64,000 nt of DNA from Hyunsoonleella ulvae (GTDB taxonomy: Bacteria; Bacteroidota; Bacteroidia; Flavobacteriales; Flavobacteriaceae). Positions 1 through 64,000 of this stretch are shown here, piece after piece. The translations under genes were made by a program, and so were the position numbers. Every line of letters starts with the position of its first letter. Within the stretch, counting starts at the first letter, position 1. The stretch is from the NCBI RefSeq assembly GCF_016827605.1, contig NZ_JAEPJQ010000004.1, forward strand, positions 124,001 to 188,000, in the 5' to 3' direction. The notes under the pieces are model-generated. The model did no database searches. It worked only from the letters and a program-made list of their open reading frames with translations, and was not told where the DNA came from.

Positions 1-346
1 AATCTGGGTTTTGTGCAAATTCTATAAATTTCAAAACTGATTCGTGTTCAACCAATACAACAGCATCCCATTTTTCATTGTCAGGTCCAATTAGAAAATT
101 TTGGCTCATTCCAAAATAGATAATCCTAGACCCTGCTTTCTCTAATTCAGGTAATGTACTGTCCATATACAATTGATAAGCTTTTTCTCCACTGATTTCG
201 TTAGAAGGTTTTATTTCTTCCAAATTTGTATAGTCAGCGGTTGCTTTAAATTTCAATAAGTTCAACATCACAATCTTTCCTTTGTCGTTGAACTTTTGAT
301 AAAATTCTTTTCCTGCTTCAAGAGTTGCATCGATATGTTTAGTCAT
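1..346 (-). CDS. DUF1330-family protein, 3' end cut by window edge
   Basis: The reverse strand is open from the ATG at 344-346 to the window edge, 115 codons, starting MTKHIDATLEAGKEFY. The stretches ISGEKAYQLYM, LEKAGSRIIYFG, FLIGP and KWDAVVLVEHES resemble the DUF1330 (NIPSNAP-like, dimeric alpha-beta barrel) family of small cytosolic proteins of unknown function. It shares the fold class, as I infer it, with the lipoprotein at 480-863. The 133-bp gap between them holds no gene. The C-terminus lies outside the window. Confidence 0.8.
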   Translation of the reverse strand, partial: MTKHIDATLEAGKEFYQKFNDKGKIVMLNLLKFKATADYTNLEEIKPSNEISGEKAYQLYMDSTLPELEKAGSRIIYFGMSQNFLIGPDNEKWDAVVLVEHESVLKFIEFAQNPD

Positions 347-479
347 TCTTCTCCTATTTTAAGTTTTTTTAAATTACATTTAACGAGTTCTTCTATGGTT
401 AGCTAGAATCCCGAAAAGAGTACTACGCAAGATACTAATTGTTGCGTTCTGTATTCCTGTTTTCAAATATCGATATCAA

Positions 480-863
480 TTATTTCCCCAAACCTTCCAT
501 TATAACGGCATTAAACTCTCCTGATGTATGCCTCAATGCTTTCAATTTTTTATAATCTTCACAATCGTACCATTTATTTGCCTGTTCTAAACTAGGGAAT
601 TTAATTATTACCAAAGATTGAGGCTCCCATTGGCCTTCTAGAGTTTTTGGCTTTCCTGCAACAATGTATTTTCCACCAAATTTCTCTACAATAGTGGACA
701 CACTTTTCTTATACGTATTAAATTTTACAGAATCTGTAATTTTTACATTTTCGAATAAACAATACACAGGTTTTGATGTATTTGAGGTGCATGAAGCTGA
801 CATCATAATAGTACTTGTAACTAATATCACGAATAGGAAATGAAAAAAAGTTCTAATTTTCAT
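480..863 (-). CDS. DUF1330-like lipoprotein
   Basis: 127 aa. The N-terminus is a lipoprotein signal: a charged start, a hydrophobic core from about residue 8 to 22, then SASC with the lipobox cysteine near 25. The mature part contains VEKFGGKYIVAGKPKTLEGQW and a FPSLEQANKWYDCEDYKKLK segment, the pattern of DUF1330, a small dimeric alpha-beta barrel family of unknown function. An exported copy of this domain is less common than the cytosolic form. It lies 27 bp downstream of the FMN reductase gene on the same strand and is probably the last gene of that run. Substrate unknown. Confidence 0.78.
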   Translation of the reverse strand: MKIRTFFHFLFVILVTSTIMMSASCTSNTSKPVYCLFENVKITDSVKFNTYKKSVSTIVEKFGGKYIVAGKPKTLEGQWEPQSLVIIKFPSLEQANKWYDCEDYKKLKALRHTSGEFNAVIMEGLGK

Positions 864-890
864 AAAATATAGTTTTTGATTACCCCTACC

Positions 891-1430
891 CTATTTATCA
901 TTCAAAACTTGTTCAAATTGATGGACTTTATCAATCAATTCTTGTTTTAATTCGATATTCGTAATTTGATTTTCTAAAAAGTTCTCATAAAAGTTGGGCA
1001 AAGAAAAACCCGCAACTACATTCCCCCCTAAAAAAGGAAAATAGGTTTTGGCAGATTCTAAAACAATGGTTCCACCTCTAGCACCTGGAGAAGTTGCTAA
1101 AAGTAATATGGGTTTATCTTTCCATACTTTAATATCAATTCTGGACATCCAGTCTAGGGTGTTTTTAAAAGCAACCGTATAAGAACCATTATGCTCTGCT
1201 AATGCTATAACTAACCCATCTACACTTTCTATTTGTTTACTTAGTTTTACTGCATTCTCAGGAATTCCATATTCTGTTTCATAATCAATTCCATAAAGAG
1301 GTAATTCGAAATCATTTAAATCTATAATGCTTACCTCAGCATTTTCAATTTTGTTAGCCGCATAAATGGCCAATGTCTTATTTATAGAGTTTTTACTATT
1401 ACTTCCTCCTAAGGCTATTATTTTTTTCAT
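891..1430 (-). CDS. NADPH-dependent FMN reductase family protein
   Basis: 179 aa flavodoxin-like fold. The phosphate-binding loop GGSNSKNSINK lies at residues 8-18, and LAEHNGSYTVAFKNTLDW near 97-114 matches the PEYNGS-type flavin-contact segment of the azoreductase/ChrR family, with E-H in place of E-Y. Family members reduce FMN, quinones or azo compounds with NAD(P)H in the cytosol. The gene starts 1 bp after the DoxX stop codon, so the two are almost certainly co-transcribed. The actual substrate cannot be told from sequence; a role against quinone or electrophile stress fits the neighbours. Confidence 0.85.
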   Translation of the reverse strand: MKKIIALGGSNSKNSINKTLAIYAANKIENAEVSIIDLNDFELPLYGIDYETEYGIPENAVKLSKQIESVDGLVIALAEHNGSYTVAFKNTLDWMSRIDIKVWKDKPILLLATSPGARGGTIVLESAKTYFPFLGGNVVAGFSLPNFYENFLENQITNIELKQELIDKVHQFEQVLNDK

Positions 1431-1431
1431 C

Positions 1432-1887
1432 CTATTTATTGTTTAAGTATTTTAAAATTTGATTATCTACTGAAAGTTTACCTGCACCATTTATTACCGC
1501 AGTAATTGCTAATCCAATAATTAGTAGCGAGTATTCATAACCTTCTCCTTTTTGGACTCCAAACCAATTCATAAAAAAACCATGCTCAAATTGTGCTGTA
1601 AAAATGATGCCTGTAAACAGAAATACGATGGCAAGTGACCAAACTCTGGTAGCACAACCTAGGATTAAGAAAATTGCTCCAAAAAACTCTATTACAATAA
1701 CCAAAAAGGCTATGATTGATGGAAGTTGCATTTGATTGGTTAAAGCATCCATAGTTGCGGTATATCCATACCCGCCAAATAGCCCCAACATTTTTTGTGC
1801 ACCATGAGGAAATAAGACTAAACCTAGTGTTAAACGAGCAATTAATTGCCCCCAATTTTCATTTGTTTTTAAAATTTTACGTATCAT
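1432..1887 (-). CDS. DoxX family membrane protein
   Basis: 151 aa with four predicted membrane helices. The start contains LIARLTLGLVLFPHGAQKMLGLFGGYG, the typical DoxX first helix (RxxLGxxxxxHGxxK), followed by MPSIIAFLVIVIEFFGAIFLILG-type second-helix residues. DoxX proteins are small inner-membrane proteins often found with oxidoreductases and involved in oxidative or thiol stress; the biochemical role is mostly undefined. It is 8 bp downstream of the beta-barrel gene and 1 bp upstream of the FMN reductase. Confidence 0.88.
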   Translation of the reverse strand: MIRKILKTNENWGQLIARLTLGLVLFPHGAQKMLGLFGGYGYTATMDALTNQMQLPSIIAFLVIVIEFFGAIFLILGCATRVWSLAIVFLFTGIIFTAQFEHGFFMNWFGVQKGEGYEYSLLIIGLAITAVINGAGKLSVDNQILKYLNNK

Positions 1888-1895
1888 TTTTATGT

Positions 1896-2549
1896 TTATT
1901 TGTTAATAAATATTTTTCTAACAAAAAGCCCTATCGAGGTTTTTGTAATTGGTGTTTTGCCGTATTGGTCAAAATCAACAGCTAAACCGAATTGTGTTGA
2001 CTTATAGGAAAGTCCAGTTCTTACTTGCTGAAAACTTCTAGAGTGAGTCAAAAATTTATCCCAGTGAGTAAGCATTAGAGCACTCAATAATGCGTTCCAA
2101 TCGTTTTTTAAAGGTTGAAGAAATTGCATTTGGAGAAATAACTCTCCGTTAATAAAATTAGTTAACTCCATATGAGCAATAGAAGGAATAGCAGCCATGG
2201 AAAATCGTTTTGTTTTTATAGAAAAGAATACAGAGATTCTTTCAGAAAAACCTGCAACACTATTATAATATAGAGAAGGGCCTATTAGTATAGATTTACT
2301 AAAATTCCATAGTGCAGTTGTTTGCACACCCAGCTCATCAAAAACTTCATTTTCTTTTTCATGATATTTTTGAAAAAAAGCCAAAGTTGCTATAGAAAAC
2401 GTTTTCTTATCGTCTATTGATCGAATTGAAAAAGAAGTAAAATCGGTTTTCGCAATTCCAGAAGCAAATTCTAATTGTGTGATTTGAGCGCATATCTTTT
2501 GACCAAAAACCAAAAGAAAGAGCATTAAAATAGCATTTGTTTTTTTCAT
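1896..2549 (-). CDS. secreted, probably outer-membrane protein of unknown function
   Basis: 217 aa. It has a signal peptide (MKKTNAILMLFLLVFGQKICAQ, cleavage after CA-Q near residue 21). The rest is rich in alternating hydrophobic/polar stretches (SILIGPSLYYNSV, RISVFFSIKTKRFSMAAIPS, TGLSYKSTQFGLAVDFDQYG), as expected for a small outer-membrane beta-barrel. I do not recognise a family. It lies 52 bp after the Crp-like regulator and 8 bp before DoxX, so it is probably regulated together with them. Confidence 0.7.
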   Translation of the reverse strand: MKKTNAILMLFLLVFGQKICAQITQLEFASGIAKTDFTSFSIRSIDDKKTFSIATLAFFQKYHEKENEVFDELGVQTTALWNFSKSILIGPSLYYNSVAGFSERISVFFSIKTKRFSMAAIPSIAHMELTNFINGELFLQMQFLQPLKNDWNALLSALMLTHWDKFLTHSRSFQQVRTGLSYKSTQFGLAVDFDQYGKTPITKTSIGLFVRKIFINK

Positions 2550-2601
2550 ACTACAAAGAACATGCTACTTGTAGTAGAGAAAAATAATGTACATTAAGAA
2601 A

Positions 2602-3183
2602 TTACATTGAGGCCATTTTTTTTCGCAATACACTCAAAAATTCTGGAGTAACCCCTAAGTATGCAGCAATGTTTTTTTGAGAAATTCGATGAATTAATGT
2701 GGGATATTTTTTGATGAAATTGCGATAACGTTCTTCTGCGTTTAATGAAATATTCTGATCAGATTGTTGGATGTACGACACCAATGACCTTTGGTATAAG
2801 ATTCTATAAAAACGCTCAAATTTTGGTATTTTTTCAAATAGTAAATCAAAATTTTCTTTTGACATTAATAGCACTTCAGAATCTTCAAGTGCCTGTATGA
2901 AATAATTCCCTGGTTTTTGAGTTAAGAAACTTGCCATATCTCCAGACCACCAGTCCTTAATGGCAAACATAGAAATATGTTCTGAGCCACTATCGTCTAT
3001 TTTATAGATTTTTAAACAGCCTTTGGTGGTAAAATAATCGTACCGTGCAATTTCTCCTTGTCTAAGTAAAAATTCCTTTTTTTTAAGCTTTCTTTCTGTT
3101 AATAGAGAAACATATAATTCCTCTTCCTCTTGATTTAAATCTATAAACCGACTAATGTTTTTTAATATTAATTCGTAGTTCAT
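2602..3183 (-). CDS. Crp/Fnr family transcriptional regulator
   Basis: 193 aa. A cNMP-binding-type beta-roll covers about residues 10-125 (KKEFLLRQGEIARYDYFTTKGCLKIYK). The C-terminal helix-turn-helix is HRISQKNIAAYLGVTPEFLSVLRKK. The phosphate-binding arginine-serine pair of true cAMP receptors is not seen: that position reads WSGDMASF. The ligand may therefore be something else, or absent. There are no FNR-type cysteines. It heads the minus-strand run 3183 to 480 and is the obvious candidate regulator for it. This short Crp type is common in Flavobacteriaceae. Confidence 0.85.
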   Translation of the reverse strand: MNYELILKNISRFIDLNQEEEELYVSLLTERKLKKKEFLLRQGEIARYDYFTTKGCLKIYKIDDSGSEHISMFAIKDWWSGDMASFLTQKPGNYFIQALEDSEVLLMSKENFDLLFEKIPKFERFYRILYQRSLVSYIQQSDQNISLNAEERYRNFIKKYPTLIHRISQKNIAAYLGVTPEFLSVLRKKMASM

Positions 3184-3274
3184 TACTGATTTTATGGTCG
3201 ATTTGAACTTTCCTGTGTTCTAATATTGCTCTTCCTTGATAAGAGATCTCTAATGTCAAATATGGTTAATTTTT

Positions 3275-4366
3275 TTATCTTATAATTTTCATTAATTCAT
3301 CAAATACAAAAATCTTGTTTCGTTTTCCTCCTGTTATCTCTACTAAAATTTTTTCTTCTTGGAACTTATCTAAAAGATTGTAAATAGTCTGATAACTATT
3401 AGTATTAATTTTAGTTTTAATATTTTTAAATGAAGTCACGGGATTTTCAAAAATTATGTCAAGAAGATGAATTGCGTATTGCGAATTGAAATCCGATAAT
3501 TTTTCTTTAACAGATTTATATAGTTCAAGCATATTCAAAACTTTATTTTGAGTGTCTAATGCTTGGTCTTTAATCGATTCTAAAAAATATTTTATCCAAG
3601 ATTCCCAATCATCATCTTTGTCTACCATTCTTAAATATGCATAATAATTGTCTCTGTTTCTTTCAAAATATTCACTTACATATAGTAGAGGATAAGAAAG
3701 AATTCCTTTTTCATATAACATTATTGGTATAAGTAATCTACCTATTCTGCCATTACCATCCAAAAATGGGTGTATAGCTTCAAACTGATAATGCGAAATT
3801 GCCGTTTGTACTAATACATCTGGTTCGTCTATTGAATTAACAAATTTTCCCCAATTAGAAATTAAGTTATTTAATTCAGATGCTGAAGGTGGAATAAAAA
3901 TTGCATTTTCAATAGTAGCTCCCGGTTTTCCAATAAAGACTGGGGTTTTTCTAAAATTTCCTTTGTCTTTGTTAGTTCCTCTTACTGAATCTAAAAGAAT
4001 TGAGTGTAGTTTTTTTATAAAGTTTTCTCCAATAGGTTTTTCTTTCAATAACTCAATTGCAATATGGATTGCTGTTCTATAATTAATTATTTCTCTAATA
4101 TCTTGTTCTTTCGAATCCTTTTCTGAACTTTTACCTTCTGCCTCGTATTTAAATACTTCTTCAATCGTAGCTTGGGTTCCTTCTATTTTAGAACTCGCAA
4201 CTGCTTCTTTAGTAAGAAGAGGTGATATTAATAAGCTTTGATTAGGTATATTTGCTAATAATCCGTTTAAGCTACCTAAAATTCTATTTGCTTCACTAAT
4301 TTCTTTGATAAGAATAGTGTAATCAATTTTTGGTGGTAATAATTTGAGTTTATGATTTTCTGCCAT
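3275..4366 (-). CDS. Fic domain protein, class II (self-inhibited)
   Basis: 363 aa. The active loop HPFLDGNGRIGRLL (about residues 199-212) matches the HxFx(D/E)GNGRxxR motif of Fic enzymes, which usually transfer AMP from ATP to Ser/Thr/Tyr of target proteins. Near the N-terminus SSKIEGTQAT (residues 58-67) fits the inhibitory helix motif S-xxx-E-G, with Glu62 expected to block ATP binding, as in class II Fic proteins. The C-terminal 80 residues (SFKNIKTKINTNSYQTIYNLLDKFQEEKILVEIT) look like a winged helix. No separate antitoxin gene is adjacent, as expected when inhibition is built in. Targets unknown. Confidence 0.9.
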   Translation of the reverse strand: MAENHKLKLLPPKIDYTILIKEISEANRILGSLNGLLANIPNQSLLISPLLTKEAVASSKIEGTQATIEEVFKYEAEGKSSEKDSKEQDIREIINYRTAIHIAIELLKEKPIGENFIKKLHSILLDSVRGTNKDKGNFRKTPVFIGKPGATIENAIFIPPSASELNNLISNWGKFVNSIDEPDVLVQTAISHYQFEAIHPFLDGNGRIGRLLIPIMLYEKGILSYPLLYVSEYFERNRDNYYAYLRMVDKDDDWESWIKYFLESIKDQALDTQNKVLNMLELYKSVKEKLSDFNSQYAIHLLDIIFENPVTSFKNIKTKINTNSYQTIYNLLDKFQEEKILVEITGGKRNKIFVFDELMKIIR

Positions 4367-4554
4367 TTTTTTCTTATTCCAGTCTATTGGAATTCAAAGA
4401 TAGGTTATTCCATTTAAACTTAAAAAAATGGAATAACAAAACAATTGTTCTATTTGACTGGAATATGGGAAATGTTTACTAACGGTTAGATATGGTTCAG
4501 TTCATAAATGAAGGTAGATGAAAATTTTTACAAATTCAAGTTTAGGAAAAATAT

Positions 4555-4584
4555 AAAAACTCCCAAATAACATTGGGAGTTTTT
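4555..4584 (-). terminator. rho-independent terminator of the 4613-5656 gene
   Basis: Inverted repeat of 12 bp (AAAAACTCCCAA / TTGGGAGTTTTT) with a 6-nt loop, ending in a T run on the minus strand just after the stop at 4613. It also has a T run on the plus strand, so it can work both ways. A near-identical hairpin in reverse orientation, including the asymmetric loop, is at 6159-6185. Confidence 0.8.
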
Positions 4585-4612
4585 TGCGCTTATTTAATAT
4601 ATTCTTAGTACA

Positions 4613-5656
4613 TTAATTTGTAGTTACTTTAAAGTTTTCAAGAAGTTTCTTTAGCTCTTCCCAGGTATTAATTGCCTCATTAGTTTGAGGAGACCATTGC
4701 AGCTGAATTAAATACACGAAATCTTTATTTTCAATAAGTTGATACATTCTATAGATGGAAAAGTCTTTTTTAACTCCATTAATTAGAACTTTTAAATAGT
4801 GGTTAGTGGTTCCCCATAAAATTGAATCTTCGTTAGAAACAAGAGATTCCAATGGCTCTTTAATTGTAGATTGTAATGATGAAAATATATTAGGGAGCGT
4901 GGGTGGAATCATAGTTTCTTTAGCATCTTCCTTATTGAAAACCTGTATAATGCAACCATTAAAATAATTTAAGGCATATATATCTAAATCTCCATACATT
5001 AAATTGGCTCTTAGATTAGATATTTCTTCATCTGTTGGCAGTTCTTCATTATTATCTTTCGCAATTTGAACAACGTTGTTAATATACCGTTCAATCCGGC
5101 TTAAGGAGGACTCATTATTAAACTGGATTTCATATTTATCACCTATTTGAATATCGATATTATTTGAATTAGTGATCATTTTTCCAAATGGATTAACCAT
5201 CTGAACCGCTCGGATAATCTCATCTTCATTATCTGGTGCAGCAACCCCTATTTTAATCAACAACTCACCATAAGAAACACGATTTAATTTAACATTTGAT
5301 TTTAATATAGGTTTGTGGAAAGAAAATTTTAAATGTGAATCAATAAAACTGTTAGTATTTGATTCTAGGTTATCCATACTATCTATTTTATTCTTTTTAG
5401 GGTTCACTTTAAGCTTCTGTTCGTCAATCTCCAAAACCAATGAATTCCGTTGTCCAAATCGATCTACAATTACAGCTATAACTATTACCAGTAAAAACAA
5501 CAACATAAAAACTGGATACCAATTATATAATGGAGATGTAGGCGGCGTAAGCTTCATTGCAACCAATATTATTACTTCTGCTACTAACACGATTAATGCT
5601 AATAGGCGTATCCAATTATTAACCGAACTTAGGATGGATTTTCTGTCTTTTGACAT
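4613..5656 (-). CDS. membrane protein of unknown function, two N-terminal helices
   Basis: 347 aa. Two membrane helices lie at about residues 14-35 (WIRLLALIVLVAEVIILVAM) and 46-65 (YPVFMLLFLLVIVIAVIV). They are followed by a soluble 280-residue part, rich in Asn, Ile and Glu, that probably faces the cytoplasm. I recognise no domain. It stands alone, with its own terminator and a 565-bp spacer upstream carrying the block at 5801-5852. The isolated setting beside a Fic gene suggests acquired DNA, but no function can be assigned. Confidence 0.7.
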   Translation of the reverse strand: MSKDRKSILSSVNNWIRLLALIVLVAEVIILVAMKLTPPTSPLYNWYPVFMLLFLLVIVIAVIVDRFGQRNSLVLEIDEQKLKVNPKKNKIDSMDNLESNTNSFIDSHLKFSFHKPILKSNVKLNRVSYGELLIKIGVAAPDNEDEIIRAVQMVNPFGKMITNSNNIDIQIGDKYEIQFNNESSLSRIERYINNVVQIAKDNNEELPTDEEISNLRANLMYGDLDIYALNYFNGCIIQVFNKEDAKETMIPPTLPNIFSSLQSTIKEPLESLVSNEDSILWGTTNHYLKVLINGVKKDFSIYRMYQLIENKDFVYLIQLQWSPQTNEAINTWEELKKLLENFKVTTN

Positions 5657-6156
5657 ATTTCAAAGTATTTTATCACAATATTCAGCATTAATCACTTCTG
5701 CGAAATTCTTTTTTACAGGAGCACCTCTATGACACCAACTCTTAACAATTGCGCTTAAACGTTAGGCATTTAATTGTATTTAAATAAACCACAACTTTTA
5801 ATAAGCTAAGTTCGAGTTTTGTTGTCTAAAAATCAATACGTGTTTGTACGTAATTTATTTAAATAGTATTGCAGAATAAAATAAGGCCAGAGCAGCCTTA
5901 AACCAGAAAAGATAAAATTTCGATTTCTTGATAAATCGTTAACACCAAAAAACATCAAGTAAGCATCAATACATTGATGATTAAAAAGTAAATGTGATAA
6001 GTTTTATCTTTAATTTGAAGTTCTGCAGGTTTGTGTATACAAGACAAATTAAAATGGAGTGTATAAAAAGTTTGTTATTCAAAACTCATAATCCTAAGTT
6101 TTATCTCAAATAATAATTATTATTGCTTCACTGCAATTACTATCAAAATCTAGAAT
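5657..6156. other. long gene-poor spacer in accessory region
   Basis: No convincing reading frame. It contains the 5801-5852 block that recurs at 8508-8559, and at 5745-5777 a segment ACAATT...GCGCTTAAACGTTAGGC...AATTGT. The GTTAGGC core and preceding GCGCTTAA resemble the right end of an integron attC site, but no matching left end is visible, so this stays a resemblance only. Confidence 0.4.
5801..5852 (-). repeat. copy 1 of duplicated regulatory-looking block
   Basis: ATAAGCTAAGTT, then 24 bp, then the dyad TACGTG-TTTG-TACGTA at 5837-5852. The same two elements with the same 24-bp spacing occur at 8508-8559. Both copies lie upstream of minus-strand genes (about 145-180 bp before the start at 5656; about 80-130 bp before the start at 8428). 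The TACGNR-N4-TACGTA dyad looks like a dimeric activator site, possibly NarL/LuxR type (inference). Confidence 0.5.
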
Positions 6157-6158
6157 AA

Positions 6159-6185
6159 AAAACCCCCAATGTTATTTGGGAGTTT
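6159..6185 (-). terminator. terminator of the ABM-domain gene, inverted twin of 4555-4584
   Basis: Hairpin AAACCCCCAA / TTGGGAGTTT with loop TGTTAT, followed on the minus strand by a T run. It sits 37 bp after the stop at 6222. Read on the minus strand it matches the plus-strand sequence of 4555-4584 including the loop, with one stem change. Confidence 0.75.
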
Positions 6186-6221
6186 CTAGTTAAATAATAT
6201 TAATCGGTTAAATGTTTGTCC

Positions 6222-6506
6222 TTACACATCAAAATTTTCTATGTATGGTTCTTTAATCAATAATGGCATTACTGAATTTAAGAAGCATTTAAAATGATCG
6301 GATAAATAGTGATGTTCTACAGCTTTTTTGTTTACATATTTTTCATAGAAAACAAACTCATTTTTCTCGTTTAAATCTCTTGACAGCCTGTATATTAAAC
6401 AACCACTTTCAGTAAGACTTTCGTTAACTATGTTTCTAGCTAACTTTAAAAATTTTTTTACTTTGTTTCCTTTCACGCTTACCTGAGCTATAATAACCTT
6501 TTCCAT
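6222..6506 (-). CDS. antibiotic biosynthesis monooxygenase (ABM) domain protein
   Basis: 94 aa, the usual length for a single YgiN-type ABM domain. ESGCLIYRLSRDLNEKNEFVFYEKYVNKKAVEHHYLSDHFKCF carries the family pattern E-x-GC-x-x-Y ... F-x-x-x-E-x-Y ... H-x-x-S-x-H-F. ABM proteins are small dimeric alpha-beta barrels acting as cofactor-free oxygenases of quinols or aromatic compounds, or with unknown roles. It is monocistronic with its own terminator. Substrate unknown. Confidence 0.85.
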   Translation of the reverse strand: MEKVIIAQVSVKGNKVKKFLKLARNIVNESLTESGCLIYRLSRDLNEKNEFVFYEKYVNKKAVEHHYLSDHFKCFLNSVMPLLIKEPYIENFDV

Positions 6507-6638
6507 ATTTATGTATTTTATCTAAACAAATATGAAAAAGAAGTATATTCTTGTATTGTAAAAAAACGACATTGATAAGTTAGCAAACTATTTTCCACCT
6601 CATACTCGACAAAGGCATTGAAGGGCTTTTTATGTTCT

Positions 6639-7460
6639 TTATACAACGGTGGGTTTTAAGTTGAACATTAAAAATTTTAAAAAGTCCTTTTCTTTTTCAA
6701 ACTCGGTAAAACTTTTAATCTCACTAACTGTTGTATATATCACATTGGTATACGCTCCATAGTTACAATTTAAAAATTCATTTGAAAATAAAGTACTTTC
6801 AGGTGTTAAAAACCCATCATCATAAACTGATATTCTTGCAAAAAAGTGCATTAAATAATAAAGCTTACTTAAATGAGACTGCTCTCCATGCACATCTTGT
6901 TTTAATTGGTCTAATGACGTTTGTAATTCGACATCCCAATTATTTACATGCTTTTCTTTTTGCAATCTCTCTAATCCTTTTCTTTTTGAATTAAATTCCG
7001 ACCATAAATAATACTCAAAATAATAATTTATTTTTTTAACCTCTTCAGACTCTACATGCATGTTTCCGTATTTCTTAAAATAATACGTGTAATCTAATAC
7101 ATGAGTCAATTCTTGATAAATAGTACTGTAATATTGATAATCTTCAAAAATATTTTGGTTTAAAATAATGGTAAAATAAGAAGTCTTTCTGTTTTCAGGT
7201 AAAACTAAAAATGCCTTTCTTTCTTCTATTCCATATTGGTTATAATGTTCTTTTTTTTCAGCAGTAGCATAGAGATATACTGTTTTTTTATAATCATTGG
7301 GAATAACTATTTCAATGGTTTTACCAACCAATACTTTTTTGAAATTTCTAGAAATCATCTCATTTATTAGTGGTTCTATTTTATGTTCAAACCCTCTATT
7401 CGTTTTGTCAATAATTTCAATTATCAACTGTTTCTGGAAAATATGGAATATATTCTTCAA
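6639..7460 (-). CDS. hypothetical protein with degenerate zincin-like motif
   Basis: 273 aa, no signal peptide. Near residues 116-124 it has YQELTHVLDYTYY. This keeps the E-x-x-H spacing and the following aspartate of HELTH-type zinc peptidases, but Gln replaces the first histidine. The residue mix (very rich in Tyr, Phe, Glu, Lys) and the setting suggest acquired DNA; phage and plasmid proteins sometimes have a similar central HExxH. If it is a peptidase relative, it has probably lost zinc. No partner is seen; the gene upstream (7541) is 80 bp away. Confidence 0.6.
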   Translation of the reverse strand: MKNIFHIFQKQLIIEIIDKTNRGFEHKIEPLINEMISRNFKKVLVGKTIEIVIPNDYKKTVYLYATAEKKEHYNQYGIEERKAFLVLPENRKTSYFTIILNQNIFEDYQYYSTIYQELTHVLDYTYYFKKYGNMHVESEEVKKINYYFEYYLWSEFNSKRKGLERLQKEKHVNNWDVELQTSLDQLKQDVHGEQSHLSKLYYLMHFFARISVYDDGFLTPESTLFSNEFLNCNYGAYTNVIYTTVSEIKSFTEFEKEKDFLKFLMFNLKPTVV

Positions 7461-7540
7461 TTGATGCTTTATTTATTTTTACAACTATTTTTCTGCAAGT
7501 GTTAGTTTTACCGTCGCAATACTATCAACAACAGTAATCC

Positions 7541-8428
7541 TTATAGTTGAGTCGCCGTCCAAGTATCTACTCCATACACTCTTGTATAAACCACACTATT
7601 AATTAAATCCTTAACTATTTGTATTTGGGTATATATAGGATTACCTGTGGCACTAGAACCACAATCGATACCTTTTATTAAGCTCGCAGAGTCTATTATT
7701 CGTTTACTTAAATAAAGGGCTTCAGAAACTGTACTTGCAAGGTTAGTGGAATACCTTAACATAGTAGTTACTCTTGTAAATCTAGATGTAGACATCCAAT
7801 CTCCTGGTATGCCAAACATCCCCTGCCCATGAAATTGATCTCCTGTATCAGGGAGTGTGGCACCCGGAAACCAATTTTTACAATTAGCATAATTATTCTG
7901 GTTTTCTAATTGAAAGTTTAAATCAGGATTATTGGTTAAAACAAAAGTTTTGTTTGTAGTACAAACAGCTTGTCCGTTTACAAATTCTACAACCAAACTA
8001 TTACCATTTTTATCAAATAAAATATAATGATATTGCCAATTGCTTTGTATATTCAAATTCTGAAGTAACGACGATACTTGCTGCAGATCAGACACTTGAG
8101 CCAACATATAATTAACAAAATCGTCTGATGATATTGTTGAACCACTTTTACCGCTAGGATATTGCGCATTTGCCAAGTTACCACTTATAGAAATCCCTTC
8201 TGAGTTCATACCCTCAAAGGGTATTGGATATGATGAATCGCTTACAACAGAATCAACAGTTACCATATCATAAGCCGAAGTCCAAGAAACTCCATTATTA
8301 AGAACTGAATTGAAGACAGTTCCTTTTGGGCTTTTTACAGTTTTATAACTATTATCATGATCGTAATCAAGAGATCTTCCCGTAATTGCAAATACATTGC
8401 TTTTGAATGCTAAAAATGAGGTACACAT
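7541..8428 (-). CDS. choloylglycine hydrolase family (Ntn) linear amide hydrolase
   Basis: 295 aa beginning MCTSFLAFKSNVFAITGRSLDYDHD. Cys2 is the expected nucleophile after Met removal, with Arg18 and Asp21 matching the Cys/Arg/Asp set of the bile-salt hydrolase and penicillin V acylase family. IPFEGMNSEGISISGN and FVLTNNPD fit the two later Asn-containing active-site segments. No export signal is present. The enzyme should hydrolyse a linear amide; in marine flavobacteria, N-acyl homoserine lactones or acyl amides are possible substrates, but sequence cannot decide. The block at 8508-8559 lies upstream. Confidence 0.82.
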   Translation of the reverse strand: MCTSFLAFKSNVFAITGRSLDYDHDNSYKTVKSPKGTVFNSVLNNGVSWTSAYDMVTVDSVVSDSSYPIPFEGMNSEGISISGNLANAQYPSGKSGSTISSDDFVNYMLAQVSDLQQVSSLLQNLNIQSNWQYHYILFDKNGNSLVVEFVNGQAVCTTNKTFVLTNNPDLNFQLENQNNYANCKNWFPGATLPDTGDQFHGQGMFGIPGDWMSTSRFTRVTTMLRYSTNLASTVSEALYLSKRIIDSASLIKGIDCGSSATGNPIYTQIQIVKDLINSVVYTRVYGVDTWTATQL

Positions 8429-8507
8429 GGTTTGCTATTTAAGTTATTGAAATTTTTATCACAAATGTTTAGATATACATTCCATAATGAATGGATTATA
8501 TCAATCA

Positions 8508-8559
8508 ATAAGCTAAGTTACTATTTTTTTGTAATAAAATAAATACGCAGTTGTACGTA
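8508..8559 (-). repeat. copy 2 of duplicated regulatory-looking block
   Basis: ATAAGCTAAGTT, 24 bp, then TACGCA-GTTG-TACGTA at 8544-8559, matching 5801-5852 in both elements and in spacing. It lies between the stop of the pseudouridine synthase gene (8642) and the start of the Ntn hydrolase (8428), so it most likely controls the latter. Confidence 0.5.
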
Positions 8560-8641
8560 ATTTTATGTATTAAAAAAAGAAATATGGCTATTTTACAAGA
8601 AAATAAGTTAGGCTCAGAAAACCTATTATTAGAGAAACACC

Positions 8642-10321
8642 TTAAAATGGCACCTCACTTACCATTTTTAGAACTTCTTGTGTCACGGGATGTGTAAACG
8701 TAAGTGATTCGGCATGTAAATGCAAACGCTTTTCCTTTGTGCCATATAAATCATCGCCAACTATGGGTGTATTTAAACCATCTGTGTGTGCTGCATGTAC
8801 ACGTAGTTGATGGGTACGTCCAGAAATAGGATAAAAATGTATACGCGTTTTTCCATTTTTCACACCTACAACTTCATATTTAGTTCTTGCAGGTTTGCCG
8901 TGCTCATAACACACCAATTGTTGAGGACGGTTATCTAAATCTACACGCAATGGTAAATCTACAATACCAGATTTAGTGCTGATCTCTCCATCTAGAACTG
9001 CTACATAACGCTTTTTAATGGTACGCTCTATAAATTGTTTTTGAAGATTTTTATGCGTCTTTTCATTCTTAGCTACTAAAATAAGCCCTGAAGTAGACAT
9101 ATCTAGCCGATGTACCAATAAAGGCCCTTTTGCTTTTGGTAAATAACGTTTCATCCTAGTGAGTACAGACTCCTTAATATGTTTTCCTGGCACGGATAAA
9201 AACTCATGGGGCTTGTTTACCAGTAGCAAATAATCATCTTCGAACACAATGTCTAAGGGTGCTTTATATTCTTTAACCGTTTCAATAGGGTTGTCTTCAA
9301 CTGTTAAACCTTGCATCATATGCCCTAAAATAGGTTCGCATTTACTACGACATGATGGATAAAATTGCTTATGTTTTCGTACCAAAGATTTTGGCGATGC
9401 ACCCCACCAAAACTCAGCCATAGCTATAGGTTTTAGCTTGTTTTCATAAGCATATTGAAATAGTTTGGGAGCGGCACACTCACCAGACCCCGCTGGTGGT
9501 GGTACTTGCGCGTCATCAAAAATATCCAGTAAATCCTTGATATTACCTTCAGCATTTAAAAATCGATAATTTTGGTGTAGCTGCCTTTGTAAACTAGCAG
9601 ATAATGCGGAACGCTTTTCTTTTAAGGTTGTAATTGGTTGTTGTAGTTGATACAATTTAGTCTTTAGCATTTCTATGTTACGTTCGCCTTCGGTTTTTAA
9701 ATCCTTTAAACGAAAATGATAAAAAATACTTTGCTTCCTTAATTCATTATCTAAGATTTGGTAATCGGTTTCTGATAATTCATGTTTTGCGGTTTCCCTC
9801 TGCTGTTTTCGCTCGTTTTTTTTATGCTTATTTTCTAACTTTAGTGCTTTTAACTTGGTTTTAAAATTTAGCATTTCTGCTTCTAAATTTTGTTTTGTCC
9901 CGCTTAAAACTTCAGATGTTTCCAAGGTTTCAATTTCGGCATTTAATCGGTTTAATTTTGCCTCGCCTTGCTTGTAAAAGCCATTTTCATCCAAAGTATC
10001 AAAAACAGTCGGCACAAAACCTTTATGGTAATTACTTTCGGCTAGTTTTCCTGAAAATGCTGCTAAATAACCTAGTTCTTCTTTTTGATTTTGCACTACC
10101 ATTACGCCAAACATCTTTCCTATCTGTAAACCTTTAATTGCAGGATCTAAACCAAAATTGTGCTTAAAATCTTTCTGTTTTTCTAAGTACTCCTGTAAAT
10201 CTTTGGCCGCTAAAACACTTAGTTGATGAGGCTCGTAATAAAAGGGAAATGTAAATTGTTTGGGCATCTCTAAAGCGGATGCCTTTAATTTATGAAAATT
10301 CGTTGCTGTAAATTGTGCCAT
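8642..10321 (-). CDS. RluA-family pseudouridine synthase with long N-terminal extension
   Basis: About 559 aa from the ATG at 10321 (MAQFTATNF). An in-frame ATG eight codons upstream adds MYPFFLAF, which looks like read-through leader. The C-terminal 200 residues are the catalytic domain: LLVHRLDMSTSGLILVAKN carries the catalytic Asp, with ISGRTHQLRVHAAH and HLHAESLTF further on. The N-terminal half has its own domain and a charged coiled coil (about residues 140-260), a form typical of Bacteroidota. It converts uridine to pseudouridine in rRNA or tRNA in the cytosol; the exact site is not known. Monocistronic as far as visible. Confidence 0.88.
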   Translation of the reverse strand: MAQFTATNFHKLKASALEMPKQFTFPFYYEPHQLSVLAAKDLQEYLEKQKDFKHNFGLDPAIKGLQIGKMFGVMVVQNQKEELGYLAAFSGKLAESNYHKGFVPTVFDTLDENGFYKQGEAKLNRLNAEIETLETSEVLSGTKQNLEAEMLNFKTKLKALKLENKHKKNERKQQRETAKHELSETDYQILDNELRKQSIFYHFRLKDLKTEGERNIEMLKTKLYQLQQPITTLKEKRSALSASLQRQLHQNYRFLNAEGNIKDLLDIFDDAQVPPPAGSGECAAPKLFQYAYENKLKPIAMAEFWWGASPKSLVRKHKQFYPSCRSKCEPILGHMMQGLTVEDNPIETVKEYKAPLDIVFEDDYLLLVNKPHEFLSVPGKHIKESVLTRMKRYLPKAKGPLLVHRLDMSTSGLILVAKNEKTHKNLQKQFIERTIKKRYVAVLDGEISTKSGIVDLPLRVDLDNRPQQLVCYEHGKPARTKYEVVGVKNGKTRIHFYPISGRTHQLRVHAAHTDGLNTPIVGDDLYGTKEKRLHLHAESLTFTHPVTQEVLKMVSEVPF

Positions 10322-10444
10322 GAATGCAAGAAAAAAGGGATACAAAGAAACAAAATCTATTTAGTTTACATCACAATATTGTGCTAACTAAGCTTTAACA
10401 GATAAGAAATAATGTTTGTGCTATACATTTGTTGGCAGGTAAAT

Positions 10445-10518
10445 GCGTTAGGGATTGCAGAGGAAAGCCTACCTGTCGGCAGGCAGGCCCGACTCCCGCA
10501 TAAAGCGGGGTAACGCCC
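10445..10518. repeat. interspersed GCGTTAGGG...AACGCCC palindromic repeat, copy 1
   Basis: Starts GCGTTAGGGATTG and ends TAACGCCC, giving a 6-bp terminal inverted repeat. It contains an imperfect 22-bp palindrome at 10467-10488 (GCCTACCTGTC / GGCAGGCAGGC) and a small hairpin CCCGC-ATAAA-GCGGG. GC content is far above the surroundings. A second, larger copy lies at 47260-47369. This kind of element is common between genes in Flavobacteriaceae. Confidence 0.75.
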
Positions 10519-10541
10519 TTATTTATAAACATAGTATTATT

Positions 10542-12320
10542 TTACTTACTACTTTCTATCCAAGCATCTATTTTTTGCTCGAGCAATTGCAATGGTATAC
10601 ATCCAGTTTCTAATACTTGGTTGTGAAACTCCTTAATGTCGAAGGCTTTTCCTAATTTTTCTTTCGCTCTTGCTCTTAATTCAATAAGTTTTAACTGTCC
10701 AATTTTATAGGACAATGCCTGACCTGGATTTGCCATATAACGCTCTATCTCACTAATAATATCGGCTTCTGATTCTGCTTCGTTTTCTAAAGAATACTTA
10801 ATGGCTTGTTCTCGTGTCCAACCTTTTGCATGTATACCTGTATCTACAACCAAACGAATGGCACGATGAATTTCTGAACTTAGCATTCCAAAATATTGGT
10901 ATGGGTCTTTATAAAGCCCAAGTTCTTTACCCATAGATTCTGTATAAAGTGCCCAACCTTCACCATAAGCACTATACCAAATTGTTTTTCTGAACATTGG
11001 TAATTCTTCGTTTTCTTGAGCTAAGGAAATTTGAAAATGATGTCCTGGTATAGCTTCATGAAGAAATAAATCTTCTTTATCAAAAATATTATAACGCGCT
11101 AAATCTGGAATGGGTGTATAAAATATACCTGGCCTTGTGCCATCTAATGATCCAGCACTGTAGTTTGCAGCTGCTGATTTTTCTCTAAAAGGTTCGGTTC
11201 TCCTTACTTCGAATGCTGTTTTTGGTTGTTTATCAAACAACTTATTAATTTGAGGTTTCATTACATTATGAATGCTATCGTAAAAAGCTATGACTTGCGA
11301 ACGTTTGGTAAAAGGCATTAAAGCTTTATTATTTCTAACATGATCAAAAAACGACTTTAAATCTCCTTTAAAACCTACTTCCTTTTTAACTGCATCCATT
11401 TCTTGCCTAATTCTTGCTACTTCGTTTAAGCCTAATTGATGAATTTCATCTGCCGTCATAGACGTGGTGGTATATTTCTTTATTTGATGATTGTAATAGG
11501 CATTACCTAATGGTGTTGCATTGATACCGTGTGTACTTCTTCCTGCTGCTAAATATTCAGTTTTAAGAAATTGTGTCATATCCGCATAAGCAGGTATAAT
11601 TTTATTTTTTACCATTGCAGCGTAAGCCTCAGTTAAAGTATCTCTTTCTTTTTGAGAAAAGGATTCTGGAAAAAGATGCACTGGAGAATAAAAAAGATGG
11701 TCTTCTACTGTTCCTTTAGACAGGCTTTCAAATTGCGGTATAACTTTTTTAATTAAAGGTTTAGGCAACACATAACCTGAAGACATGCCCTCAATCATAT
11801 TCTTTTTTGCCGATTTAAGCCATACTAAATATCCGTCTACACGCTTTATCCAATCTTGGTAGTCTTTTACTGTTTTAAATGGTTGAGAATTAGTACCACT
11901 GGCCAATTGATTAAAATCTATATTTTCAGACCACATTTGATCTATGGGCATTAAATCTTTTTTAAACTTTAAGGCTTCTAAATTTATTTCGCAATCCCAC
12001 TTTAGTACATCTTTACTCATGTTTTCGCTATCGCTGAGTTTTGATGTATCCATACTATTTAAGGCTTTTAGATATTTCTCATAAAACGCTTTTGCTTTTG
12101 CTTTATATGCCTTAGACAAAACATCTGGATACTCCGCATTAAAACGATAATCGCCAGCATTTGTCGCAGAAACAGGGTTAAGTTTATACTGCTCTTCATT
12201 GTAGTTTTCTAGCAAACTGTTAAAGTCTTCACTAACTGTAGTTACTGGTTTATCGGGAGATTTTTTACAAGAATTAAGTACTATGGTAATAACTAATACG
12301 TATTTTAACAGATGTTTCAT
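10542..12320 (-). CDS. DUF885 family lipoprotein, putative metallopeptidase
   Basis: 592 aa. The lipoprotein signal ends VLNSCKKSP with the cysteine near residue 18. The DUF885 signature FLHEAIPGHHFQISLAQ lies in the C-terminal half, with HE and HH as likely metal ligands, followed by YGEGWALYTESMG and a downstream EAESEADIISEIERYMANPGQ segment with the family's terminal glutamates. Length is typical of the family. Members are predicted periplasmic or surface zinc peptidases; few are characterised. It is separate from the 10445 repeat and from the gene upstream (about 100 bp gap). Confidence 0.87.
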   Translation of the reverse strand: MKHLLKYVLVITIVLNSCKKSPDKPVTTVSEDFNSLLENYNEEQYKLNPVSATNAGDYRFNAEYPDVLSKAYKAKAKAFYEKYLKALNSMDTSKLSDSENMSKDVLKWDCEINLEALKFKKDLMPIDQMWSENIDFNQLASGTNSQPFKTVKDYQDWIKRVDGYLVWLKSAKKNMIEGMSSGYVLPKPLIKKVIPQFESLSKGTVEDHLFYSPVHLFPESFSQKERDTLTEAYAAMVKNKIIPAYADMTQFLKTEYLAAGRSTHGINATPLGNAYYNHQIKKYTTTSMTADEIHQLGLNEVARIRQEMDAVKKEVGFKGDLKSFFDHVRNNKALMPFTKRSQVIAFYDSIHNVMKPQINKLFDKQPKTAFEVRRTEPFREKSAAANYSAGSLDGTRPGIFYTPIPDLARYNIFDKEDLFLHEAIPGHHFQISLAQENEELPMFRKTIWYSAYGEGWALYTESMGKELGLYKDPYQYFGMLSSEIHRAIRLVVDTGIHAKGWTREQAIKYSLENEAESEADIISEIERYMANPGQALSYKIGQLKLIELRARAKEKLGKAFDIKEFHNQVLETGCIPLQLLEQKIDAWIESSK

Positions 12321-12423
12321 GACAGATAAATACTTTAATTTTTTTTGTGCTAATCAATATAACACAAATTATAAATAACTGTGTAATAAAAAGCTCTATT
12401 TATAATGAAAGTTTGTGTTTACT

Positions 12424-12822
12424 TTATTTTTTCAGAAAATCCCCTGAAGTGATTTGCGTGTAGTTAGAAATATCTCCGTTATATAAATATACCCAGGCTT
12501 CAATTTTAGTAGTGCATTTTAAGTAAGCTGTAATACAAACTCTTTTAAATAAACTTGTTTTTACAGCATTAGCATTATAACCTTCATACTCATCTAGTAC
12601 TTTAAAAACGGAATCGACGTTTTTCATTTTAAAAATAGTACCATGAACTTTATCTGTATTCGTTACACTCAAAACTGCTCCAGGAAACCAAGAAATCTGA
12701 TATAATTTTCCACAAAAAAAGCCCTTACCTAATTGAACAGAATTATCTAGCAAAAAACGAGACATTTCATTATCTGCTTTTGCTTGTAATGTACCATAAA
12801 CAAATAAGTAATCAGACTTCAA
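12424..12822 (-). CDS. gamma-glutamylcyclotransferase-like (GGCT/AIG2) protein
   Basis: 132 aa. The N-terminus YLFVYGTLQAKADNEMSRFLL has the YGTL substrate-loop motif, and KVLDEYEGYNANA has the conserved Asp-Glu-Tyr-Glu segment, whose glutamate is the usual catalytic acid. The GGCT fold cleaves gamma-glutamyl amines or peptides to 5-oxoproline; many bacterial members are of unknown substrate. It starts 9 bp after the YtxJ stop, so the pair is probably an operon. A link to the 5-oxoprolinase genes 6 kb away is conceivable but not shown. Confidence 0.82.
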   Translation of the reverse strand: MKSDYLFVYGTLQAKADNEMSRFLLDNSVQLGKGFFCGKLYQISWFPGAVLSVTNTDKVHGTIFKMKNVDSVFKVLDEYEGYNANAVKTSLFKRVCITAYLKCTTKIEAWVYLYNGDISNYTQITSGDFLKK

Positions 12823-12831
12823 GATGTAATA

Positions 12832-13221
12832 CTAAACGAATCTAGATAAGTCCACCTGGTTGATCTGCCCATGAGAGGCATGAGCTACTAAGGTTCCATT
12901 TTTAATAACAAGAAGTTGTGGAGATTCATGTATTAACTGGAATTTATAACCAGTTTCATCAGAAATCTGTCTGTAGCTCAAAATATCCAGATAATACAAA
13001 TCCAAATCTTTTTCACTAAAATTATAGTCTTTAATAAACTGGCGCTGTACCATGCTACTAATACCACAACGTGTAGAGTGTTTAAAGATAACCTGAGGTT
13101 TTATACTAGATTTTTGCTTAATGTAATCTAATTGTTGTATATCATTTAAAGGAATCCATGGTAACACTTTTTCCTCACGTTCTACCCTATCTCCTCCAAA
13201 TATTTTTTTTAATAATCCCAT
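12832..13221 (-). CDS. ytxJ: YtxJ-type bacillithiol system redox-active protein
   Basis: 129 aa thioredoxin-fold protein. VIFKHSTRCGISSMVQRQF (about residues 45-62) has the single redox cysteine Cys52 in the S-T-x-C-G-I-S context of YtxJ, and SPQLLVIKNGTLVAHASHGQI contains the cis-Pro loop. YtxJ proteins occur in bacillithiol-making organisms and are thought to remove bacillithiol from mixed disulfides. The symbol follows the family name. It lies head-to-head with clpB (218 bp apart) and upstream of the GGCT-like gene. Confidence 0.86.
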   Translation of the reverse strand: MGLLKKIFGGDRVEREEKVLPWIPLNDIQQLDYIKQKSSIKPQVIFKHSTRCGISSMVQRQFIKDYNFSEKDLDLYYLDILSYRQISDETGYKFQLIHESPQLLVIKNGTLVAHASHGQINQVDLSRFV

Positions 13222-13307
13222 ATTTTGCTATTAATTCTTTTGTAATGAAACGCATTTTTTTGGTTTTCATTGTTGTATAGGTCGATGTTATATCAGACAT
13301 CTTACAT

Positions 13308-13354
13308 CTGACTAAAAGTCAGCTATTTTAGGGGGATTCAAGACATTTTGTCTT
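13308..13354. promoter_or_regulatory. two small dyads in the ytxJ-clpB divergent region
   Basis: CTGACT-AAA-AGTCAG at 13308-13322 and AAGACA-TTT-TGTCTT at 13340-13354, 17 bp apart, lie between divergent ytxJ and clpB. No CIRCE element is visible. They could be operators for stress control of either gene; this is inference from symmetry only. Confidence 0.3.
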
Positions 13355-13439
13355 AAAACTTAAAGCTTTTTAGAATGGTAAGATAATTGACCTATTGAAA
13401 GCGTAAAGTTAAAGAAAAAGAAAACAACACAATACAACT

Positions 13440-16043
13440 ATGAATTTTAACAATTATACCATAAAATCACAAGAAGCCATACAGCAGGCGCAACAAATTG
13501 CGCAAGGCTATGGGCATCAACAAATAGAAAACGAACACATTATAAAAGGTGTTTTCGAGGTTGATAAAAACGTCATACCATTTATCTTAAAGAAACTAAA
13601 TGTAAATATTGATATATTAAAACAAGCTTTAGACAAACAATTAGAGAGTTTTGCTAAAGTTTCTGGAACAGATATAATGCTATCTCGTGAAGCTGGAAAA
13701 AGCTTAAACGAGGCCTCTATCATTGCTAAAAAAATGAAAGACGAATTTGTTTCTGTTGAGCATTTACTTTTGGCAGTATTTAAATCCAATAGTAAAATTG
13801 CCCAGATGTTAAAGGACCAAGGCGTAACTGAAAAAAACTTAAAAGCAGCAATTGATGAATTACGCAAAGGCGAAAATGTAACCTCTCAAAGTCAAGAAGA
13901 AACATACAATGCTCTAGCTAAATATGCTAAAAACCTAAACCAGTTAGCTAAAGATGGAAAACTAGACCCTGTGATTGGTAGAGATGAGGAAATACGCAGA
14001 ATTCTTCAAATATTATCACGTCGTACAAAAAACAACCCTATTTTAGTAGGAGAGCCCGGTACAGGTAAAACGGCCATCGCAGAAGGCTTGGCACATAGAA
14101 TTATAGACGGAGATATCCCAGAAAACCTAAAAGACAAGCAAATTTTTGCTTTAGATATGGGTGCACTTATCGCTGGGGCTAAATACAAGGGTGAGTTTGA
14201 AGAGCGCTTAAAAGCTGTAGTTAAAGAGGTAACCACAAGCGATGGCGATATTGTACTCTTTATTGACGAAATACACACACTTGTTGGCGCAGGAGGCGGA
14301 CAAGGCGCTATGGATGCAGCAAATATTTTAAAACCTGCCCTGGCCCGAGGCGAGCTAAGGGCCATTGGTGCAACAACCCTAGATGAATACCAAAAATACT
14401 TTGAAAAGGATAAAGCGCTAGAGCGTAGATTCCAAAAAGTAATAGTGGATGAACCTGATACTGAAAGTGCAATTTCTATATTAAGAGGTATTAAAGAAAA
14501 ATACGAAACACATCATAAAGTAAGGATTAAAGATGAAGCTATTATTGGAGCGGTAGAATTATCCCAACGCTACATTACCAATAGGTTTCTACCAGATAAG
14601 GCTATAGATCTTATGGATGAGGCAGCTTCTAAACTACGCATGGAAATCAATTCAAAACCTGAAGAATTGGATGTTTTGGATAGAAAAATCATGCAATTGG
14701 AAATTGAAATTGAAGCCATTAAACGCGAAAAGGATGAAACTAAATTAAAATCTTTACGTTCTGACTTAGCAAATTTAAAAGAACAGCGCAATGCTATCAA
14801 TGCCAAATGGAAGAGTGAAAAAGAAGTTGTAGACAATATACAAAGCATAAAACAAGATATTGAAAACTACAAACTAGATGCCGAAAAAGCAGAGCGTGAA
14901 GGGGATTATGGAAAAGTAGCTGAATTGCGTTATGGAAAAATTAAAGAAGCACAAGAGCAATTAGAAGTTTTCCAAAAGCAACTGCAAGAACAATCTGAAA
15001 ACTCCTTAATTAAGGAAGAAGTTACACATGATGATATTGCCGAAGTTGTGGCAAAATGGACTGGTATTCCAGTAACTAAAATGCTACAAAGCGAACGTGA
15101 AAAGCTTTTAAAGTTAGAAGACGAATTACATAAACGTGTGATTGGGCAAGAGGAAGCCATAGAAGCTGTGAGTGACGCTGTTAGACGTAGCAGGGCTGGC
15201 TTACAAAACCCGCAAAAACCTATTGGAACATTCTTATTTCTGGGAACAACAGGAGTTGGCAAAACTGAGTTAGCTAAAGCTTTGGCTGAGTATTTATTTG
15301 ATGATGAAAATGCCATGACTAGAATTGACATGAGCGAATACCAAGAACGCCATGCCGTAAGCAGACTAGTAGGTGCACCTCCAGGCTATGTGGGTTATGA
15401 TGAAGGCGGTCAATTAACTGAAGCCGTAAGAAGAAAACCTTACTCTGTAGTGCTTTTGGATGAAATTGAAAAAGCACACCCAGATACCTTCAATATTCTA
15501 TTACAAGTTTTAGACGAAGGGCATTTAACGGATAACAAAGGGCGTGTTGCCGACTTTAAAAACACCATAATAATTATGACATCAAACATGGGAAGTCAAA
15601 TTATACAAGAACGTTTTGAGGCAACAAAAGACATTGAATCTGCAATAGAAGCAGCAAAAGTAGATGTTTTAGGATTATTAAAACAAAGTGTACGCCCAGA
15701 GTTTTTAAACAGAATTGATGACACTGTAATGTTTACGCCATTAACAAAAGAAAATATAGTAGACATTGTAGGGTTACAACTTAAAAGCGTCACTAAAATG
15801 TTAGGGCAACAAAATATTACATTCGATGCTACTAAAGAAGCAGTAAGTTATTTAGCAGAAAAAGGGTATAATCCAGAATATGGTGCTCGTCCTGTAAAGC
15901 GAGTTATACAAAAAGAGGTACTTAATGCCTTAAGTAAAGAAATCCTTGCTGGTAAAGTGACTACAGACAGTATCATTTTGCTAGATGCCTTTGATAATAT
16001 GTTAGTTTTTAGAAATCAAAGCGACTTAGTAGAGGAAATTTAA
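13440..16043 (+). CDS. clpB: ATP-dependent disaggregase ClpB
   Basis: 867 aa, the normal length. Order: Clp N domain (about 1-145), first AAA+ module with Walker [11 protein letters not shown] (about 204-213) and Walker [12 protein letters not shown], coiled-coil middle domain (about 400-525), second AAA+ module with Walker [11 protein letters not shown] (about 602-611) and Walker [12 protein letters not shown], and the C-terminal D2 lid. The middle domain separates ClpB from ClpA/ClpC; there is no ClpP-binding IGL loop. With DnaK it rescues aggregated proteins in the cytosol. It is transcribed alone and ends in a hairpin terminator at 16068. Confidence 0.97.
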
Positions 16044-16067
16044 AGTTTAGTTTGGTTGGTTAGTTTG

Positions 16068-16108
16068 AAAAGCAACAGGAGTCAGTTTTTGGCAAATGTT
16101 GCTTTTTT
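16068..16108 (+). terminator. clpB terminator
   Basis: Stem AAAAGCAACA (16068-16077) / TGTTGCTTTT (16097-16106), 19-nt loop, followed by a run of T. It lies 24 bp after the clpB stop codon. Confidence 0.8.
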
Positions 16109-16116
16109 TTCGATAA

Positions 16117-16140
16117 AAAATATACCAAACGGTATATTTT
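16117..16140 (+). promoter_or_regulatory. palindromic operator of the TetR gene, with -7 box at 16143
   Basis: Perfect 10-bp arms AAAATATACC / GGTATATTTT around AAAC. Directly downstream at 16143-16150 is TATATTTG, a TAnnTTTG-type Bacteroidota -7 element, 7 bp before the TetR start codon. The palindrome thus lies between the expected -33 and -7 positions, where a bound repressor would block transcription. A related site precedes the thioesterase gene at 16770-16789. Confidence 0.75.
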
Positions 16141-16157
16141 ATTATATTTGCTAAACG

Positions 16158-16754
16158 ATGATCACAAAATCAGAACTTACAAAACAGCATATTATTAAAG
16201 TTTCTGCCCCCATTTTTAACAAAAATGGTTACGCAGCCACTTCACTATCTGACATTACAAATGCCACTGGTTTAACCAAAGGTGCCATTTATGGTAATTT
16301 TAAAAATAAGGAAGACTTGTCCTTTTCCTGTTTTAAGTATATGGTAAAATGCTTAATGCAGCCATTATCAGAACATTTAAAGCTAAGTGATTCTCCAATT
16401 CAGAAGTTATTTCTTATCACTGATTTTTATAGAAACTATCATACTTTTAGTAAAAAACTAGGAGGTTGCCCAGTATTAAATATTGGTGTTGACGCCAATA
16501 ATAGTAATTCGGAATTACTCGTTAAGGTAAGAGATGTGATCCAGCGTATTCAAGATAGTTTATGTACAATTATTGAAAATGGTATCGAGGCTAATGAAAT
16601 ATCATCGAATATCAATGCTATGATTTACGCCAAACGCATAGACACAATTATTCAAGGAGCTATATTTATGACCAACACCATGAATGATGAATTCTACATG
16701 AAAGATGCCATGAATTATCTAGACCAGATTATTTACAAAGAACTAAAAAAATAA
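16158..16754 (+). CDS. TetR/AcrR family transcriptional regulator
   Basis: 198 aa. The N-terminal helix-turn-helix reads ISAPIF-type helix 1, then GYAATSLSDITNATGLTKGAIYGNFKNKEDL (about residues 24-54), the classic TetR DNA-binding pattern. The rest is the helical ligand and dimer domain. The start codon is only 7 bp from a -7 box, so the transcript is nearly leaderless. The operator at 16117-16140 implies self-repression, and its sister at 16770 implies control of the thioesterase gene 49 bp downstream. The inducer may be an acyl compound given the neighbour (inference). Confidence 0.9.
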   Translation: MITKSELTKQHIIKVSAPIFNKNGYAATSLSDITNATGLTKGAIYGNFKNKEDLSFSCFKYMVKCLMQPLSEHLKLSDSPIQKLFLITDFYRNYHTFSKKLGGCPVLNIGVDANNSNSELLVKVRDVIQRIQDSLCTIIENGIEANEISSNINAMIYAKRIDTIIQGAIFMTNTMNDEFYMKDAMNYLDQIIYKELKK

Positions 16755-16769
16755 AAATTTTTATCACAA

Positions 16770-16789
16770 AATATACCAATTAGTATATT
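16770..16789 (+). promoter_or_regulatory. second TetR operator, before the thioesterase gene
   Basis: AATATAC-CAATTA-GTATATT, with the core TATACCAATTAGTATA sharing the TATACC half-site with 16117-16140. It ends 14 bp before the thioesterase start codon at 16804. Confidence 0.65.
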
Positions 16790-16803
16790 AAAACAATCAA
16801 AAA

Positions 16804-17298
16804 ATGAGTTCACTACCAAAAGTACTACAAAGCAAAACTAAAATTAGATTTCAGCATTGTGATCCTTTCAACCATTTAAACAATGGTAATTACATAGATT
16901 ATTTTATGAATCACAGGGAAGACATGCTCATAGAACACTATGGTTTTGATATCTATAAAATAGCAAAAACTACAGGGAAAAGTTGGGTATCGGGTAGCAA
17001 CCAAATCGTGTATTTAAAACCGGCATTTCTAATGGAGACCGTTACTATTGAATCGCAACTTTTTGGATATAACGACAGTGAATTATTCGTAGAAATGCGC
17101 ATGTTTAACGAGGATAAAACCTCTCTTAAGTCTGTAATATGGTGTAGTTTTGTACACTTTAACTTATTAGAACAGAAGAGAGAAAAACATTCTCAAGACT
17201 TCATGAAAATTTTTGAAGACGTACATCATCCACTACCAGAAACCACCTTTGAAGCGCGCATTAAACACTTTAAATCTGTACGATTACACACAAATTAA
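16804..17298 (+). CDS. 4HBT-fold acyl-CoA/acyl-ACP thioesterase
   Basis: 164 aa hot-dog fold. FQHCDPFNHLNNGNYIDYFMNHRED (about residues 18-42) carries the 4HBT motif with the catalytic Asp in H-C-D-P and the following H-L-N-N-G-x-Y. One domain, usual length. Family members hydrolyse acyl-CoA or acyl-ACP thioesters in the cytosol. It forms a unit with the upstream TetR gene through the shared operator. Chain-length or aromatic-acyl specificity cannot be read from sequence. Confidence 0.85.
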   Translation: MSSLPKVLQSKTKIRFQHCDPFNHLNNGNYIDYFMNHREDMLIEHYGFDIYKIAKTTGKSWVSGSNQIVYLKPAFLMETVTIESQLFGYNDSELFVEMRMFNEDKTSLKSVIWCSFVHFNLLEQKREKHSQDFMKIFEDVHHPLPETTFEARIKHFKSVRLHTN

Positions 17299-17678
17299 GA
17301 TAAAGTTAAAACCTCTTTAAAGCCCCCGAAAACAAACCCACTGGGACATTTCTCTAATTCATTTTGACTTTAGAGTAAAAATGCAGCTCTATTTAGATGA
17401 GAATAACAGTTCTAAAGGAAATCCTGACGCTAAGTGTTTAGGAATTCTTTTAGATTAAAAGTCCAAAAACTTAATTGCGCTTCCTTTCATCGAATATTAT
17501 CATAAAAAATATCCCTCTATGTAATATTTGTTTACTTTTAATGTTTATTAATCTGTTGATAAAAATGTAAAACGGTATCCCTCCGTTATATCTTAAATTT
17601 TTAATTTCACAGTGCTCTTATTGCCCTAGTAAGAACAGTAAAATTTATTAATGTTTAAAGGCAACCTACTTTTATTTT
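17299..17678. other. 380-bp spacer without gene
   Basis: Nothing firm is seen. One 25-codon frame (ATG at 17381, stop at 17456) has no supporting context. The last 120 bp probably hold the deoC promoter, but no clear TAnnTTTG box at a good distance was found. Confidence 0.4.
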
Positions 17679-18422
17679 ATGAATTTATCAAACTATATCG
17701 ACTTCACATTTTTAAAGCCAACGGCAACTGAAAGAGACATTATTAATCTATGTAAGATAGCTAAGGCAAATAGCTATTTTTCTGTATGCGTAAACGGCTC
17801 TTATGTAAAATTAGCAAAAGAGCTCTTAATGGATACTGATGTAAAAGTATGTACCGTAGTTGGTTTTCCTTTAGGTGCTGCATCTACCCAAAGTAAAATA
17901 TCTGAAGCGTTACATGCTATTGAGGACGGTGCTGATGAAATAGATATGGTTATAAATTTAGGCTATCTAAAAAGTAGAAATTATGTTTCTGTTTTAAGGG
18001 ATATCTCTGATGTAAAACGAGCTGTTGGAGATGTAACCTTGAAAGTAATTATAGAAATTTCTGAGCTAAATAAAAATGAAATTGTAAAGGCATGTGAAAT
18101 AGCAGTTGATGCCAATGCAGATTTTGTTAAAACCTCCACCGGATTTGCTTCTGGTGGTGCTACATTTACCGCAGTTAAAATCATGAAAAAAACCGTAAAA
18201 GACAGAGCACAAATAAAAGCTTCTGGTGGGGTAAGTGATTTTGAAACTGCTGTAAAATATCTAGAATCTGGAGCCGATAGAATTGGTACTTCTACCGTTT
18301 TAAAACCAGAAAAAGACACCTTACAAAAAAGAAATTCTAAAATATACAGACGCTATATGGAAACTTCCCAAAAGAGTGAAGTTTCATTAGATGTTCTAAA
18401 AGATATAAGGGTTAACCTTTAA
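17679..18422 (+). CDS. deoC: deoxyribose-phosphate aldolase
   Basis: 247 aa. The TIM-barrel class I aldolase splits 2-deoxyribose 5-phosphate into glyceraldehyde 3-phosphate and acetaldehyde. FVKTSTGFASGGAT holds the Schiff-base lysine (Lys151), IKASGGV the second lysine (about 180), and EIDMVINLGYL the conserved Asp (about 97). The N-terminus has IDFTFLKP where IDHTLLKP is usual. Length and all catalytic residues are normal. Its last 11 bp overlap the end of convergent pxpC. Confidence 0.95.
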   Translation: MNLSNYIDFTFLKPTATERDIINLCKIAKANSYFSVCVNGSYVKLAKELLMDTDVKVCTVVGFPLGAASTQSKISEALHAIEDGADEIDMVINLGYLKSRNYVSVLRDISDVKRAVGDVTLKVIIEISELNKNEIVKACEIAVDANADFVKTSTGFASGGATFTAVKIMKKTVKDRAQIKASGGVSDFETAVKYLESGADRIGTSTVLKPEKDTLQKRNSKIYRRYMETSQKSEVSLDVLKDIRVNL

Positions 18423-19260
18423 GAGTAAAATCAATATAATTTCCTGTATACTTCTGTGCTAGTATATTTATGGCTAACTCTGTTAGTTGCAATATTCTGG
18501 GATAACCCCCTGTAGTTTGACAATCTCTCATTAAAACAATAATTTTACCTGAAGGTGTTAATTGCACAGTACCGGGAAGTACTGGAGATGTAATTATTGG
18601 GGGAAAATCATTTTCAAGATGTTCTTCAAGCTGATAAGCCATCCTGTTGTTATCTTTTGAGATCTTAAACGGTTTTGAAAACAAGATTTCTTTTTGCCTC
18701 TCTGTCAAATTATCAAATTCAGGCCCCATTAAAACATCTAGTGTTTTAGATTCTAAATAAGAATTGTCAACCTTTAATCCTGAAAAATGATTTTGATGTG
18801 TAACATTATTATTGTTAACCTTAAAAAAATCGCCCTTTTTTATGGTAGATTGTAGCGTTACGCACTTGTACATACTTTTGCTACCTAAAATAACTTTTGT
18901 TTGGAAACCACCTAAAACAGCAAGGTAACTACGAAAACCTGAAACCAATGTCCCAAAACTTAAAACATCACCCTTTCTTACTGTAATCACATGGTTATTA
19001 GAAACTTTTATGGTATTTAATGTCGGATTTAAATCCGCTCCTGTTATCGCTATTATTGTATCTATTTGAAACTCTAGCGCCGGCCCACTCATCGTTATTT
19101 CTAAAACTGCTTCGCCCTCATTATTACCCACTAACGCATTCGCCAGCTTTGCTGCCCTTGTATCCATAACTCCAGATTGTGGTACTCCAAAAGACTGGTA
19201 ATCAACCCTTCCTAAATCCTGTACCGTGGTGTAAACTCCCGAACGCAATACCTTAACCAT
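18412..19260 (-). CDS. pxpC: 5-oxoprolinase subunit PxpC (biotin-dependent carboxyltransferase-like)
   Basis: 282 aa. The start VLRSGVYTTVQDLGRVDYQSFGVPQSGVMDTRAAKLANALVGN matches the KipA/PxpC family (allophanate hydrolase subunit 2 fold). With PxpA and PxpB it forms an ATP-dependent 5-oxoprolinase converting 5-oxo-L-proline to glutamate in the cytosol. It overlaps pxpB by 8 bp and is last in the minus-strand run; its 3' end overlaps deoC. The order pxpA-pxpB-pxpC is the usual one. Confidence 0.93.
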   Translation of the reverse strand: MVKVLRSGVYTTVQDLGRVDYQSFGVPQSGVMDTRAAKLANALVGNNEGEAVLEITMSGPALEFQIDTIIAITGADLNPTLNTIKVSNNHVITVRKGDVLSFGTLVSGFRSYLAVLGGFQTKVILGSKSMYKCVTLQSTIKKGDFFKVNNNNVTHQNHFSGLKVDNSYLESKTLDVLMGPEFDNLTERQKEILFSKPFKISKDNNRMAYQLEEHLENDFPPIITSPVLPGTVQLTPSGKIIVLMRDCQTTGGYPRILQLTELAINILAQKYTGNYIDFTLKG

Positions 19261-19984
19261 CTATCTCCTCTCTTTCTAATTGGTATACCCCGGCTTCAGC
19301 CAAAGTTTTAATATCGCTATACTCTTTTAATGAAATGGAATAAAATTGAAGACGATCTCCTGCTTTGGAAAAACAAGGGGGGTGTTTTGAAGCATCAAAA
19401 AAGGTTACAGGGGAATTGCCAATAATATGCCAACCTCCAGGGCTTTCTGATGGATATATTCCTGTTTGCCCACCTCCAATTGCTACAGAACCCTCTGGAA
19501 TTCTCAATCTGGGCGATGATCGCCTTGGAGAGAAAAGAGATGCATCCAATCCGCCTAAATACAGGAACCCCGGGAGGAATCCAACAAAAAAAACAGTATA
19601 CACAGGTGCCGTATGTCGCTTAACAATCTCCTCTATTTCAATATTCTTCTCCTTTGACATGTCTTCTAGATCAATACCAAAACTCTCGTCGTAACACACA
19701 GGTATTTTCCATAAAGTACTGGTTGTATTTAGATTTACATTGGATTGCTGATACAACATATCAAGCTTTTCCACAACAGAAGTAAAATCAAAAGCCTCAG
19801 TATTAAAATTTAACAGCAATGATGTGTAAGCATGATTCGTGAACCGTAAAGAAAACACTTCAGAATGTTCTATTTTCTGCTTAAATGATATAATATCATC
19901 TAGAATAGCCCTTTCAATATATTGTGGCCATTCAATAAGTATAGAAGATATACCAAAAGGTTTATATTTTAATTGGTATGACAT
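19253..19984 (-). CDS. pxpB: 5-oxoprolinase subunit PxpB (KipI family)
   Basis: 243 aa. FVGFLPGFLYLGGLD followed by SPRRSSPRLRIPEGSVAIG and GQTGIYPSESPGGWHIIG is the diagnostic C-terminal half of the KipI/PxpB family (allophanate hydrolase subunit 1 fold). In Bacillus subtilis KipI also inhibits a sporulation kinase; that role makes no sense here, and the pxp operon setting points to 5-oxoprolinase. It is 2 bp downstream of pxpA and overlaps pxpC. Confidence 0.93.
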   Translation of the reverse strand: MSYQLKYKPFGISSILIEWPQYIERAILDDIISFKQKIEHSEVFSLRFTNHAYTSLLLNFNTEAFDFTSVVEKLDMLYQQSNVNLNTTSTLWKIPVCYDESFGIDLEDMSKEKNIEIEEIVKRHTAPVYTVFFVGFLPGFLYLGGLDASLFSPRRSSPRLRIPEGSVAIGGGQTGIYPSESPGGWHIIGNSPVTFFDASKHPPCFSKAGDRLQFYSISLKEYSDIKTLAEAGVYQLEREEIDG

Positions 19985-19986
19985 AA

Positions 19987-20727
19987 TTAAAGAATAATAA
20001 CCCCTTTAGACTCCAAATTATACTTTAATCGACGTACCAATGCTACGGCTTTAGGGTTATCGCCATGAATACAAAATGTATGGGCCTTTATCTCTAAAGC
20101 TTTGCCAGAAATCGTCTTTACTTTATTCTCAGAAATCATGTTGTAAACATGATGAAATACTTCATCTTCATCATGAAATACTGCATTACTTTTTGTTCTT
20201 GAAAGCAGGGTTAAATCATCATTATATCTTCTATCTGCAAAAGCTTCATAGATTATAGGAATGTTATTCTCTTTTGCTAAACTTGCTATTACCGATTTGT
20301 ATGGCACATACAGGTATACGGGTAAATGCATGCTCTTCATCAACTCAATGATTACATTGGCAATTCTTTCATTTTTCACTGCACCATTATACAATGCGCC
20401 GTGAGGTTTTACATGATGTAACACTGTATGTTCCTCATCAATTATTTTAACTAATGTATCAACCTGATCTTTTATTGATTTAAATAGTGCTGCGCAAGTC
20501 ATATCCATGGGGAGCCGTCCAAAGTTTTCAGGATCGGGAAAAGAAGGATGCGCACCTATTTTAACCTTATAAGCCTTTGCTAGTTTTACTACTTCCCTCA
20601 TGGTACCCTCATCTCCTGCATGCCCTCCACAAGCAATATTACAAGAAGAAATTAGAGGCATTAATTGAGCTTCGTTACCAATACCCTCGCCTAGATCTGC
20701 ATTAATATCTATAGAAAACGTCCTCAT
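19987..20727 (-). CDS. pxpA: 5-oxoprolinase subunit PxpA (LamB/YcsF family)
   Basis: 246 aa. The N-terminus SIDINADLGEGIGNEAQLMPLISSCNIACGGHAGD has the family's conserved DxNxDLGE and ACGxHAGD motifs, and VKPHGALYN follows near residue 108. It is the catalytic partner of PxpBC in ATP-dependent opening of 5-oxoproline. Its first codon shares a base with the end of the Nramp-like gene (coordinate 20727), showing tight translational coupling. Confidence 0.94.
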   Translation of the reverse strand: MRTFSIDINADLGEGIGNEAQLMPLISSCNIACGGHAGDEGTMREVVKLAKAYKVKIGAHPSFPDPENFGRLPMDMTCAALFKSIKDQVDTLVKIIDEEHTVLHHVKPHGALYNGAVKNERIANVIIELMKSMHLPVYLYVPYKSVIASLAKENNIPIIYEAFADRRYNDDLTLLSRTKSNAVFHDEDEVFHHVYNMISENKVKTISGKALEIKAHTFCIHGDNPKAVALVRRLKYNLESKGVIIL

Positions 20728-21932
20728 TAGAACAAACCAAAATTGAATACTTTATTAATACCTGCTAGGGCCAAGAGCAAACTAACCAAAACTATACATC
20801 CTCCTAAAATATTATTCACAACTGAATTTCTATGCACTCCTAGCAATGCTTTTCTGTTCATTATCCACAGCAAAAGCCCAGAAATAATAGGTAATAGTAT
20901 ACCATTGGCTACTTGAGCAAATTTAATAATTTGTATTGGCTTATATCCGGATGATGCTATAACTACACCTAAAATCAAAATTAACATCCAAACACCTCTA
21001 AATTTTACAGACTTTAAATTGGTATTCCAACCAAAACACCCTGAAGCCACATATGCAGCCGCTAATGGCGCGGTTATAGCACTTGTTATACCTGCAGAAA
21101 ATAGCCCGATAGCTAAAAAATATTTTGAAAAACTTCCAAACAGAGGTTCTAATCCAAGTGCTAAATCAGCAGCATCTTTTACCTCTAAGTTTTGAATAGC
21201 TGCTCCACAAACAATAATACTCATAGATACTACCCCTCCTAAAGCAATTGCTATAAACGTATCCTTTCTGGCATATTTTAAATCATCAATAGTATGCCAC
21301 TTTTCCCTAACTAACGAGGCATGTAAAAACAAATTATAAGGCACAACTGTTGTACCTATCAATCCTACAATAAGAAGCATGCTACCCTCTGGGAATCTTG
21401 GTAAAAAAGCACCTTTAAATATTTCAGAAATATTGGGTTTAGTCATTATAGCAGTGGTTAAAAATGCCAAACTCATGAGAATTACCAGAAAAACCAATGC
21501 GCGTTCAATAACTTTATAATTCCCTAAGTAAAGTAGAACAAATGCAATTACACCAATTAATATACTAAACGTAGTTTTACTAGCTCCACAAAGTGTTTCC
21601 AACCCAAGAACACCTCCACTAATATTTCCTCCTTCGTAAGCAGCATTACCCACTACAATTGCAGAAATTACTAGAATAATAACCACATACTTAAAAAAGG
21701 GGGATTGTATTTGAGACGTTACTACTTCTGCCAAACCTCTTTGGGATACTAAACCAAGACGCGCAGTCATTTCTTGAAAAACAATTGTAGCTCCAACTGA
21801 TAGCACCATAGCCCAAAGGAGGCTAAAGCCAAACTGTGCACCAGCAATGGTACAGACAGTAACCGTTCCTGGGCCGATGAAAGCGGCTGCTACCAAGGGC
21901 CCAGGACCAATGTTTTTAAAAAAATTTTTCAT
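20727..21932 (-). CDS. Nramp-like transporter lacking the usual metal ligands
   Basis: 401 aa, about 11 membrane helices. The Nramp fold is recognisable (VAAAFIGPGTVTVCTIAGAQFG in helix 1; VVPYNLFLHASLVREKW in helix 6). The canonical helix-1 motif DPGN is GPGT here and the helix-6 MPH motif is VPY. The Asp, Asn and Met that bind Mn/Fe in true Nramps are all replaced. The same kind of protein (YcsG) sits with ycsF-kipI-kipA in Bacillus subtilis. Together with pxpABC directly downstream, a non-metal substrate such as 5-oxoproline or a related compound is likely (inference). Confidence 0.85.
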   Translation of the reverse strand: MKNFFKNIGPGPLVAAAFIGPGTVTVCTIAGAQFGFSLLWAMVLSVGATIVFQEMTARLGLVSQRGLAEVVTSQIQSPFFKYVVIILVISAIVVGNAAYEGGNISGGVLGLETLCGASKTTFSILIGVIAFVLLYLGNYKVIERALVFLVILMSLAFLTTAIMTKPNISEIFKGAFLPRFPEGSMLLIVGLIGTTVVPYNLFLHASLVREKWHTIDDLKYARKDTFIAIALGGVVSMSIIVCGAAIQNLEVKDAADLALGLEPLFGSFSKYFLAIGLFSAGITSAITAPLAAAYVASGCFGWNTNLKSVKFRGVWMLILILGVVIASSGYKPIQIIKFAQVANGILLPIISGLLLWIMNRKALLGVHRNSVVNNILGGCIVLVSLLLALAGINKVFNFGLF

Positions 21933-21959
21933 GTTAAAATAGTTCTTCTAACTAAGATA

Positions 21960-24900
21960 CTATTTTAATTGACTTAATAATTCATCTACTGCTTTTTTAA
22001 GTTGCGTGTCTTTGTGTTTGGCTTTGTCATCAGGGTTGTTATACACTACAATATCTGGAACTGCTGGCCCCAATTCCATATTAGATTTTGTTTCCTTTAC
22101 ATACCAACCTCTAAACGGCATTCTTATATAAGAACCATCAATCAATCCTAAACCTCCTGTAGAAATTACAGCTCCAAATGTTGGTACGCCCACCAAAGTA
22201 CCAATATCCAAAGCTTTATAAGCATGTGAAAATATTTCAGCATTAGAATAACTATTTTCGTTACACAAGGCAATGGACGGCTTAGTCCAAGATGCCAACG
22301 GTAAACGCTCACTGTAAGGATAATGATTGATAAACTTAGTATGTTCTTGTTCTAAATTTTTAACAGCTCCCCTTGGTACCGTATAAGCATGTTGCTTTAC
22401 ATTAAGCACCGCCATTAAATAATCGGTTGTCCAGCCTCCTCCATTAAACCTAACATCTATTACAATACCTTCTTTGCCTAATCCCGCGGCTGTTAATTCA
22501 CGCTCAAAACGCTCAAAGCTCGTCCAGTTCATCCCTTGGATATGAATGTAGCCCAATCTGCCATTTGAATATTTATCCGTTAAGCGCTTTCGTTCTTTTA
22601 CCCAGGCATTATAATTCTCTGTACGATTACTGGATTTTGGCCGAATAACTATTTCTTTAGAAACACCGCCTCTATCAACTTCTAAATAAATTTTTTCATT
22701 AGCGGTACCTTCCAAAAATTCATAAACATTAGTAGATTTATCTAAATCATTTCCGTTTACTGTTGTAATTATATCTCCTACATTAATTAGACTTACACTT
22801 CGGTTCGCAGGCATGGCAGGGACAATAGAAGTTACTTTTAAATTACCATTAGATGTTGGCTCAAATTCTACACCCAACAAACCTGTACGTTCTTGTTGTA
22901 AATCCTCCCTAGTTTCCACACGGTATAGCCCCATGTGGCTAGCGTTAATCTGCCCAAGCATCCAATTAAACATGGTTTGAAAATCGGTTCTTGTTGAGGC
23001 ATTTAAGGCTAAGGGTTCATACTTTTCTCTTAAGCTACTCCAATTCTGACCATGGAAATTAGGATCATAAAAACCATCATTTATGGCTTTCCAGGCTTCA
23101 TTAAATATTTGCTGGGTTTCCAAATTATAGTCAATATCTAACTTCGCAGAAAATGGTAGCGACTCTATTTTGTCGTTGGACATGTTAAGACTAGCCAAAC
23201 TTCCGTTCTTAGTCATATAAATTTTGGACCGTTTTTTATTCACTGTGATGTTGGAGGGATTTGTATTTTTTGAAGTCAACGCTTTTTTATCCTTACCATT
23301 CCACTTTATCTTGAATAGATCAGACTCTGTACTTGCATCCCCCCTACTACCATTACCTGTGGTATAGTATATGGTTTTAGAGTCTTTTGAAAACAATTGC
23401 CCAAACTCTCCTCCCACGTACGAGGTTACCTGAACTTGACGTTCATGAATATCATCAAAATCTATTACTACGGGCACCACAGGCTGCTTCTTATCTTTTT
23501 TGTTATTATCCTCTTTTTTATTGCCCTTTTTATCTTTAGATTTGGATGTGTCATCTTCTACATCTTCTTCCCAATCTTGAGATGTTTTCTCCCAATCTGC
23601 CTTATTAAGCCAAGTAAACCATACATCATAATCACTATTATTTCTATTTGAAGAGAACATGAGTTTTTTACCATCAGGACTCCAAACTGGCCTCCTATCT
23701 TGTTTTGGATGCATGGAAATATTCACTGGCTTTACAGAATTATCCGCCTTGTGAATGTATATTTCAGAATTAAAATCTAAATTACTTAAACTGTAAGCTA
23801 GCCACTTAGAATCGGGCGACCAAGACACACTACTCGGAGTAGCCCAACCATCTAACAACGTTTTTTTGTTAGACATTTTTCCTTTACCGTCTATATTAGC
23901 CACCACAAGTTTACCCCTGCCAACAATATAGGCTATGGACTGTCCATCTGGGGATAACACTAAATTATTTTCATTATCTGAGGACTTGGTAATACGTTCT
24001 ATCTTGTGTTTTAATGTTTTGAACAAGTTTGATTCATTCACATTATCTGATTTTACCATGTACATATCTTTTTGCCCATCTCTATCAGAAATAAACAACA
24101 ATGTGCTATCATTTAACCATGTTGCATTTGTATCACGGAATGAAGAACGTGTTAAATTAACCGTGCGCTTTTTATCTTTTGAAGTTTCACGTATAAAAAT
24201 TTCTCCTCTAATGTTTATAGCTGCATAGTTTCCGTTTGGTGAGACTGCAATATCGCCAACATTATTACCATATGTTTTATGTACAACAGGATCAAACCTG
24301 TAATCTGAAGCAATATCTATATTAATCTCTTTTTGAGCTTTGGTGTTGGCATTTACAACGTAAATACGATTACCTTGGGCGGTTATCACATCGGTACCAT
24401 TTCTGCTAACTTGAAATGAAAAAATACCCATATCAGAGAAATTAGTAATCTGGGAAATAACACCCTGCTTTGCTCCATTATTACCTATTGTTAATTTATG
24501 GACGTTGTATTTGCCTGTTCTTGAAGATTGAAAATAAATAGTATTATCATCCCCCCATTGTGGATAAAAATCGTTACCATCATAATCTGTAAGTTGTGTG
24601 TATGTATCATTTTTAATATCATACAACCAAACATCCCTATTGGCAGGCCCTTTGTATGCTTCACGTTCTAACCTACAACTTCCTTTAACAAACGCCACGA
24701 ATTTCCCGTTAGGTGATGCTACTGCATCAAAACCTGTGGCATCTAAATATCGCTTTGGCGTACCACCGCGCTTACTTATAATGTGGGTTTCATATTCACG
24801 CTCTACTTGCACAAAGTTTCGCCTTGTGGAAAATAATATGTCCCCGTCTGGTGTAAAATCAGTAATAATATCATTAGTAGAATGGTAAGTTAATCGTTTA

Positions 24901-25199
24901 GGCGTACCACCTTTTGCAGACATCACATAAACATCATAATTACCAAATCTTTCACTAATAAAAGCTATGTGGTTACCATCAGCACTCCACATTGGTTTTG
25001 TATCGTAAGCTTCATGTACCGTTAATCGTTTAGGGTTATTACCGTTAATCGCACTCGTCCAGATATCACCTTGATAGTTAAACGCAATAGTTTGCCCATC
25101 AGGACTGATCGCTGGAAAATTAATTAAAGGATTTTGAGCTATCGAGAAGTTTACAAAAACACACGCAACTACAGCTAAAAGCATTGAGTGAAATTTCAT
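21960..25199 (-). CDS. tricorn-like S41 family protease, exported
   Basis: 1079 aa from the ATG at 25199 (MKFHSMLLAVVACVFVNFSIAQ, signal peptide). The open frame extends 45 codons further up, but that part has no signal-peptide logic and overlaps the gene before. Order: WD40/PD40-type beta-propellers (about 25-600, many SPDGK/SADG repeats), a Lys/Asp-rich linker (about 595-625), a C1-like domain, PDZ (about 755-845), S41 core with candidate nucleophile Ser985 in ENSYSNAEIF. Tricorn relatives trim peptides; here in the periplasm. It lies 27 bp upstream of the Nramp-like gene, suggesting one operon. Confidence 0.92.
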   Translation of the reverse strand: MKFHSMLLAVVACVFVNFSIAQNPLINFPAISPDGQTIAFNYQGDIWTSAINGNNPKRLTVHEAYDTKPMWSADGNHIAFISERFGNYDVYVMSAKGGTPKRLTYHSTNDIITDFTPDGDILFSTRRNFVQVEREYETHIISKRGGTPKRYLDATGFDAVASPNGKFVAFVKGSCRLEREAYKGPANRDVWLYDIKNDTYTQLTDYDGNDFYPQWGDDNTIYFQSSRTGKYNVHKLTIGNNGAKQGVISQITNFSDMGIFSFQVSRNGTDVITAQGNRIYVVNANTKAQKEINIDIASDYRFDPVVHKTYGNNVGDIAVSPNGNYAAINIRGEIFIRETSKDKKRTVNLTRSSFRDTNATWLNDSTLLFISDRDGQKDMYMVKSDNVNESNLFKTLKHKIERITKSSDNENNLVLSPDGQSIAYIVGRGKLVVANIDGKGKMSNKKTLLDGWATPSSVSWSPDSKWLAYSLSNLDFNSEIYIHKADNSVKPVNISMHPKQDRRPVWSPDGKKLMFSSNRNNSDYDVWFTWLNKADWEKTSQDWEEDVEDDTSKSKDKKGNKKEDNNKKDKKQPVVPVVIDFDDIHERQVQVTSYVGGEFGQLFSKDSKTIYYTTGNGSRGDASTESDLFKIKWNGKDKKALTSKNTNPSNITVNKKRSKIYMTKNGSLASLNMSNDKIESLPFSAKLDIDYNLETQQIFNEAWKAINDGFYDPNFHGQNWSSLREKYEPLALNASTRTDFQTMFNWMLGQINASHMGLYRVETREDLQQERTGLLGVEFEPTSNGNLKVTSIVPAMPANRSVSLINVGDIITTVNGNDLDKSTNVYEFLEGTANEKIYLEVDRGGVSKEIVIRPKSSNRTENYNAWVKERKRLTDKYSNGRLGYIHIQGMNWTSFERFERELTAAGLGKEGIVIDVRFNGGGWTTDYLMAVLNVKQHAYTVPRGAVKNLEQEHTKFINHYPYSERLPLASWTKPSIALCNENSYSNAEIFSHAYKALDIGTLVGVPTFGAVISTGGLGLIDGSYIRMPFRGWYVKETKSNMELGPAVPDIVVYNNPDDKAKHKDTQLKKAVDELLSQLK

Positions 25200-25282
25200 T
25201 TTACAGGCTATTTTAGTTATTGGCGTAAAAATAAAACTTCGACTTCTTGGATACGGACAAATTAAAATATGTTTAACATTAA

Positions 25283-26404
25283 TTAATTTTGGTTGGATAC
25301 ATTCAAAGCATAAATAGCAAAACTGCCTAACCAATGCCCTCCCATATAATCATCGTTAAAAATATTCGGCAATGAATAGTTAACATGTTGATTTGCAACT
25401 TTTTTTAAATGTGTATAATCTGGTAAGTCTTCAGCGATCTTGTATAGATTCCAAGCTCTTGAAAAATTAACACCATCCAGATGTACCATATGTCCATCTG
25501 TTCTATCTGAGACCAATCCAACCTCAATATTAAAATTTTCGTTTTTCAATTGTGGTAAAAATTCCTCCAACCAAATTTTATAATCCTCCAAAGGCAATAA
25601 ACGCTTCATTAACGCTGCCTCTTCCAGACATGGCGATAAAAAATCACTACCGCTGGGTTCCCATGATATCGGACATTCTTTATCTTCTTTAAAGAAATAC
25701 AATGCCTTGTTTTTTATGGCCTTTTGTAAGTCTGTATCTCCAACAGTTTCTGCATAATCGTAAGCAAAAGATAAACCAAATGCAGTATTGGTATGTGTAC
25801 CCACTCGCAATGCATAATTTAACTTTGGCAGATATTCTATATACTTATTAGCAATTAAATTGGTAAGTGGTTGTAAATTTACCTCAAGCTGTCTTGCTGT
25901 TTCATCATCCCAAGTGTGTAATGCTTCAGCTAATTTTAGCAACCATGCCCAGCCATAGGTACGCTCGTATGATGTGTTATGTTTACCTAGAAAATAAGCT
26001 ACCTCTGCTTCTATATTTTCTTTTGAAATGTTATTAAGCAACTGTTGCTTTATCGCTTTTGAATTCTTAAGGTTTGGAAAAGATTTTAGCAAACTTACCA
26101 AACTCCAGTGCCCATGAACCGATGAGTGCCAATCAAAACAACCATAAAACGCAGGATGTAATACTACGGGGGGTTTTAAATCTTCATCTCCTCCTAAGGT
26201 TTGTGATAATTTATTGGGGTATTCTACATTAATGCAAGCCAGCGGCAATTCTGCCAGCTTGTTAGCTTCTTCTAAATTTAACCCTGGAACTTCTGTACTT
26301 ATCCCAGAATTTGCAGATGATGTTTTGTCTGGGGCGGTTTCCTTTTTCGTAGTATTACAGCTCAATAATACCGAAGCCAATAACAATATGGTAAATGCTT
26401 TCAT
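25283..26404 (-). CDS. DUF2891 family lipoprotein
   Basis: 373 aa. The lipobox LLSCNTTKK places the lipid cysteine at about residue 16. The mature part begins with a short linker, then LAELPLACINVEYPNKLSQTLG and HPAFYGCFDWHSSVHGHWSLV, the signature region of DUF2891, a helical (alpha/alpha-barrel-like) family of unknown function. It precedes the tricorn-like gene by 83 bp on the same strand and may be the first gene of that run. Confidence 0.85.
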   Translation of the reverse strand: MKAFTILLLASVLLSCNTTKKETAPDKTSSANSGISTEVPGLNLEEANKLAELPLACINVEYPNKLSQTLGGDEDLKPPVVLHPAFYGCFDWHSSVHGHWSLVSLLKSFPNLKNSKAIKQQLLNNISKENIEAEVAYFLGKHNTSYERTYGWAWLLKLAEALHTWDDETARQLEVNLQPLTNLIANKYIEYLPKLNYALRVGTHTNTAFGLSFAYDYAETVGDTDLQKAIKNKALYFFKEDKECPISWEPSGSDFLSPCLEEAALMKRLLPLEDYKIWLEEFLPQLKNENFNIEVGLVSDRTDGHMVHLDGVNFSRAWNLYKIAEDLPDYTHLKKVANQHVNYSLPNIFNDDYMGGHWLGSFAIYALNVSNQN

Positions 26405-26597
26405 GTGCCAAAGATAGGGATTCTTAAAATTTAGATGTTAACTACAATTTAACTTGATAGTTATACTAGGTAATACCTTTAGCTGTTTACGCTCTTAACA
26501 ATTTCTTATTTTTTGACATGATTTTTTGTTTTGTTTATATTCTCACAAAATGAATATATGTAAAGACACAACAATCCCAAATAATTCAACGTTCTAC

Positions 26598-26628
26598 TTT
26601 ACTGATACTAAGCTATAAAGTATCTTTG
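26598..26628 (+). promoter_or_regulatory. Bacteroidota-type promoter of the DUF2911 gene
   Basis: TTTA (near TTTG) at 26598-26601, 19 bp, then TATCTTTG (TAnnTTTG) at 26621-26628, with the start codon at 26649. Spacing fits the -33/-7 consensus of Bacteroidota. Confidence 0.6.
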
Positions 26629-26648
26629 TTTTTTTAAACCCCTCGTAC

Positions 26649-27203
26649 ATGAACACTTTCCTAAAGCGTATTATTTTTTTATTATGTATTGCAGTGGCAT
26701 TTATTTTTGCTTACTCGTATTTAAATGATGGATTGCAAAAACGAAAAAGCCCGAAGAAAAATGTAGCTTTTAAAGTTGACGACTTAAAACTTAATGTGTT
26801 TTACAACCGCCCTTCTAAACGAGGCAGAGAGATTTTTGGCGCATTAGTACCTTACAATGAAGTATGGCGCACCGGAGCCAATGAAGCCACAACTTTTGAA
26901 ACCAATAAGCCCCTTAAAATAGGTAAAGGCTACATACAAGCTGGTAAATATACACTTTGGACAATACCAAACGACACGGCTTGGACTGTTATTTTTAACA
27001 CAAAACAATACCCATGGGGTGTAGACCATGTAACTCATGAACCCCTAAGAGAGCCAGAATTTGATGTTATAAATTACACTGCAACTGTAGAAAACTTAGA
27101 AACCACCGTGGAACAGTTCACTATAGCTTTTGACAATTCTACAGACAAACTATTCATGACTATGGCTTGGGACGATGTGCGTATTAAAGTGCCTTTACGG
27201 TAG
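26649..27203 (+). CDS. DUF2911 family membrane-anchored protein
   Basis: 184 aa. One N-terminal membrane segment (IIFLLCIAVAFIFAYSYL) acts as an anchor or signal. The mature domain has LNVFYNRPSKRGREIFGALVPYNEVWRTGANEATTFET and AGKYTLWTIPNDTAWTVIFN, the DUF2911 pattern (Y-x-R-P-x-x-x-GR-x-I-FG ... W-R-x-G-A-N-E-A). Function unknown; probably periplasmic. Single gene with its own promoter. Confidence 0.87.
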   Translation: MNTFLKRIIFLLCIAVAFIFAYSYLNDGLQKRKSPKKNVAFKVDDLKLNVFYNRPSKRGREIFGALVPYNEVWRTGANEATTFETNKPLKIGKGYIQAGKYTLWTIPNDTAWTVIFNTKQYPWGVDHVTHEPLREPEFDVINYTATVENLETTVEQFTIAFDNSTDKLFMTMAWDDVRIKVPLR

Positions 27204-27307
27204 CTAAAAAACGCTCACATATTATAACAGTTTCCTAATTAAATTGTCATTTAGCAAACACTAAAATCTAAATAAAATACTATCTTAGGGACACATACTT
27301 TTAACTT

Positions 27308-28390
27308 GTGGGAAACAAAAAAAAGACAGCTTTAAAACAAACTGATGGCGTTTCTAATCCTGAAACGATTAACCCTACTTCAATGTCCCAGTTTAAATCG
27401 AAACGCACAAAAACTTTAGATGCTAATGCACTAGTGAAAGGTATATTAAATCAAAATACCACCGATTTAAGTAGAGCTATTACCCTGATAGAGAGTACCA
27501 ACCCCAAACACCAACAACAAGCACATGATATTTTAAAACAGTGTTTACCTCATTCTAACAATTCTGTTAGAATTGGCATAACTGGAGTTCCTGGTGTAGG
27601 TAAAAGCACTTTCATTGAAGCTTTCGGGAAACATCTAACTGCACAAGAAAAACGCGTTGCGGTTTTAGCCATAGACCCGAGTAGTTCTGTAACAAAAGGC
27701 AGTATTCTAGGAGATAAAACTAGAATGGAAGCATTGGTTAAAGATAAAAACGCTTATATACGCCCCACTGCTTCTGGCATCGCTTTGGGTGGAGTAGCCA
27801 GAAAAACAAGGGAAACCATTATCTTATGTGAAGCCTGTGGTTTTGACATTATTTTAATTGAAACTGTAGGCGTCGGCCAAAGCGAAACTGCTGTACATAG
27901 TATGGTAGATTTCTTTTTATTACTAAAGCTATCTGGTGCCGGGGATGAATTACAAGGTATTAAGCGCGGTATTATTGAAATGGCTGATGCTATTGTTATC
28001 AACAAAGCAGATGGCGAAAACCAAAAGGCAGCAAAATTAGCTAAAACTGAGTTTAGCAGGGCATTGCATCTATACCCCCATAAAGCATCTGGCTGGATTC
28101 CCAAAGTAACTTTATGCAGTGCCATACATAATGAAGGAATTACTGATATTTGGCAACTTATATTAGAGTATATAAAGCTTACAAAAGGCAATAACTACTT
28201 TAATGAAAAAAGAGATGAACAAAGTAAATACTGGCTTATTCAAACTATTGAAAATCAATTAAAAACTGCCTTTTTTGATAGAGAAGACATAAAAACTGCT
28301 CTAGAACATCAGTTGAAACTTGTTGAAAATAATGAAACCACACCTTTTATTGCTGCAGAATATATTTTAAGCCTTAACAAATCGTCTTAA
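27308..28390 (+). CDS. meaB: methylmalonyl-CoA mutase-associated GTPase MeaB
   Basis: 360 aa from a GTG at 27308; the ATG at 27383 (MSQFKSKR) would give 335 aa, closer to the usual length, so the start is uncertain. P-loop GVPGVGKST at 93-101, AIDPSS switch region, RPTASGIALGGVARKTRE, and ETVGVGQSE follow, all diagnostic of MeaB/ArgK G3E GTPases. MeaB protects and reloads B12-dependent methylmalonyl-CoA mutase; the mutase genes are not in this window. The 3' end overlaps the convergent PAP2 gene by 24 bp. Confidence 0.92.
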   Translation: MGNKKKTALKQTDGVSNPETINPTSMSQFKSKRTKTLDANALVKGILNQNTTDLSRAITLIESTNPKHQQQAHDILKQCLPHSNNSVRIGITGVPGVGKSTFIEAFGKHLTAQEKRVAVLAIDPSSSVTKGSILGDKTRMEALVKDKNAYIRPTASGIALGGVARKTRETIILCEACGFDIILIETVGVGQSETAVHSMVDFFLLLKLSGAGDELQGIKRGIIEMADAIVINKADGENQKAAKLAKTEFSRALHLYPHKASGWIPKVTLCSAIHNEGITDIWQLILEYIKLTKGNNYFNEKRDEQSKYWLIQTIENQLKTAFFDREDIKTALEHQLKLVENNETTPFIAAEYILSLNKSS

Positions 28391-28936
28391 CAAATATTGA
28401 GATAATTTATAAAATAAAAAACCTGAAATAGCACCAAAGGTTAAGCCACAAACAATATCTAGAGGGTAATGCACACCAACATAAATACGACTATAGGCTA
28501 CAACAGCACTCCAAAACAACAATATAAAAATCAGATTTTTGTATTCTGTTCGTAAAGCTAAACCAGCAAAAACAGCTGCTGCCATAGAATTTGATGAATG
28601 TCCAGAGAAAAACCCATATTTACCACAACGTACAGCTATAAAACGTAATTGATCTGCCAAATCTGGAACACCGCAGGGTCTTGGTCGCTCAAAACCCCTT
28701 TTAAACATATTGGTAACTTGGTCTGTAAATGTTATCATCAATGCCACAACAATTACAAAAACCAGTAAAGATTTTACTCCAAACTTTTTATAGAGCAAAA
28801 ATAAAAGAATAGCATACAAGGGAATAAATGTGAGTTTATCTGTTATTATTAACCATAGGGTATCCCAAGCTTCAGATCCAAGGTTATTTAAAAACAAAAA
28901 AAGCTCAGTATCGTATTCTAAAAGCTGCTCTATCAT
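28367..28936 (-). CDS. PAP2-family membrane phosphatase
   Basis: 189 aa with about five membrane helices. The three acid-phosphatase motifs are present in order: KRGFERPRP, SGHSSNSMA, and SRIYVGVHYPLD, holding the expected Lys/Arg/Arg, His and Arg/His residues. Such enzymes remove phosphate from lipid phosphates (undecaprenyl pyrophosphate, phosphatidic acid or phosphatidylglycerol phosphate) at the outer face of the inner membrane. Which one cannot be said. It starts 3 bp after the stop of the small gene at 28940. Confidence 0.9.
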   Translation of the reverse strand: MIEQLLEYDTELFLFLNNLGSEAWDTLWLIITDKLTFIPLYAILLFLLYKKFGVKSLLVFVIVVALMITFTDQVTNMFKRGFERPRPCGVPDLADQLRFIAVRCGKYGFFSGHSSNSMAAAVFAGLALRTEYKNLIFILLFWSAVVAYSRIYVGVHYPLDIVCGLTFGAISGFLFYKLSQYLLRRFVKA

Positions 28937-28939
28937 AAA

Positions 28940-29167
28940 CTATCCTTCATATTTTGCTATTTCAGTATCATAAAAGTCGGTAGCTAGGTTAATAGCATTT
29001 TCTGTCTCTGCTGCTAGTTCTTTTTGGTCTTCAGCATCAAAATCCTCAAACCATTCTACCTCATCATTTTCAAGATTAATTATAAATCGCGGGAATTCAG
29101 TATGAATCACAAAAATAGCGTTGGGATGCTCTGTATTATCTCCTAATATGAATTTTGGAAGTGTCAT
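28940..29167 (-). CDS. small acidic conserved-looking protein
   Basis: 75 aa, strongly acidic, with MTLPKFILGDNTEHPNAIFVIHTEFPRFIINLENDEVEWFEDFD. No signal peptide or membrane helix; cytosolic. I have seen similar short acidic proteins in flavobacterial genomes but cannot name a family. It is tightly linked (3 bp) to the PAP2 gene downstream. Function unknown. Confidence 0.72.
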   Translation of the reverse strand: MTLPKFILGDNTEHPNAIFVIHTEFPRFIINLENDEVEWFEDFDAEDQKELAAETENAINLATDFYDTEIAKYEG

Positions 29168-29214
29168 TTATTTTAGTTTGAAATGTCTAAAATAATTAAA
29201 ATTTCAAGTTCTGC

Positions 29215-29655
29215 TTAGTTTAGAAGAGGTAAAGATCTTTTTTTGAAATTTAGACATATCTTTTCAAACGTTTTAGAACCTATCATTTTTCTATTATCAT
29301 CAGAAATCACAAAGCTAATCTTTGTCATCCACCTGTTTGAAACATTAGAAAAATCGGATTCGATTTCTTGTGTATCCGACAATAACACAACCTCTTTATT
29401 ACCGATAGTAAATACCAAACTTGCGCCTTTGTAGGTTTTAATATTAGTGCCACTCAAAATCGTAGCATTTAAAAATTTATACCCTGCTAGATCTTGATAA
29501 GACACAAATAATTGTCCATATTCCGATTCCGCAATTTTCTCTCCTTCAATTTTAGATATTAGGTTTTCAGTATATGTATCTACATGTGTTCGTTTCATAG
29601 CCTTCATGTTGCCAAAACCTGCAAGTACTTTATCGATAGAACGTAATAGCTTCAT
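29215..29655 (-). CDS. hypothetical cytosolic protein
   Basis: 146 aa, basic N-terminus (MKLLRSIDKVLAGFGNMKAMKRTHVDTYTENLI), then mainly beta-type segments (KGASLVFTIGNKEVVLLSDTQEIES, NRWMTKISFVISDDNRKMI). No motif or export signal recognised. It lies between the MATE gene (28 bp upstream) and the small acidic gene (47 bp downstream) on the same strand. No function is proposed. Confidence 0.65.
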   Translation of the reverse strand: MKLLRSIDKVLAGFGNMKAMKRTHVDTYTENLISKIEGEKIAESEYGQLFVSYQDLAGYKFLNATILSGTNIKTYKGASLVFTIGNKEVVLLSDTQEIESDFSNVSNRWMTKISFVISDDNRKMIGSKTFEKICLNFKKRSLPLLN

Positions 29656-29683
29656 AAATTTATACTTTGTATCATTAGACGCA

Positions 29684-31054
29684 TTAGGCGTTAATTAACT
29701 TTTTAGTTAAATAATTAAATCGAATATACAACAAAATTGCTGCGGCTGTTAATCCTGCTAATAATCCAATCCAAATACCAATACTACCATAAGCATCTGC
29801 TTTTCCTAAAAACCATGACACAGGAAAACCTATTACCCAATATGCCACAAATAATAACAACATAGGGATTTTTACGTCTTGCAACCCCCTTAATGCCCCT
29901 AATACCATAACCTGAATACTATCACTTATTTGAAAAACAGATGCCACCAACAACAAGTTAGCAGCGATTTTAAGAACTTCAGTATTATCTATAGCATTTG
30001 CTATATCATCATGATCTAGATACAATTTAGGCAATTGGTTGTGAAATATTAAAAATAAAATTGCAAAACACACGGCTAACATAAAACCAAATAAAAAAAT
30101 TGAAAATGCTATACGTCGTAGCTCTCTATATCGTTTTAATCCTTTTTGATTCCCAACACGAATCATTGCCGCAACACTCAACCCCATAGCTACCATAAAC
30201 GTCATGGAGGCTAGATTTAAAGCAATTTGATTGGCAGCTTGCGGGTTCTTACCCAACAAACCACTTAACCAAATAGCCGCAGTAAATATGGCTACTTCAA
30301 AAAACATCTGCATGGCACTTGGTAAACCTAAATTGAATACTTTTTTAAGCATTAACGTTTCCAGAACAAAAAACTTTATGTTAGAAACGTAGCGTATGGA
30401 GCTATGGTTATTCTTCAATAAAAACCATAAATAAGCTACCATGATAATTCTTGAAACCAATGTGCCGTATGCAGCACCTACTATTCCAAGTTGTGGCATC
30501 CCAAATTTTCCAAAAATCAATATATAGTTCAACACTATATTTACAAGGTTAGCAATAAGAGTAGCATACATTGGATATTTAGTCATAGAAAGACCATCAC
30601 TAAATTGCTTAATCCCTTGAAAGATAACTAATGGTATTAATGAAACCGCAACCAAATCTAAATATGGAATGGCGAGTTCTACAACCTCAACAGGCTGTTT
30701 CATAAAATACATGAGCGGTTTGGCTAAAACTACCATACCAAATAAGATTACTCCTAGCACCGTACATAAAAACAAACCATGTTTAAAGTATGATTTCCCT
30801 ATTTCAAAATTTCGTGCGGTATCAGCTTCTGCTATTAACGGTGTTATTGCTGTTGAAAAACCTATACCCAACGACATCGCTATAAACATAAAACTATTAC
30901 CTAATGAAACAGCTGCTAATTCTGCGGTTCCCAACTGCCCTACCATAATGTTATCAACAAAACTCACAAAAGTATGTCCTAACATTCCTAGCATTACAGG
31001 AGATGCTAATTTCCAATTGTATTTAAACTCTTTGGTATAGTTTTTTATTTGCAT
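29684..31054 (-). CDS. MATE family multidrug efflux transporter
   Basis: 456 aa, about 12 membrane helices in two six-helix halves, the normal MATE/NorM size. Early GMLGHTFVSFVDNIMVGQLGTAELAAVSLGNSF and later NPQAANQIALNLASMTFMVAMGLSVAAMIRVGNQKG are the typical N- and C-lobe signatures. It exports cationic drugs or other organic molecules using Na+ or H+ across the inner membrane. Probably transcribed from its own promoter in 31055-31380. Confidence 0.93.
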   Translation of the reverse strand: MQIKNYTKEFKYNWKLASPVMLGMLGHTFVSFVDNIMVGQLGTAELAAVSLGNSFMFIAMSLGIGFSTAITPLIAEADTARNFEIGKSYFKHGLFLCTVLGVILFGMVVLAKPLMYFMKQPVEVVELAIPYLDLVAVSLIPLVIFQGIKQFSDGLSMTKYPMYATLIANLVNIVLNYILIFGKFGMPQLGIVGAAYGTLVSRIIMVAYLWFLLKNNHSSIRYVSNIKFFVLETLMLKKVFNLGLPSAMQMFFEVAIFTAAIWLSGLLGKNPQAANQIALNLASMTFMVAMGLSVAAMIRVGNQKGLKRYRELRRIAFSIFLFGFMLAVCFAILFLIFHNQLPKLYLDHDDIANAIDNTEVLKIAANLLLVASVFQISDSIQVMVLGALRGLQDVKIPMLLLFVAYWVIGFPVSWFLGKADAYGSIGIWIGLLAGLTAAAILLYIRFNYLTKKLINA

Positions 31055-31279
31055 GATGCAAAAGTAAAATTTACATTTTCAATACCCAATTTATATCTTA
31101 TTAACAAATGTTAATAAATTATATTAAAAAAATCTTATTTAGAATGAAGTATATTCATACATTTGAAATCGTAATAATCTTATTCTTTTTTTTTAGGGTA
31201 AAAGAATATGAATACGTAGAAACATTTATTTTATTTTTAGATTAGGGATTATAGAATTAATGAAGATGTTTCTGAATAT

Positions 31280-31306
31280 AAAAGGGGAAATTTGATTTCC
31301 CCTTTT
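31280..31306 (+). terminator. orphan intrinsic terminator in a 326-bp spacer
   Basis: A perfect stem AAAGGGGAAAT / ATTTCCCCTTT with loop TTG, flanked by A/T and followed by T5. It lies upstream of the plus gene at 31381 and downstream of no annotated plus-strand gene. Only an 18-codon frame (ATG at 31144) precedes it. It could end a small RNA or a short leader transcript. Confidence 0.6.
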
Positions 31307-31380
31307 TAATTAACATTTCTTTCTGAAAAACAAGCCGTTGCTTTTTATATATTTCATTATTCCAATTAAAACATATTTTT

Positions 31381-32316
31381 ATGAAAGCACGTTTCCCTTT
31401 ACTGTTCATGTTATTTTGCAGTATTAATGTTTTCCAAGCGCAACAAAACCCTCAACCATTTATACCAAATATTGTAAAGCAATTTCCTAATGTAAGAGAT
31501 ATTGCAATTTCTCCAGATGGTAATGAAGTTTTGTTCTCTGCACAAAGTATTATGGGTAATCTATCTGCTATCGTGGAAGTAAAAAGAAAAAACAATGCAT
31601 GGAGCCTTCCTAAAATCACTACTTTTTCTGGACAATATTTTGATTTAGAACCTTTTTTCTCAAAAGATGGCCTCACTCTTTATTTTGTTTCTACCAGACC
31701 TAAGCCAAACTCTAAAAAAGGTAAAAAAGATTTTGATATTTGGTATGTTACCAGACCATCTTTAAATGATGAATGGTCTTCCCCGGTAAATATGGGTACA
31801 CCAATAAATACTGAACATGGCGAGTTTTATCCTTCTGTTGCAGATAATGGTAATTTTTATTTTACCAGAGATAATCCAGAGCTTAAACGAAAAGATGACA
31901 TATATGTAAGTAAAAAACTAGATGGGACATACTCTGAAGCAATAGCACTATCAGATAGCATTAACACGACTAGTTATGAGTACAATGCATTTGTTGCTCC
32001 TGATGAATCATATATTATTTTTGGCGGATATAACCGTGAAGACGGTTATGGTAGCGGAGATTTATACATTAGTTACCATACAAAAAGCGGATGGAGTGAA
32101 GCTAAAAACTTGGGTAAAAACATAAATTCCGACAAAATGGATTATTGTCCTTTTGTGGACACAAAGCATAAAACACTCTATTTTACAAGTAAAAGAGATG
32201 CCACTAATGTAGAATTTGATTCTCCTCTTACTACTGAGGCTTTCTTATCTGAACTTTATAAATACGATAACGGGTTGAGTAGGTTGTATAAAATTGGTTT
32301 TAAAAGCCAACCATAA
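31381..32316 (+). CDS. exported PD40/TolB-like beta-propeller protein
   Basis: 311 aa. Signal peptide MKARFPLLFMLFCSINVFQAQQ. Repeated blades of the PD40 type: VRDIAISPDGNEVLFSA, LEPFFSKDGLTLYFVSTRP, FYPSVADNGNFYFTRDN, YNAFVAPDESYIIFGG, YCPFVDTKHKTLYFTSKR. Such propellers bind proteins or ligands in the periplasm or at the cell surface. There is no OmpA-like domain, so this is not a full Pal/TolB or gliding protein. Function unknown. Confidence 0.82.
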   Translation: MKARFPLLFMLFCSINVFQAQQNPQPFIPNIVKQFPNVRDIAISPDGNEVLFSAQSIMGNLSAIVEVKRKNNAWSLPKITTFSGQYFDLEPFFSKDGLTLYFVSTRPKPNSKKGKKDFDIWYVTRPSLNDEWSSPVNMGTPINTEHGEFYPSVADNGNFYFTRDNPELKRKDDIYVSKKLDGTYSEAIALSDSINTTSYEYNAFVAPDESYIIFGGYNREDGYGSGDLYISYHTKSGWSEAKNLGKNINSDKMDYCPFVDTKHKTLYFTSKRDATNVEFDSPLTTEAFLSELYKYDNGLSRLYKIGFKSQP

Positions 32317-32320
32317 GCTT

Positions 32321-33262
32321 TTACAATTTTGAAATTTCCGTTTTAGCTAACTCAAACTCATCAATGATATCAGAAACTATGGTTTTTACTGGTTTAACAT
32401 CATGAATTAATCCAGATATCTGCCCAATTTCTAATTCACCTTCATCCAAATCTCCTTCAAACATACCCTTTTTGGACCTTGCTCTTCCCAAAAGTGTTTT
32501 CAATTCTTCTACTGTTGCGCCTTTTTTGTATAATTCCTGTACATCATTGTAAAACTTATTTTTTATAAGCCTTACTGGAGCTAGTTCTTTCAAGGTAAGC
32601 TGTGTATCCCCATCTTTCGCTTCTACAACAACTTTTTTAAAGGCTTCATGAGCAGAACTTTCTTCACTGGCCACAAACCTACTACCAATTTGTACACCAT
32701 CAGCCCCCAAGACCATACATGCAAGCATTGCTCTTCCTGTTGCTATACCACCAGCAGCTATTAAGGGAACTTCAATCTGTTCTTTTACCATTGGCAATAA
32801 GGTAAGTGTTGTAGTCTCATCTCTACCATTATGCCCACCAGCCTCAAAACCTTCAACTACAATGGCATCAACACCAGCTTCTTGGGCTTTTAATGCAAAC
32901 TTAACACTACTTACAACATGTACTACAGTTACGCCTTTATCCTGTAACCATCTTGTCCAAGTTTTAGGATTTCCTGCAGATGTAAAAACAATTTTCACAT
33001 CTTCCTCTATAATAATACCCATTATCTTTTCAATATCTGGATATAACATGGGAACATTTACACCAAATGGATATGCCGTAGCTTTTTTGCATTTTCTAAT
33101 GTGTTCTTTAAGTATTTCAGGATACATAGAACCAGCCCCTATTAAACCTAAAATTCCAGAATTACTCGCTGCAGATGCTAATCGCCATCCACTATTCCAT
33201 ACCATACCTGCTTGGATAATTGGATATTTAATTTTGAAGAGTTCTGTAATCCTATTTGGCAT
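32321..33262 (-). CDS. nitronate monooxygenase family flavoprotein
   Basis: 313 aa TIM-barrel FMN enzyme. IKYPIIQAGMVWNSGWRLASAASNSGILGLIGAGSM is the family N-terminus; VVEGFEAGGHNGR has the Gly-Gly-His; PLIAAGGIATGRAMLACMVLGADGVQIGSRFVAS is the FMN-phosphate region. FabK-type enoyl-ACP reductases look similar, so the reaction (nitronate oxidation versus enoyl reduction) is not settled by sequence. The start codon shares a base with the end of the subtilase gene (33262). Confidence 0.85.
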   Translation of the reverse strand: MPNRITELFKIKYPIIQAGMVWNSGWRLASAASNSGILGLIGAGSMYPEILKEHIRKCKKATAYPFGVNVPMLYPDIEKIMGIIIEEDVKIVFTSAGNPKTWTRWLQDKGVTVVHVVSSVKFALKAQEAGVDAIVVEGFEAGGHNGRDETTTLTLLPMVKEQIEVPLIAAGGIATGRAMLACMVLGADGVQIGSRFVASEESSAHEAFKKVVVEAKDGDTQLTLKELAPVRLIKNKFYNDVQELYKKGATVEELKTLLGRARSKKGMFEGDLDEGELEIGQISGLIHDVKPVKTIVSDIIDEFELAKTEISKL

Positions 33263-34869
33263 TATTGTTTTATAATTTTTATCGTTTTCGACACATTATT
33301 CATATCAATTTTTGCTAAATATAGTCCGTTGGCAATAGAAGATATATCAATTTTATTATTCTCAGCAGAGACTAAAAAAGTATTAATTTTTTTTCCCAGT
33401 ACATTGTAAATACTAACTACAGCTGAGGTGTCATCTAAAGGAAAATTTACATAGAGAACATCTTTAACAGGATTAGGGTATAAACTAACATCTAAATCTT
33501 GTTGCATATTCGATGCATTTGAAAGGGCTACATCTAAAGCCGATTGTAAATTGGGTATACCATACCCTAAAAAATTATCTGGTACACTATACTGGGATGC
33601 TGACTCCCTTACCAATTGCATCATCTCCGCATTGGTTTTATTTGGAAGTGCCTGCCATAAACATGCTATACCTCCAGCTAAAATTGGCGCACTAAATGAG
33701 GTGCCGTTAGCTCTGGCTATCACATTATTTTCTGCAATTACATAGCTTAAACCGCCTTGGGCAACCACATCTGGTTTTTGGGTTGTTTGGTATTGTGTTC
33801 CGACAGAACTGAAACTTACGTAATTACCAGATTCATCAACCGCTCCAATTGACAGTACATTAGGCGAATCTGCAGGAGCCGTAACGCCCCAATTACCTGA
33901 ATTACCTGCCGAAGTGACTAACAACAGCCCTTTCTCGAATGCAATATTAGCGCCTCTAGTTATAAACGCAGTATTACCGTTCATATCAGATTGTTCATAA
34001 TCATATCTAGTGTCATCAAAATCTGAATATCCTAATGATGTATTTATGATATCTACACCTAAGCTATCAGCTCGTTCTGCTGCTTCAACCCAGTAGCTCT
34101 CCTCAACAGGGGTCTCGCTTGTGGCATCTTCAGTAATAAATAGATGGTATGAGGCATCTGGAGCGGTCCCTACAAATTGATTTTCAATGTATCCAACCAT
34201 ATCGCTAAGCACCAAGCTCCCATGATTACTTGTGGTACCAGTGTAAACATCGTTATCCCTGTTTACAAAATCGTATGTCCCTAGAATAAGCCCATTATCC
34301 CTAGCCCTTTGAAAAGCTCCTATTGTATGTACATTAGGAAAACCAGAATCTAAAACCGCAATAGTAATGCCTGCTCCAGTGTAATCAAGGAGATGTAATG
34401 CATCTCCGTTAAACATTTCTATTTGATTTGCAGCATTACCATAATTAAAATTTGTTAGCACGCCTTCCAATTTTGATTCTTGTTTTTGGTTTAAAACTTT
34501 AGACTGGTTTAAATCATCACTTGCAAAATCTACAGCACTAACAAAATTTAGACTTTCTAGAGCTTCAATATCTACTTGGCTTCCTCTAACATGTACAGCA
34601 TTAAACCATTTAGATTTAGCCAAAACGGTAATCCCAGTAGCATTCTTTATTTGAGAAATGTAGTTTTCATTCACTGGAACATCTCGGGCATCAATCAAAA
34701 CACCATGCTTTTGCTTTCTATCTATAGCTTTTTGTGAAAGAATTGTTGTAGGGTTTGCTATGGATGATGCCACATTTTCTTTATCAGCAAAAAACACCCA
34801 AGCATCTTCTTGTGCATCTAAAACCAAATGCGCAAAGCACAGCAGTAAAAACAGGTACAACTTTTTCAT
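33262..34869 (-). CDS. secreted subtilisin-like (S8) protease with T9SS C-terminal domain
   Basis: 535 aa from the ATG at 34869 (MKKLYLFLLLCFAHLVLDAQE, signal peptide); an ATG seven codons up only adds MIPNRFV. The S8 triad is complete: Asp in AVLDSGFP, His in SNHGSLV, Ser in GTSFSAPILAGG. The last 80 residues (VSLYPNPVKDVLYV...VSIYNVLGKKI...GLYLAKI) are a type A sorting domain of the type IX secretion system, so the enzyme should cross the outer membrane and be attached or released. An N-terminal prodomain lies before the catalytic part. Confidence 0.93.
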   Translation of the reverse strand: MKKLYLFLLLCFAHLVLDAQEDAWVFFADKENVASSIANPTTILSQKAIDRKQKHGVLIDARDVPVNENYISQIKNATGITVLAKSKWFNAVHVRGSQVDIEALESLNFVSAVDFASDDLNQSKVLNQKQESKLEGVLTNFNYGNAANQIEMFNGDALHLLDYTGAGITIAVLDSGFPNVHTIGAFQRARDNGLILGTYDFVNRDNDVYTGTTSNHGSLVLSDMVGYIENQFVGTAPDASYHLFITEDATSETPVEESYWVEAAERADSLGVDIINTSLGYSDFDDTRYDYEQSDMNGNTAFITRGANIAFEKGLLLVTSAGNSGNWGVTAPADSPNVLSIGAVDESGNYVSFSSVGTQYQTTQKPDVVAQGGLSYVIAENNVIARANGTSFSAPILAGGIACLWQALPNKTNAEMMQLVRESASQYSVPDNFLGYGIPNLQSALDVALSNASNMQQDLDVSLYPNPVKDVLYVNFPLDDTSAVVSIYNVLGKKINTFLVSAENNKIDISSIANGLYLAKIDMNNVSKTIKIIKQ

Positions 34870-34894
34870 AACAAAACGATTTGGAATCACTAAG

Positions 34895-36082
34895 TTACGA
34901 AATAACTCCTGAACCTATAAGTTCGTCATTTATATACCATGCAGCAAATTGTCCTTCGGTTATAGCGGATTGTAATGTCTCAAATTCAATGTAGAGTCCC
35001 TTTTCAACTTTATGCAAGGTAGCTTTCTGCAATGGCTGCCTGTATCTAATACGCGCTTCTACCTGCATAGTGTTTCCAGCAGCTAGAGCTAAATCTTCAC
35101 GTATCCAATGTAATTCTTCATTAGAAATAAAAAGTGCTTTCTTTAAAAGACCAGGATGGTTTTTACCTTGTCCCGTGTATATAATATTGTCTTCTACATT
35201 GGTCTCAATAACAAAAAGAGGTTCTGGCGTACCCCCAACAGCCAAACCTTTACGTTGCCCTTTTGTAAAGTAATGCGCTCCTTGGTGAGCTCCCACAACT
35301 TTACCTGTATCTAAACTATATTCAAGTTTTCTAGATAAATATTGTAGCTCTTGCTCTTTAGAGTCAAACTGTGTTACATTACCCGCGTACATGGTAGCAT
35401 GTTCTGGAATCTCTACTATTACACCTTCCTTTGGTTTAAGTTGTTGTTGTAAAAAATCGGGTAATTTTACTTTCCCAATAAAACAAAGCCCTTGGGAATC
35501 TTTTTTTTCGGCAGTTACCAAACCTTGTTTTGTCGCTATTTCCCTAACCTCTGGCTTGGTTAGCTCCCCAATTGGGAACAAAGCTTTAGACAGTTGTTCT
35601 TGTGATAGTTGGCACAAAAAATAAGACTGGTCCTTATTATTATCTACCCCAGAAAGTAATTGATAAATCTCTTTACCATCCTTTTCCGTTATACCTTTTC
35701 TGCAATAGTGACCAGTAGCGACAAAATCTGCTCCAAGCTCCAGAGCAATATCCATAAATACATCGAATTTAATCTCTCGATTACATAACACATCTGGATT
35801 TGGTGTTCTACCCTTTTCATATTCATCAAACATGTAATCTACAATACGTTCTTTGTATTGCTCGCTTAAATCTACAGTTTGAAAAGGAATGTTCAACTTA
35901 TTAGCAACCAACATGGCGTCATTACTATCATCCAACCACGGGCATTCATTAGATATGGTTACAGAATCATCATGCCAATTTTTCATAAATAAGCCAATAA
36001 CCTCATAACCCTGCTCTTTTAATAGATAAGCTGCTACGCTAGAATCTACACCCCCAGAAAGACCAATTACAACACGTTTCAT
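34895..36082 (-). CDS. mnmA: tRNA 2-thiouridine synthase MnmA
   Basis: 395 aa. PP-loop [12 protein letters not shown] at the N-terminus, LFMKNWHDD near 32, catalytic Cys in [13 protein letters not shown] (about 107) and second Cys in GLCFIGKV (about 205), then the beta-barrel C-terminus. It thiolates U34 of tRNA-Lys/Glu/Gln using ATP and a sulfur relay. Length and motifs are normal. It lies 25 bp upstream of the subtilase start on the same strand; linkage may be coincidental. Confidence 0.96.
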
Positions 36083-36190
36083 TTAAATTTCCCTCCGTTT
36101 TAAGGCTACAAAGATACATAATCTAATAACTTATATTGCCCAGCACAAGTACCGCATTAAATACAAAAAACAGTATTTGTTTAATTTATT

Positions 36191-36198
36191 TATCTTTG
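36191..36198 (+). promoter_or_regulatory. -7 element (TATCTTTG) of first FAS1 gene
   Basis: TATCTTTG fits TAnnTTTG and ends 8 bp before the ATG at 36207. This favours that start over the upstream in-frame ATG at 36177 and implies an almost leaderless mRNA. The clear TTTG nearby is only 11 bp upstream, so the -33 part is uncertain. Confidence 0.55.
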
Positions 36199-36206
36199 TA
36201 AGAAAA

Positions 36207-37616
36207 ATGAAAATGAATAGAATAAATGCTAAATTCGTTAGCTGTTTTTTAACTTTATTTTTAGTGCTATCCTGTACGAAGGATAGGGATAGTTCAGATA
36301 TTCCGCCTGTCCCTACACCAACTACAATTTCAGAACTAGTTTTTGTTAACTCAAGATTGAGTCTACTTACCGAAGCTTTAGACAGAACTGGTTTACTAGT
36401 AACATTAGATATTGAAGGACCTTTTACATTTTTTGCCCCTACTAATGAAGCCTTCGAACGATTTTTACAAGAAAACAGTTATAATAATATCGCTGATGTA
36501 CCAGTAGTTCTACTACGAAATATTTTATTAAACCATGTAATTGATGGACAATTCGTAATAACTGATCTTTTTTTATCTCCAATTAAAACCTTAGCCACCC
36601 AAGATAATTCAGATTTAAATCTTAGTATGCTTATAGATGATTCTTCAGGAGGATTCATTATTAATGGAGAAGTAAATATCGATATTAATAATTTTGATTT
36701 TAGAGCAAGTAATGGTGTCATACACATTGTAGATGGTGTGATAAAGTTACCTACTATTGCCACCTTAGCTAATGCAACTGCCGAGTTAAGCACTTTGGCC
36801 GAAGTATTACCTACAGAATTAGTAAATACACTTAGTAGTGAAGATAATCTTACCCTTTTAGCCCCAAACAACAACGCATTTTTTAATATTCCTGAAGTAC
36901 CAACGGGAAATGCCCTTACTAATCTATTATTAAATCACTTTATAAATGATAATTTAGCATCTACAGATTTTACAGCAATGGGGCCCACCTACTCTAAATC
37001 TATGGGTACTTATTTAGATACGAATAGTTTAAGTTTATATCACAGAATAGACGATAATGATGACTTAGTTTTTAATGGCATATCAAAAGTTCAAGAAGCT
37101 GATATTGTTGCTACCAACGGCATTATACATATAGTTGATGAAGTAGTGGCAATACCAACTGTTGTAACATTTGCTACAGCCGATCCTGATTTCTCTACAT
37201 TAGTATCAGCTTTAACAACATTAACGCCTGAAACTCCTTTTGTAGATATTTTATCTAGAACAGAAACTAATAATGGAGATATGATTAACCCTCCGTTTAC
37301 CATTTTTGCTCCAACTAACATGGCTTTTGATGCTATTACAGTACCAGAAGAAGACGTCTTAACCGAAGTATTATTTCACCATGTGGCTAGTGAGGTAAAT
37401 ATAACTTCAGGAACATCTACCCAAAACGGAACCTCTACTGTAAGTACTCTAGAAGGTGATAATTTAATAATTACACTTCCAGGAACAGACAGCAATATTG
37501 CTGATGTAACCGATGGCTCTGGAAACACAGATTTGGGTATTATAAAAGTAGACATACAGGCGGGAAATGGTGTAATACATGTCTTGAATAAAGTTGCAAT
37601 TCCTAATTTAGAGTAG
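36207..37616 (+). CDS. triple-FAS1 (fasciclin) lipoprotein
   Basis: 469 aa from the ATG at 36207. The lipobox VLSCTKDRD gives a lipid-anchored protein, and the charged residues after Cys suggest surface display. Three FAS1 domains follow, each with the H1 motif (FTFFAPTNEAFERF, LTLLAPNNNAFFNI, FTIFAPTNMAFDAI) and H2 motif (NGVIHIVDGV, NGIIHIVDEV, NGVIHVLNKV). FAS1 proteins act in adhesion; in flavobacteria they are often abundant surface lipoproteins. A second such gene follows at 38074. Confidence 0.9.
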   Translation: MKMNRINAKFVSCFLTLFLVLSCTKDRDSSDIPPVPTPTTISELVFVNSRLSLLTEALDRTGLLVTLDIEGPFTFFAPTNEAFERFLQENSYNNIADVPVVLLRNILLNHVIDGQFVITDLFLSPIKTLATQDNSDLNLSMLIDDSSGGFIINGEVNIDINNFDFRASNGVIHIVDGVIKLPTIATLANATAELSTLAEVLPTELVNTLSSEDNLTLLAPNNNAFFNIPEVPTGNALTNLLLNHFINDNLASTDFTAMGPTYSKSMGTYLDTNSLSLYHRIDDNDDLVFNGISKVQEADIVATNGIIHIVDEVVAIPTVVTFATADPDFSTLVSALTTLTPETPFVDILSRTETNNGDMINPPFTIFAPTNMAFDAITVPEEDVLTEVLFHHVASEVNITSGTSTQNGTSTVSTLEGDNLIITLPGTDSNIADVTDGSGNTDLGIIKVDIQAGNGVIHVLNKVAIPNLE

Positions 37617-38009
37617 CACAATAAATTAGGATTATTTATATTCAAATAGTATCCCAATACCTATTTTAAATTACCAAGCCGTATAATTAAACTTTACTTT
37701 CCTAAATTAAATATACTAGGTAGTTCATCATTCTGCTATCCATACAATAAAAATAGTAAACTACGATATTGAAACTTAGCTTTTATCTTCTAGTATAAAG
37801 GTTAAAATTCTGTATAGTTTAAACAACTGTACTAATTGACCTTACGAATTTTTCAAAACCGATTAACACAGACTTTTGGCTTTTAAGAACATAGGTATCA
37901 AAAATCATACTAACACATAATTTTACAAGAGTTTTTACGAATAAAAACATCGATGAAATGCATAAAAAATCAATTTTGTTTAATTTTTCCATTTTTTTAT
38001 GAAACAAAA
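37617..38009. other. AT-rich spacer between FAS1 genes
   Basis: No supported gene. A 62-codon minus frame (37819-38007) lacks any protein-like features and overlaps the promoter area of the next gene. The promoter itself starts at about 38010. Confidence 0.4.
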
Positions 38010-38052
38010 TTTGTTTTTTTGTTTAAATTATTTATACTTTTGTTGAACAAAA
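38010..38052 (+). promoter_or_regulatory. promoter with overlapping palindrome, second FAS1 gene
   Basis: TTTG at 38010-38013, 21 bp, then TACTTTTG (TAnnTTTG) at 38035-38042. The perfect palindrome TTTTGTT-G-AACAAAA at 38038-38052 overlaps the -7 box. The same overlap is preserved in the decayed copy at 39695-39711. A regulator bound here would cover the -7 element. Confidence 0.65.
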
Positions 38053-38073
38053 TTTAAAATCATAAAAAATACT

Positions 38074-39465
38074 ATGAAAACATTAACAGCCACAAAAAAA
38101 CTAATAGTGCTTTTTTTAGCATCTATTTTTGTACTCTCATGCAGTGATGATGATAATGATCCTGTAGAATTTGTTCCAACAAATAATCTCGTTGAAATTG
38201 TTCAGGCTACACCACAATTATCAAGCCTAGAAGCTGCGCTTCTTAAGTATCCAGATTTGATAAATACCTTAAGCGGAAACGGTACATTTACTGTCTTTGC
38301 TCCTACAAATGATGCTTTTGCTGCATTACTAACTGCAATTGGGCAGGATAGCATCGATGATATTCCTGAGGACGTATTGAGAAACGTTTTGGAATATCAT
38401 GTACTAGCTTCAGCAACTGTAACTTCAAATTTAGTATCTCCAGGAGACATAGAAATGGTTAATGGAGAAACCGCTACCATAACATCAGACAATGGTAGTC
38501 TTTTTATTGCTGGTGCAGAAATTATTGCGGTTGATGCATTGGGAACAAATGGAGTAGCTCACATTATAAATAGTGTAATGGTACCACCATCAATAGCTCC
38601 AATAGTTGGAACTATAGTTGCACCTGCATACTTTAATAAAGATTTTACAACTCTAATTGCTGCTGTACAAAATGCAAATGCAGATTTATTAAGTGTACTT
38701 TTAGGAAATGGTCCAAGTGGTAATGGTCTTACATTATTCGCTCCAACTAATGCTGCTTTTGAGGCAGCAGGTATTACTGATGTAAATGGTGCTGATGCTG
38801 TTTTACTATACCATGTTATTGATGGAACGGTAAATGCTGCTGATTTACCTACAACTGCTGGTGCTTCTGCTGAAATAGAGGCTGTTGGAGGTAATTTTTA
38901 CTTAACCAATGCTGGCGGGGACGTAACCATAAACGGAACTACAACCGTAACAGCTACAGATATAGCTGGTTCTAACGGTGTAGTTCATGTAATTGATAGA
39001 ACGTTAATACCACCAACACAAACCATTAATGAACTCGTTGCTGAGTTTGCTGGTGGTAATCCAGGAGAATTTACACTATTAGCAGCTGCTCTACAAAGAG
39101 CAGGCTTAGGAGATACATTTGGTACAGCGGGTCCTTTTACTGTATTTGCACCTACTGATGCTGCATTTTTAGCCGCTGGATTAGATGAAGCCACTATAAA
39201 CAGCACAGAGCCATCTGCTGTAGCAGGTATCTTAACACATCACGTAGTAAAAGCTAGTGCTTATGTATTTTCTAGCGATTTAGTTGATGGGGACGTAGAG
39301 ATGCTGAATAATCAAAATGTTGGTATAAGTGTAAGTGCTTTAACAGTACAAGATGCTGCTATGAGCAATCCTGCAGCAGGATTAATTCCAAGTTTATTAA
39401 ATGTTCATGCAACCAATGGTGTAGTGCATGTTATAGATAAAGTGTTGCTACCTGCAGCACCATAA
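38074..39465 (+). CDS. triple-FAS1 (fasciclin) lipoprotein, second copy
   Basis: 463 aa. Lipobox VLSCSDDDND, with an Asp run after Cys that resembles surface-export signals of Bacteroidota lipoproteins. Three FAS1 domains with H1/H2 motifs: FTVFAPTNDAFAAL...NGVAHIINSV, LTLFAPTNAAFEAA...NGVVHVIDRT, FTVFAPTDAAFLAA...NGVVHVIDKV. Rich in Ala and Asn. It is likely an adhesive surface protein. The 3' flank with its terminator is duplicated 410 bp downstream behind a decayed FAS1 fragment, so this gene was once tandemly duplicated. Confidence 0.92.
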   Translation: MKTLTATKKLIVLFLASIFVLSCSDDDNDPVEFVPTNNLVEIVQATPQLSSLEAALLKYPDLINTLSGNGTFTVFAPTNDAFAALLTAIGQDSIDDIPEDVLRNVLEYHVLASATVTSNLVSPGDIEMVNGETATITSDNGSLFIAGAEIIAVDALGTNGVAHIINSVMVPPSIAPIVGTIVAPAYFNKDFTTLIAAVQNANADLLSVLLGNGPSGNGLTLFAPTNAAFEAAGITDVNGADAVLLYHVIDGTVNAADLPTTAGASAEIEAVGGNFYLTNAGGDVTINGTTTVTATDIAGSNGVVHVIDRTLIPPTQTINELVAEFAGGNPGEFTLLAAALQRAGLGDTFGTAGPFTVFAPTDAAFLAAGLDEATINSTEPSAVAGILTHHVVKASAYVFSSDLVDGDVEMLNNQNVGISVSALTVQDAAMSNPAAGLIPSLLNVHATNGVVHVIDKVLLPAAP

Positions 39466-39468
39466 TTT

Positions 39469-39501
39469 AGTTTGGTTTGTTTAGTATAGGCAAGTTTTAA
39501 A
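39469..39501 (+). repeat. direct repeat in FAS1 3' flank, copy 1
   Basis: 33 bp starting AGTTTGGTTTGTTTAGTATA, matching 39879-39911 with one difference. The similarity continues, with small changes, through the terminators of both copies. Confidence 0.85.
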
Positions 39502-39528
39502 TTTATTAGTTAATAAAATGCCTATTGA

Positions 39529-39560
39529 AAAAGTCTCCTGAGAAATCAGGGGGCTTTTTT
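39529..39560 (+). terminator. terminator of the second FAS1 gene
   Basis: Stem AAAAGTCTCCTG / CAGGGGGCTTTT with two G-T pairs, loop AGAAAT, then T run. The loop AGAAAT also occurs in the related terminator at 39944-39972. Confidence 0.82.
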
Positions 39561-39694
39561 CTTATTGTTATACGCTTGAAGAAAACAAGTTTAATAGTTT
39601 AAAAAGAGATGTAAAACAAAGCAAAACGTTAAACTTTAACATATTATTCAATAAGATTATAGCAACACTATTATATTTTTGTTTATTTTTTTTG

Positions 39695-39711
39695 TAAATT
39701 TGTTAAACAAA
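39695..39711 (+). promoter_or_regulatory. relic promoter/palindrome of decayed FAS1 copy
   Basis: TAAATTTG (TAnnTTTG) at 39695-39702 overlaps the perfect palindrome TTTGTT-A-AACAAA at 39699-39711, the same arrangement as at 38035-38052. Confidence 0.6.
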
Positions 39712-39728
39712 ATAAAGAATAGTAAAAG

Positions 39729-39875
39729 GTGGATATAACAGCAAATATCATAGGTGGTGCAACCTTGACCGATGCAAACAACAGGGTAAGCAACATAATT
39801 GCTGTTGATGTTCAAGCTTAAAATGGTGTTATTAAAGTAATCACAAGGTTGTTTTACCACCTTTACCTTAAAATA
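39729..39875 (+). pseudogene. FAS1 gene remnant with in-frame stop
   Basis: Reading from 39729 gives VDITANIIGGATLTDANNRV then SNIIAVDVQA, a stop, and NGVIKVI in the same frame. This is the last part of a FAS1 domain: the H2 region NGVIHVID is recognisable right after the stop. No ATG or N-terminal part remains; the fragment begins about 20 bp after the palindrome. With the preserved promoter motif and 3' flank it is a third FAS1 gene that lost most of its body by deletion. Confidence 0.8.
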
Positions 39876-39878
39876 TTA

Positions 39879-39911
39879 AGTTTGGTTTGTTTGGTATAGG
39901 CAAGTTTTAAA
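39879..39911 (+). repeat. direct repeat in FAS1 3' flank, copy 2
   Basis: Matches 39469-39501 with one mismatch in 33 bp (offset 410 bp). It follows the FAS1 remnant as copy 1 follows the intact gene. Confidence 0.85.
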
Positions 39912-39943
39912 GTTTATAGTTAGTAAAAATTGTCTATGAAGAT

Positions 39944-39972
39944 GGCCCTTTGAGAAATCAAGGGGCTTTTTC
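39944..39972 (+). terminator. terminator of the decayed FAS1 copy
   Basis: Stem GGCCCTTTG / CAAGGGGCT with loop AGAAAT, then TTTTC. The hairpin overlaps the stop codon and last codons of the convergent gene at 39958-40668. Confidence 0.75.
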
Positions 39973-40668
39973 TTTTGCTTTATATTTTCCTGTTATTGTG
40001 AAATCTTTGGTTTCTTTTAAATTCCCTTTTTCAAAGTAATGCCATACTCCATGTTTTTTTCCTTTTCTATATTGCCCTTCTACCAATAAATCTCCTTTTG
40101 GGCTGTAAAACTTCGCAGCTCCATCTAGTTCCCCATCAATATAAATCATCGTTTTTAGCACTACATCTTTTAAAGAATAATAAATTGCTGTTCCGTGAAG
40201 TAAACCATTTTTATAATTAGTTTCTTCAGCTATTTGTCCAATACTATAATACACAAATCGCTTTCCCTCAAGCTTACCATTATTATTGTAATGTTCTAAT
40301 ATTAAAAGCTTATCAGAATCTTTTTGGTAAAACTTCCAAGTGCCTATATATACTTTTCCTTGCATTCTACCTTCGCTAATCACTTTTCCTTTTGAAGTAA
40401 AAAAAGTAACCTCAGCAATATTTGTACTATCATTAAATTGCCTTGTGGCACTTAAAACAGATTTCCCTTTTATGTTCTTATAAAACTTAAAAATCCCTAT
40501 TTCTTTGCCATTTTTAAAAGCGCCCTCGTACCTTAATACTTTTGTGCCTTTAAAATACTTTCTCCACACACCATGTCGTTTACCATTCTCATTAAACTGA
40601 TTAAAAGTTTGTGCTAACACCGTATTGAAAATACCAAATAGAAAAAAGATAAAAAATAGCTTTTTCAT
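39958..40668 (-). CDS. exported YwqK/MORN-like repeat protein
   Basis: 236 aa with signal peptide (MKKLFFIFFLFGIFNTVLAQ). The body consists of repeats such as NGKRHGVWRKYFKG, NGKEIGIFKFYKN, NGKLEGKRFVYYS, NGLLHGTAIYYS, KGKKHGVWHYFEKG, the pattern of the 'YwqK antitoxin' family, which are MORN-like beta-hairpin repeats. The antitoxin name comes from one Bacillus case; no toxin gene is next to it, so that role is not claimed. Likely periplasmic or outer-membrane associated. The last codons form one arm of a terminator. Confidence 0.82.
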   Translation of the reverse strand: MKKLFFIFFLFGIFNTVLAQTFNQFNENGKRHGVWRKYFKGTKVLRYEGAFKNGKEIGIFKFYKNIKGKSVLSATRQFNDSTNIAEVTFFTSKGKVISEGRMQGKVYIGTWKFYQKDSDKLLILEHYNNNGKLEGKRFVYYSIGQIAEETNYKNGLLHGTAIYYSLKDVVLKTMIYIDGELDGAAKFYSPKGDLLVEGQYRKGKKHGVWHYFEKGNLKETKDFTITGKYKAKEKAP

Positions 40669-40732
40669 GAGTAAACTATAATTTTAAGTAGATAAAACCA
40701 TAACGCTGTTTATACTTTTTTGGTATAAACAA

Positions 40733-40756
40733 AAAAGCTGCCATCTGGCAGCTTTT
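40733..40756 (-). terminator. yidC terminator
   Basis: Stem AAAAGCTGCC / GGCAGCTTTT, loop ATCT, with A/T runs on both sides; it starts 4 bp after the yidC stop codon on the minus strand. Confidence 0.85.
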
Positions 40757-40759
40757 ATA

Positions 40760-42655
40760 TTACTTCTTTCGTTTTTGTTGCATTTGTTTTTGTTGTTCAG
40801 CCTGTTCCATCATCTGCTTCATTCTTGCCTGAAACTTACTCTGCTTTTTCGGTTTCTTTTTATTCTCCTGGATTTGTGCATGAATTTTATCTTCATCTAA
40901 TATATAATTCTTGATAACAAGAATAATTCCAATACTAATTAGGTTGGATATAAAATAATACAAACTTAATCCTGAAGCATAATTATTAAAGAAGAACAAC
41001 ATCATTATTGGTGAGAAATACATCATGTATTTCATCATTTTACTCATATCTGGCATACCCTCTTGTTGTGGTTGCGCCTGAATATTCTGCCCTGTGGTTA
41101 ATCTCATGTAAAAGAAAATCGCCACTGCTGCCAATATGGGGAACAAACTTACATGACTACCATAGAACGGAATATTAAATGGTAAATTAGCTATAGTATC
41201 GTACGATGATAAATCATCAGCCCACAAGAAGCTTTTTTGTCTCAAATCGAAAGCTGAAGGGAAAAACTGAAACAATGCATAAAATACAGGCAGCTGTATT
41301 AATGCTGGTAGACATCCCGCTAGCGGGCTAGCTCCTGCCTTAGTTTGCAAGGCCATAGTTTCCTGCTGCGCTTTCATTTTATTATCCTTATACTTTTCAC
41401 GAATGGCATCTAACTCTGGCTTTAGTATTTTCATCTTGGCCTGAGAAAGGAATTGCTTGTATTGCACGAAGGACAATAATATTTTCACTAAAATAGTCAT
41501 CACTACAATAGCTATACCATAAGGTAGAAAACCACCTAAAAAGGCAAATAGTGGCATAAAAACATAGCGGTTTATCAACCCAAAAATACCCCAACCAAAT
41601 GGTACTATTTCATCTAAATTTCTATCGTAACTATTTAAAATATCAAAATCATTAGGTCCTATGTACCAATCCATAGACTCATTTAACTCCCCGCCTTTTA
41701 ATTCTAGGGGAATTTTAGATGTAAACATTTTCGTGTATACTGTATCTATGGTTTCATCTTCTACCAAATTCTTTGCGGTAATTTTCGCCGTTTTAAAAGG
41801 TGTGTCGGTAAGTAATACAGATGAGAAAAAGTGTTGTTTGTACCCTATCCATGTAACATCATTTAAATCTTCATCTGCATCACGGGCACTTGTGTAATCT
41901 GCATTCCCTCCATCATATTCATAATGAATATCAGTATATCTATTTTCGTAAGATATACTTTTTGCGTGTCGGTAGCCCTTTAATTTCCAATCTAAGTTGA
42001 TGGTTTGTGAGCTATTGATAACGCTACTTAAACCTTGTGATCTTACCGAAAAATCTATCATGTAATCATCTGGTTTCAACTCATAGCGATACTCCAAAAA
42101 TTTACTTTCGGAAATCTTAAATTTCATTGAAACGATGGTATTGCCTCCATTTTTTGAGACTGAAGGCGCAAAGTAGCGTTCTTTGGTGTTGATAACCCTA
42201 CTATCTGTAGTGCCAAATTCAATATTAAAAACGGCATTATTATCCTTTACAATATAGATAGGTACGGAATCATAATCTACAAAGTTTTTTAATTTTACTT
42301 CAGATAGGTAACCGCCTCTGTTGCTAAATTTTAAAGCAAAAACATTTGTTTCTACTATGGTTTCTTCGTTATTGGCTAAACTTTCAGAATAGGCCAAAAT
42401 CCCAAACTTATTCTTAAACTCTATCAGTCCCAGTGAATCTAAGTCTGCTACATTGGTAAAGTCGTTAGGCGTGGTAACAAGCGTTTGCGCATCAGCTTTA
42501 GCTTTTTTCTCAGTTTCAACCTGCTCTTGTTTTGCTTTTTCTTGAGCTTCAAGTTCTTCTGGCGTGGGTTTATTTTGCCAGAACATATAAATCATTATTC
42601 CAAAAATGAGAACAAAACCTATAATCGAGTTAATATCTAACTTTTTTTCTTCCAT
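40760..42655 (-). CDS. yidC: membrane protein insertase YidC
   Basis: 631 aa. N-terminal membrane helix (SIIGFVLIFGIMIYMFW), a charged linker, the large periplasmic beta domain (about 60-345), then the five-helix core from about 350 with YGIAIVVMTILVKILLSF, GASPLAGCLPALIQLPVFYALFQFFPSAF and a Lys-rich tail ending KQKQMQQKRKK. It inserts and folds inner-membrane proteins alone or with SecYEG-SecDF. Length fits the Bacteroidota form. It is 88 bp downstream of pyrG, the common flavobacterial order. Confidence 0.96.
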   Translation of the reverse strand: MEEKKLDINSIIGFVLIFGIMIYMFWQNKPTPEELEAQEKAKQEQVETEKKAKADAQTLVTTPNDFTNVADLDSLGLIEFKNKFGILAYSESLANNEETIVETNVFALKFSNRGGYLSEVKLKNFVDYDSVPIYIVKDNNAVFNIEFGTTDSRVINTKERYFAPSVSKNGGNTIVSMKFKISESKFLEYRYELKPDDYMIDFSVRSQGLSSVINSSQTINLDWKLKGYRHAKSISYENRYTDIHYEYDGGNADYTSARDADEDLNDVTWIGYKQHFFSSVLLTDTPFKTAKITAKNLVEDETIDTVYTKMFTSKIPLELKGGELNESMDWYIGPNDFDILNSYDRNLDEIVPFGWGIFGLINRYVFMPLFAFLGGFLPYGIAIVVMTILVKILLSFVQYKQFLSQAKMKILKPELDAIREKYKDNKMKAQQETMALQTKAGASPLAGCLPALIQLPVFYALFQFFPSAFDLRQKSFLWADDLSSYDTIANLPFNIPFYGSHVSLFPILAAVAIFFYMRLTTGQNIQAQPQQEGMPDMSKMMKYMMYFSPIMMLFFFNNYASGLSLYYFISNLISIGIILVIKNYILDEDKIHAQIQENKKKPKKQSKFQARMKQMMEQAEQQKQMQQKRKK

Positions 42656-42743
42656 AATTTTAAATTGTGCCCCAAATAAAAGAGAGGTTGGTTTTTATTT
42701 GTCAAAAAGCTATCCAATATACCATAAAATGCCACAATGGCAC

Positions 42744-44393
<1,650 letters not shown>

Positions 44394-44523
44394 TTAAAAT
44401 AGTTATTATGGAATTGTTTTTCACTAATTGAGTGGAGGTTATTAACAGTGGTTTTCGATTAAAAGGCACTTCAACAAATTTGAATTTGTAGAAAATTTCT
44501 GATATATTCGTTTAAGGGCAGAT

Positions 44524-44545
44524 ATGAGTCATTAAAATGACTCAT
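44524..44545. promoter_or_regulatory. perfect 22-bp inverted repeat in pyrG divergent spacer
   Basis: ATGAGTCATT-AA-AATGACTCAT, followed by T4. It lies 33 bp before the start at 44579 and 163 bp before pyrG. The 2-nt centre makes a dimer binding site more likely than a terminator. It overlaps the longer possible start (44537) of the next gene, arguing against that start. Confidence 0.5.
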
Positions 44546-44578
44546 TTTTGTAAGGTTAAACTACATTGCATAAAACGA

Positions 44579-45175
44579 ATGAAAGAAATAAGGTTAGAAG
44601 GGATTTCTAAAACCATACCCGAAGGATTTTATGATATTTTAGGGTATATAATTTCGGCTGTTTATTTAGTTGTGGGGGTTCTATTGTCAAACAAATATCA
44701 ATTAACTGATTTGAAATTTTCTTTTGGTGAATCCTGGGTTTTTGATTTATTCATTATGCTCATTTTTTTAGGTGGTTTGTATGCCATAGGAACCGTATTA
44801 ACAACTTTTTCCTATTGGACCATTTTAAAACCCCTCACTTTCTATATAAAGAAATTTAAAAATAATTATGAAAATAATTTTGGTCTTTGGGGCACTAAAA
44901 TACTGCGTTTGAGAATTAACAACCCCAATATTGTACTAGAAATGACTAAACGTTATGCAAGATTGATAATGATTAGAAATATTTGTTTCGTTAGCTTAAT
45001 TCTCACTTTTTATTCAATAACCGCCAAAAATTTTACAATAGTATACTTAATGATATTTATAATAACTCTTATCACTTTCATAATAAGAGCTATTTGGCTG
45101 GAACAAAATTTTATTGCAATTGAAGAATCTAAAATAATTTTAAGAGAAACTGAGTCGAAAAGCAAGCCCTTTTAA
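44579..45175 (+). CDS. membrane protein of unknown function
   Basis: 198 aa from the ATG at 44579 (MKEIRLEGISKTIPEGFYD). About four membrane helices: GYIISAVYLVVGVLLSN, VFDLFIMLIFLGGLYAIGTVL, NICFVSLILTFYSIT and FTIVYLMIFIITLITFIIRAIW, with a basic cytosolic loop between the second and third. No family recognised. Divergent from pyrG, with a 22-bp palindrome in front. Possibly a sensor or accessory membrane protein; nothing more can be said. Confidence 0.68.
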   Translation: MKEIRLEGISKTIPEGFYDILGYIISAVYLVVGVLLSNKYQLTDLKFSFGESWVFDLFIMLIFLGGLYAIGTVLTTFSYWTILKPLTFYIKKFKNNYENNFGLWGTKILRLRINNPNIVLEMTKRYARLIMIRNICFVSLILTFYSITAKNFTIVYLMIFIITLITFIIRAIWLEQNFIAIEESKIILRETESKSKPF

Positions 45176-45232
45176 TGTAATTTCGACAAAGCCCCCATTC
45201 AAACCCTAATTACAACTATAACAACCCTAACC

Positions 45233-45724
45233 ATGCAACAACAACCCATTTTCAATTTCACTAAAACATCAAACACTGAAGGTTGGGTTATCGTTGATGA
45301 TATAGTTATGGGCGGAAAATCTAATGGAGCCTTTAATATAGACGATAATTATCATGGGATGTTTTATGGCACTATTTCCTTAGAGAACAATGGTGGGTTT
45401 TCATCTGTGCGATATCGAGATAAAGCGACAAATGTTAAAGGGTTTTCTAAAATAATATTACGCATAAAAGGAGATGGTAAACGGTATCAATTTAGAATTA
45501 AAGAGACGGTAATACAGCAATATTCTTTCGTAAATTACTTTACAACGTCTGGAGATTGGGAAACGATTGAAATAGCCTTAAAAGACTTATTTCCTAAATT
45601 TAGAGGACGTACTTTGGATATGCCCAACTTTGCAGGAGATACTATAACTGAACTTGGCTTTTTATTTGGTAATAAAAAAGCGGAAGATTTTAGGTTATTG
45701 ATTGATACTATTGCATTACAATAA
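45233..45724 (+). CDS. CIA30 family protein
   Basis: 163 aa single domain. TSNTEGWVIVDDIVMGGKSNGAF and LENNGGFSSVRYRDK...LRIKGDGKRYQFRIKE match the CIA30 (complex I intermediate-associated protein 30) family, a galactose-binding-like jelly-roll. In bacteria the role is unknown; no signal peptide is present, so it is cytosolic. It is 57 bp after the membrane protein gene and could share its transcript. Confidence 0.87.
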   Translation: MQQQPIFNFTKTSNTEGWVIVDDIVMGGKSNGAFNIDDNYHGMFYGTISLENNGGFSSVRYRDKATNVKGFSKIILRIKGDGKRYQFRIKETVIQQYSFVNYFTTSGDWETIEIALKDLFPKFRGRTLDMPNFAGDTITELGFLFGNKKAEDFRLLIDTIALQ

Positions 45725-45928
45725 TATCCATGAAATCGAAAAAATAATATAACTAGCTCTAACCTTAAATAAATTACTCCTATTCAACTGGGAAGTTACC
45801 TAAAACTTCCCTGAAATCTCTCGAAACATTTCCTCTTTCTATTCGTCGTATTAAAAATACCATAAAAAAATGCAATGGTTTTAAACTTTTGCGTCTTTAT
45901 AATTGAAGTGCTGATAAAAAGCCTTTAC

Positions 45929-46474
45929 ATGAATCATCAATCAGAAAACAATAAAAAGCTTAATACGTTTTTTAGTGAGGAGTACCAATCACTTAAATCT
46001 TATGTGAACTCTAAGCTAAAGGCCAGCGTTAATCGTGATGCCGAAGATATCATCCAAGATGTGGCTTTAAAATTGTTTTTAGGTGCAGACCGATATGCAC
46101 CCATTAATAACGTTGCTGGTTTTGTATACCGTGCCATAAGAAATAAAATTATAGACATTATGAGAGCCACTGGCAAAAAGCCACTCTATTCCATCGAAGA
46201 TACAGAAACCAAAATGGGTATTCTTGCAGAATCTCTGTATGATGATGACACGGAACCCTACCCAGATGAAATGCAATCTGAATTAAAAAAAGCCATTTTA
46301 AGCTTAAAACCTGATTACAAAAACATCATTATCGCGGTAGATTTTGAAGGCTATAATTACAAAGAAATTGCTGTGGAAACTGGTATTCCTGTTGGCACTT
46401 TAATGTCTCGACACCATAGAGCTATTGCTTTGTTGTACAAATCACTTAAATCTAAAAAAGAAATCATTAATTAA
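45929..46474 (+). CDS. ECF-type RNA polymerase sigma factor
   Basis: 181 aa from the ATG at 45929 (MNHQSENNKKLNTFFSEEY); a longer frame from 45875 adds a hydrophobic stretch unlike sigma factors. Region 2: VNRDAEDIIQDVALKLFLG...VAGFVYRAIRNKIIDIMR. Region 4: LKPDYKNIIIAVDFEGYNYKEIAVETGIPVGTLMSRHHRAIALLYKSL. An acidic linker (YDDDTEPYPDEM) lies between. No FecR is next to it; instead the next gene is a membrane protein, which may play the anti-sigma role (inference). Confidence 0.88.
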   Translation: MNHQSENNKKLNTFFSEEYQSLKSYVNSKLKASVNRDAEDIIQDVALKLFLGADRYAPINNVAGFVYRAIRNKIIDIMRATGKKPLYSIEDTETKMGILAESLYDDDTEPYPDEMQSELKKAILSLKPDYKNIIIAVDFEGYNYKEIAVETGIPVGTLMSRHHRAIALLYKSLKSKKEIIN

Positions 46475-46487
46475 AAACAATATACTT

Positions 46488-46889
46488 ATGTCAAATTTCT
46501 TTAAACATAAAATGAGAGGTAAATCACCAGGTGAGATAGCTGGTATGATTATTTTCGGAATTATTGCCATAACTGGACTAGCCATACTCTTTGGTTTTGT
46601 GCTAATGTGGCTTTGGAACTGGCTGATGCCAGAACTATTTGGACTACCTAAAGTTACATACTGGCAAGCCGCAGGACTGTTTATTCTTTTTAAAGTATTA
46701 ATAGGTGGTTGCGGCAGTAGTAGCAGGAAGTGTTCTTCTGACAAGGATAAATCATCATGCCAAAAAGAAGGTAAAGGCGATTTCTCTAAATGGAAACACT
46801 ACGATAAATTTTGGAAAGAAGAAGGCAACAAAGCTTATGAAGATTATTTAAACAGAATAACCCAAAAACAACAACCTAATGATGACTAA
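46488..46889 (+). CDS. two-helix membrane protein, possible sigma-factor partner
   Basis: 133 aa from the ATG at 46488, 13 bp after the sigma stop (MSNFFKHKMRGKSPGEIAGM); the frame upstream overlaps the sigma gene and is unlikely. Two membrane helices (IIFGIIAITGLAILFGFVLMWLWNWLM and TYWQAAGLFILFKVLIGG), then CGSSSRKCSSDKDKSSC with three cysteines and a charged tail GDFSKWKHYDKFWKEEG. No zinc anti-sigma HxxxCxxC motif. The cysteines could sense redox or metal. Family not recognised with confidence. Confidence 0.75.
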   Translation: MSNFFKHKMRGKSPGEIAGMIIFGIIAITGLAILFGFVLMWLWNWLMPELFGLPKVTYWQAAGLFILFKVLIGGCGSSSRKCSSDKDKSSCQKEGKGDFSKWKHYDKFWKEEGNKAYEDYLNRITQKQQPNDD

Positions 46890-47136
46890 CTTTCATTATT
46901 TTAATTACAAAATTAAAACACAACTTTTTATTCTACGAACCGATATTGGTACACAGCAAAGAGTAAAACAAGTAAAATCTATTTTTGATGGCAATGTTGA
47001 TATTATAAAATGGTCCATTGATACAGAAGATATTGATAATGTTTTAAAAGTTGAGGCTACCAAAAACTTAAGCGAGGCTGATATTATTGATCAATTAAAA
47101 ACTCAGGGCTTTTTTTGCGATGTTTTACCTAATTAA
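46879..47136 (+). CDS. small HMA-like protein without the CxxC
   Basis: 85 aa (start ATG 46879 or 46882). FILRTDIGTQQRVKQVKSIFDGNVDIIKWSIDTEDIDNVLKVEATKNLSEADIIDQLKTQGFFCDVLP follows the beta-alpha-beta-beta-alpha-beta layout of heavy-metal-associated domains, but the metal-binding GMxCxxC is absent (RTDIGTQQR at that place). It overlaps the membrane protein gene by 11 bp, so the three genes from 45929 form one operon. The function may be protein interaction, not metal transfer (inference). Confidence 0.72.
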   Translation: MMTNFHYFNYKIKTQLFILRTDIGTQQRVKQVKSIFDGNVDIIKWSIDTEDIDNVLKVEATKNLSEADIIDQLKTQGFFCDVLPN

Positions 47137-47259
47137 ATTACTGAATAACCTTTTGCGAATAGTGCTTATGAACTTATAGTATTTAAAATACCATAACTGA
47201 AACGACTTAGACAAACACTTACGTAATTTAAGTCTTGGAATTGAAGCTAGCGGATGGGT

Positions 47260-47369
47260 GCGTTAGGGATTGTCCCGCATGTGCGGGATGAAATCTCCGA
47301 CGCAGGAGGGATTGAGTAGTGAAAGCCTGCCTGCCGGCAGGCAGGCCCGACCCCCTGTGGGGAACGCCC
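47260..47369. repeat. interspersed GCGTTAGGG...AACGCCC palindromic repeat, copy 2
   Basis: 110 bp from GCGTTAGGGATTG to GGGAACGCCC. It holds a perfect 22-bp palindrome at 47325-47346 (GCCTGCCTGCC followed by its complement), a hairpin CCCGCA-TG-TGCGGG at 47273-47286, and CCCC-CTGT-GGGG near the end. High GC. Same ends and same central palindrome as 10445-10518, but with about 36 bp more between. Confidence 0.78.
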
Positions 47370-47402
47370 AAATACTTTCCATTTTAAACAAGATATCAAA
47401 AA

Positions 47403-47432
47403 AAAGCCCAAAAACATATGTTAATGGGCTTT
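47403..47432 (-). terminator. secDF terminator
   Basis: Stem AAAGCCCA / TGGGCTTT enclosing a second inverted repeat AACAT/ATGTT; an A run on the left gives a T run on the minus strand. It lies about 22 bp after the secDF stop. Confidence 0.75.
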
Positions 47433-47454
47433 GAAGGAAAAAAATAGTTTTGAG

Positions 47455-50448
47455 TTAGTTTTTCTTTTTTCCTTGTAATTTCTTTACTGAATCGTACATT
47501 ATTGGTGTTGCAATAAATAACGATGAATAAGTACCTACAATAACACCTACTATAAGGGCAAACATGAACCCACGAATGGAATCACCACCAAAAATAAAGA
47601 TGGATAGTAATACTACCAATGTGGTAAGCGATGTATTTAAGGTTCTACTTAATGTACTGCTTAATGAAGAATCCACCACACGATTGAATTCCCAACTAGT
47701 GTGTTCGTTAAAGAATTCTCGAATTCTATCGAATACTACCACGGTATCGTTTAATGAATATCCTATTACTGTAAGGATGGCCGCTATAAATGCTTGATCT
47801 ATTTCCATATTAAATGGCATAAACTTATAGGTTAATGAGAAGATCCCCAATACGATAAGCACATCGTGGAATACCGCTGCTACTGCCCCTAATGAGTATT
47901 GCCATTTTTTGAATCGTAACAAGATGTATAAGAATACTACGATTAAAGATCCTAGTATCGCCCAGAATGATGCTTTTTTGATATCATCTGCAATAGTTGG
48001 ACTCACTTTATCATTACGCATCAATCCTATAGTTTTATCTTCTGAATCGCTTATGAAATCCTCATAAGTCATCCCATCAAAATAAGGCTGTAAGGCTTTG
48101 AATAGCGATGATCTTATTTCTTCATCAACTTCTGCTCCTGTTTCGTTTACCTTATATTTTGTAGTGATTTTTAATTGGTTGGCATCTCCAAATGTTTTGG
48201 CATTTGCACTTCCAAATACTGCTGGATCTGATAATACATCTGTAATTTCAGAAGCATTCATATCTTGAGCAAAACGCACTTGATAGGTTCTACCTCCAAC
48301 AAAATCCACACCTTGATCTAAACCATTTGTAAATAACGAGCTTAAACCTACTACTATTAATATTCCTGAGATAATGTAGGCTATCTTTCTTTTCTTTAAG
48401 AATTCTACATTAATATTTCTAAATAGATTTTTAGTAATTGCTGTTGAGAAGGTTAATTCGCCGCCTCTATTAGTATACCAATCTACCAATAACCTTGTAA
48501 TAAATATCGCAGTAAACAACGATGTTGCTATACCTATTAATAAGGTTGTTGCGAATCCTTTAATTGGACCTGTACCGAAAATAAATAGAATTAATGCTGT
48601 TAATCCCGTAGTGATGTTAGCATCCAATATAGACGATAGTGCATTGCTAAAACCATCTTGAATGGCATCTTTTTGCCCTTTTCCTTTTGCTAGCTCTTCC
48701 CGAACACGCTCAAAGATAAGTACGTTAGCATCTACCGACATACCAATTGTTAATACAATACCTGCAATACCAGGCAGCGTTAATACCGCTCCTAATCCTG
48801 ATAATATACCAAAGATTAATAAAATGTTTAATAACATGGCGATATCTGCGAACCCTCCTACTTTTCCGTAGTAGAAAATCATCCATAACAAGACAACAGC
48901 CAATGCTATTAAGAACGACATGGTACCACTATCTATAGCTTCTTGCCCTAATGATGGCCCTACCACCTCACTTTGAATAATATCTGCTGAAGCCGGTAAT
49001 TTACCTGCACGTAACACATTTGCTAAATCTATAGCTTCATTCAACGTAAAGTTTCCTGATATTGAAGAATTCCCCCCAGAAATTGGTCCTGAAGTAACAC
49101 CTGGTGCCGAATACACTACATTATCTAAAACTATAGCAATTTGTCCGCCTTCTTGATAGGCTCTACCTGTCATTTCTTCCCAGATCTTTGCACCTTTACT
49201 ATTCATTTGCATAGACACTTCTGGTTGTCCAGTTTGCCCAAATGTATGTCTGGCATCTGTTACTACTGCTCCACTTAACTCTGGCGTATTTTCCCTATTA
49301 CCTTTTAAGGCATATAAATCTAATACCTCGCTGTTCTTTTCTGGCTTACTAAATGCAAACTTTACATAGCGTAGTTCTGCAGGTAATAATGCTCTTACTT
49401 GTGGCTTGTTTAAATAGTCAAGCACGGTTTCCTTGTCTTTTATTGCAAAGGACGCCACTACTGGTCCTCCTGGATATCCAAAACCTTTTACTAAACTTCC
49501 TAATGGACTTGCTGAAAGTGGATCAACCGCTGTAGAATCTGTAGCAGCCTCACCTAAAAGTTCATCAATTTTATCTTCTGTGGCATCTTCCTCATCTTGT
49601 GGCTCTATCTCTTCTACTTCTTGTTCTACCTCAACGATATCCTTTAATACTTGATCTGCTTGAAATATAAATTGTTGTAATTGTTGCCCTTTGTATACAT
49701 CCCAAAACTCCAATTGCGCTGTACTCTGCAATAATCCTGTAGCACGCTCTATATCCTTTACTCCTGGTAGTTCTACCAAAATACGCCCAGAGTTTCCTAA
49801 ACGTTGAATGTTAGGTTGGGTTACACCAAACTGGTCGATACGCTTACGTAATACTTCAAATGCAGAAACGATTGATTCATCAATCTTAGTTTCTATAATC
49901 CCTTGCACCTCTTCATCAGACATGTCTCCAGTAATTTCCCCATCCAAAGCTTTGGTATAGAATATGTCTGGAGACGCTAATTTTTGATCGCCTTTAATGG
50001 CATCAAAAGCGATAAAGAAATCTTCTAAATAAGTGTTTTGACTGTCTTCTTGAAGCTTTGATGCATTCTCTAAAGCTGTATTAAATACAGGATCTTTTGT
50101 ATTGTTTGCTAACCCCTTTAATATATCTTTTACCGACACTTGAAGAATAACGTTTAAACCTCCTTTAAGGTCTAAACCTAGGTTCATGGACTTTTGCTTT
50201 ACTTCATTGTAGGTATAATCAGCTACTAATAAATCAAAAACAGTATCTGTGGCCTTGGCATCCAGATAATTTATTTCTTCTAGATTTCGCTTAGCACGAT
50301 AATCTTCTTCTGTTTCAGGGAACTTGCTTATGGCTAGTTCCTCTGCTTCCTTTTCAATTTGATTTGCTTTAAATGTGAATGATAATTGGTAGATACTTAC
50401 CAAACCAAACAAAATAGCAAATAATTTAACTACTCCTTTATTTTGCAT
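47455..50448 (-). CDS. secDF: fused protein translocase subunit SecDF
   Basis: 997 aa, the Bacteroidota fusion. SecD part: first helix, P1 head starting LGLDLKGGLNVILQV, acidic insert (about 270-300), VTSGPISGGNSSISGNFTLNEA, then helices with GMSVDANVLIFERVREE. SecF part from about 665: GVDFVGGRTYQVRF and GYSLNDTVVVFDRIREFF. It uses the proton gradient to pull proteins across the inner membrane after SecYEG. Ends in a terminator at 47403. A free-standing copy of its P1 domain is encoded 0.8 kb upstream at 51272. Confidence 0.97.
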   Translation of the reverse strand: MQNKGVVKLFAILFGLVSIYQLSFTFKANQIEKEAEELAISKFPETEEDYRAKRNLEEINYLDAKATDTVFDLLVADYTYNEVKQKSMNLGLDLKGGLNVILQVSVKDILKGLANNTKDPVFNTALENASKLQEDSQNTYLEDFFIAFDAIKGDQKLASPDIFYTKALDGEITGDMSDEEVQGIIETKIDESIVSAFEVLRKRIDQFGVTQPNIQRLGNSGRILVELPGVKDIERATGLLQSTAQLEFWDVYKGQQLQQFIFQADQVLKDIVEVEQEVEEIEPQDEEDATEDKIDELLGEAATDSTAVDPLSASPLGSLVKGFGYPGGPVVASFAIKDKETVLDYLNKPQVRALLPAELRYVKFAFSKPEKNSEVLDLYALKGNRENTPELSGAVVTDARHTFGQTGQPEVSMQMNSKGAKIWEEMTGRAYQEGGQIAIVLDNVVYSAPGVTSGPISGGNSSISGNFTLNEAIDLANVLRAGKLPASADIIQSEVVGPSLGQEAIDSGTMSFLIALAVVLLWMIFYYGKVGGFADIAMLLNILLIFGILSGLGAVLTLPGIAGIVLTIGMSVDANVLIFERVREELAKGKGQKDAIQDGFSNALSSILDANITTGLTALILFIFGTGPIKGFATTLLIGIATSLFTAIFITRLLVDWYTNRGGELTFSTAITKNLFRNINVEFLKKRKIAYIISGILIVVGLSSLFTNGLDQGVDFVGGRTYQVRFAQDMNASEITDVLSDPAVFGSANAKTFGDANQLKITTKYKVNETGAEVDEEIRSSLFKALQPYFDGMTYEDFISDSEDKTIGLMRNDKVSPTIADDIKKASFWAILGSLIVVFLYILLRFKKWQYSLGAVAAVFHDVLIVLGIFSLTYKFMPFNMEIDQAFIAAILTVIGYSLNDTVVVFDRIREFFNEHTSWEFNRVVDSSLSSTLSRTLNTSLTTLVVLLSIFIFGGDSIRGFMFALIVGVIVGTYSSLFIATPIMYDSVKKLQGKKKN

Positions 50449-50632
50449 TTTTTAGTGTTTATGGGTCAAAATTTTTCTAAACGCACAAATATATGGTTTG
50501 CGTTTAGATTTTGACACTATTTTATAATTATTGTAATTTGAGCAACCCTTTAGGTACTAAGCTGCTTGTTTAAGGTATTTTTACAACCTAAATAGAAAAG
50601 TGTATTTTGGGAATCTTCAAGACCTTTTCCCT

Positions 50633-51247
50633 TTAACTGTGAGGCCCAGCCCTAACTTCAGGTATTTGTCGTGATGCATTATTTAGTGCATACACATTTT
50701 TTTTATGACGTTGAAATGCCACTTTGGTATTGGCATTTTCTGCTTCTTTATATTTGTGTAATAGCGAGGCAACCGTTTTTGGCTTAAAAAACCTATCTGC
50801 TTTGGGTTTTAATTCTAAAACAACTATACCGTTAAGTCCAGATTCTGCTTCCTTGCCATCTTGTATTTCATGGACATCTAAACTATAGGCTATATCATGA
50901 TCTTCTACAGGAAAGCTGAATGGTAAGTCTTCTTCATCAGAAGTATTAAGTTCAGACCTAATACGTTTAAGTAAAATACGCTTTACAGATAATACATCTA
51001 TACTACTAAAGTATGTGATTTTTAGTGTACCATTCCCTTTTTCAACCACCTTAACATCAGTAATACCTAGAGTTTCAAGCTCCTGTTTTAGTAATGAAAT
51101 TGTGGATTGGTCGTCTACAGATGCATGTTGGGATGCATTAAACTCTAATACAATCTCTTGGTTATGTACATCAACCTGCTGTTGGTCTACAATACCAAGT
51201 AAAGTAAGTATAACGACGATTACGCCTATGTACTTTTTTAGAGTCAT
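50633..51247 (-). CDS. membrane-anchored protein between SecD-like gene and secDF
   Basis: 204 aa. N-terminal anchor or signal (KYIGVIVVILTLLGIVDQQ), then a periplasmic part with VLEFNASQHASVDDQSTISLLKQELETLGITDVKVVEKGNGTLKITY, a small alpha-beta domain (position-effect ferredoxin-like pattern), and a basic tail. Family not recognised; possibly conserved with secDF in flavobacteria. It sits 24 bp downstream of the P1-like lipoprotein gene and 184 bp upstream of secDF, all minus strand, so a link to protein export is suggested by position only. Confidence 0.68.
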   Translation of the reverse strand: MTLKKYIGVIVVILTLLGIVDQQQVDVHNQEIVLEFNASQHASVDDQSTISLLKQELETLGITDVKVVEKGNGTLKITYFSSIDVLSVKRILLKRIRSELNTSDEEDLPFSFPVEDHDIAYSLDVHEIQDGKEAESGLNGIVVLELKPKADRFFKPKTVASLLHKYKEAENANTKVAFQRHKKNVYALNNASRQIPEVRAGPHS

Positions 51248-51271
51248 GCGGCAAATATAAAAAAATAAAGA

Positions 51272-52210
51272 TTATTTATTACCTAGGGTTGTTTGTTCTA
51301 ATAATATTAGTTGCGGAATCGTTTTTTTGGCTGATAAAATTGCAGCCAAATCTTGTGCTTGCTCGACTGTAAAATTCCCAGAAATAGAAGAGTCCCCTCC
51401 TTTTATCGCACCAGAAGTTACACCCGGAGCAGAATATACCATATCATTTAAAGTAATGGCTATACTTGTTCCTTTTTGAAATGCTTTTCCTGTAATTCGT
51501 TCCCAAATCATAGCACCTTCTTCATTCATTTTTATTGTTATTTCAGGTTTCCCTGTAACTCCAAATACTTGTCTAGCACTGGTTATAACCTCTCCTGTTA
51601 AAGGTGGTTTTTGTTCTCTATTTGATTTGGCAGCATACAAAGGAACATGCCCAGAAGCATCGGGCATCCCCCATAAAAATTTAACTTTATCTGCGCTAAA
51701 AGGTAATTTACTTTTTGATGTTTTACGTTTTAAAATTGAATTAAGGTAGGCAGTATCTTCAACTTTAAAATTAAAGATAACGGGGCCTCCCATATACCCA
51801 ATAGATGTAACCAGTTCTGATAATTGTGGACTATTCTCTTTCTCAATTTTATTCTTATTATTTTCATCACTGTCAATACTAAAAAAGTAAGTATTAAACT
51901 CCTCCCCTTTATACAATTCCCAAAACTCAAGTTTTCCTCTGTTTGAAATTAATCTATCTACTCTTTTAATATTAAGTTCATTTGCTTTAATCTTTACCTC
52001 TATTTGATTTTTTCCGAAACACTCAACAGTTGATACAACACCAAAATTCGCTAATCTTTCTTGAATCACTGCTATGGTATTTTTAATTTCTATACCAGAC
52101 AACCCGATATCATTTTCAAAACCATATACAAATCTATACTCTTGTTTAGGCTTAATCAATTCACAGGAAAACAAACAAAACACAAAAGCAAATACTATTA
52201 TTTTTTTCAT
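51272..52210 (-). CDS. lipoprotein with SecD P1-head domain
   Basis: 312 aa. Lipobox FCLFSCELI (Cys near residue 16). The mature part aligns by eye with the periplasmic domain of the SecDF encoded next door: GKLEFWELYKGEEFNTYFF versus QLEFWDVYKGQQL; SARQVFGVTGKPEITIKMNEEGAMIWERITGKAFQKG versus DARHTFGQTGQPEVSMQMNSKGAKIWEEMTGRAYQEG; SAPGVTSGAIKGGDSSISGNFT versus SAPGVTSGPISGGNSSISGNFT. It ends just where SecD enters the membrane. No channel helices, so it cannot work as a translocase alone; it may be a periplasmic helper or an idle duplicate. Confidence 0.88.
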   Translation of the reverse strand: MKKIIVFAFVFCLFSCELIKPKQEYRFVYGFENDIGLSGIEIKNTIAVIQERLANFGVVSTVECFGKNQIEVKIKANELNIKRVDRLISNRGKLEFWELYKGEEFNTYFFSIDSDENNKNKIEKENSPQLSELVTSIGYMGGPVIFNFKVEDTAYLNSILKRKTSKSKLPFSADKVKFLWGMPDASGHVPLYAAKSNREQKPPLTGEVITSARQVFGVTGKPEITIKMNEEGAMIWERITGKAFQKGTSIAITLNDMVYSAPGVTSGAIKGGDSSISGNFTVEQAQDLAAILSAKKTIPQLILLEQTTLGNK

Positions 52211-52228
52211 AATATTTTTGAATAAAAA

Positions 52229-52255
52229 AGGCTATCAAAATAATTTTGATAGCCT
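52229..52255 (-). terminator. mdh terminator
   Basis: Perfect 12-bp stem AGGCTATCAAAA / TTTTGATAGCCT with 3-nt loop; an A run on its left gives T5 on the minus strand. It lies 26 bp after the mdh stop and 19 bp before the SecD-like lipoprotein start, so mdh is a separate transcript. Confidence 0.88.
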
Positions 52256-52280
52256 AAATATATTTAAAATCTTATTGGTA

Positions 52281-53207
52281 TTACAATTCTAACAACCCGT
52301 TAGTTTTAGAAACACCTTCTGCACTAGCTTTCATATGCTCTTTTTCGGCATCACTTAATGGTACATCTACAATTTTCTCAATGCCATTTCTACCTAAAAT
52401 TACTGGTACACCAATACAGATATCACTTAATCCGTATTCTCCTTCTAAATATGTAGAACATGGGAACATTTTCTTTTGGTCGCACGCAATAGCTTGCACC
52501 AAACCACTTACTGCTGCTCCTGGCGCATACCAAGCAGAGGTACCTAACAACTTAGTTAAAGTTGCGCCACCTACTTTGGTGTCTGCAGCAACTTGCTCTA
52601 AACGTTCTTCACTTAAAAACTCAGATACTTTAATACTATTTCTTGTCGCATGGCTTGTTAATGGCACCATACCTTTATCGCTATGCCCACCAATTACCAT
52701 ACCGTCTACATCACTAATTGGCGATTCTAAAGCTTCTGCTAATCTATACTTGAATCGTGCAGAATCTAAAGCGCCACCCATACCTATAATTCTATTCTTT
52801 GGTAAGTCTGTAGTTTTATGCACTAAGTAAGTCATAGTATCCATTGGGTTACTTACTACAATAATAATCGTATTTGGAGAATGCTCTATCAAACTAGCTG
52901 ATACTGTTTTTACGATACCTGCATTAATCCCAATTAATTCTTCTCTAGTCATCCCTGGTTTACGAGGGATACCTGAAGTTATTACACAAATATCACTTCC
53001 TGCTGTTTTAGAATAATCATTTGTTACTCCTGTAATTTTGGTATCAAAACCATTTAAAGAAGCTGTTTGCATTAAATCCATAGCTTTACCTTCGGCATAA
53101 CCTTCTTTAATGTCTAACAATACAACTTCAGATGCAAAATCTTTAATCGCAATATATTCGGCACAACTTGCACCTACTGCTCCTGCTCCAACTACGGTAA
53201 CTTTCAT
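52281..53207 (-). CDS. mdh: malate dehydrogenase (LDH-like type)
   Basis: 308 aa. NAD-binding VVGAGAVGASCAEYIA with Asp at the second strand (LLDIKEG), catalytic loop SGIPRKPGMTREEL with the two arginines for malate, DSARFKYRLAE with the third Arg, and GGHSDKGMVPL with the catalytic His. It interconverts malate and oxaloacetate in the TCA cycle. It has its own promoter and terminator. Confidence 0.96.
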   Translation of the reverse strand: MKVTVVGAGAVGASCAEYIAIKDFASEVVLLDIKEGYAEGKAMDLMQTASLNGFDTKITGVTNDYSKTAGSDICVITSGIPRKPGMTREELIGINAGIVKTVSASLIEHSPNTIIIVVSNPMDTMTYLVHKTTDLPKNRIIGMGGALDSARFKYRLAEALESPISDVDGMVIGGHSDKGMVPLTSHATRNSIKVSEFLSEERLEQVAADTKVGGATLTKLLGTSAWYAPGAAVSGLVQAIACDQKKMFPCSTYLEGEYGLSDICIGVPVILGRNGIEKIVDVPLSDAEKEHMKASAEGVSKTNGLLEL

Positions 53208-53247
53208 AATTTTATATTTAGATTGTTTGTGATTTAAGTTTTTAACA

Positions 53248-53276
53248 CAAAAATATAAGATTGCAATTCATGCAAC
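53248..53276 (-). promoter_or_regulatory. mdh promoter
   Basis: On the minus strand GTTG (53276-53273), 17 bp, TATTTTTG (53255-53248), a TAnnTTTG match; the start codon is 41 bp downstream. Confidence 0.6.
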
Positions 53277-53592
53277 CTTATACTTTAAGTCATGCAAAAT
53301 TAGTTAATTAAAGCACTTTAAACAATGAAAAGCGACACAAACATTTAGTTAAACCTACGAATACCAATTCTATAAAAACCCAGACTATTTTAAAGCAAAG
53401 CCTTAAAAATTTCACAAAAAAATTAAGATTAATTCAATTTGAAGTCTCAAACTTCTAAGGATTGTAAAAGAACTAAGTATTAAGCAAGAAAAAAGTGCAA
53501 CTAAAATAGCTGCACTTTCTAACTAAATTAAATAAAAACTAACTAAAAAAACTAAATAATTATTTATGAAAAAATAATGTCGTTATTACATT
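53277..53592. other. AT-rich spacer upstream of mdh
   Basis: No gene seen. It carries the terminator at 53492-53518 of the gene at 53593; the rest shows nothing recognisable. Confidence 0.4.
53492..53518 (-). terminator. terminator of receptor/DUF6588 unit
   Basis: AAAGTGCA-A-CTA / TAG-C-TGCACTTT, a hairpin with one symmetric bulge, A-rich on its left side; it is about 75 bp after the stop at 53593. It would end the minus-strand unit that starts with fecR. Confidence 0.7.
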
Positions 53593-54609
53593 TTATCTGA
53601 ATCCAAAATTGATACCTAATGAAAAGGCGTTAAAATCAGATAAATGATATTCTGCGTTAAGCCTAAAAAAGCCTAATTTTAATTTTGTTCCAAGCGTTCC
53701 TCTTACTGCCGACACTTCACTTTGTACTGAAAATGGGTCTACAATAGGATCTGACGATATTAATCCGTTTGTGACGATATAGGTTCCTAACAAATCAGAT
53801 TCTGACTTACCTTTTATGTAACCTAAGCCTCCATAAAAATTGATAACAGGAAGTTTCGTAGACGCTACTAATGATAAGAGTAAAGTATTTGTTTTATTCT
53901 CTATACGCTGATCGCTACCGCTAATTCCTGAGGAATCTGTTAAATCGTACTTACCATCGAGGTGTGTATATGCTACCACACCAGAAACAGCCACAGGCCA
54001 TAATTTGTCAGCTGGTAACCAATCTGTAAATTCAATTTGCAATCCAGCACCATACATGCTCAATGACACCTCATCTGTATCTACGGTAGGCACAAATCGT
54101 GCTTTTACCTCAATACCTTTGCTCAAGCCTATGGCTCCTTGAATAAAAGCGGTTGGCAATAGGTTACCTGTACCATCTCCAATACCGTCGGGCAACTCTA
54201 AGGTTTCACTTTGATTGCCAAAAATTGGGTCTTCATATTCTATATCAACAAATACTGTAGGATCATTTTCGCCTAAAACACTAGCTACCATCTGAGGGTT
54301 ACCACCTTGCGTAAAAGAAATATTGTTATAATCAGACGTATTCATATTGAACATTTTCTGATCATCTCCATACTGAGCAGCATTGGCAATAATTGAAATC
54401 TCAAAACCTCCTAAAGGTTTTGCCTTTCCAGAATTAAACCAATTGGCATTCATACTGTGCATTAAACCATTGGTTCCCGGTGCAAGGTAATCGTTAGCAA
54501 ATCGTTCAGCGTCTTCAACACCTGCTGCCAATAAAGCGTCAATATCATTTTGTGCTTTTACGAATGTTACTGAAAGTGTTAATACTAGTAGTAAGGCTAA
54601 TCTTTTCAT
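53593..54609 (-). CDS. DUF6588-like outer-membrane beta-barrel protein
   Basis: 338 aa. Signal peptide MKRLALLLVLTLSVTFVKAQ, then NDIDALLAAGVEDAERFANDYLAPGTNGLMHSMNANWFNSGKAKPLGGFEISIIAN, matching the DUF6588 family of Bacteroidota as I recall it, and barrel-type strands ending in LGINFGFR with C-terminal aromatic-Arg. Function unknown. It lies 94 bp downstream of the STN-TonB receptor on the same strand, so it may be an accessory outer-membrane partner or merely an adjacent gene; no sigma-type promoter site precedes it. Confidence 0.75.
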   Translation of the reverse strand: MKRLALLLVLTLSVTFVKAQNDIDALLAAGVEDAERFANDYLAPGTNGLMHSMNANWFNSGKAKPLGGFEISIIANAAQYGDDQKMFNMNTSDYNNISFTQGGNPQMVASVLGENDPTVFVDIEYEDPIFGNQSETLELPDGIGDGTGNLLPTAFIQGAIGLSKGIEVKARFVPTVDTDEVSLSMYGAGLQIEFTDWLPADKLWPVAVSGVVAYTHLDGKYDLTDSSGISGSDQRIENKTNTLLLSLVASTKLPVINFYGGLGYIKGKSESDLLGTYIVTNGLISSDPIVDPFSVQSEVSAVRGTLGTKLKLGFFRLNAEYHLSDFNAFSLGINFGFR

Positions 54610-54703
54610 TATGGTTTTTTAGATTTGGTTTTACAAATGTATAAAAAAAAACATACGAAACAACATTTTATCGAAAAAAAATGCTTTTTATCGATATTTA
54701 ATA

Positions 54704-57247
54704 TCAGAAATTACATCTAAAACTAATATTAGGCGTTAATCCTAAGGACTTATTTTCTATCTTAATAGTGCTATTGGAATTGTTTGGATCTACCTCATAA
54801 TAGGTATTAATTACATTCTTTCTATTTGAAAGATTGATAACTCCTATCCTTAACGAGCTTTTCAGGTTTGGCATTATTTTAAATGCATAATTGAGTGAAG
54901 CGTCCAAACGTATAAAATCATCTTGTCTTTCATTGTTTGGCAAATCATAGTTTACAAAAATGGTATTGCCGTCTTGTACGGTTTCATTACCTTCAACAGG
55001 CTTTGTATATGGTTGCCCAGAACGCCAAATACCACCAATAGAAATTTCTAACGTTTTTAAGATACTGTAGTTAAATGCTAATGATACCGAATGCCTAATA
55101 TCAACATTGTTGGGAAATATAGATGGCGATAACGTATCAAATTCATAATCATTTAAACTATAAGTATAGCTTAACCAGGTGCTAAAAGTAGCAGCTGTTT
55201 TATTAATCAAAAATTCTACTCCACGAGCATCGTAACTACCAGAGGCATTTAAATATTGAAAATTATTGTAAAACCCTTGATTGGATACTGTTATACCATT
55301 TACTGTTTTGTAAAACCCTTCTACATCCAAAACCCAATTATTCTTGAGGTATTCTAAGCCAAAAGACGCCTGTTTACTTTTAGAAATTGGAATAGATACA
55401 TTATCAGCTAAAATCCATCGTCTATTTTCTACACCTAAAAAGTCATCTTGAAAATCGATTATTTGCGTTACAGATTGGTTTTTAAACTCTCCTTGTAATT
55501 TTATTGCAAACTGATTGGTTAATTTTTGCCTCAAATTTAATCGTGGTTCTATGATAAACTCATTAAACTTCTGAAAATAATTACCCCTAACACCTAATCT
55601 TAAATAAGTTTTACTGTTGTTAAGCTCTAACTCCCCAAAAGCTGCATGGTTAAGCAATACATCTTTTTTCGTACGGTCGTAGGCTGGGTTGCTCACATCA
55701 GTAGCATTTAAAATCCCTGTTTCGCTAAATTGATATCCTAATGCAACATTTAGTTTTTCATGAATCTTGAAATCTGTTTTTATCTTGACACCTGTTTCCA
55801 ATACCTCATTGGCCTGTATCAACCTTTGATCTGTTTCTATCCTGAAATCTATTGCATCAACATTATATTTTGTGTAAAACCCGTTAATTAGGGTGGAAAA
55901 CCTATTGTTCCACTTAGCATGCCAACTCCCCCCGAAACCTAGATTCTTCTGCTGTAGGTTACTGGTTTTAGATTCTGTTTCGTTTTCTGTATTTGTAAAT
56001 GTTTCCGTGTAATCCAGGTTATTGTTAATGCCAATGACATTAGCCCTGAATTTGTGGTTTCTATTTAAATCGAAAAGTATTTTTGCTGTATAATCGTAGA
56101 AGAAGAAATCTGAAGTTCTATTGCTTTCACTAATATTATCGCTATTTGTAGTTAATTCGCTATCCTGAAAACTACGCTCAAAATAATTATCATAAGTTGG
56201 CGAACTAAACACATCAGTAAAAGAACGTCTTCCAGAAACATGAAATGCTAATTTCTTATTTATTGGGATTTCCAGAAATGCATCTGCGTGTATTAAGTTA
56301 GCACCAAATCCGCCTGAAAGATCGCTTCCAATATCATTCTTAGTAAACATATTAATAGTACTGGACACCCCATCACTAAACTCACTTGATGTACCGTTCT
56401 TGGTCACTACAACTTTATTGGTTAAATATGGGTTATAAGCAGAAATAAGCCCAAAGAAATGCCCAGAATGATACATCTTTATGTTGTCCCAAAGTATTAA
56501 ATTCTGGTCGTTTGTACCACCACGTACATTTATGTTGGCAATACTTTCATTTACACTTTCTACACCAGGAAGTGCTTGAATAGATTGTAAAACATCTGGT
56601 TCTGTAAGTCCTGGAAGCACACCAAACTTTTCGGTATTTAGTAACGTGCTACCATCTGTTTGTTTTTGTAAACCAGTGGTTAAAAATTTTGAAATTAATA
56701 TCTCGTTTAAGATTTCGCTTTCCTCTGTTAACACCACCGTTTTACATGTCCCATACTTTTTTCGAAGCTCATGAGCTTCAAAGCGCAATGTTTTGTATCC
56801 CAAAAACGATATTACCACAGCTTCTTTAACTTCTACATTTTCTATTTCAAAATTACCATTAGCATCAGCAATAATGCCTTTTGAAGAATTATCAATAAAT
56901 ATGGATGCCCCAAGTAGCGACTCCCCCTTTACTTCGGGAACCAATGTTCCGCAAATTGTTATTTTTTTATCTATGGTAGATACGGTTATGTAGCGATCCG
57001 TTAAAAATTTAAAACTTAAAATGGTCGTATCATTAAGATACTGAATAATAGTTTTTAATGAACTTGCATCAGGGGGTAGATTAACTATTACATGGTTTAC
57101 ATCTTCTACTGAATACGAAAACTTTACATCAAATTTTGTTTCCATATCAGAGATGAGCTCTTCAAGTTTTACCTGTTCCTGTCCCTGTATTATCGTAAAA
57201 CTAAGTAAAAAAAAAGCAATAGCAACACAGCGCTTATTTAGCTTCAT
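54704..57247 (-). CDS. STN-domain TonB-dependent receptor (signal transducing)
   Basis: 847 aa from the ATG at 57247 (MKLNKRCVAIAFFLLSFTIIQGQEQ, signal peptide). Order: STN/secretin-TonB N-terminal domain (about 25-95), carboxypeptidase-D regulatory-like domain (about 100-175; GASIFIDNSSKGIIADANGNFEIENV), plug (about 195-300; PDVLQSIQALPGVESVNESIANINVRGGTNDQNLILWDNI), and a 22-strand-type barrel. The STN domain normally contacts a FecR protein, encoded directly upstream with a 14-bp overlap. No SusD gene follows, so the ligand is more likely a small compound, metal complex or peptide than a glycan (inference). Confidence 0.92.
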   Translation of the reverse strand: MKLNKRCVAIAFFLLSFTIIQGQEQVKLEELISDMETKFDVKFSYSVEDVNHVIVNLPPDASSLKTIIQYLNDTTILSFKFLTDRYITVSTIDKKITICGTLVPEVKGESLLGASIFIDNSSKGIIADANGNFEIENVEVKEAVVISFLGYKTLRFEAHELRKKYGTCKTVVLTEESEILNEILISKFLTTGLQKQTDGSTLLNTEKFGVLPGLTEPDVLQSIQALPGVESVNESIANINVRGGTNDQNLILWDNIKMYHSGHFFGLISAYNPYLTNKVVVTKNGTSSEFSDGVSSTINMFTKNDIGSDLSGGFGANLIHADAFLEIPINKKLAFHVSGRRSFTDVFSSPTYDNYFERSFQDSELTTNSDNISESNRTSDFFFYDYTAKILFDLNRNHKFRANVIGINNNLDYTETFTNTENETESKTSNLQQKNLGFGGSWHAKWNNRFSTLINGFYTKYNVDAIDFRIETDQRLIQANEVLETGVKIKTDFKIHEKLNVALGYQFSETGILNATDVSNPAYDRTKKDVLLNHAAFGELELNNSKTYLRLGVRGNYFQKFNEFIIEPRLNLRQKLTNQFAIKLQGEFKNQSVTQIIDFQDDFLGVENRRWILADNVSIPISKSKQASFGLEYLKNNWVLDVEGFYKTVNGITVSNQGFYNNFQYLNASGSYDARGVEFLINKTAATFSTWLSYTYSLNDYEFDTLSPSIFPNNVDIRHSVSLAFNYSILKTLEISIGGIWRSGQPYTKPVEGNETVQDGNTIFVNYDLPNNERQDDFIRLDASLNYAFKIMPNLKSSLRIGVINLSNRKNVINTYYEVDPNNSNSTIKIENKSLGLTPNISFRCNF

Positions 57248-58148
57248 AATTGTAGAACTTAACATTTTTACCGTTTATTGTATAGCTTAATTTTAATGGA
57301 ATAGTTACAGCCTTTAATGCAATATTCTTATCGGTGTGCGTAAAACTCCCTGAAAACAACACATTTTGATCAATTCCTTTAGAGGTAATGTTAATATCAT
57401 ACTGCGTTTCAAGTTCTTCAATAACTTGCCATAGCGGCACCTCTTTAAAACTTGACTCCTCAGTTAGCCAAGAAGGGTTTTGTGCATTAAAATCCCCAAC
57501 GTTAATTATTTTACCATTTACCAGCCTGAAAGTTTTTCCCGGCAACAATACTATTTTGCTAGAACCACTAGTAACACGAACGGAACCTTCATAACACTGA
57601 ACCTCAAAATAATTGTCACGCTCTTTTACATTAAACTGGGTTCCTAAAACCTTTATAGTTCCTTCATCTGTATTTACAGTAAATGTTTTTCCTTTGGTTA
57701 CCTTAAAAAAGGCTTCCCCGTCCAGGTTTAAAACCCTATCCTTTTGCCACTCTTTTTTATTATACGAAAGTTTAGATTGCGCATTTAATATCACTTCAGA
57801 GTTATCGGGTAAACTTAAAGTTTCTGTCTGGGCTATTTTAGTGGTAAATGTTTCGGTATTATTAAAAAACAAAAAGTATGACGACGTGAGTAGGATTATA
57901 AAAATAGCAGCCACCTTAAGGAAAGATTTAAAATTTAACGGAATAACCTTAGGCTCTTCTCTGTTAAACATCTTCTTTTTAAAATCTGCTAAAGCTTTTT
58001 CTGCATCTACTTTTGGCGCTTCTAACTGTTTAGCATAAAAACCCGTTTTTTCTAAAACAGTAAAGTCCTCTTCTGGGTAAAGAGATTTGATTTCCTCGGT
58101 AGAAATCTTACCATCAAACCATTTTAGTATGTCGTTTTCTTTACTCAT
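57234..58148 (-). CDS. FecR family anti-sigma factor
   Basis: 304 aa. Cytosolic N-terminus (about 1-75: sigma binding), one membrane helix (FLKVAAIFIILLTSSYFLFF, about 76-96), periplasmic FecR domain (LSLPDNSEVILNAQSKLSYNKKEW...RVLNLDGEAFFKVTKGKTFTVNTDEGTIKVLGTQFNV) and C-terminal DUF4974 (WQVIEELETQYDINITSKG). It holds the sigma factor until the loaded receptor signals. It has its own sigma-type promoter at 58169-58196, separate from the sigma gene 68 bp upstream. Confidence 0.93.
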   Translation of the reverse strand: MSKENDILKWFDGKISTEEIKSLYPEEDFTVLEKTGFYAKQLEAPKVDAEKALADFKKKMFNREEPKVIPLNFKSFLKVAAIFIILLTSSYFLFFNNTETFTTKIAQTETLSLPDNSEVILNAQSKLSYNKKEWQKDRVLNLDGEAFFKVTKGKTFTVNTDEGTIKVLGTQFNVKERDNYFEVQCYEGSVRVTSGSSKIVLLPGKTFRLVNGKIINVGDFNAQNPSWLTEESSFKEVPLWQVIEELETQYDINITSKGIDQNVLFSGSFTHTDKNIALKAVTIPLKLSYTINGKNVKFYNYEAK

Positions 58149-58168
58149 TTTTTAATGCTTTTCAACCT

Positions 58169-58196
58169 TAAGACACCTATATATATGTTTACCCTA
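58169..58196 (-). promoter_or_regulatory. ECF sigma promoter P1 (fecR-receptor unit)
   Basis: On the minus strand TAGGGTAAA, 11 bp, GTGTCTTA; the -10-like part ends 21 bp before the FecR start. The flank TTTGG-TAGGG is shared with P3. One of four sites with identical boxes and identical spacing. Confidence 0.88.
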
Positions 58197-58215
58197 CCAA
58201 ATTTTTTAAAAAAAA

Positions 58216-58737
58216 TTAAATATTTACCCCCTCCATCTTTTTACGCAATACTTTTAAGGCACCAGACATACGCTTTTCAACAGTTTTTTGAGACACACCC
58301 AACATATCAGCAATCTCACGGTATTTTTTATCCTCAACCCTGTTCAACAAAAAAACTTCACGTTGTTCCTCACTTAAATCAGCAATCACAGCTTGTAATT
58401 TTTGTTTAAATTCTTCTTCTTCCAGTAAATATTCAGGACTCATATCCGTTCTATCCATATATGGAGATGCCTTGGCATAATTCAACACCACTTTTTGATG
58501 ACGAACAGTATTTAAAAATAAATTGTTGACAGTGGTAAAAAGATAGGTTTTAGCCTTTTCAAAATCTATTTTGGCACAATTTTCCCAAATTTTCGAAAAC
58601 GCATCTTGAACAAAATCTAATGCAGCTGCATTATCTCCACATTTATAATAGGCAAAATTATTAACCGCTTGTATGTGTTCTAAATAAAAGGCATTAAAAT
58701 GCGATTCTTTACAAAGTTTAGGTTTGGAGCTGCTCAT
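58216..58737 (-). CDS. FecI-type ECF sigma factor
   Basis: 173 aa. Region 2: YLEHIQAVNNFAYYKCGDNAAALDFVQDAFSKIWENC...FEKAKTYLFTTVNNLFLNTVRHQK. Region 4: LSEEQREVFLLNRVEDKKYREIADMLGVSQKTVEKRMSGALKVLRKKM. It is freed when FecR is signalled and should recognise the TAGGGTAAA-11-GTGTCTTA sites found at 58169, 58848, 59017 and 61707. No such site precedes its own gene, so the sigma factor is probably expressed from another promoter and not self-amplified. Confidence 0.93.
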   Translation of the reverse strand: MSSSKPKLCKESHFNAFYLEHIQAVNNFAYYKCGDNAAALDFVQDAFSKIWENCAKIDFEKAKTYLFTTVNNLFLNTVRHQKVVLNYAKASPYMDRTDMSPEYLLEEEEFKQKLQAVIADLSEEQREVFLLNRVEDKKYREIADMLGVSQKTVEKRMSGALKVLRKKMEGVNI

Positions 58738-58847
58738 AAAATCAAAAAATTATGATACCACAAAAATAGATATATTTTTTTTCACATTATAAATATCTTA
58801 TTTTCAATTACTTATACATTATTCAAGTAAAAAAGTAAAAAAATCCA

Positions 58848-58875
58848 TAGGGTAAAAAGAAACCCATGTGTCTTA
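58848..58875 (+). promoter_or_regulatory. ECF sigma promoter P2 (small peptide)
   Basis: TAGGGTAAA, 11 bp, GTGTCTTA, ending 7 bp before the ATG at 58883. It lies in the spacer divergent from the sigma factor gene. The short distance implies a nearly leaderless transcript. Confidence 0.85.
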
Positions 58876-58882
58876 AAAATGT

Positions 58883-59008
58883 ATGAGAACAAAATACAAC
58901 AATACAGGATTTGATATAATATATAAAATAGTTAGAACGCTATTAATCATCATACTTGTACTATGTATTTTTACCTCGATAGAATTAACAATTAAAATAT
59001 TTTTTTAA
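58883..59008 (+). CDS. 41-aa single-helix membrane peptide
   Basis: Starts MRTKYNNTGFDIIYKIVRTL and continues with a hydrophobic core LLIIILVLCIFTSIELTIKIFF; stop at 59006. One membrane helix (about residues 19-33) with a basic N-terminus, so N-in is expected. It lies exactly between sigma promoters P2 and P3. No family recognised. The precise promoter placement is the main reason to believe it is a gene; it is too short for usual gene finders. Confidence 0.55.
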   Translation: MRTKYNNTGFDIIYKIVRTLLIIILVLCIFTSIELTIKIFF

Positions 59009-59016
59009 AAATTTGG

Positions 59017-59044
59017 TAGGGTAAAAAACAAATAACGTGTCTTA
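59017..59044 (+). promoter_or_regulatory. ECF sigma promoter P3 (lipoprotein run)
   Basis: TAGGGTAAA, 11 bp, GTGTCTTA, 22 bp before the first possible ATG (59067) and 61 bp before the favoured ATG (59106). Preceded by TTTGG as in P1. Confidence 0.88.
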
Positions 59045-59105
59045 CCAATAGAAAGCGAAAAAAGCTATGAAAAAGAAAAATCTTATAACCAAAAAAAATG
59101 AAATC

Positions 59106-60158
59106 ATGAAAAATTTAAAATTTTTAACCGCAATCTTATTAGTATCAATTTTTACGTTTACATCTTGTCAAGATGAAATTGATAGCGAAAATGGAAACCG
59201 AGAAAACACGAATAGTGCAACATCTCCAACAGCAAGCAACTTAGAACGCTCCTCTATGTACGATGGTAGTTTTGACGATTTTCTTGATGGTATATCCTGT
59301 TCATCAGTATTATTACCGGTTACCGCAACAATAAACAATACTCAGGTTACCTTAATTAGTGAATCTGATTATAATTTAGTACTGAATATTCTTGGAGAAT
59401 TTACAAACGATGATGACAGTATTCAGCTTCAGTTTCCCTTAACCGTAAGACTAAGTAACTATACTGAAGTAGAAGTGGCAAACCAGACAGAATATGATGC
59501 CCTTATGGCTGCCTGTGAAGAGGCCGAAGCTGAGGCGGAAGATGCTATTAACTGTATAGACATTGATTTTCCAATCACTATTTTAACTTTCGACCTGGGT
59601 CTTGAGCAAACAGGAAGTGTAGTTATCGAATCTGAGCAGGAGTTATACACCTACATGAATAACTTTGGAAACGATGCACTGTTCTCTGTAAATTACCCTA
59701 TCACTGCTACAGTAAATGGAGACACCACAGTTACAATAACAAGTGATATGGACTTACAGTCTAGAATTACTGAATGCCTAGGCATTGAGGAAATGGAAGA
59801 GGAGGCTGAGGAAAATGCCAATACTTTGGAAGATATTTTAGTTGACGGGATGTTTAGAATAGAATCGTTCATAACTGCAGGGGTAAATACTGCTACCGAT
59901 TATGCTGATTACACTATCGATTTTGCAAACGACTTAACATGTACTGCTGAAAATACAGTAAACACAACAGTACAGGATGTAGAGGGAACGTATGAAGTAG
60001 CCTCAGAAACTGAAGTATTCTTAACATTAACCTTTAGTGGAAACGCTACGTTCGAGTTGTTAAACACTACTTGGGAAGTAACCAGTTTTTCATCAAATAC
60101 AATTAATCTACAAAGCACAACAAATGCTGGAGTAACCCTAGTGTTGTCTCAAATATAA
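59106..60158 (+). CDS. surface lipoprotein with duplicated module and lipocalin-like tail
   Basis: 350 aa from the ATG at 59106 (MKNLKFLTAILLVSIF); a start at 59067 would add a Lys-rich 13 residues. Lipobox FTSCQDEID. Two tandem modules: about 60-135 (CSSVLLPVTATINNTQVTLIS...FPLTVRLSNYTEVEVANQTEYDALMAAC) and about 150-225 (CIDIDFPITILTF...YPITATVNGDTTVTITSDMDLQSRITEC), each framed by cysteines. A C-terminal domain (GMFRIESFITAGVNTATDYADYTIDF...WEVTSF) looks lipocalin-like. Very acidic (EEMEEEAEENA). No known function; target of promoter P3. Confidence 0.82.
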   Translation: MKNLKFLTAILLVSIFTFTSCQDEIDSENGNRENTNSATSPTASNLERSSMYDGSFDDFLDGISCSSVLLPVTATINNTQVTLISESDYNLVLNILGEFTNDDDSIQLQFPLTVRLSNYTEVEVANQTEYDALMAACEEAEAEAEDAINCIDIDFPITILTFDLGLEQTGSVVIESEQELYTYMNNFGNDALFSVNYPITATVNGDTTVTITSDMDLQSRITECLGIEEMEEEAEENANTLEDILVDGMFRIESFITAGVNTATDYADYTIDFANDLTCTAENTVNTTVQDVEGTYEVASETEVFLTLTFSGNATFELLNTTWEVTSFSSNTINLQSTTNAGVTLVLSQI

Positions 60159-60191
60159 AACTAGACTGGTTTTTATTACGTATGTTATGGT

Positions 60192-60225
60192 AAAGCGGCT
60201 ACCAACCCCAAATGGTAGCTGCTTT
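60192..60225 (+). terminator. intergenic hairpin between lipoprotein and zincin genes
   Basis: 13-bp stem AAAGCGGCTACCA / TGGTAGCTGCTTT with one G-T pair, loop ACCCCAAA, then only T1-A2, a weak T run. It lies 33 bp after the lipoprotein stop and 18 bp before the next gene, so it probably reduces, not stops, transcription. Confidence 0.65.
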
Positions 60226-60243
60226 TAACAAAAAAACAAACAG

Positions 60244-61026
60244 ATGAAACAATATACAATCATTACAACCCTGTTTTTATCGCTGATTTTTGCATGTTCT
60301 AAAGATGACAGCAATACAGAAAACACCCCAGACAATCAGATCTTAAATAAAAACATAAATAGACAGCCTACAGGAAGTTCAGCAAACGATTTGCTATCAG
60401 AGACTACTTTTAAGAGTGCTGTTATTGAGTTAGTATATGTTGAGGGTTTTGAACCTACTCAGGTAGCTATTGATAATTTTGTTTCATTTTTAAACAACAG
60501 AACGTTTAAGCCAAACGGTATCAGAGTTGAAAAACGAGGAATTGTCACACCTGGGAAAGAGCGGTTTTCAATTGATGATATTGCAGATATTGAAAAAAAG
60601 GAGCGTACCAAATACAACTCTGGAGATGAAATAGCTATTTGGGCACTTTTTATTGATGGTAAATCAGAAAATGATACCGAAAACAGCGTAACCCTGGGTA
60701 GTGCCTATTGGAATACCTCTTTTGTAATCTACCAAGAAACCCTACAAAACTTAAGCAACAGCCCATTTGAACCTGATAGAAGTTTATTGGAAACTACAGT
60801 AATTACGCATGAAGTAGGCCACATTCTGGGTTTAACAGATTTAGGGTCAGATATGCAAGAACATCATGAAGACGAAGCCCACCCTAAGCATTGTAATGTA
60901 GAAAATTGCCTTATGTATTGGGCTGCTGAAACGGGAGCTGGGATTGCTAATATGACGGAAATGACTAGTGCACCACAATTAGACGCCTTTTGCTTAGATG
61001 ACCTTAGGGCTAATGGAGGCAAATAA
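60244..61026 (+). CDS. zincin (metzincin-like) protease lipoprotein
   Basis: 260 aa. Lipobox IFACSKDD, with charged residues after Cys as in surface lipoproteins. Zinc motif HEVGHILGLTD at about 189-199: two His and the catalytic Glu, Gly196, and Asp199 at the third-ligand place where His is usual (Asp is used in snapalysin-type enzymes). It is followed by H-C-NVENCLMYW, a Met-turn-like CLM. It should be an endopeptidase at the cell surface. It lies 85 bp downstream of the P3-driven lipoprotein gene, behind a weak terminator. Confidence 0.85.
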   Translation: MKQYTIITTLFLSLIFACSKDDSNTENTPDNQILNKNINRQPTGSSANDLLSETTFKSAVIELVYVEGFEPTQVAIDNFVSFLNNRTFKPNGIRVEKRGIVTPGKERFSIDDIADIEKKERTKYNSGDEIAIWALFIDGKSENDTENSVTLGSAYWNTSFVIYQETLQNLSNSPFEPDRSLLETTVITHEVGHILGLTDLGSDMQEHHEDEAHPKHCNVENCLMYWAAETGAGIANMTEMTSAPQLDAFCLDDLRANGGK

Positions 61027-61057
61027 AGAAAGAATATAACCTAAAAAAAACAGAACA

Positions 61058-61636
61058 ATGAAAATAAAATTTTTAATCATAGTAACACTTTTAAGTACAA
61101 TAACCAATATTAATGCGCAGAGCAAATCTAATGCTGGTTTAAAAGTAGGTTACAATTTAGCTGCTGTAAGTTTTGACGGCGAAACTAAAACTGGACAAAG
61201 ACATGGATTTCATGCTGGATTTTATGGAGAATCTTTCCTATCTGATGTGATAGCTTTACAAGTTGAAGTATTATACTCTCAACAAGGCTATGAATTGAGA
61301 GATAACGGAGGAACCTTTACCCAGAAATTAGATTATATAAATATGCCTTTAGTCCTAAAAATATATCCCGATGCCAATTTCTATTTAGAAGCTGGACCGC
61401 AAGCGGGTTTAGCCATTAACCACAAAGAAGAATTTGATAGTAACTTTAGCTTATTCAATACTTCACAAGAATTTGACCCTCAAAGTTTTGATTGGGGTGT
61501 TAATTTTGGAGCAGGTTTTAAAACCGATACAGGAGTTAGCCTTGGCGTAAGATATCATTTAGGAATGGGAGATATTTATAACGAGGGCAACCCACAAAAC
61601 AGAGTTTGGCAATTCTCATTAGGATTCGATTTTTAA
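61058..61636 (+). CDS. outer-membrane beta-barrel (PorT-like) protein
   Basis: 192 aa. Signal peptide MKIKFLIIVTLLSTITNINAQ. NAGLKVGYNLAAVSFDGE, HGFHAGFYGESFLSDVIALQVEVLYSQQGYEL, LDYINMPLVLKIYPDANFYLEAGPQAGLAI and GVSLGVRYHLGMGDI are the strands of the PorT/OMP_b-brl_2 eight-stranded family; it ends in QFSLGFDF with the C-terminal Phe. It lies 31 bp after the zincin gene and ends in the terminator at 61659. The role is unknown; co-expression with the regulon is likely. Confidence 0.86.
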   Translation: MKIKFLIIVTLLSTITNINAQSKSNAGLKVGYNLAAVSFDGETKTGQRHGFHAGFYGESFLSDVIALQVEVLYSQQGYELRDNGGTFTQKLDYINMPLVLKIYPDANFYLEAGPQAGLAINHKEEFDSNFSLFNTSQEFDPQSFDWGVNFGAGFKTDTGVSLGVRYHLGMGDIYNEGNPQNRVWQFSLGFDF

Positions 61637-61658
61637 TCAAAAAAAAATCATATATAGC

Positions 61659-61690
61659 AAAAGCCAGTTTGATTTATCAAATTGGCTTTT
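61659..61690 (+). terminator. terminator after the beta-barrel gene
   Basis: 15-bp stem AAAAGCCAGTTTGAT / ATCAAATTGGCTTTT with one G-T pair, then TATTTTTTT. It separates the lipoprotein-zincin-barrel run from promoter P4. Confidence 0.88.
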
Positions 61691-61706
61691 TATTTTTTTA
61701 AATACA

Positions 61707-61734
61707 TAGGGTAAATTAAAATTAAGGTGTCTTA
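61707..61734 (+). promoter_or_regulatory. ECF sigma promoter P4 (His/Tyr-rich protein)
   Basis: TAGGGTAAA, 11 bp, GTGTCTTA, 49 bp before the start at 61784. Same boxes and spacing as P1-P3. Confidence 0.88.
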
Positions 61735-61783
61735 TATATGAAAGGGTTAAATACCCTAATTAATAACCTTAAACATTTAAGCT

Positions 61784-62239
61784 ATGAAACTTTTAAAAAC
61801 AAGCATTAGTATTATAATCATGTGTATTTCATTTTCTTTTTACGCACAAGAAGGCAACAAAAATGAAGATGAGAAAATAACAGACAAAGCATCATACTAT
61901 GAAAAGCGTGCTGCTGAAGATGCCAAATTTGAGCAACAATTTAAAGCAGAATCCGAAACTGAAGCCAAAGCATTCTGGGAAGATCAAAAAGCTTATGAAA
62001 AAGAGTTAAAACAAAGAGACCGTAAATCATACCGTGCTTACATGAGAGGAAAAAGAGATGCTTATGCAGAACATTACGAACACTGTAATGACCATTGCCA
62101 TCATGGGGAGCGCTATTATTACCATGCTTCATTCTATTATTACAGATATGATGGCTATTACTATAATAGATACCCGAGAAGAAGCACTATAAACACTAGT
62201 GTTAGGGTTAATGTACCAAGCGTAAGAATTGGCATTTAG
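61784..62239 (+). CDS. secreted His/Tyr-rich protein
   Basis: 151 aa. Signal peptide MKLLKTSISIIIMCISFSFYAQ. A charged helical middle (YYEKRAAEDAKFEQQFKAES, KAFWEDQKAYEKELKQRDRK) is followed by a His/Cys cluster (HYEHCNDHCHHGERYYYH) and a Tyr-rich segment (FYYYRYDGYYYNRYPRR). The cluster could bind Cu, Zn or heme. No family recognised. It has a dedicated sigma promoter (P4) and terminators on both sides, so it is a single-gene member of the regulon. Confidence 0.8.
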   Translation: MKLLKTSISIIIMCISFSFYAQEGNKNEDEKITDKASYYEKRAAEDAKFEQQFKAESETEAKAFWEDQKAYEKELKQRDRKSYRAYMRGKRDAYAEHYEHCNDHCHHGERYYYHASFYYYRYDGYYYNRYPRRSTINTSVRVNVPSVRIGI

Positions 62240-62270
62240 AGTATAAATTTTAATTTGTCATTCAAACAAA

Positions 62271-62303
62271 AAAATGTCGCTTTATTTACAAAAGCGACAT
62301 TTT
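62271..62303. terminator. bidirectional terminator between His/Tyr-rich gene and gyrB
   Basis: Perfect 13-bp stem AAAATGTCGCTTT / AAAGCGACATTTT, loop ATTTACA, with A run before and T run after, serving the plus gene ending at 62239 and the minus gene ending at 62329. Confidence 0.9.
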
Positions 62304-62328
62304 TAATTTTAGTTTTATTTGGTTATGC

Positions 62329-64000
<1,672 letters not shown>

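Follow-up and report, generated by a model that had tools for sequence, protein, structure and literature searches.

Results

A FecI-FecR-receptor module and its neighbours

The window, by which we mean the whole 64,000-nucleotide stretch of the Hyunsoonleella ulvae genome analysed here, encodes a 173-aa ECF sigma factor (58216..58737, minus strand) that scores over cut-off with Pfam Sigma70_r2 and Sigma70_r4_2 and with TIGR02985. Adjoining the sigma gene on the same strand is the gene of a 304-aa FecR-type anti-sigma regulator (57234..58148), which has one hydrophobic stretch near residue 77, matches PF04773 and PF16344 over cut-off and resembles the solved structure of a putative anti-sigma, 4m0n (E 1.5e-17). 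The 853-aa TonB-dependent receptor (54704..57265, minus strand) carries a CarbopepD_reg_2 domain and a plug, the latter over cut-off in the window protein and matched at E <=1 in all 17 aligned receptors (best 2.8e-9). Residues 31-95 at its N terminus match the FecR_C model below cut-off, as seen in 14 of the 17 receptors at E <=1 (best 4e-5); Pfam STN gave no match there and was not among the 15 families listed. The earlier note had placed a FecI-type sigma, a FecR and a TonB receptor in this cluster, and the profiles over cut-off for sigma, FecR and plug bear it out. A DUF6588 gene behind the receptor (53593..54609, minus strand) has the same orientation and no site of its own, and probably shares a transcript with fecR and the receptor gene.

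The plus strand carries an ORF for a 41-aa single-span membrane protein (58883..59008), a lipoprotein gene (59067..60158), and genes for an archaemetzincin-like zinc protease lipoprotein (60244..61026), for a small outer-membrane beta-barrel protein assigned by profiles (61058..61636) and for a His/Tyr-rich protein with a hydrophobic N terminus (61784..62239).

Four identical promoter-like sites

Four copies of TAGGGTAAA-N11-GTGTCTTA lie before these genes: one before fecR and the receptor gene (58169..58196, minus strand), two in tandem, of which the first precedes the 41-aa ORF (58848..58875, plus strand) and the second the lipoprotein gene (59017..59044, plus strand), and one before the His/Tyr-rich gene (61707..61734, plus strand). 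Each was recognized by pattern match, and those before fecR, the lipoprotein gene and the His/Tyr-rich gene recur at the same place in related loci or genomes. Identical boxes with an 11-bp spacer had been reported before for this DNA, and every coordinate and strand was confirmed with 0 mismatches over the 17 specified positions. The predicted core of the element is AGGG, 16 bases and TGTC, extended to TAGGGTAAA and TGTCTTA.

A pattern search of the window at <=3 mismatches found no fifth site, and 100 dinucleotide shuffles averaged 0.22 sites with a maximum of 3, never reaching four. In the whole genome (4,059,856 bases) the four window sites are the only matches at 0 or 1 mismatch, where a simple base-composition estimate predicts 0.001 exact matches per genome. 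The outcome that the earlier note had named as refuting, dozens of matches in coding regions or before unrelated genes, thus did not materialize. Two mismatches admit one further match (C1:1283615, within a long ORF judging by its place in locus L080) and three mismatches 12. These we took as background and rejected as sites, since the reversed control pattern is commoner at <=3 mismatches (28 genome matches, vs 17 for the real pattern). A separate scan for sigma-70-type promoters showed no excess over shuffles (40 found vs 39.2) and was discarded.

Measured to the nearest start codon, the sites stand 20 nt before fecR, 7 nt before the 41-aa ORF and 49 nt before the His/Tyr-rich gene; for the lipoprotein ORF the distance is 22 nt to the first ATG and 61 nt to the ATG that fits its relatives. 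Folding of 21 lipoprotein mRNA leaders, that of L032 being excluded, placed a hairpin right after the predicted start in 17 (no shuffle control), a position just past the predicted start that fits transcription initiating at the lipoprotein-side site.

Conservation, spacing and co-occurrence with FecR

Comparison of orthologous clusters, which the earlier note had proposed as a check, found the site kept where it was expected: at <=2 mismatches it occurs just before fecR in 19 of 23 FecR-related loci, and it precedes the divergent lipoprotein gene in all 18 loci that have that stretch. Spacing is fixed. The 24 sequences examined contain 52 sites with an 11-bp spacer and none with spacers of 5-10 or 12-18 bp, so that variable spacing was rejected over the range 5-18. 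On the fecR side, 42 of 44 sites (some species counted twice) end 18-21 nt before the ATG. Among 86 unique sites, positions 1-5, 23 and 24 are invariant, a count made on sites chosen at <=2 mismatches, a selection that favours conservation.

Presence of the site tracks presence of the regulator. Across 299 genomes of the family, 24 hold both an exact site and a FecR of >=51% identity, 1 the FecR only, 3 the site only and 271 neither (Fisher p = 4e-31, uncorrected for relatedness). The 51% line follows a gap seen in the ranked list, where the next best FecR has 45%. Individual genomes depart from this pattern in various ways. G273 has the FecR and sites only at 2 mismatches, and in G038 the exact site adjoins a 44%-identical FecR and not its 51% FecR. 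In G140 and G149 the exact matches lie within ORFs of the opposite strand, those in G145 and G299 have no nearby gene start on the correct strand, and in G101 a long ORF that looks unrelated begins about 180 nt past the match. Within the genus Hyunsoonleella, 2 of 12 genomes have the site at <=1 mismatch, and both have it in four exact copies; the other 10 have no site, and in one of these, G004, the best FecR is distant (42%).

The His/Tyr-rich gene extends this linkage beyond the cluster. It carries the site in all 18 examined genomes that have an A-type FecR (14 exact, 4 at one mismatch), and the site travels with it to other contigs or to positions about 380 and 775 kb away. Of 36 matches to the protein, we examined the 30 with loci; the remaining 6 are all in genomes without an A-type FecR. 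A regulon described as local is therefore local in H. ulvae itself, whereas in other genomes some of its members lie far off.

Paralogous modules and the identity of the reader

Paralogous (B-type) modules, one of them on the same contig of the same genome, were compared in 9 rows: 8 have AGGR-N16-TGTY before fecR and 6 have it on the lipoprotein side, the letters that flank the core being different. Some of them read close to A-type, as at locus L140 (genome G037). In a tree of 36 A-type and 5 B-type sigma rows, the A-type sigmas form one side of a branch with support 99/96. The tree left out L113 (a copy of the window), identical rows, L139 (no sigma in the stretch) and L028, L041, L042, L043, L118 and L138, in which the automatic start gave <150 aa.

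These observations bear on what reads the sites. The two boxes might be halves of an activator or repressor site, with transcription left to another sigma, and the unusual invariance of the sites, together with the fact that sigma binding is deduced from sequence, gives this idea some footing. The halves are neither copies nor reverse complements of each other, however; the fixed AGGR-16 nt-TGTY arrangement and the 18-21 nt to fecR fit an ECF promoter, the site letters shift with sigma clade, and among the 8 window proteins profiled the sigma factor alone scores over cut-off for a DNA-binding family. We regard an activator or repressor site as very improbable. Alternatively, the sites could be true ECF promoters that serve a different ECF sigma of the genome, alone or jointly with the local one; the genome has 38 matches to the Bacteroidota sigma family (28 over most of the model), one of them in the same-contig paralog module. 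G037 (L140) and G241, the latter at 1 mismatch, lack an A-type FecR and yet have near A-type sites. Against this, exact sites track the A-type FecR over the 299 genomes, and the sites of the own-genome paralog differ from the window sites in both the -35 extension and the -10; a foreign reader therefore appears highly unlikely.

We conclude that the four sites are best explained as promoters, each with a -35 and a -10 box, for the ECF sigma factor whose gene lies at 58216-58737 (probability roughly 0.87). Conservation, the fixed spacer, FecR co-occurrence, linkage to the His/Tyr-rich gene and clade-linked letters all fit a sigma-specific promoter, and the proposal that the local sigma would read these sites gains accordingly.

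The sigma gene itself appears, from its upstream sequence, not to be among the targets. An ECF core is present in 0 of 42 stretches upstream of the gene, and 33 of the 42 carry TAnnTTTG, a housekeeping-type element, vs 3.8 expected.

Candidate members of the regulon

That the sigma factor controls the surrounding cargo genes was supported in part. Sites stand before the 41-aa ORF, the lipoprotein gene and the His/Tyr-rich gene; the zincin and barrel genes have none and lie behind a strong hairpin (60192..60225, plus strand, found by folding) between the lipoprotein and zincin genes, a comparison from which the L032 gap was excluded. We infer that this hairpin is a partial terminator or an mRNA end, and that the zincin and barrel genes may belong to the regulon. 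A terminator-like hairpin (61659..61690, plus strand, z -5.8) precedes the His/Tyr-rich unit; overall, the terminator scan found no more such elements than in shuffles.

Judging by its hydrophobic stretch and by related loci, the 41-aa ORF appears to encode a small, conserved membrane protein: of 18 rows with two sites, 12 have a small ORF of 30-41 aa between the tandem sites (11 of 15 without three species-repeat rows). It is missing from L128 and from five rows in which the sites are about 80 bp apart. Because loci L023, L025 and L031 hold two lipoprotein copies, we considered whether the first tandem site is a mere remnant of a lost copy; the small ORF between the sites speaks against this.

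Functional readings of the cargo rest on fold resemblance with weak scores. The predicted model of the lipoprotein has four beta-beta-beta-alpha modules and a C-terminal lipocalin-like domain. Pfam found no common family in 24 lipoprotein sequences, and their profile found nothing among PDB sequences at E <=1. A fold search with the model returned no match below 0.001, potempin E being among the likenesses of the C-terminal domain (E 0.036-0.038). The zincin has HExxH and HC-x4-C-L-M invariant in 23 sequences, which are the archaemetzincin zinc motifs, and its best fold match is an archaemetzincin (PDB 2x7m, E 4.1e-5, TM 0.68 by target length), with other metzincins trailing at E 7e-4 and weaker. 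Unlike archaemetzincin, it is a lipoprotein and carries an insert that separates the two motifs, and it scores 19 with the NCBIfam archaemetzincin model, vs a cut-off of 145. The single match of its profile to PDB sequences (E 0.57) was dismissed as not credible. Literature searches found no paper on potempins or on archaemetzincin lipoproteins.

Discussion

By analogy with the known Fec mechanism, the sigma factor would be made from a housekeeping promoter and kept bound by FecR until a ligand on the TonB receptor causes the receptor's N-terminal domain to signal FecR and free it. The freed sigma would then transcribe fecR-receptor(-DUF6588), the small membrane protein gene, the lipoprotein gene and the His/Tyr-rich gene, the zincin and barrel genes being reached by read-through from the lipoprotein gene. 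Anti-sigma and sensor would thus be targets and the sigma itself a non-target.

As described in the available text of PMC9249621, FecI-FecR-FecA of Escherichia coli likewise comprises an ECF sigma, a FecR and a TonB receptor, with the receptor operon targeted and the sigma gene not autoregulated. A sigma-type promoter before the receptor operon, a feature of FecI-FecR-type signalling, is present here on sequence grounds. In E. coli, however, fecR shares a transcript with fecI, and fecI is not ligand-induced, whereas here fecR lies with the receptor gene behind a sigma-type site (PMC9249621, same portion). The present system also differs from E. coli Fec in its extra unlinked targets, its non-transport surface cargo and its promoter sequence. 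The receptor resembles SusC/RagA-type receptors in its CarbopepD_reg_2 domain and plug, but scores 51.7 bits with TIGR04056 against a cut-off of 368 and so falls outside SusCD/RagAB; among the 8 window proteins profiled we found no SusD family and, besides the receptor, no transport family.

Within Flavobacteriaceae a related case is the SM6 motif of Flavobacterium psychrophilum, which in the accessible part of PMC9723704 also has an ECF-type -10 element. A conserved CGT box marks SM6, which stands upstream of T9SS and other genes, whereas the -10 here is TGTCTTA and the -35 TAGGGTAAA; that portion of the start map reports one ECF-like motif and allows that other ECF starts may await discovery. 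In Bacteroides thetaiotaomicron, the excerpted text of PMC12596196 proposes TGTT near -10 of non-canonical promoters as an ECF element, and TGTT is also the -10 core of our B-type modules; the sigma-specific motif in its figure was not significant, and those promoters, unlike ours, come without an assigned FecR/receptor pairing in that excerpt. A second B. thetaiotaomicron promoter class has elements near -10 and -30, and as of 2020 no motif was known for any ECF sigma of that species, according to the section of PMC7366714 at hand. Among the papers listed by searches covering titles and the beginnings of abstracts, with subscription journals largely outside their range, none describes the present motif or cluster.

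What the regulon does is a matter of graded conjecture. Our tentative guess is that its products work at the cell surface as a machine for cleaving and capturing a protein- or metal-bearing substrate outside the cell. The output might instead be metal or haem acquisition, the His/Tyr-rich protein binding metal, the protease freeing it and the receptor importing it. C101, C105 and H107 of that protein are invariant and H104 and H106 nearly so in 19 sequences, and iron-carrier uptake is the classical role of TonB receptors and FecI systems (PMC9249621, in its available text); no metal-transport family occurs among the 8 window proteins profiled, and we consider this somewhat unlikely.

An envelope-stress or surface-defence response, as opposed to uptake, would suit the several cargo genes that encode envelope proteins without a transport family. 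Through the potempin E likeness of its model, the lipoprotein could form an inhibitor pair with the protease, potempin E being a protease inhibitor. That match reaches only 0.036-0.038, lipocalin-like domains are common in Bacteroidota and the use of a TonB receptor for sensing suggests a ligand, so that we judge a stress or defence role unlikely.

Taken jointly, and speculatively, the evidence may describe a Flavobacteriaceae surface-signalling sigma family that was duplicated, made private by letter changes at a fixed AGGR-N16-TGTY and accompanied by its dispersed targets. Repeat-lipocalin lipoprotein, archaemetzincin-like protease, barrel and His/Tyr-rich metal binder would then form a new surface machine, with anti-sigma and sensor, not sigma, induced.

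ECF promoters are poorly known in Bacteroidota, and here sequence alone suffices to match one sigma to its probable promoter, the same-genome paralog providing a built-in control of specificity. Anonymous FecI-FecR-receptor annotations thereby become a testable regulon in which several surface protein families without assigned function would be tied to one signal. An apparently self-contained outer-membrane circuit with its own DNA signature may offer a test of how circuits of this kind remain private.

Four copies of one promoter-like site lie in and beside a sigma-FecR-receptor module

The minus strand of the cluster encodes the ECF sigma, FecR and a TonB receptor, with a DUF6588 gene behind them. 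On the plus strand, a 41-aa ORF is succeeded by genes for a lipoprotein, a zinc protease that is also a lipoprotein (the zincin) and a small beta-barrel; a terminator-like hairpin then precedes the gene for a His/Tyr-rich protein. The earlier note had placed four copies of TAGGGTAAA-N11-GTGTCTTA, read as the -35/-10 promoter of this sigma, and all four are confirmed as exact: 58169-58196 (minus strand) before fecR, and 58848-58875, 59017-59044 and 61707-61734 (plus strand) before the 41-aa ORF, the lipoprotein gene and the His/Tyr-rich gene, respectively. The window holds no further match at up to three mismatches, and genome-wide these four are the only matches with at most one. Thirteen weaker matches in the genome (one with two mismatches, 12 with three) are outnumbered by the 28 obtained with a reversed control pattern. 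Elsewhere in the window, the 312-aa product of 51272-52210 is a stand-alone, lipoprotein-like protein that shares 36% identity with a portion of a nearby SecDF-like protein (47455-50448).

The site is conserved and tracks FecR

With FecR as the query, 23 loci were recovered, mostly from named Flavobacteriaceae (four are labelled MAG, including one Labilibaculum). At two mismatches or fewer, the site precedes fecR in 19; the four without it are those with FecR identities of 38-40%. The divergent side is present in 18 of these 19 loci, and the site precedes the lipoprotein gene in all 18 (two mismatches or fewer). Where that gene is duplicated (L023, L025, L031), every copy is preceded by its own site. 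Among 86 unique sites from A-type (window-like) modules, chosen at two mismatches or fewer, positions 1-5, 23 and 24 are invariant and spacer positions 10-20 carry 0.17-0.90 bits. In 24 sequences, TAGGGTAAA followed by NTGTC occurs 52 times at a spacer of 11 and never at spacers of 5-10 or 12-18.

A relaxed pattern, TAGGGTAAA-N13-GTCTTA, was then searched in 299 family genomes. Exact matches occur in 27; 25 encode a FecR at least 51% identical, the next-ranking match being at 45%; and 24 have both (Fisher p = 4e-31, kinship ignored). G273 has FecR but sites with two mismatches; G101, G149 and G299 contain one stray match apiece. Assigned by coordinates, 55 of the 64 matches in the 24 genomes fall in the A-type cluster. 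Of the nine outside, two precede His/Tyr-rich genes (G054, G161), three precede genes for small, mutually similar membrane proteins (G192, G054, G154), and one precedes the gene for a zinc-protease-like protein that is secreted (G154). One more, in G038, sits beside that genome's second FecR (44% identity), and the last two have no sensible target (G145, and G140, where the match falls within an ORF). A second search, of 17 A-type genomes behind named loci (some of the same species), gave 49 exact matches, 46 in the cluster and three outside, two of these before His/Tyr-rich genes and one before the same membrane-protein gene. The promoter assignment is about as strong as sequence alone allows, with a probability that we put near 0.87.

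The membrane-protein sites, exact and away from the cluster, were read in three genomes (L075, L144, L147; the G192 gene was read in L075, the same species). Within a set of only five sequences, the likeness between the G192 and G054 proteins is clear (36%, E 2e-26) and that of the G154 protein weak (E 2e-6 and 2e-5). The G154 protease-like protein, large and bearing HEIGH, lies behind an exact site at L148:1410-1437 and is a possible extra target.

The His/Tyr-rich gene has its site even far from the cluster

The His/Tyr-rich gene adjoins the cluster in many genomes and is distant or on a different contig in others. The site accompanies the separate gene on a different contig (G018; G191, one mismatch) and at distances of about 7 kb (G024), 42 kb (G026, one mismatch), 380 kb (G054) and 775 kb (G161). 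Thirty loci were examined. All 18 from genomes with an A-type FecR have the site before the gene (14 exact, four with one mismatch), 29-60 nt from the ATG. The best matches at the 12 loci from genomes without it carry one to seven mismatches; five of these 12 gene matches lack an ATG start, so the upstream stretch may be misplaced. The relaxed core AGGR-N16-TGTY is found at six of the 12, with TGTT in five of those six. In 19 sequences of the protein, C101, C105 and H107 are invariant.

Paralogous modules share the core with other letters

Nine paralogous (B-type) rows, with FecR identities of 38-44%, contain AGGR-N16-TGTY before fecR in eight (it was not found in L138) and on the lipoprotein side in six. 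Their letters are, for example, CAGGAGTTT...TTGTTATA or TAGGGTTTT...TTGTTATA; those of L140 are near A-type. A module of this kind lies on the same contig as the window's cluster, with sites TAGGAAAAA...CTGTTATA and TAGGAGTTT...ATGTTTTA. In a sigma tree of 36 A and five B rows, a branch with support 99/96 sets the A-type proteins apart; no residue stood out cleanly as determining specificity. The interval from the paralog's sigma gene to the site before its fecR includes a perfect 7-bp tandem repeat, GAACACT, of 9.4 copies (L143:8852-8917; G000:C18), possibly a variable-length switch. The receptor ORF of this module (L143:10454-12250) has just 598 aa, versus about 850 in relatives.

Predicted wiring and products of the regulon

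Of 42 rows, 33 have TAnnTTTG upstream of the sigma gene, where shuffles predict 3.8, and none has the ECF core there; TAnnTTTG is described in an excerpt of PMC7366714 as the housekeeping -7 box of Bacteroidota. Sigma would therefore probably be present constantly, with FecR and the receptor as the induced parts.

Of the 18 rows having two sites on the lipoprotein side, 12 contain an ORF of 30-41 aa between them. Hydropathy was scored for twelve peptides of this kind, among them that of L023: 11 have a strongly hydrophobic stretch, and that of L037 does not. Three pairs gave dN/dS of 0.36-0.50, a weak test with few codons. In the window's genome the 41-aa ORF starts 7 nt past the site and would thus be nearly leaderless.

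In 17 of 21 folded lipoprotein leaders (window 59045-59070 and L022-L040), the site is followed at a distance of about 10 nt by a short stem-loop of the AGCGA/UCGCU type. Paired changes occur in L033 and in the second copy of L025; the stem-loop of the window is weak. The lipoprotein-zincin gap contains a hairpin (centroid -20 kcal/mol, z -5.0). By a simple count of stems, 16 of 18 such gaps have one with three or more GC pairs, and the remaining two also form a hairpin when folded. The ECF core occurs in none of the 18 gaps and TAnnTTTG in four; we infer read-through past the hairpin at a reduced level.

The AlphaFold2 model of the lipoprotein (mean pLDDT 80.6, pTM 0.65) shows four beta-beta-beta-alpha modules followed by an eight-stranded domain at the C-terminus. 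No structure matched it below E 0.001: the nearest are two Bacteroides proteins, one uncharacterized and one lipocalin-like (2.4e-3, 2.9e-3), with potempin E ranked lower (0.036-0.038). The zincin model (pLDDT 75.5, pTM 0.74) is nearest to archaemetzincin 2x7m (E 4.1e-5); residues 199-229, which contain the second zinc motif, are of low confidence. The zincin N-terminus, C-S-K-D-D, matches the Capnocytophaga surface-export signal C-X-K-(D/E)2, as given in an excerpt of PMC5080379, and the C-Q-D-E of the lipoprotein resembles such signals, suggesting that both proteins are probably located on the cell surface. As to what the regulon does, metal acquisition and envelope defence are rival roles; we lean, tentatively and at well short of even odds, to a role in capturing, at the surface, a nutrient that carries protein or metal.
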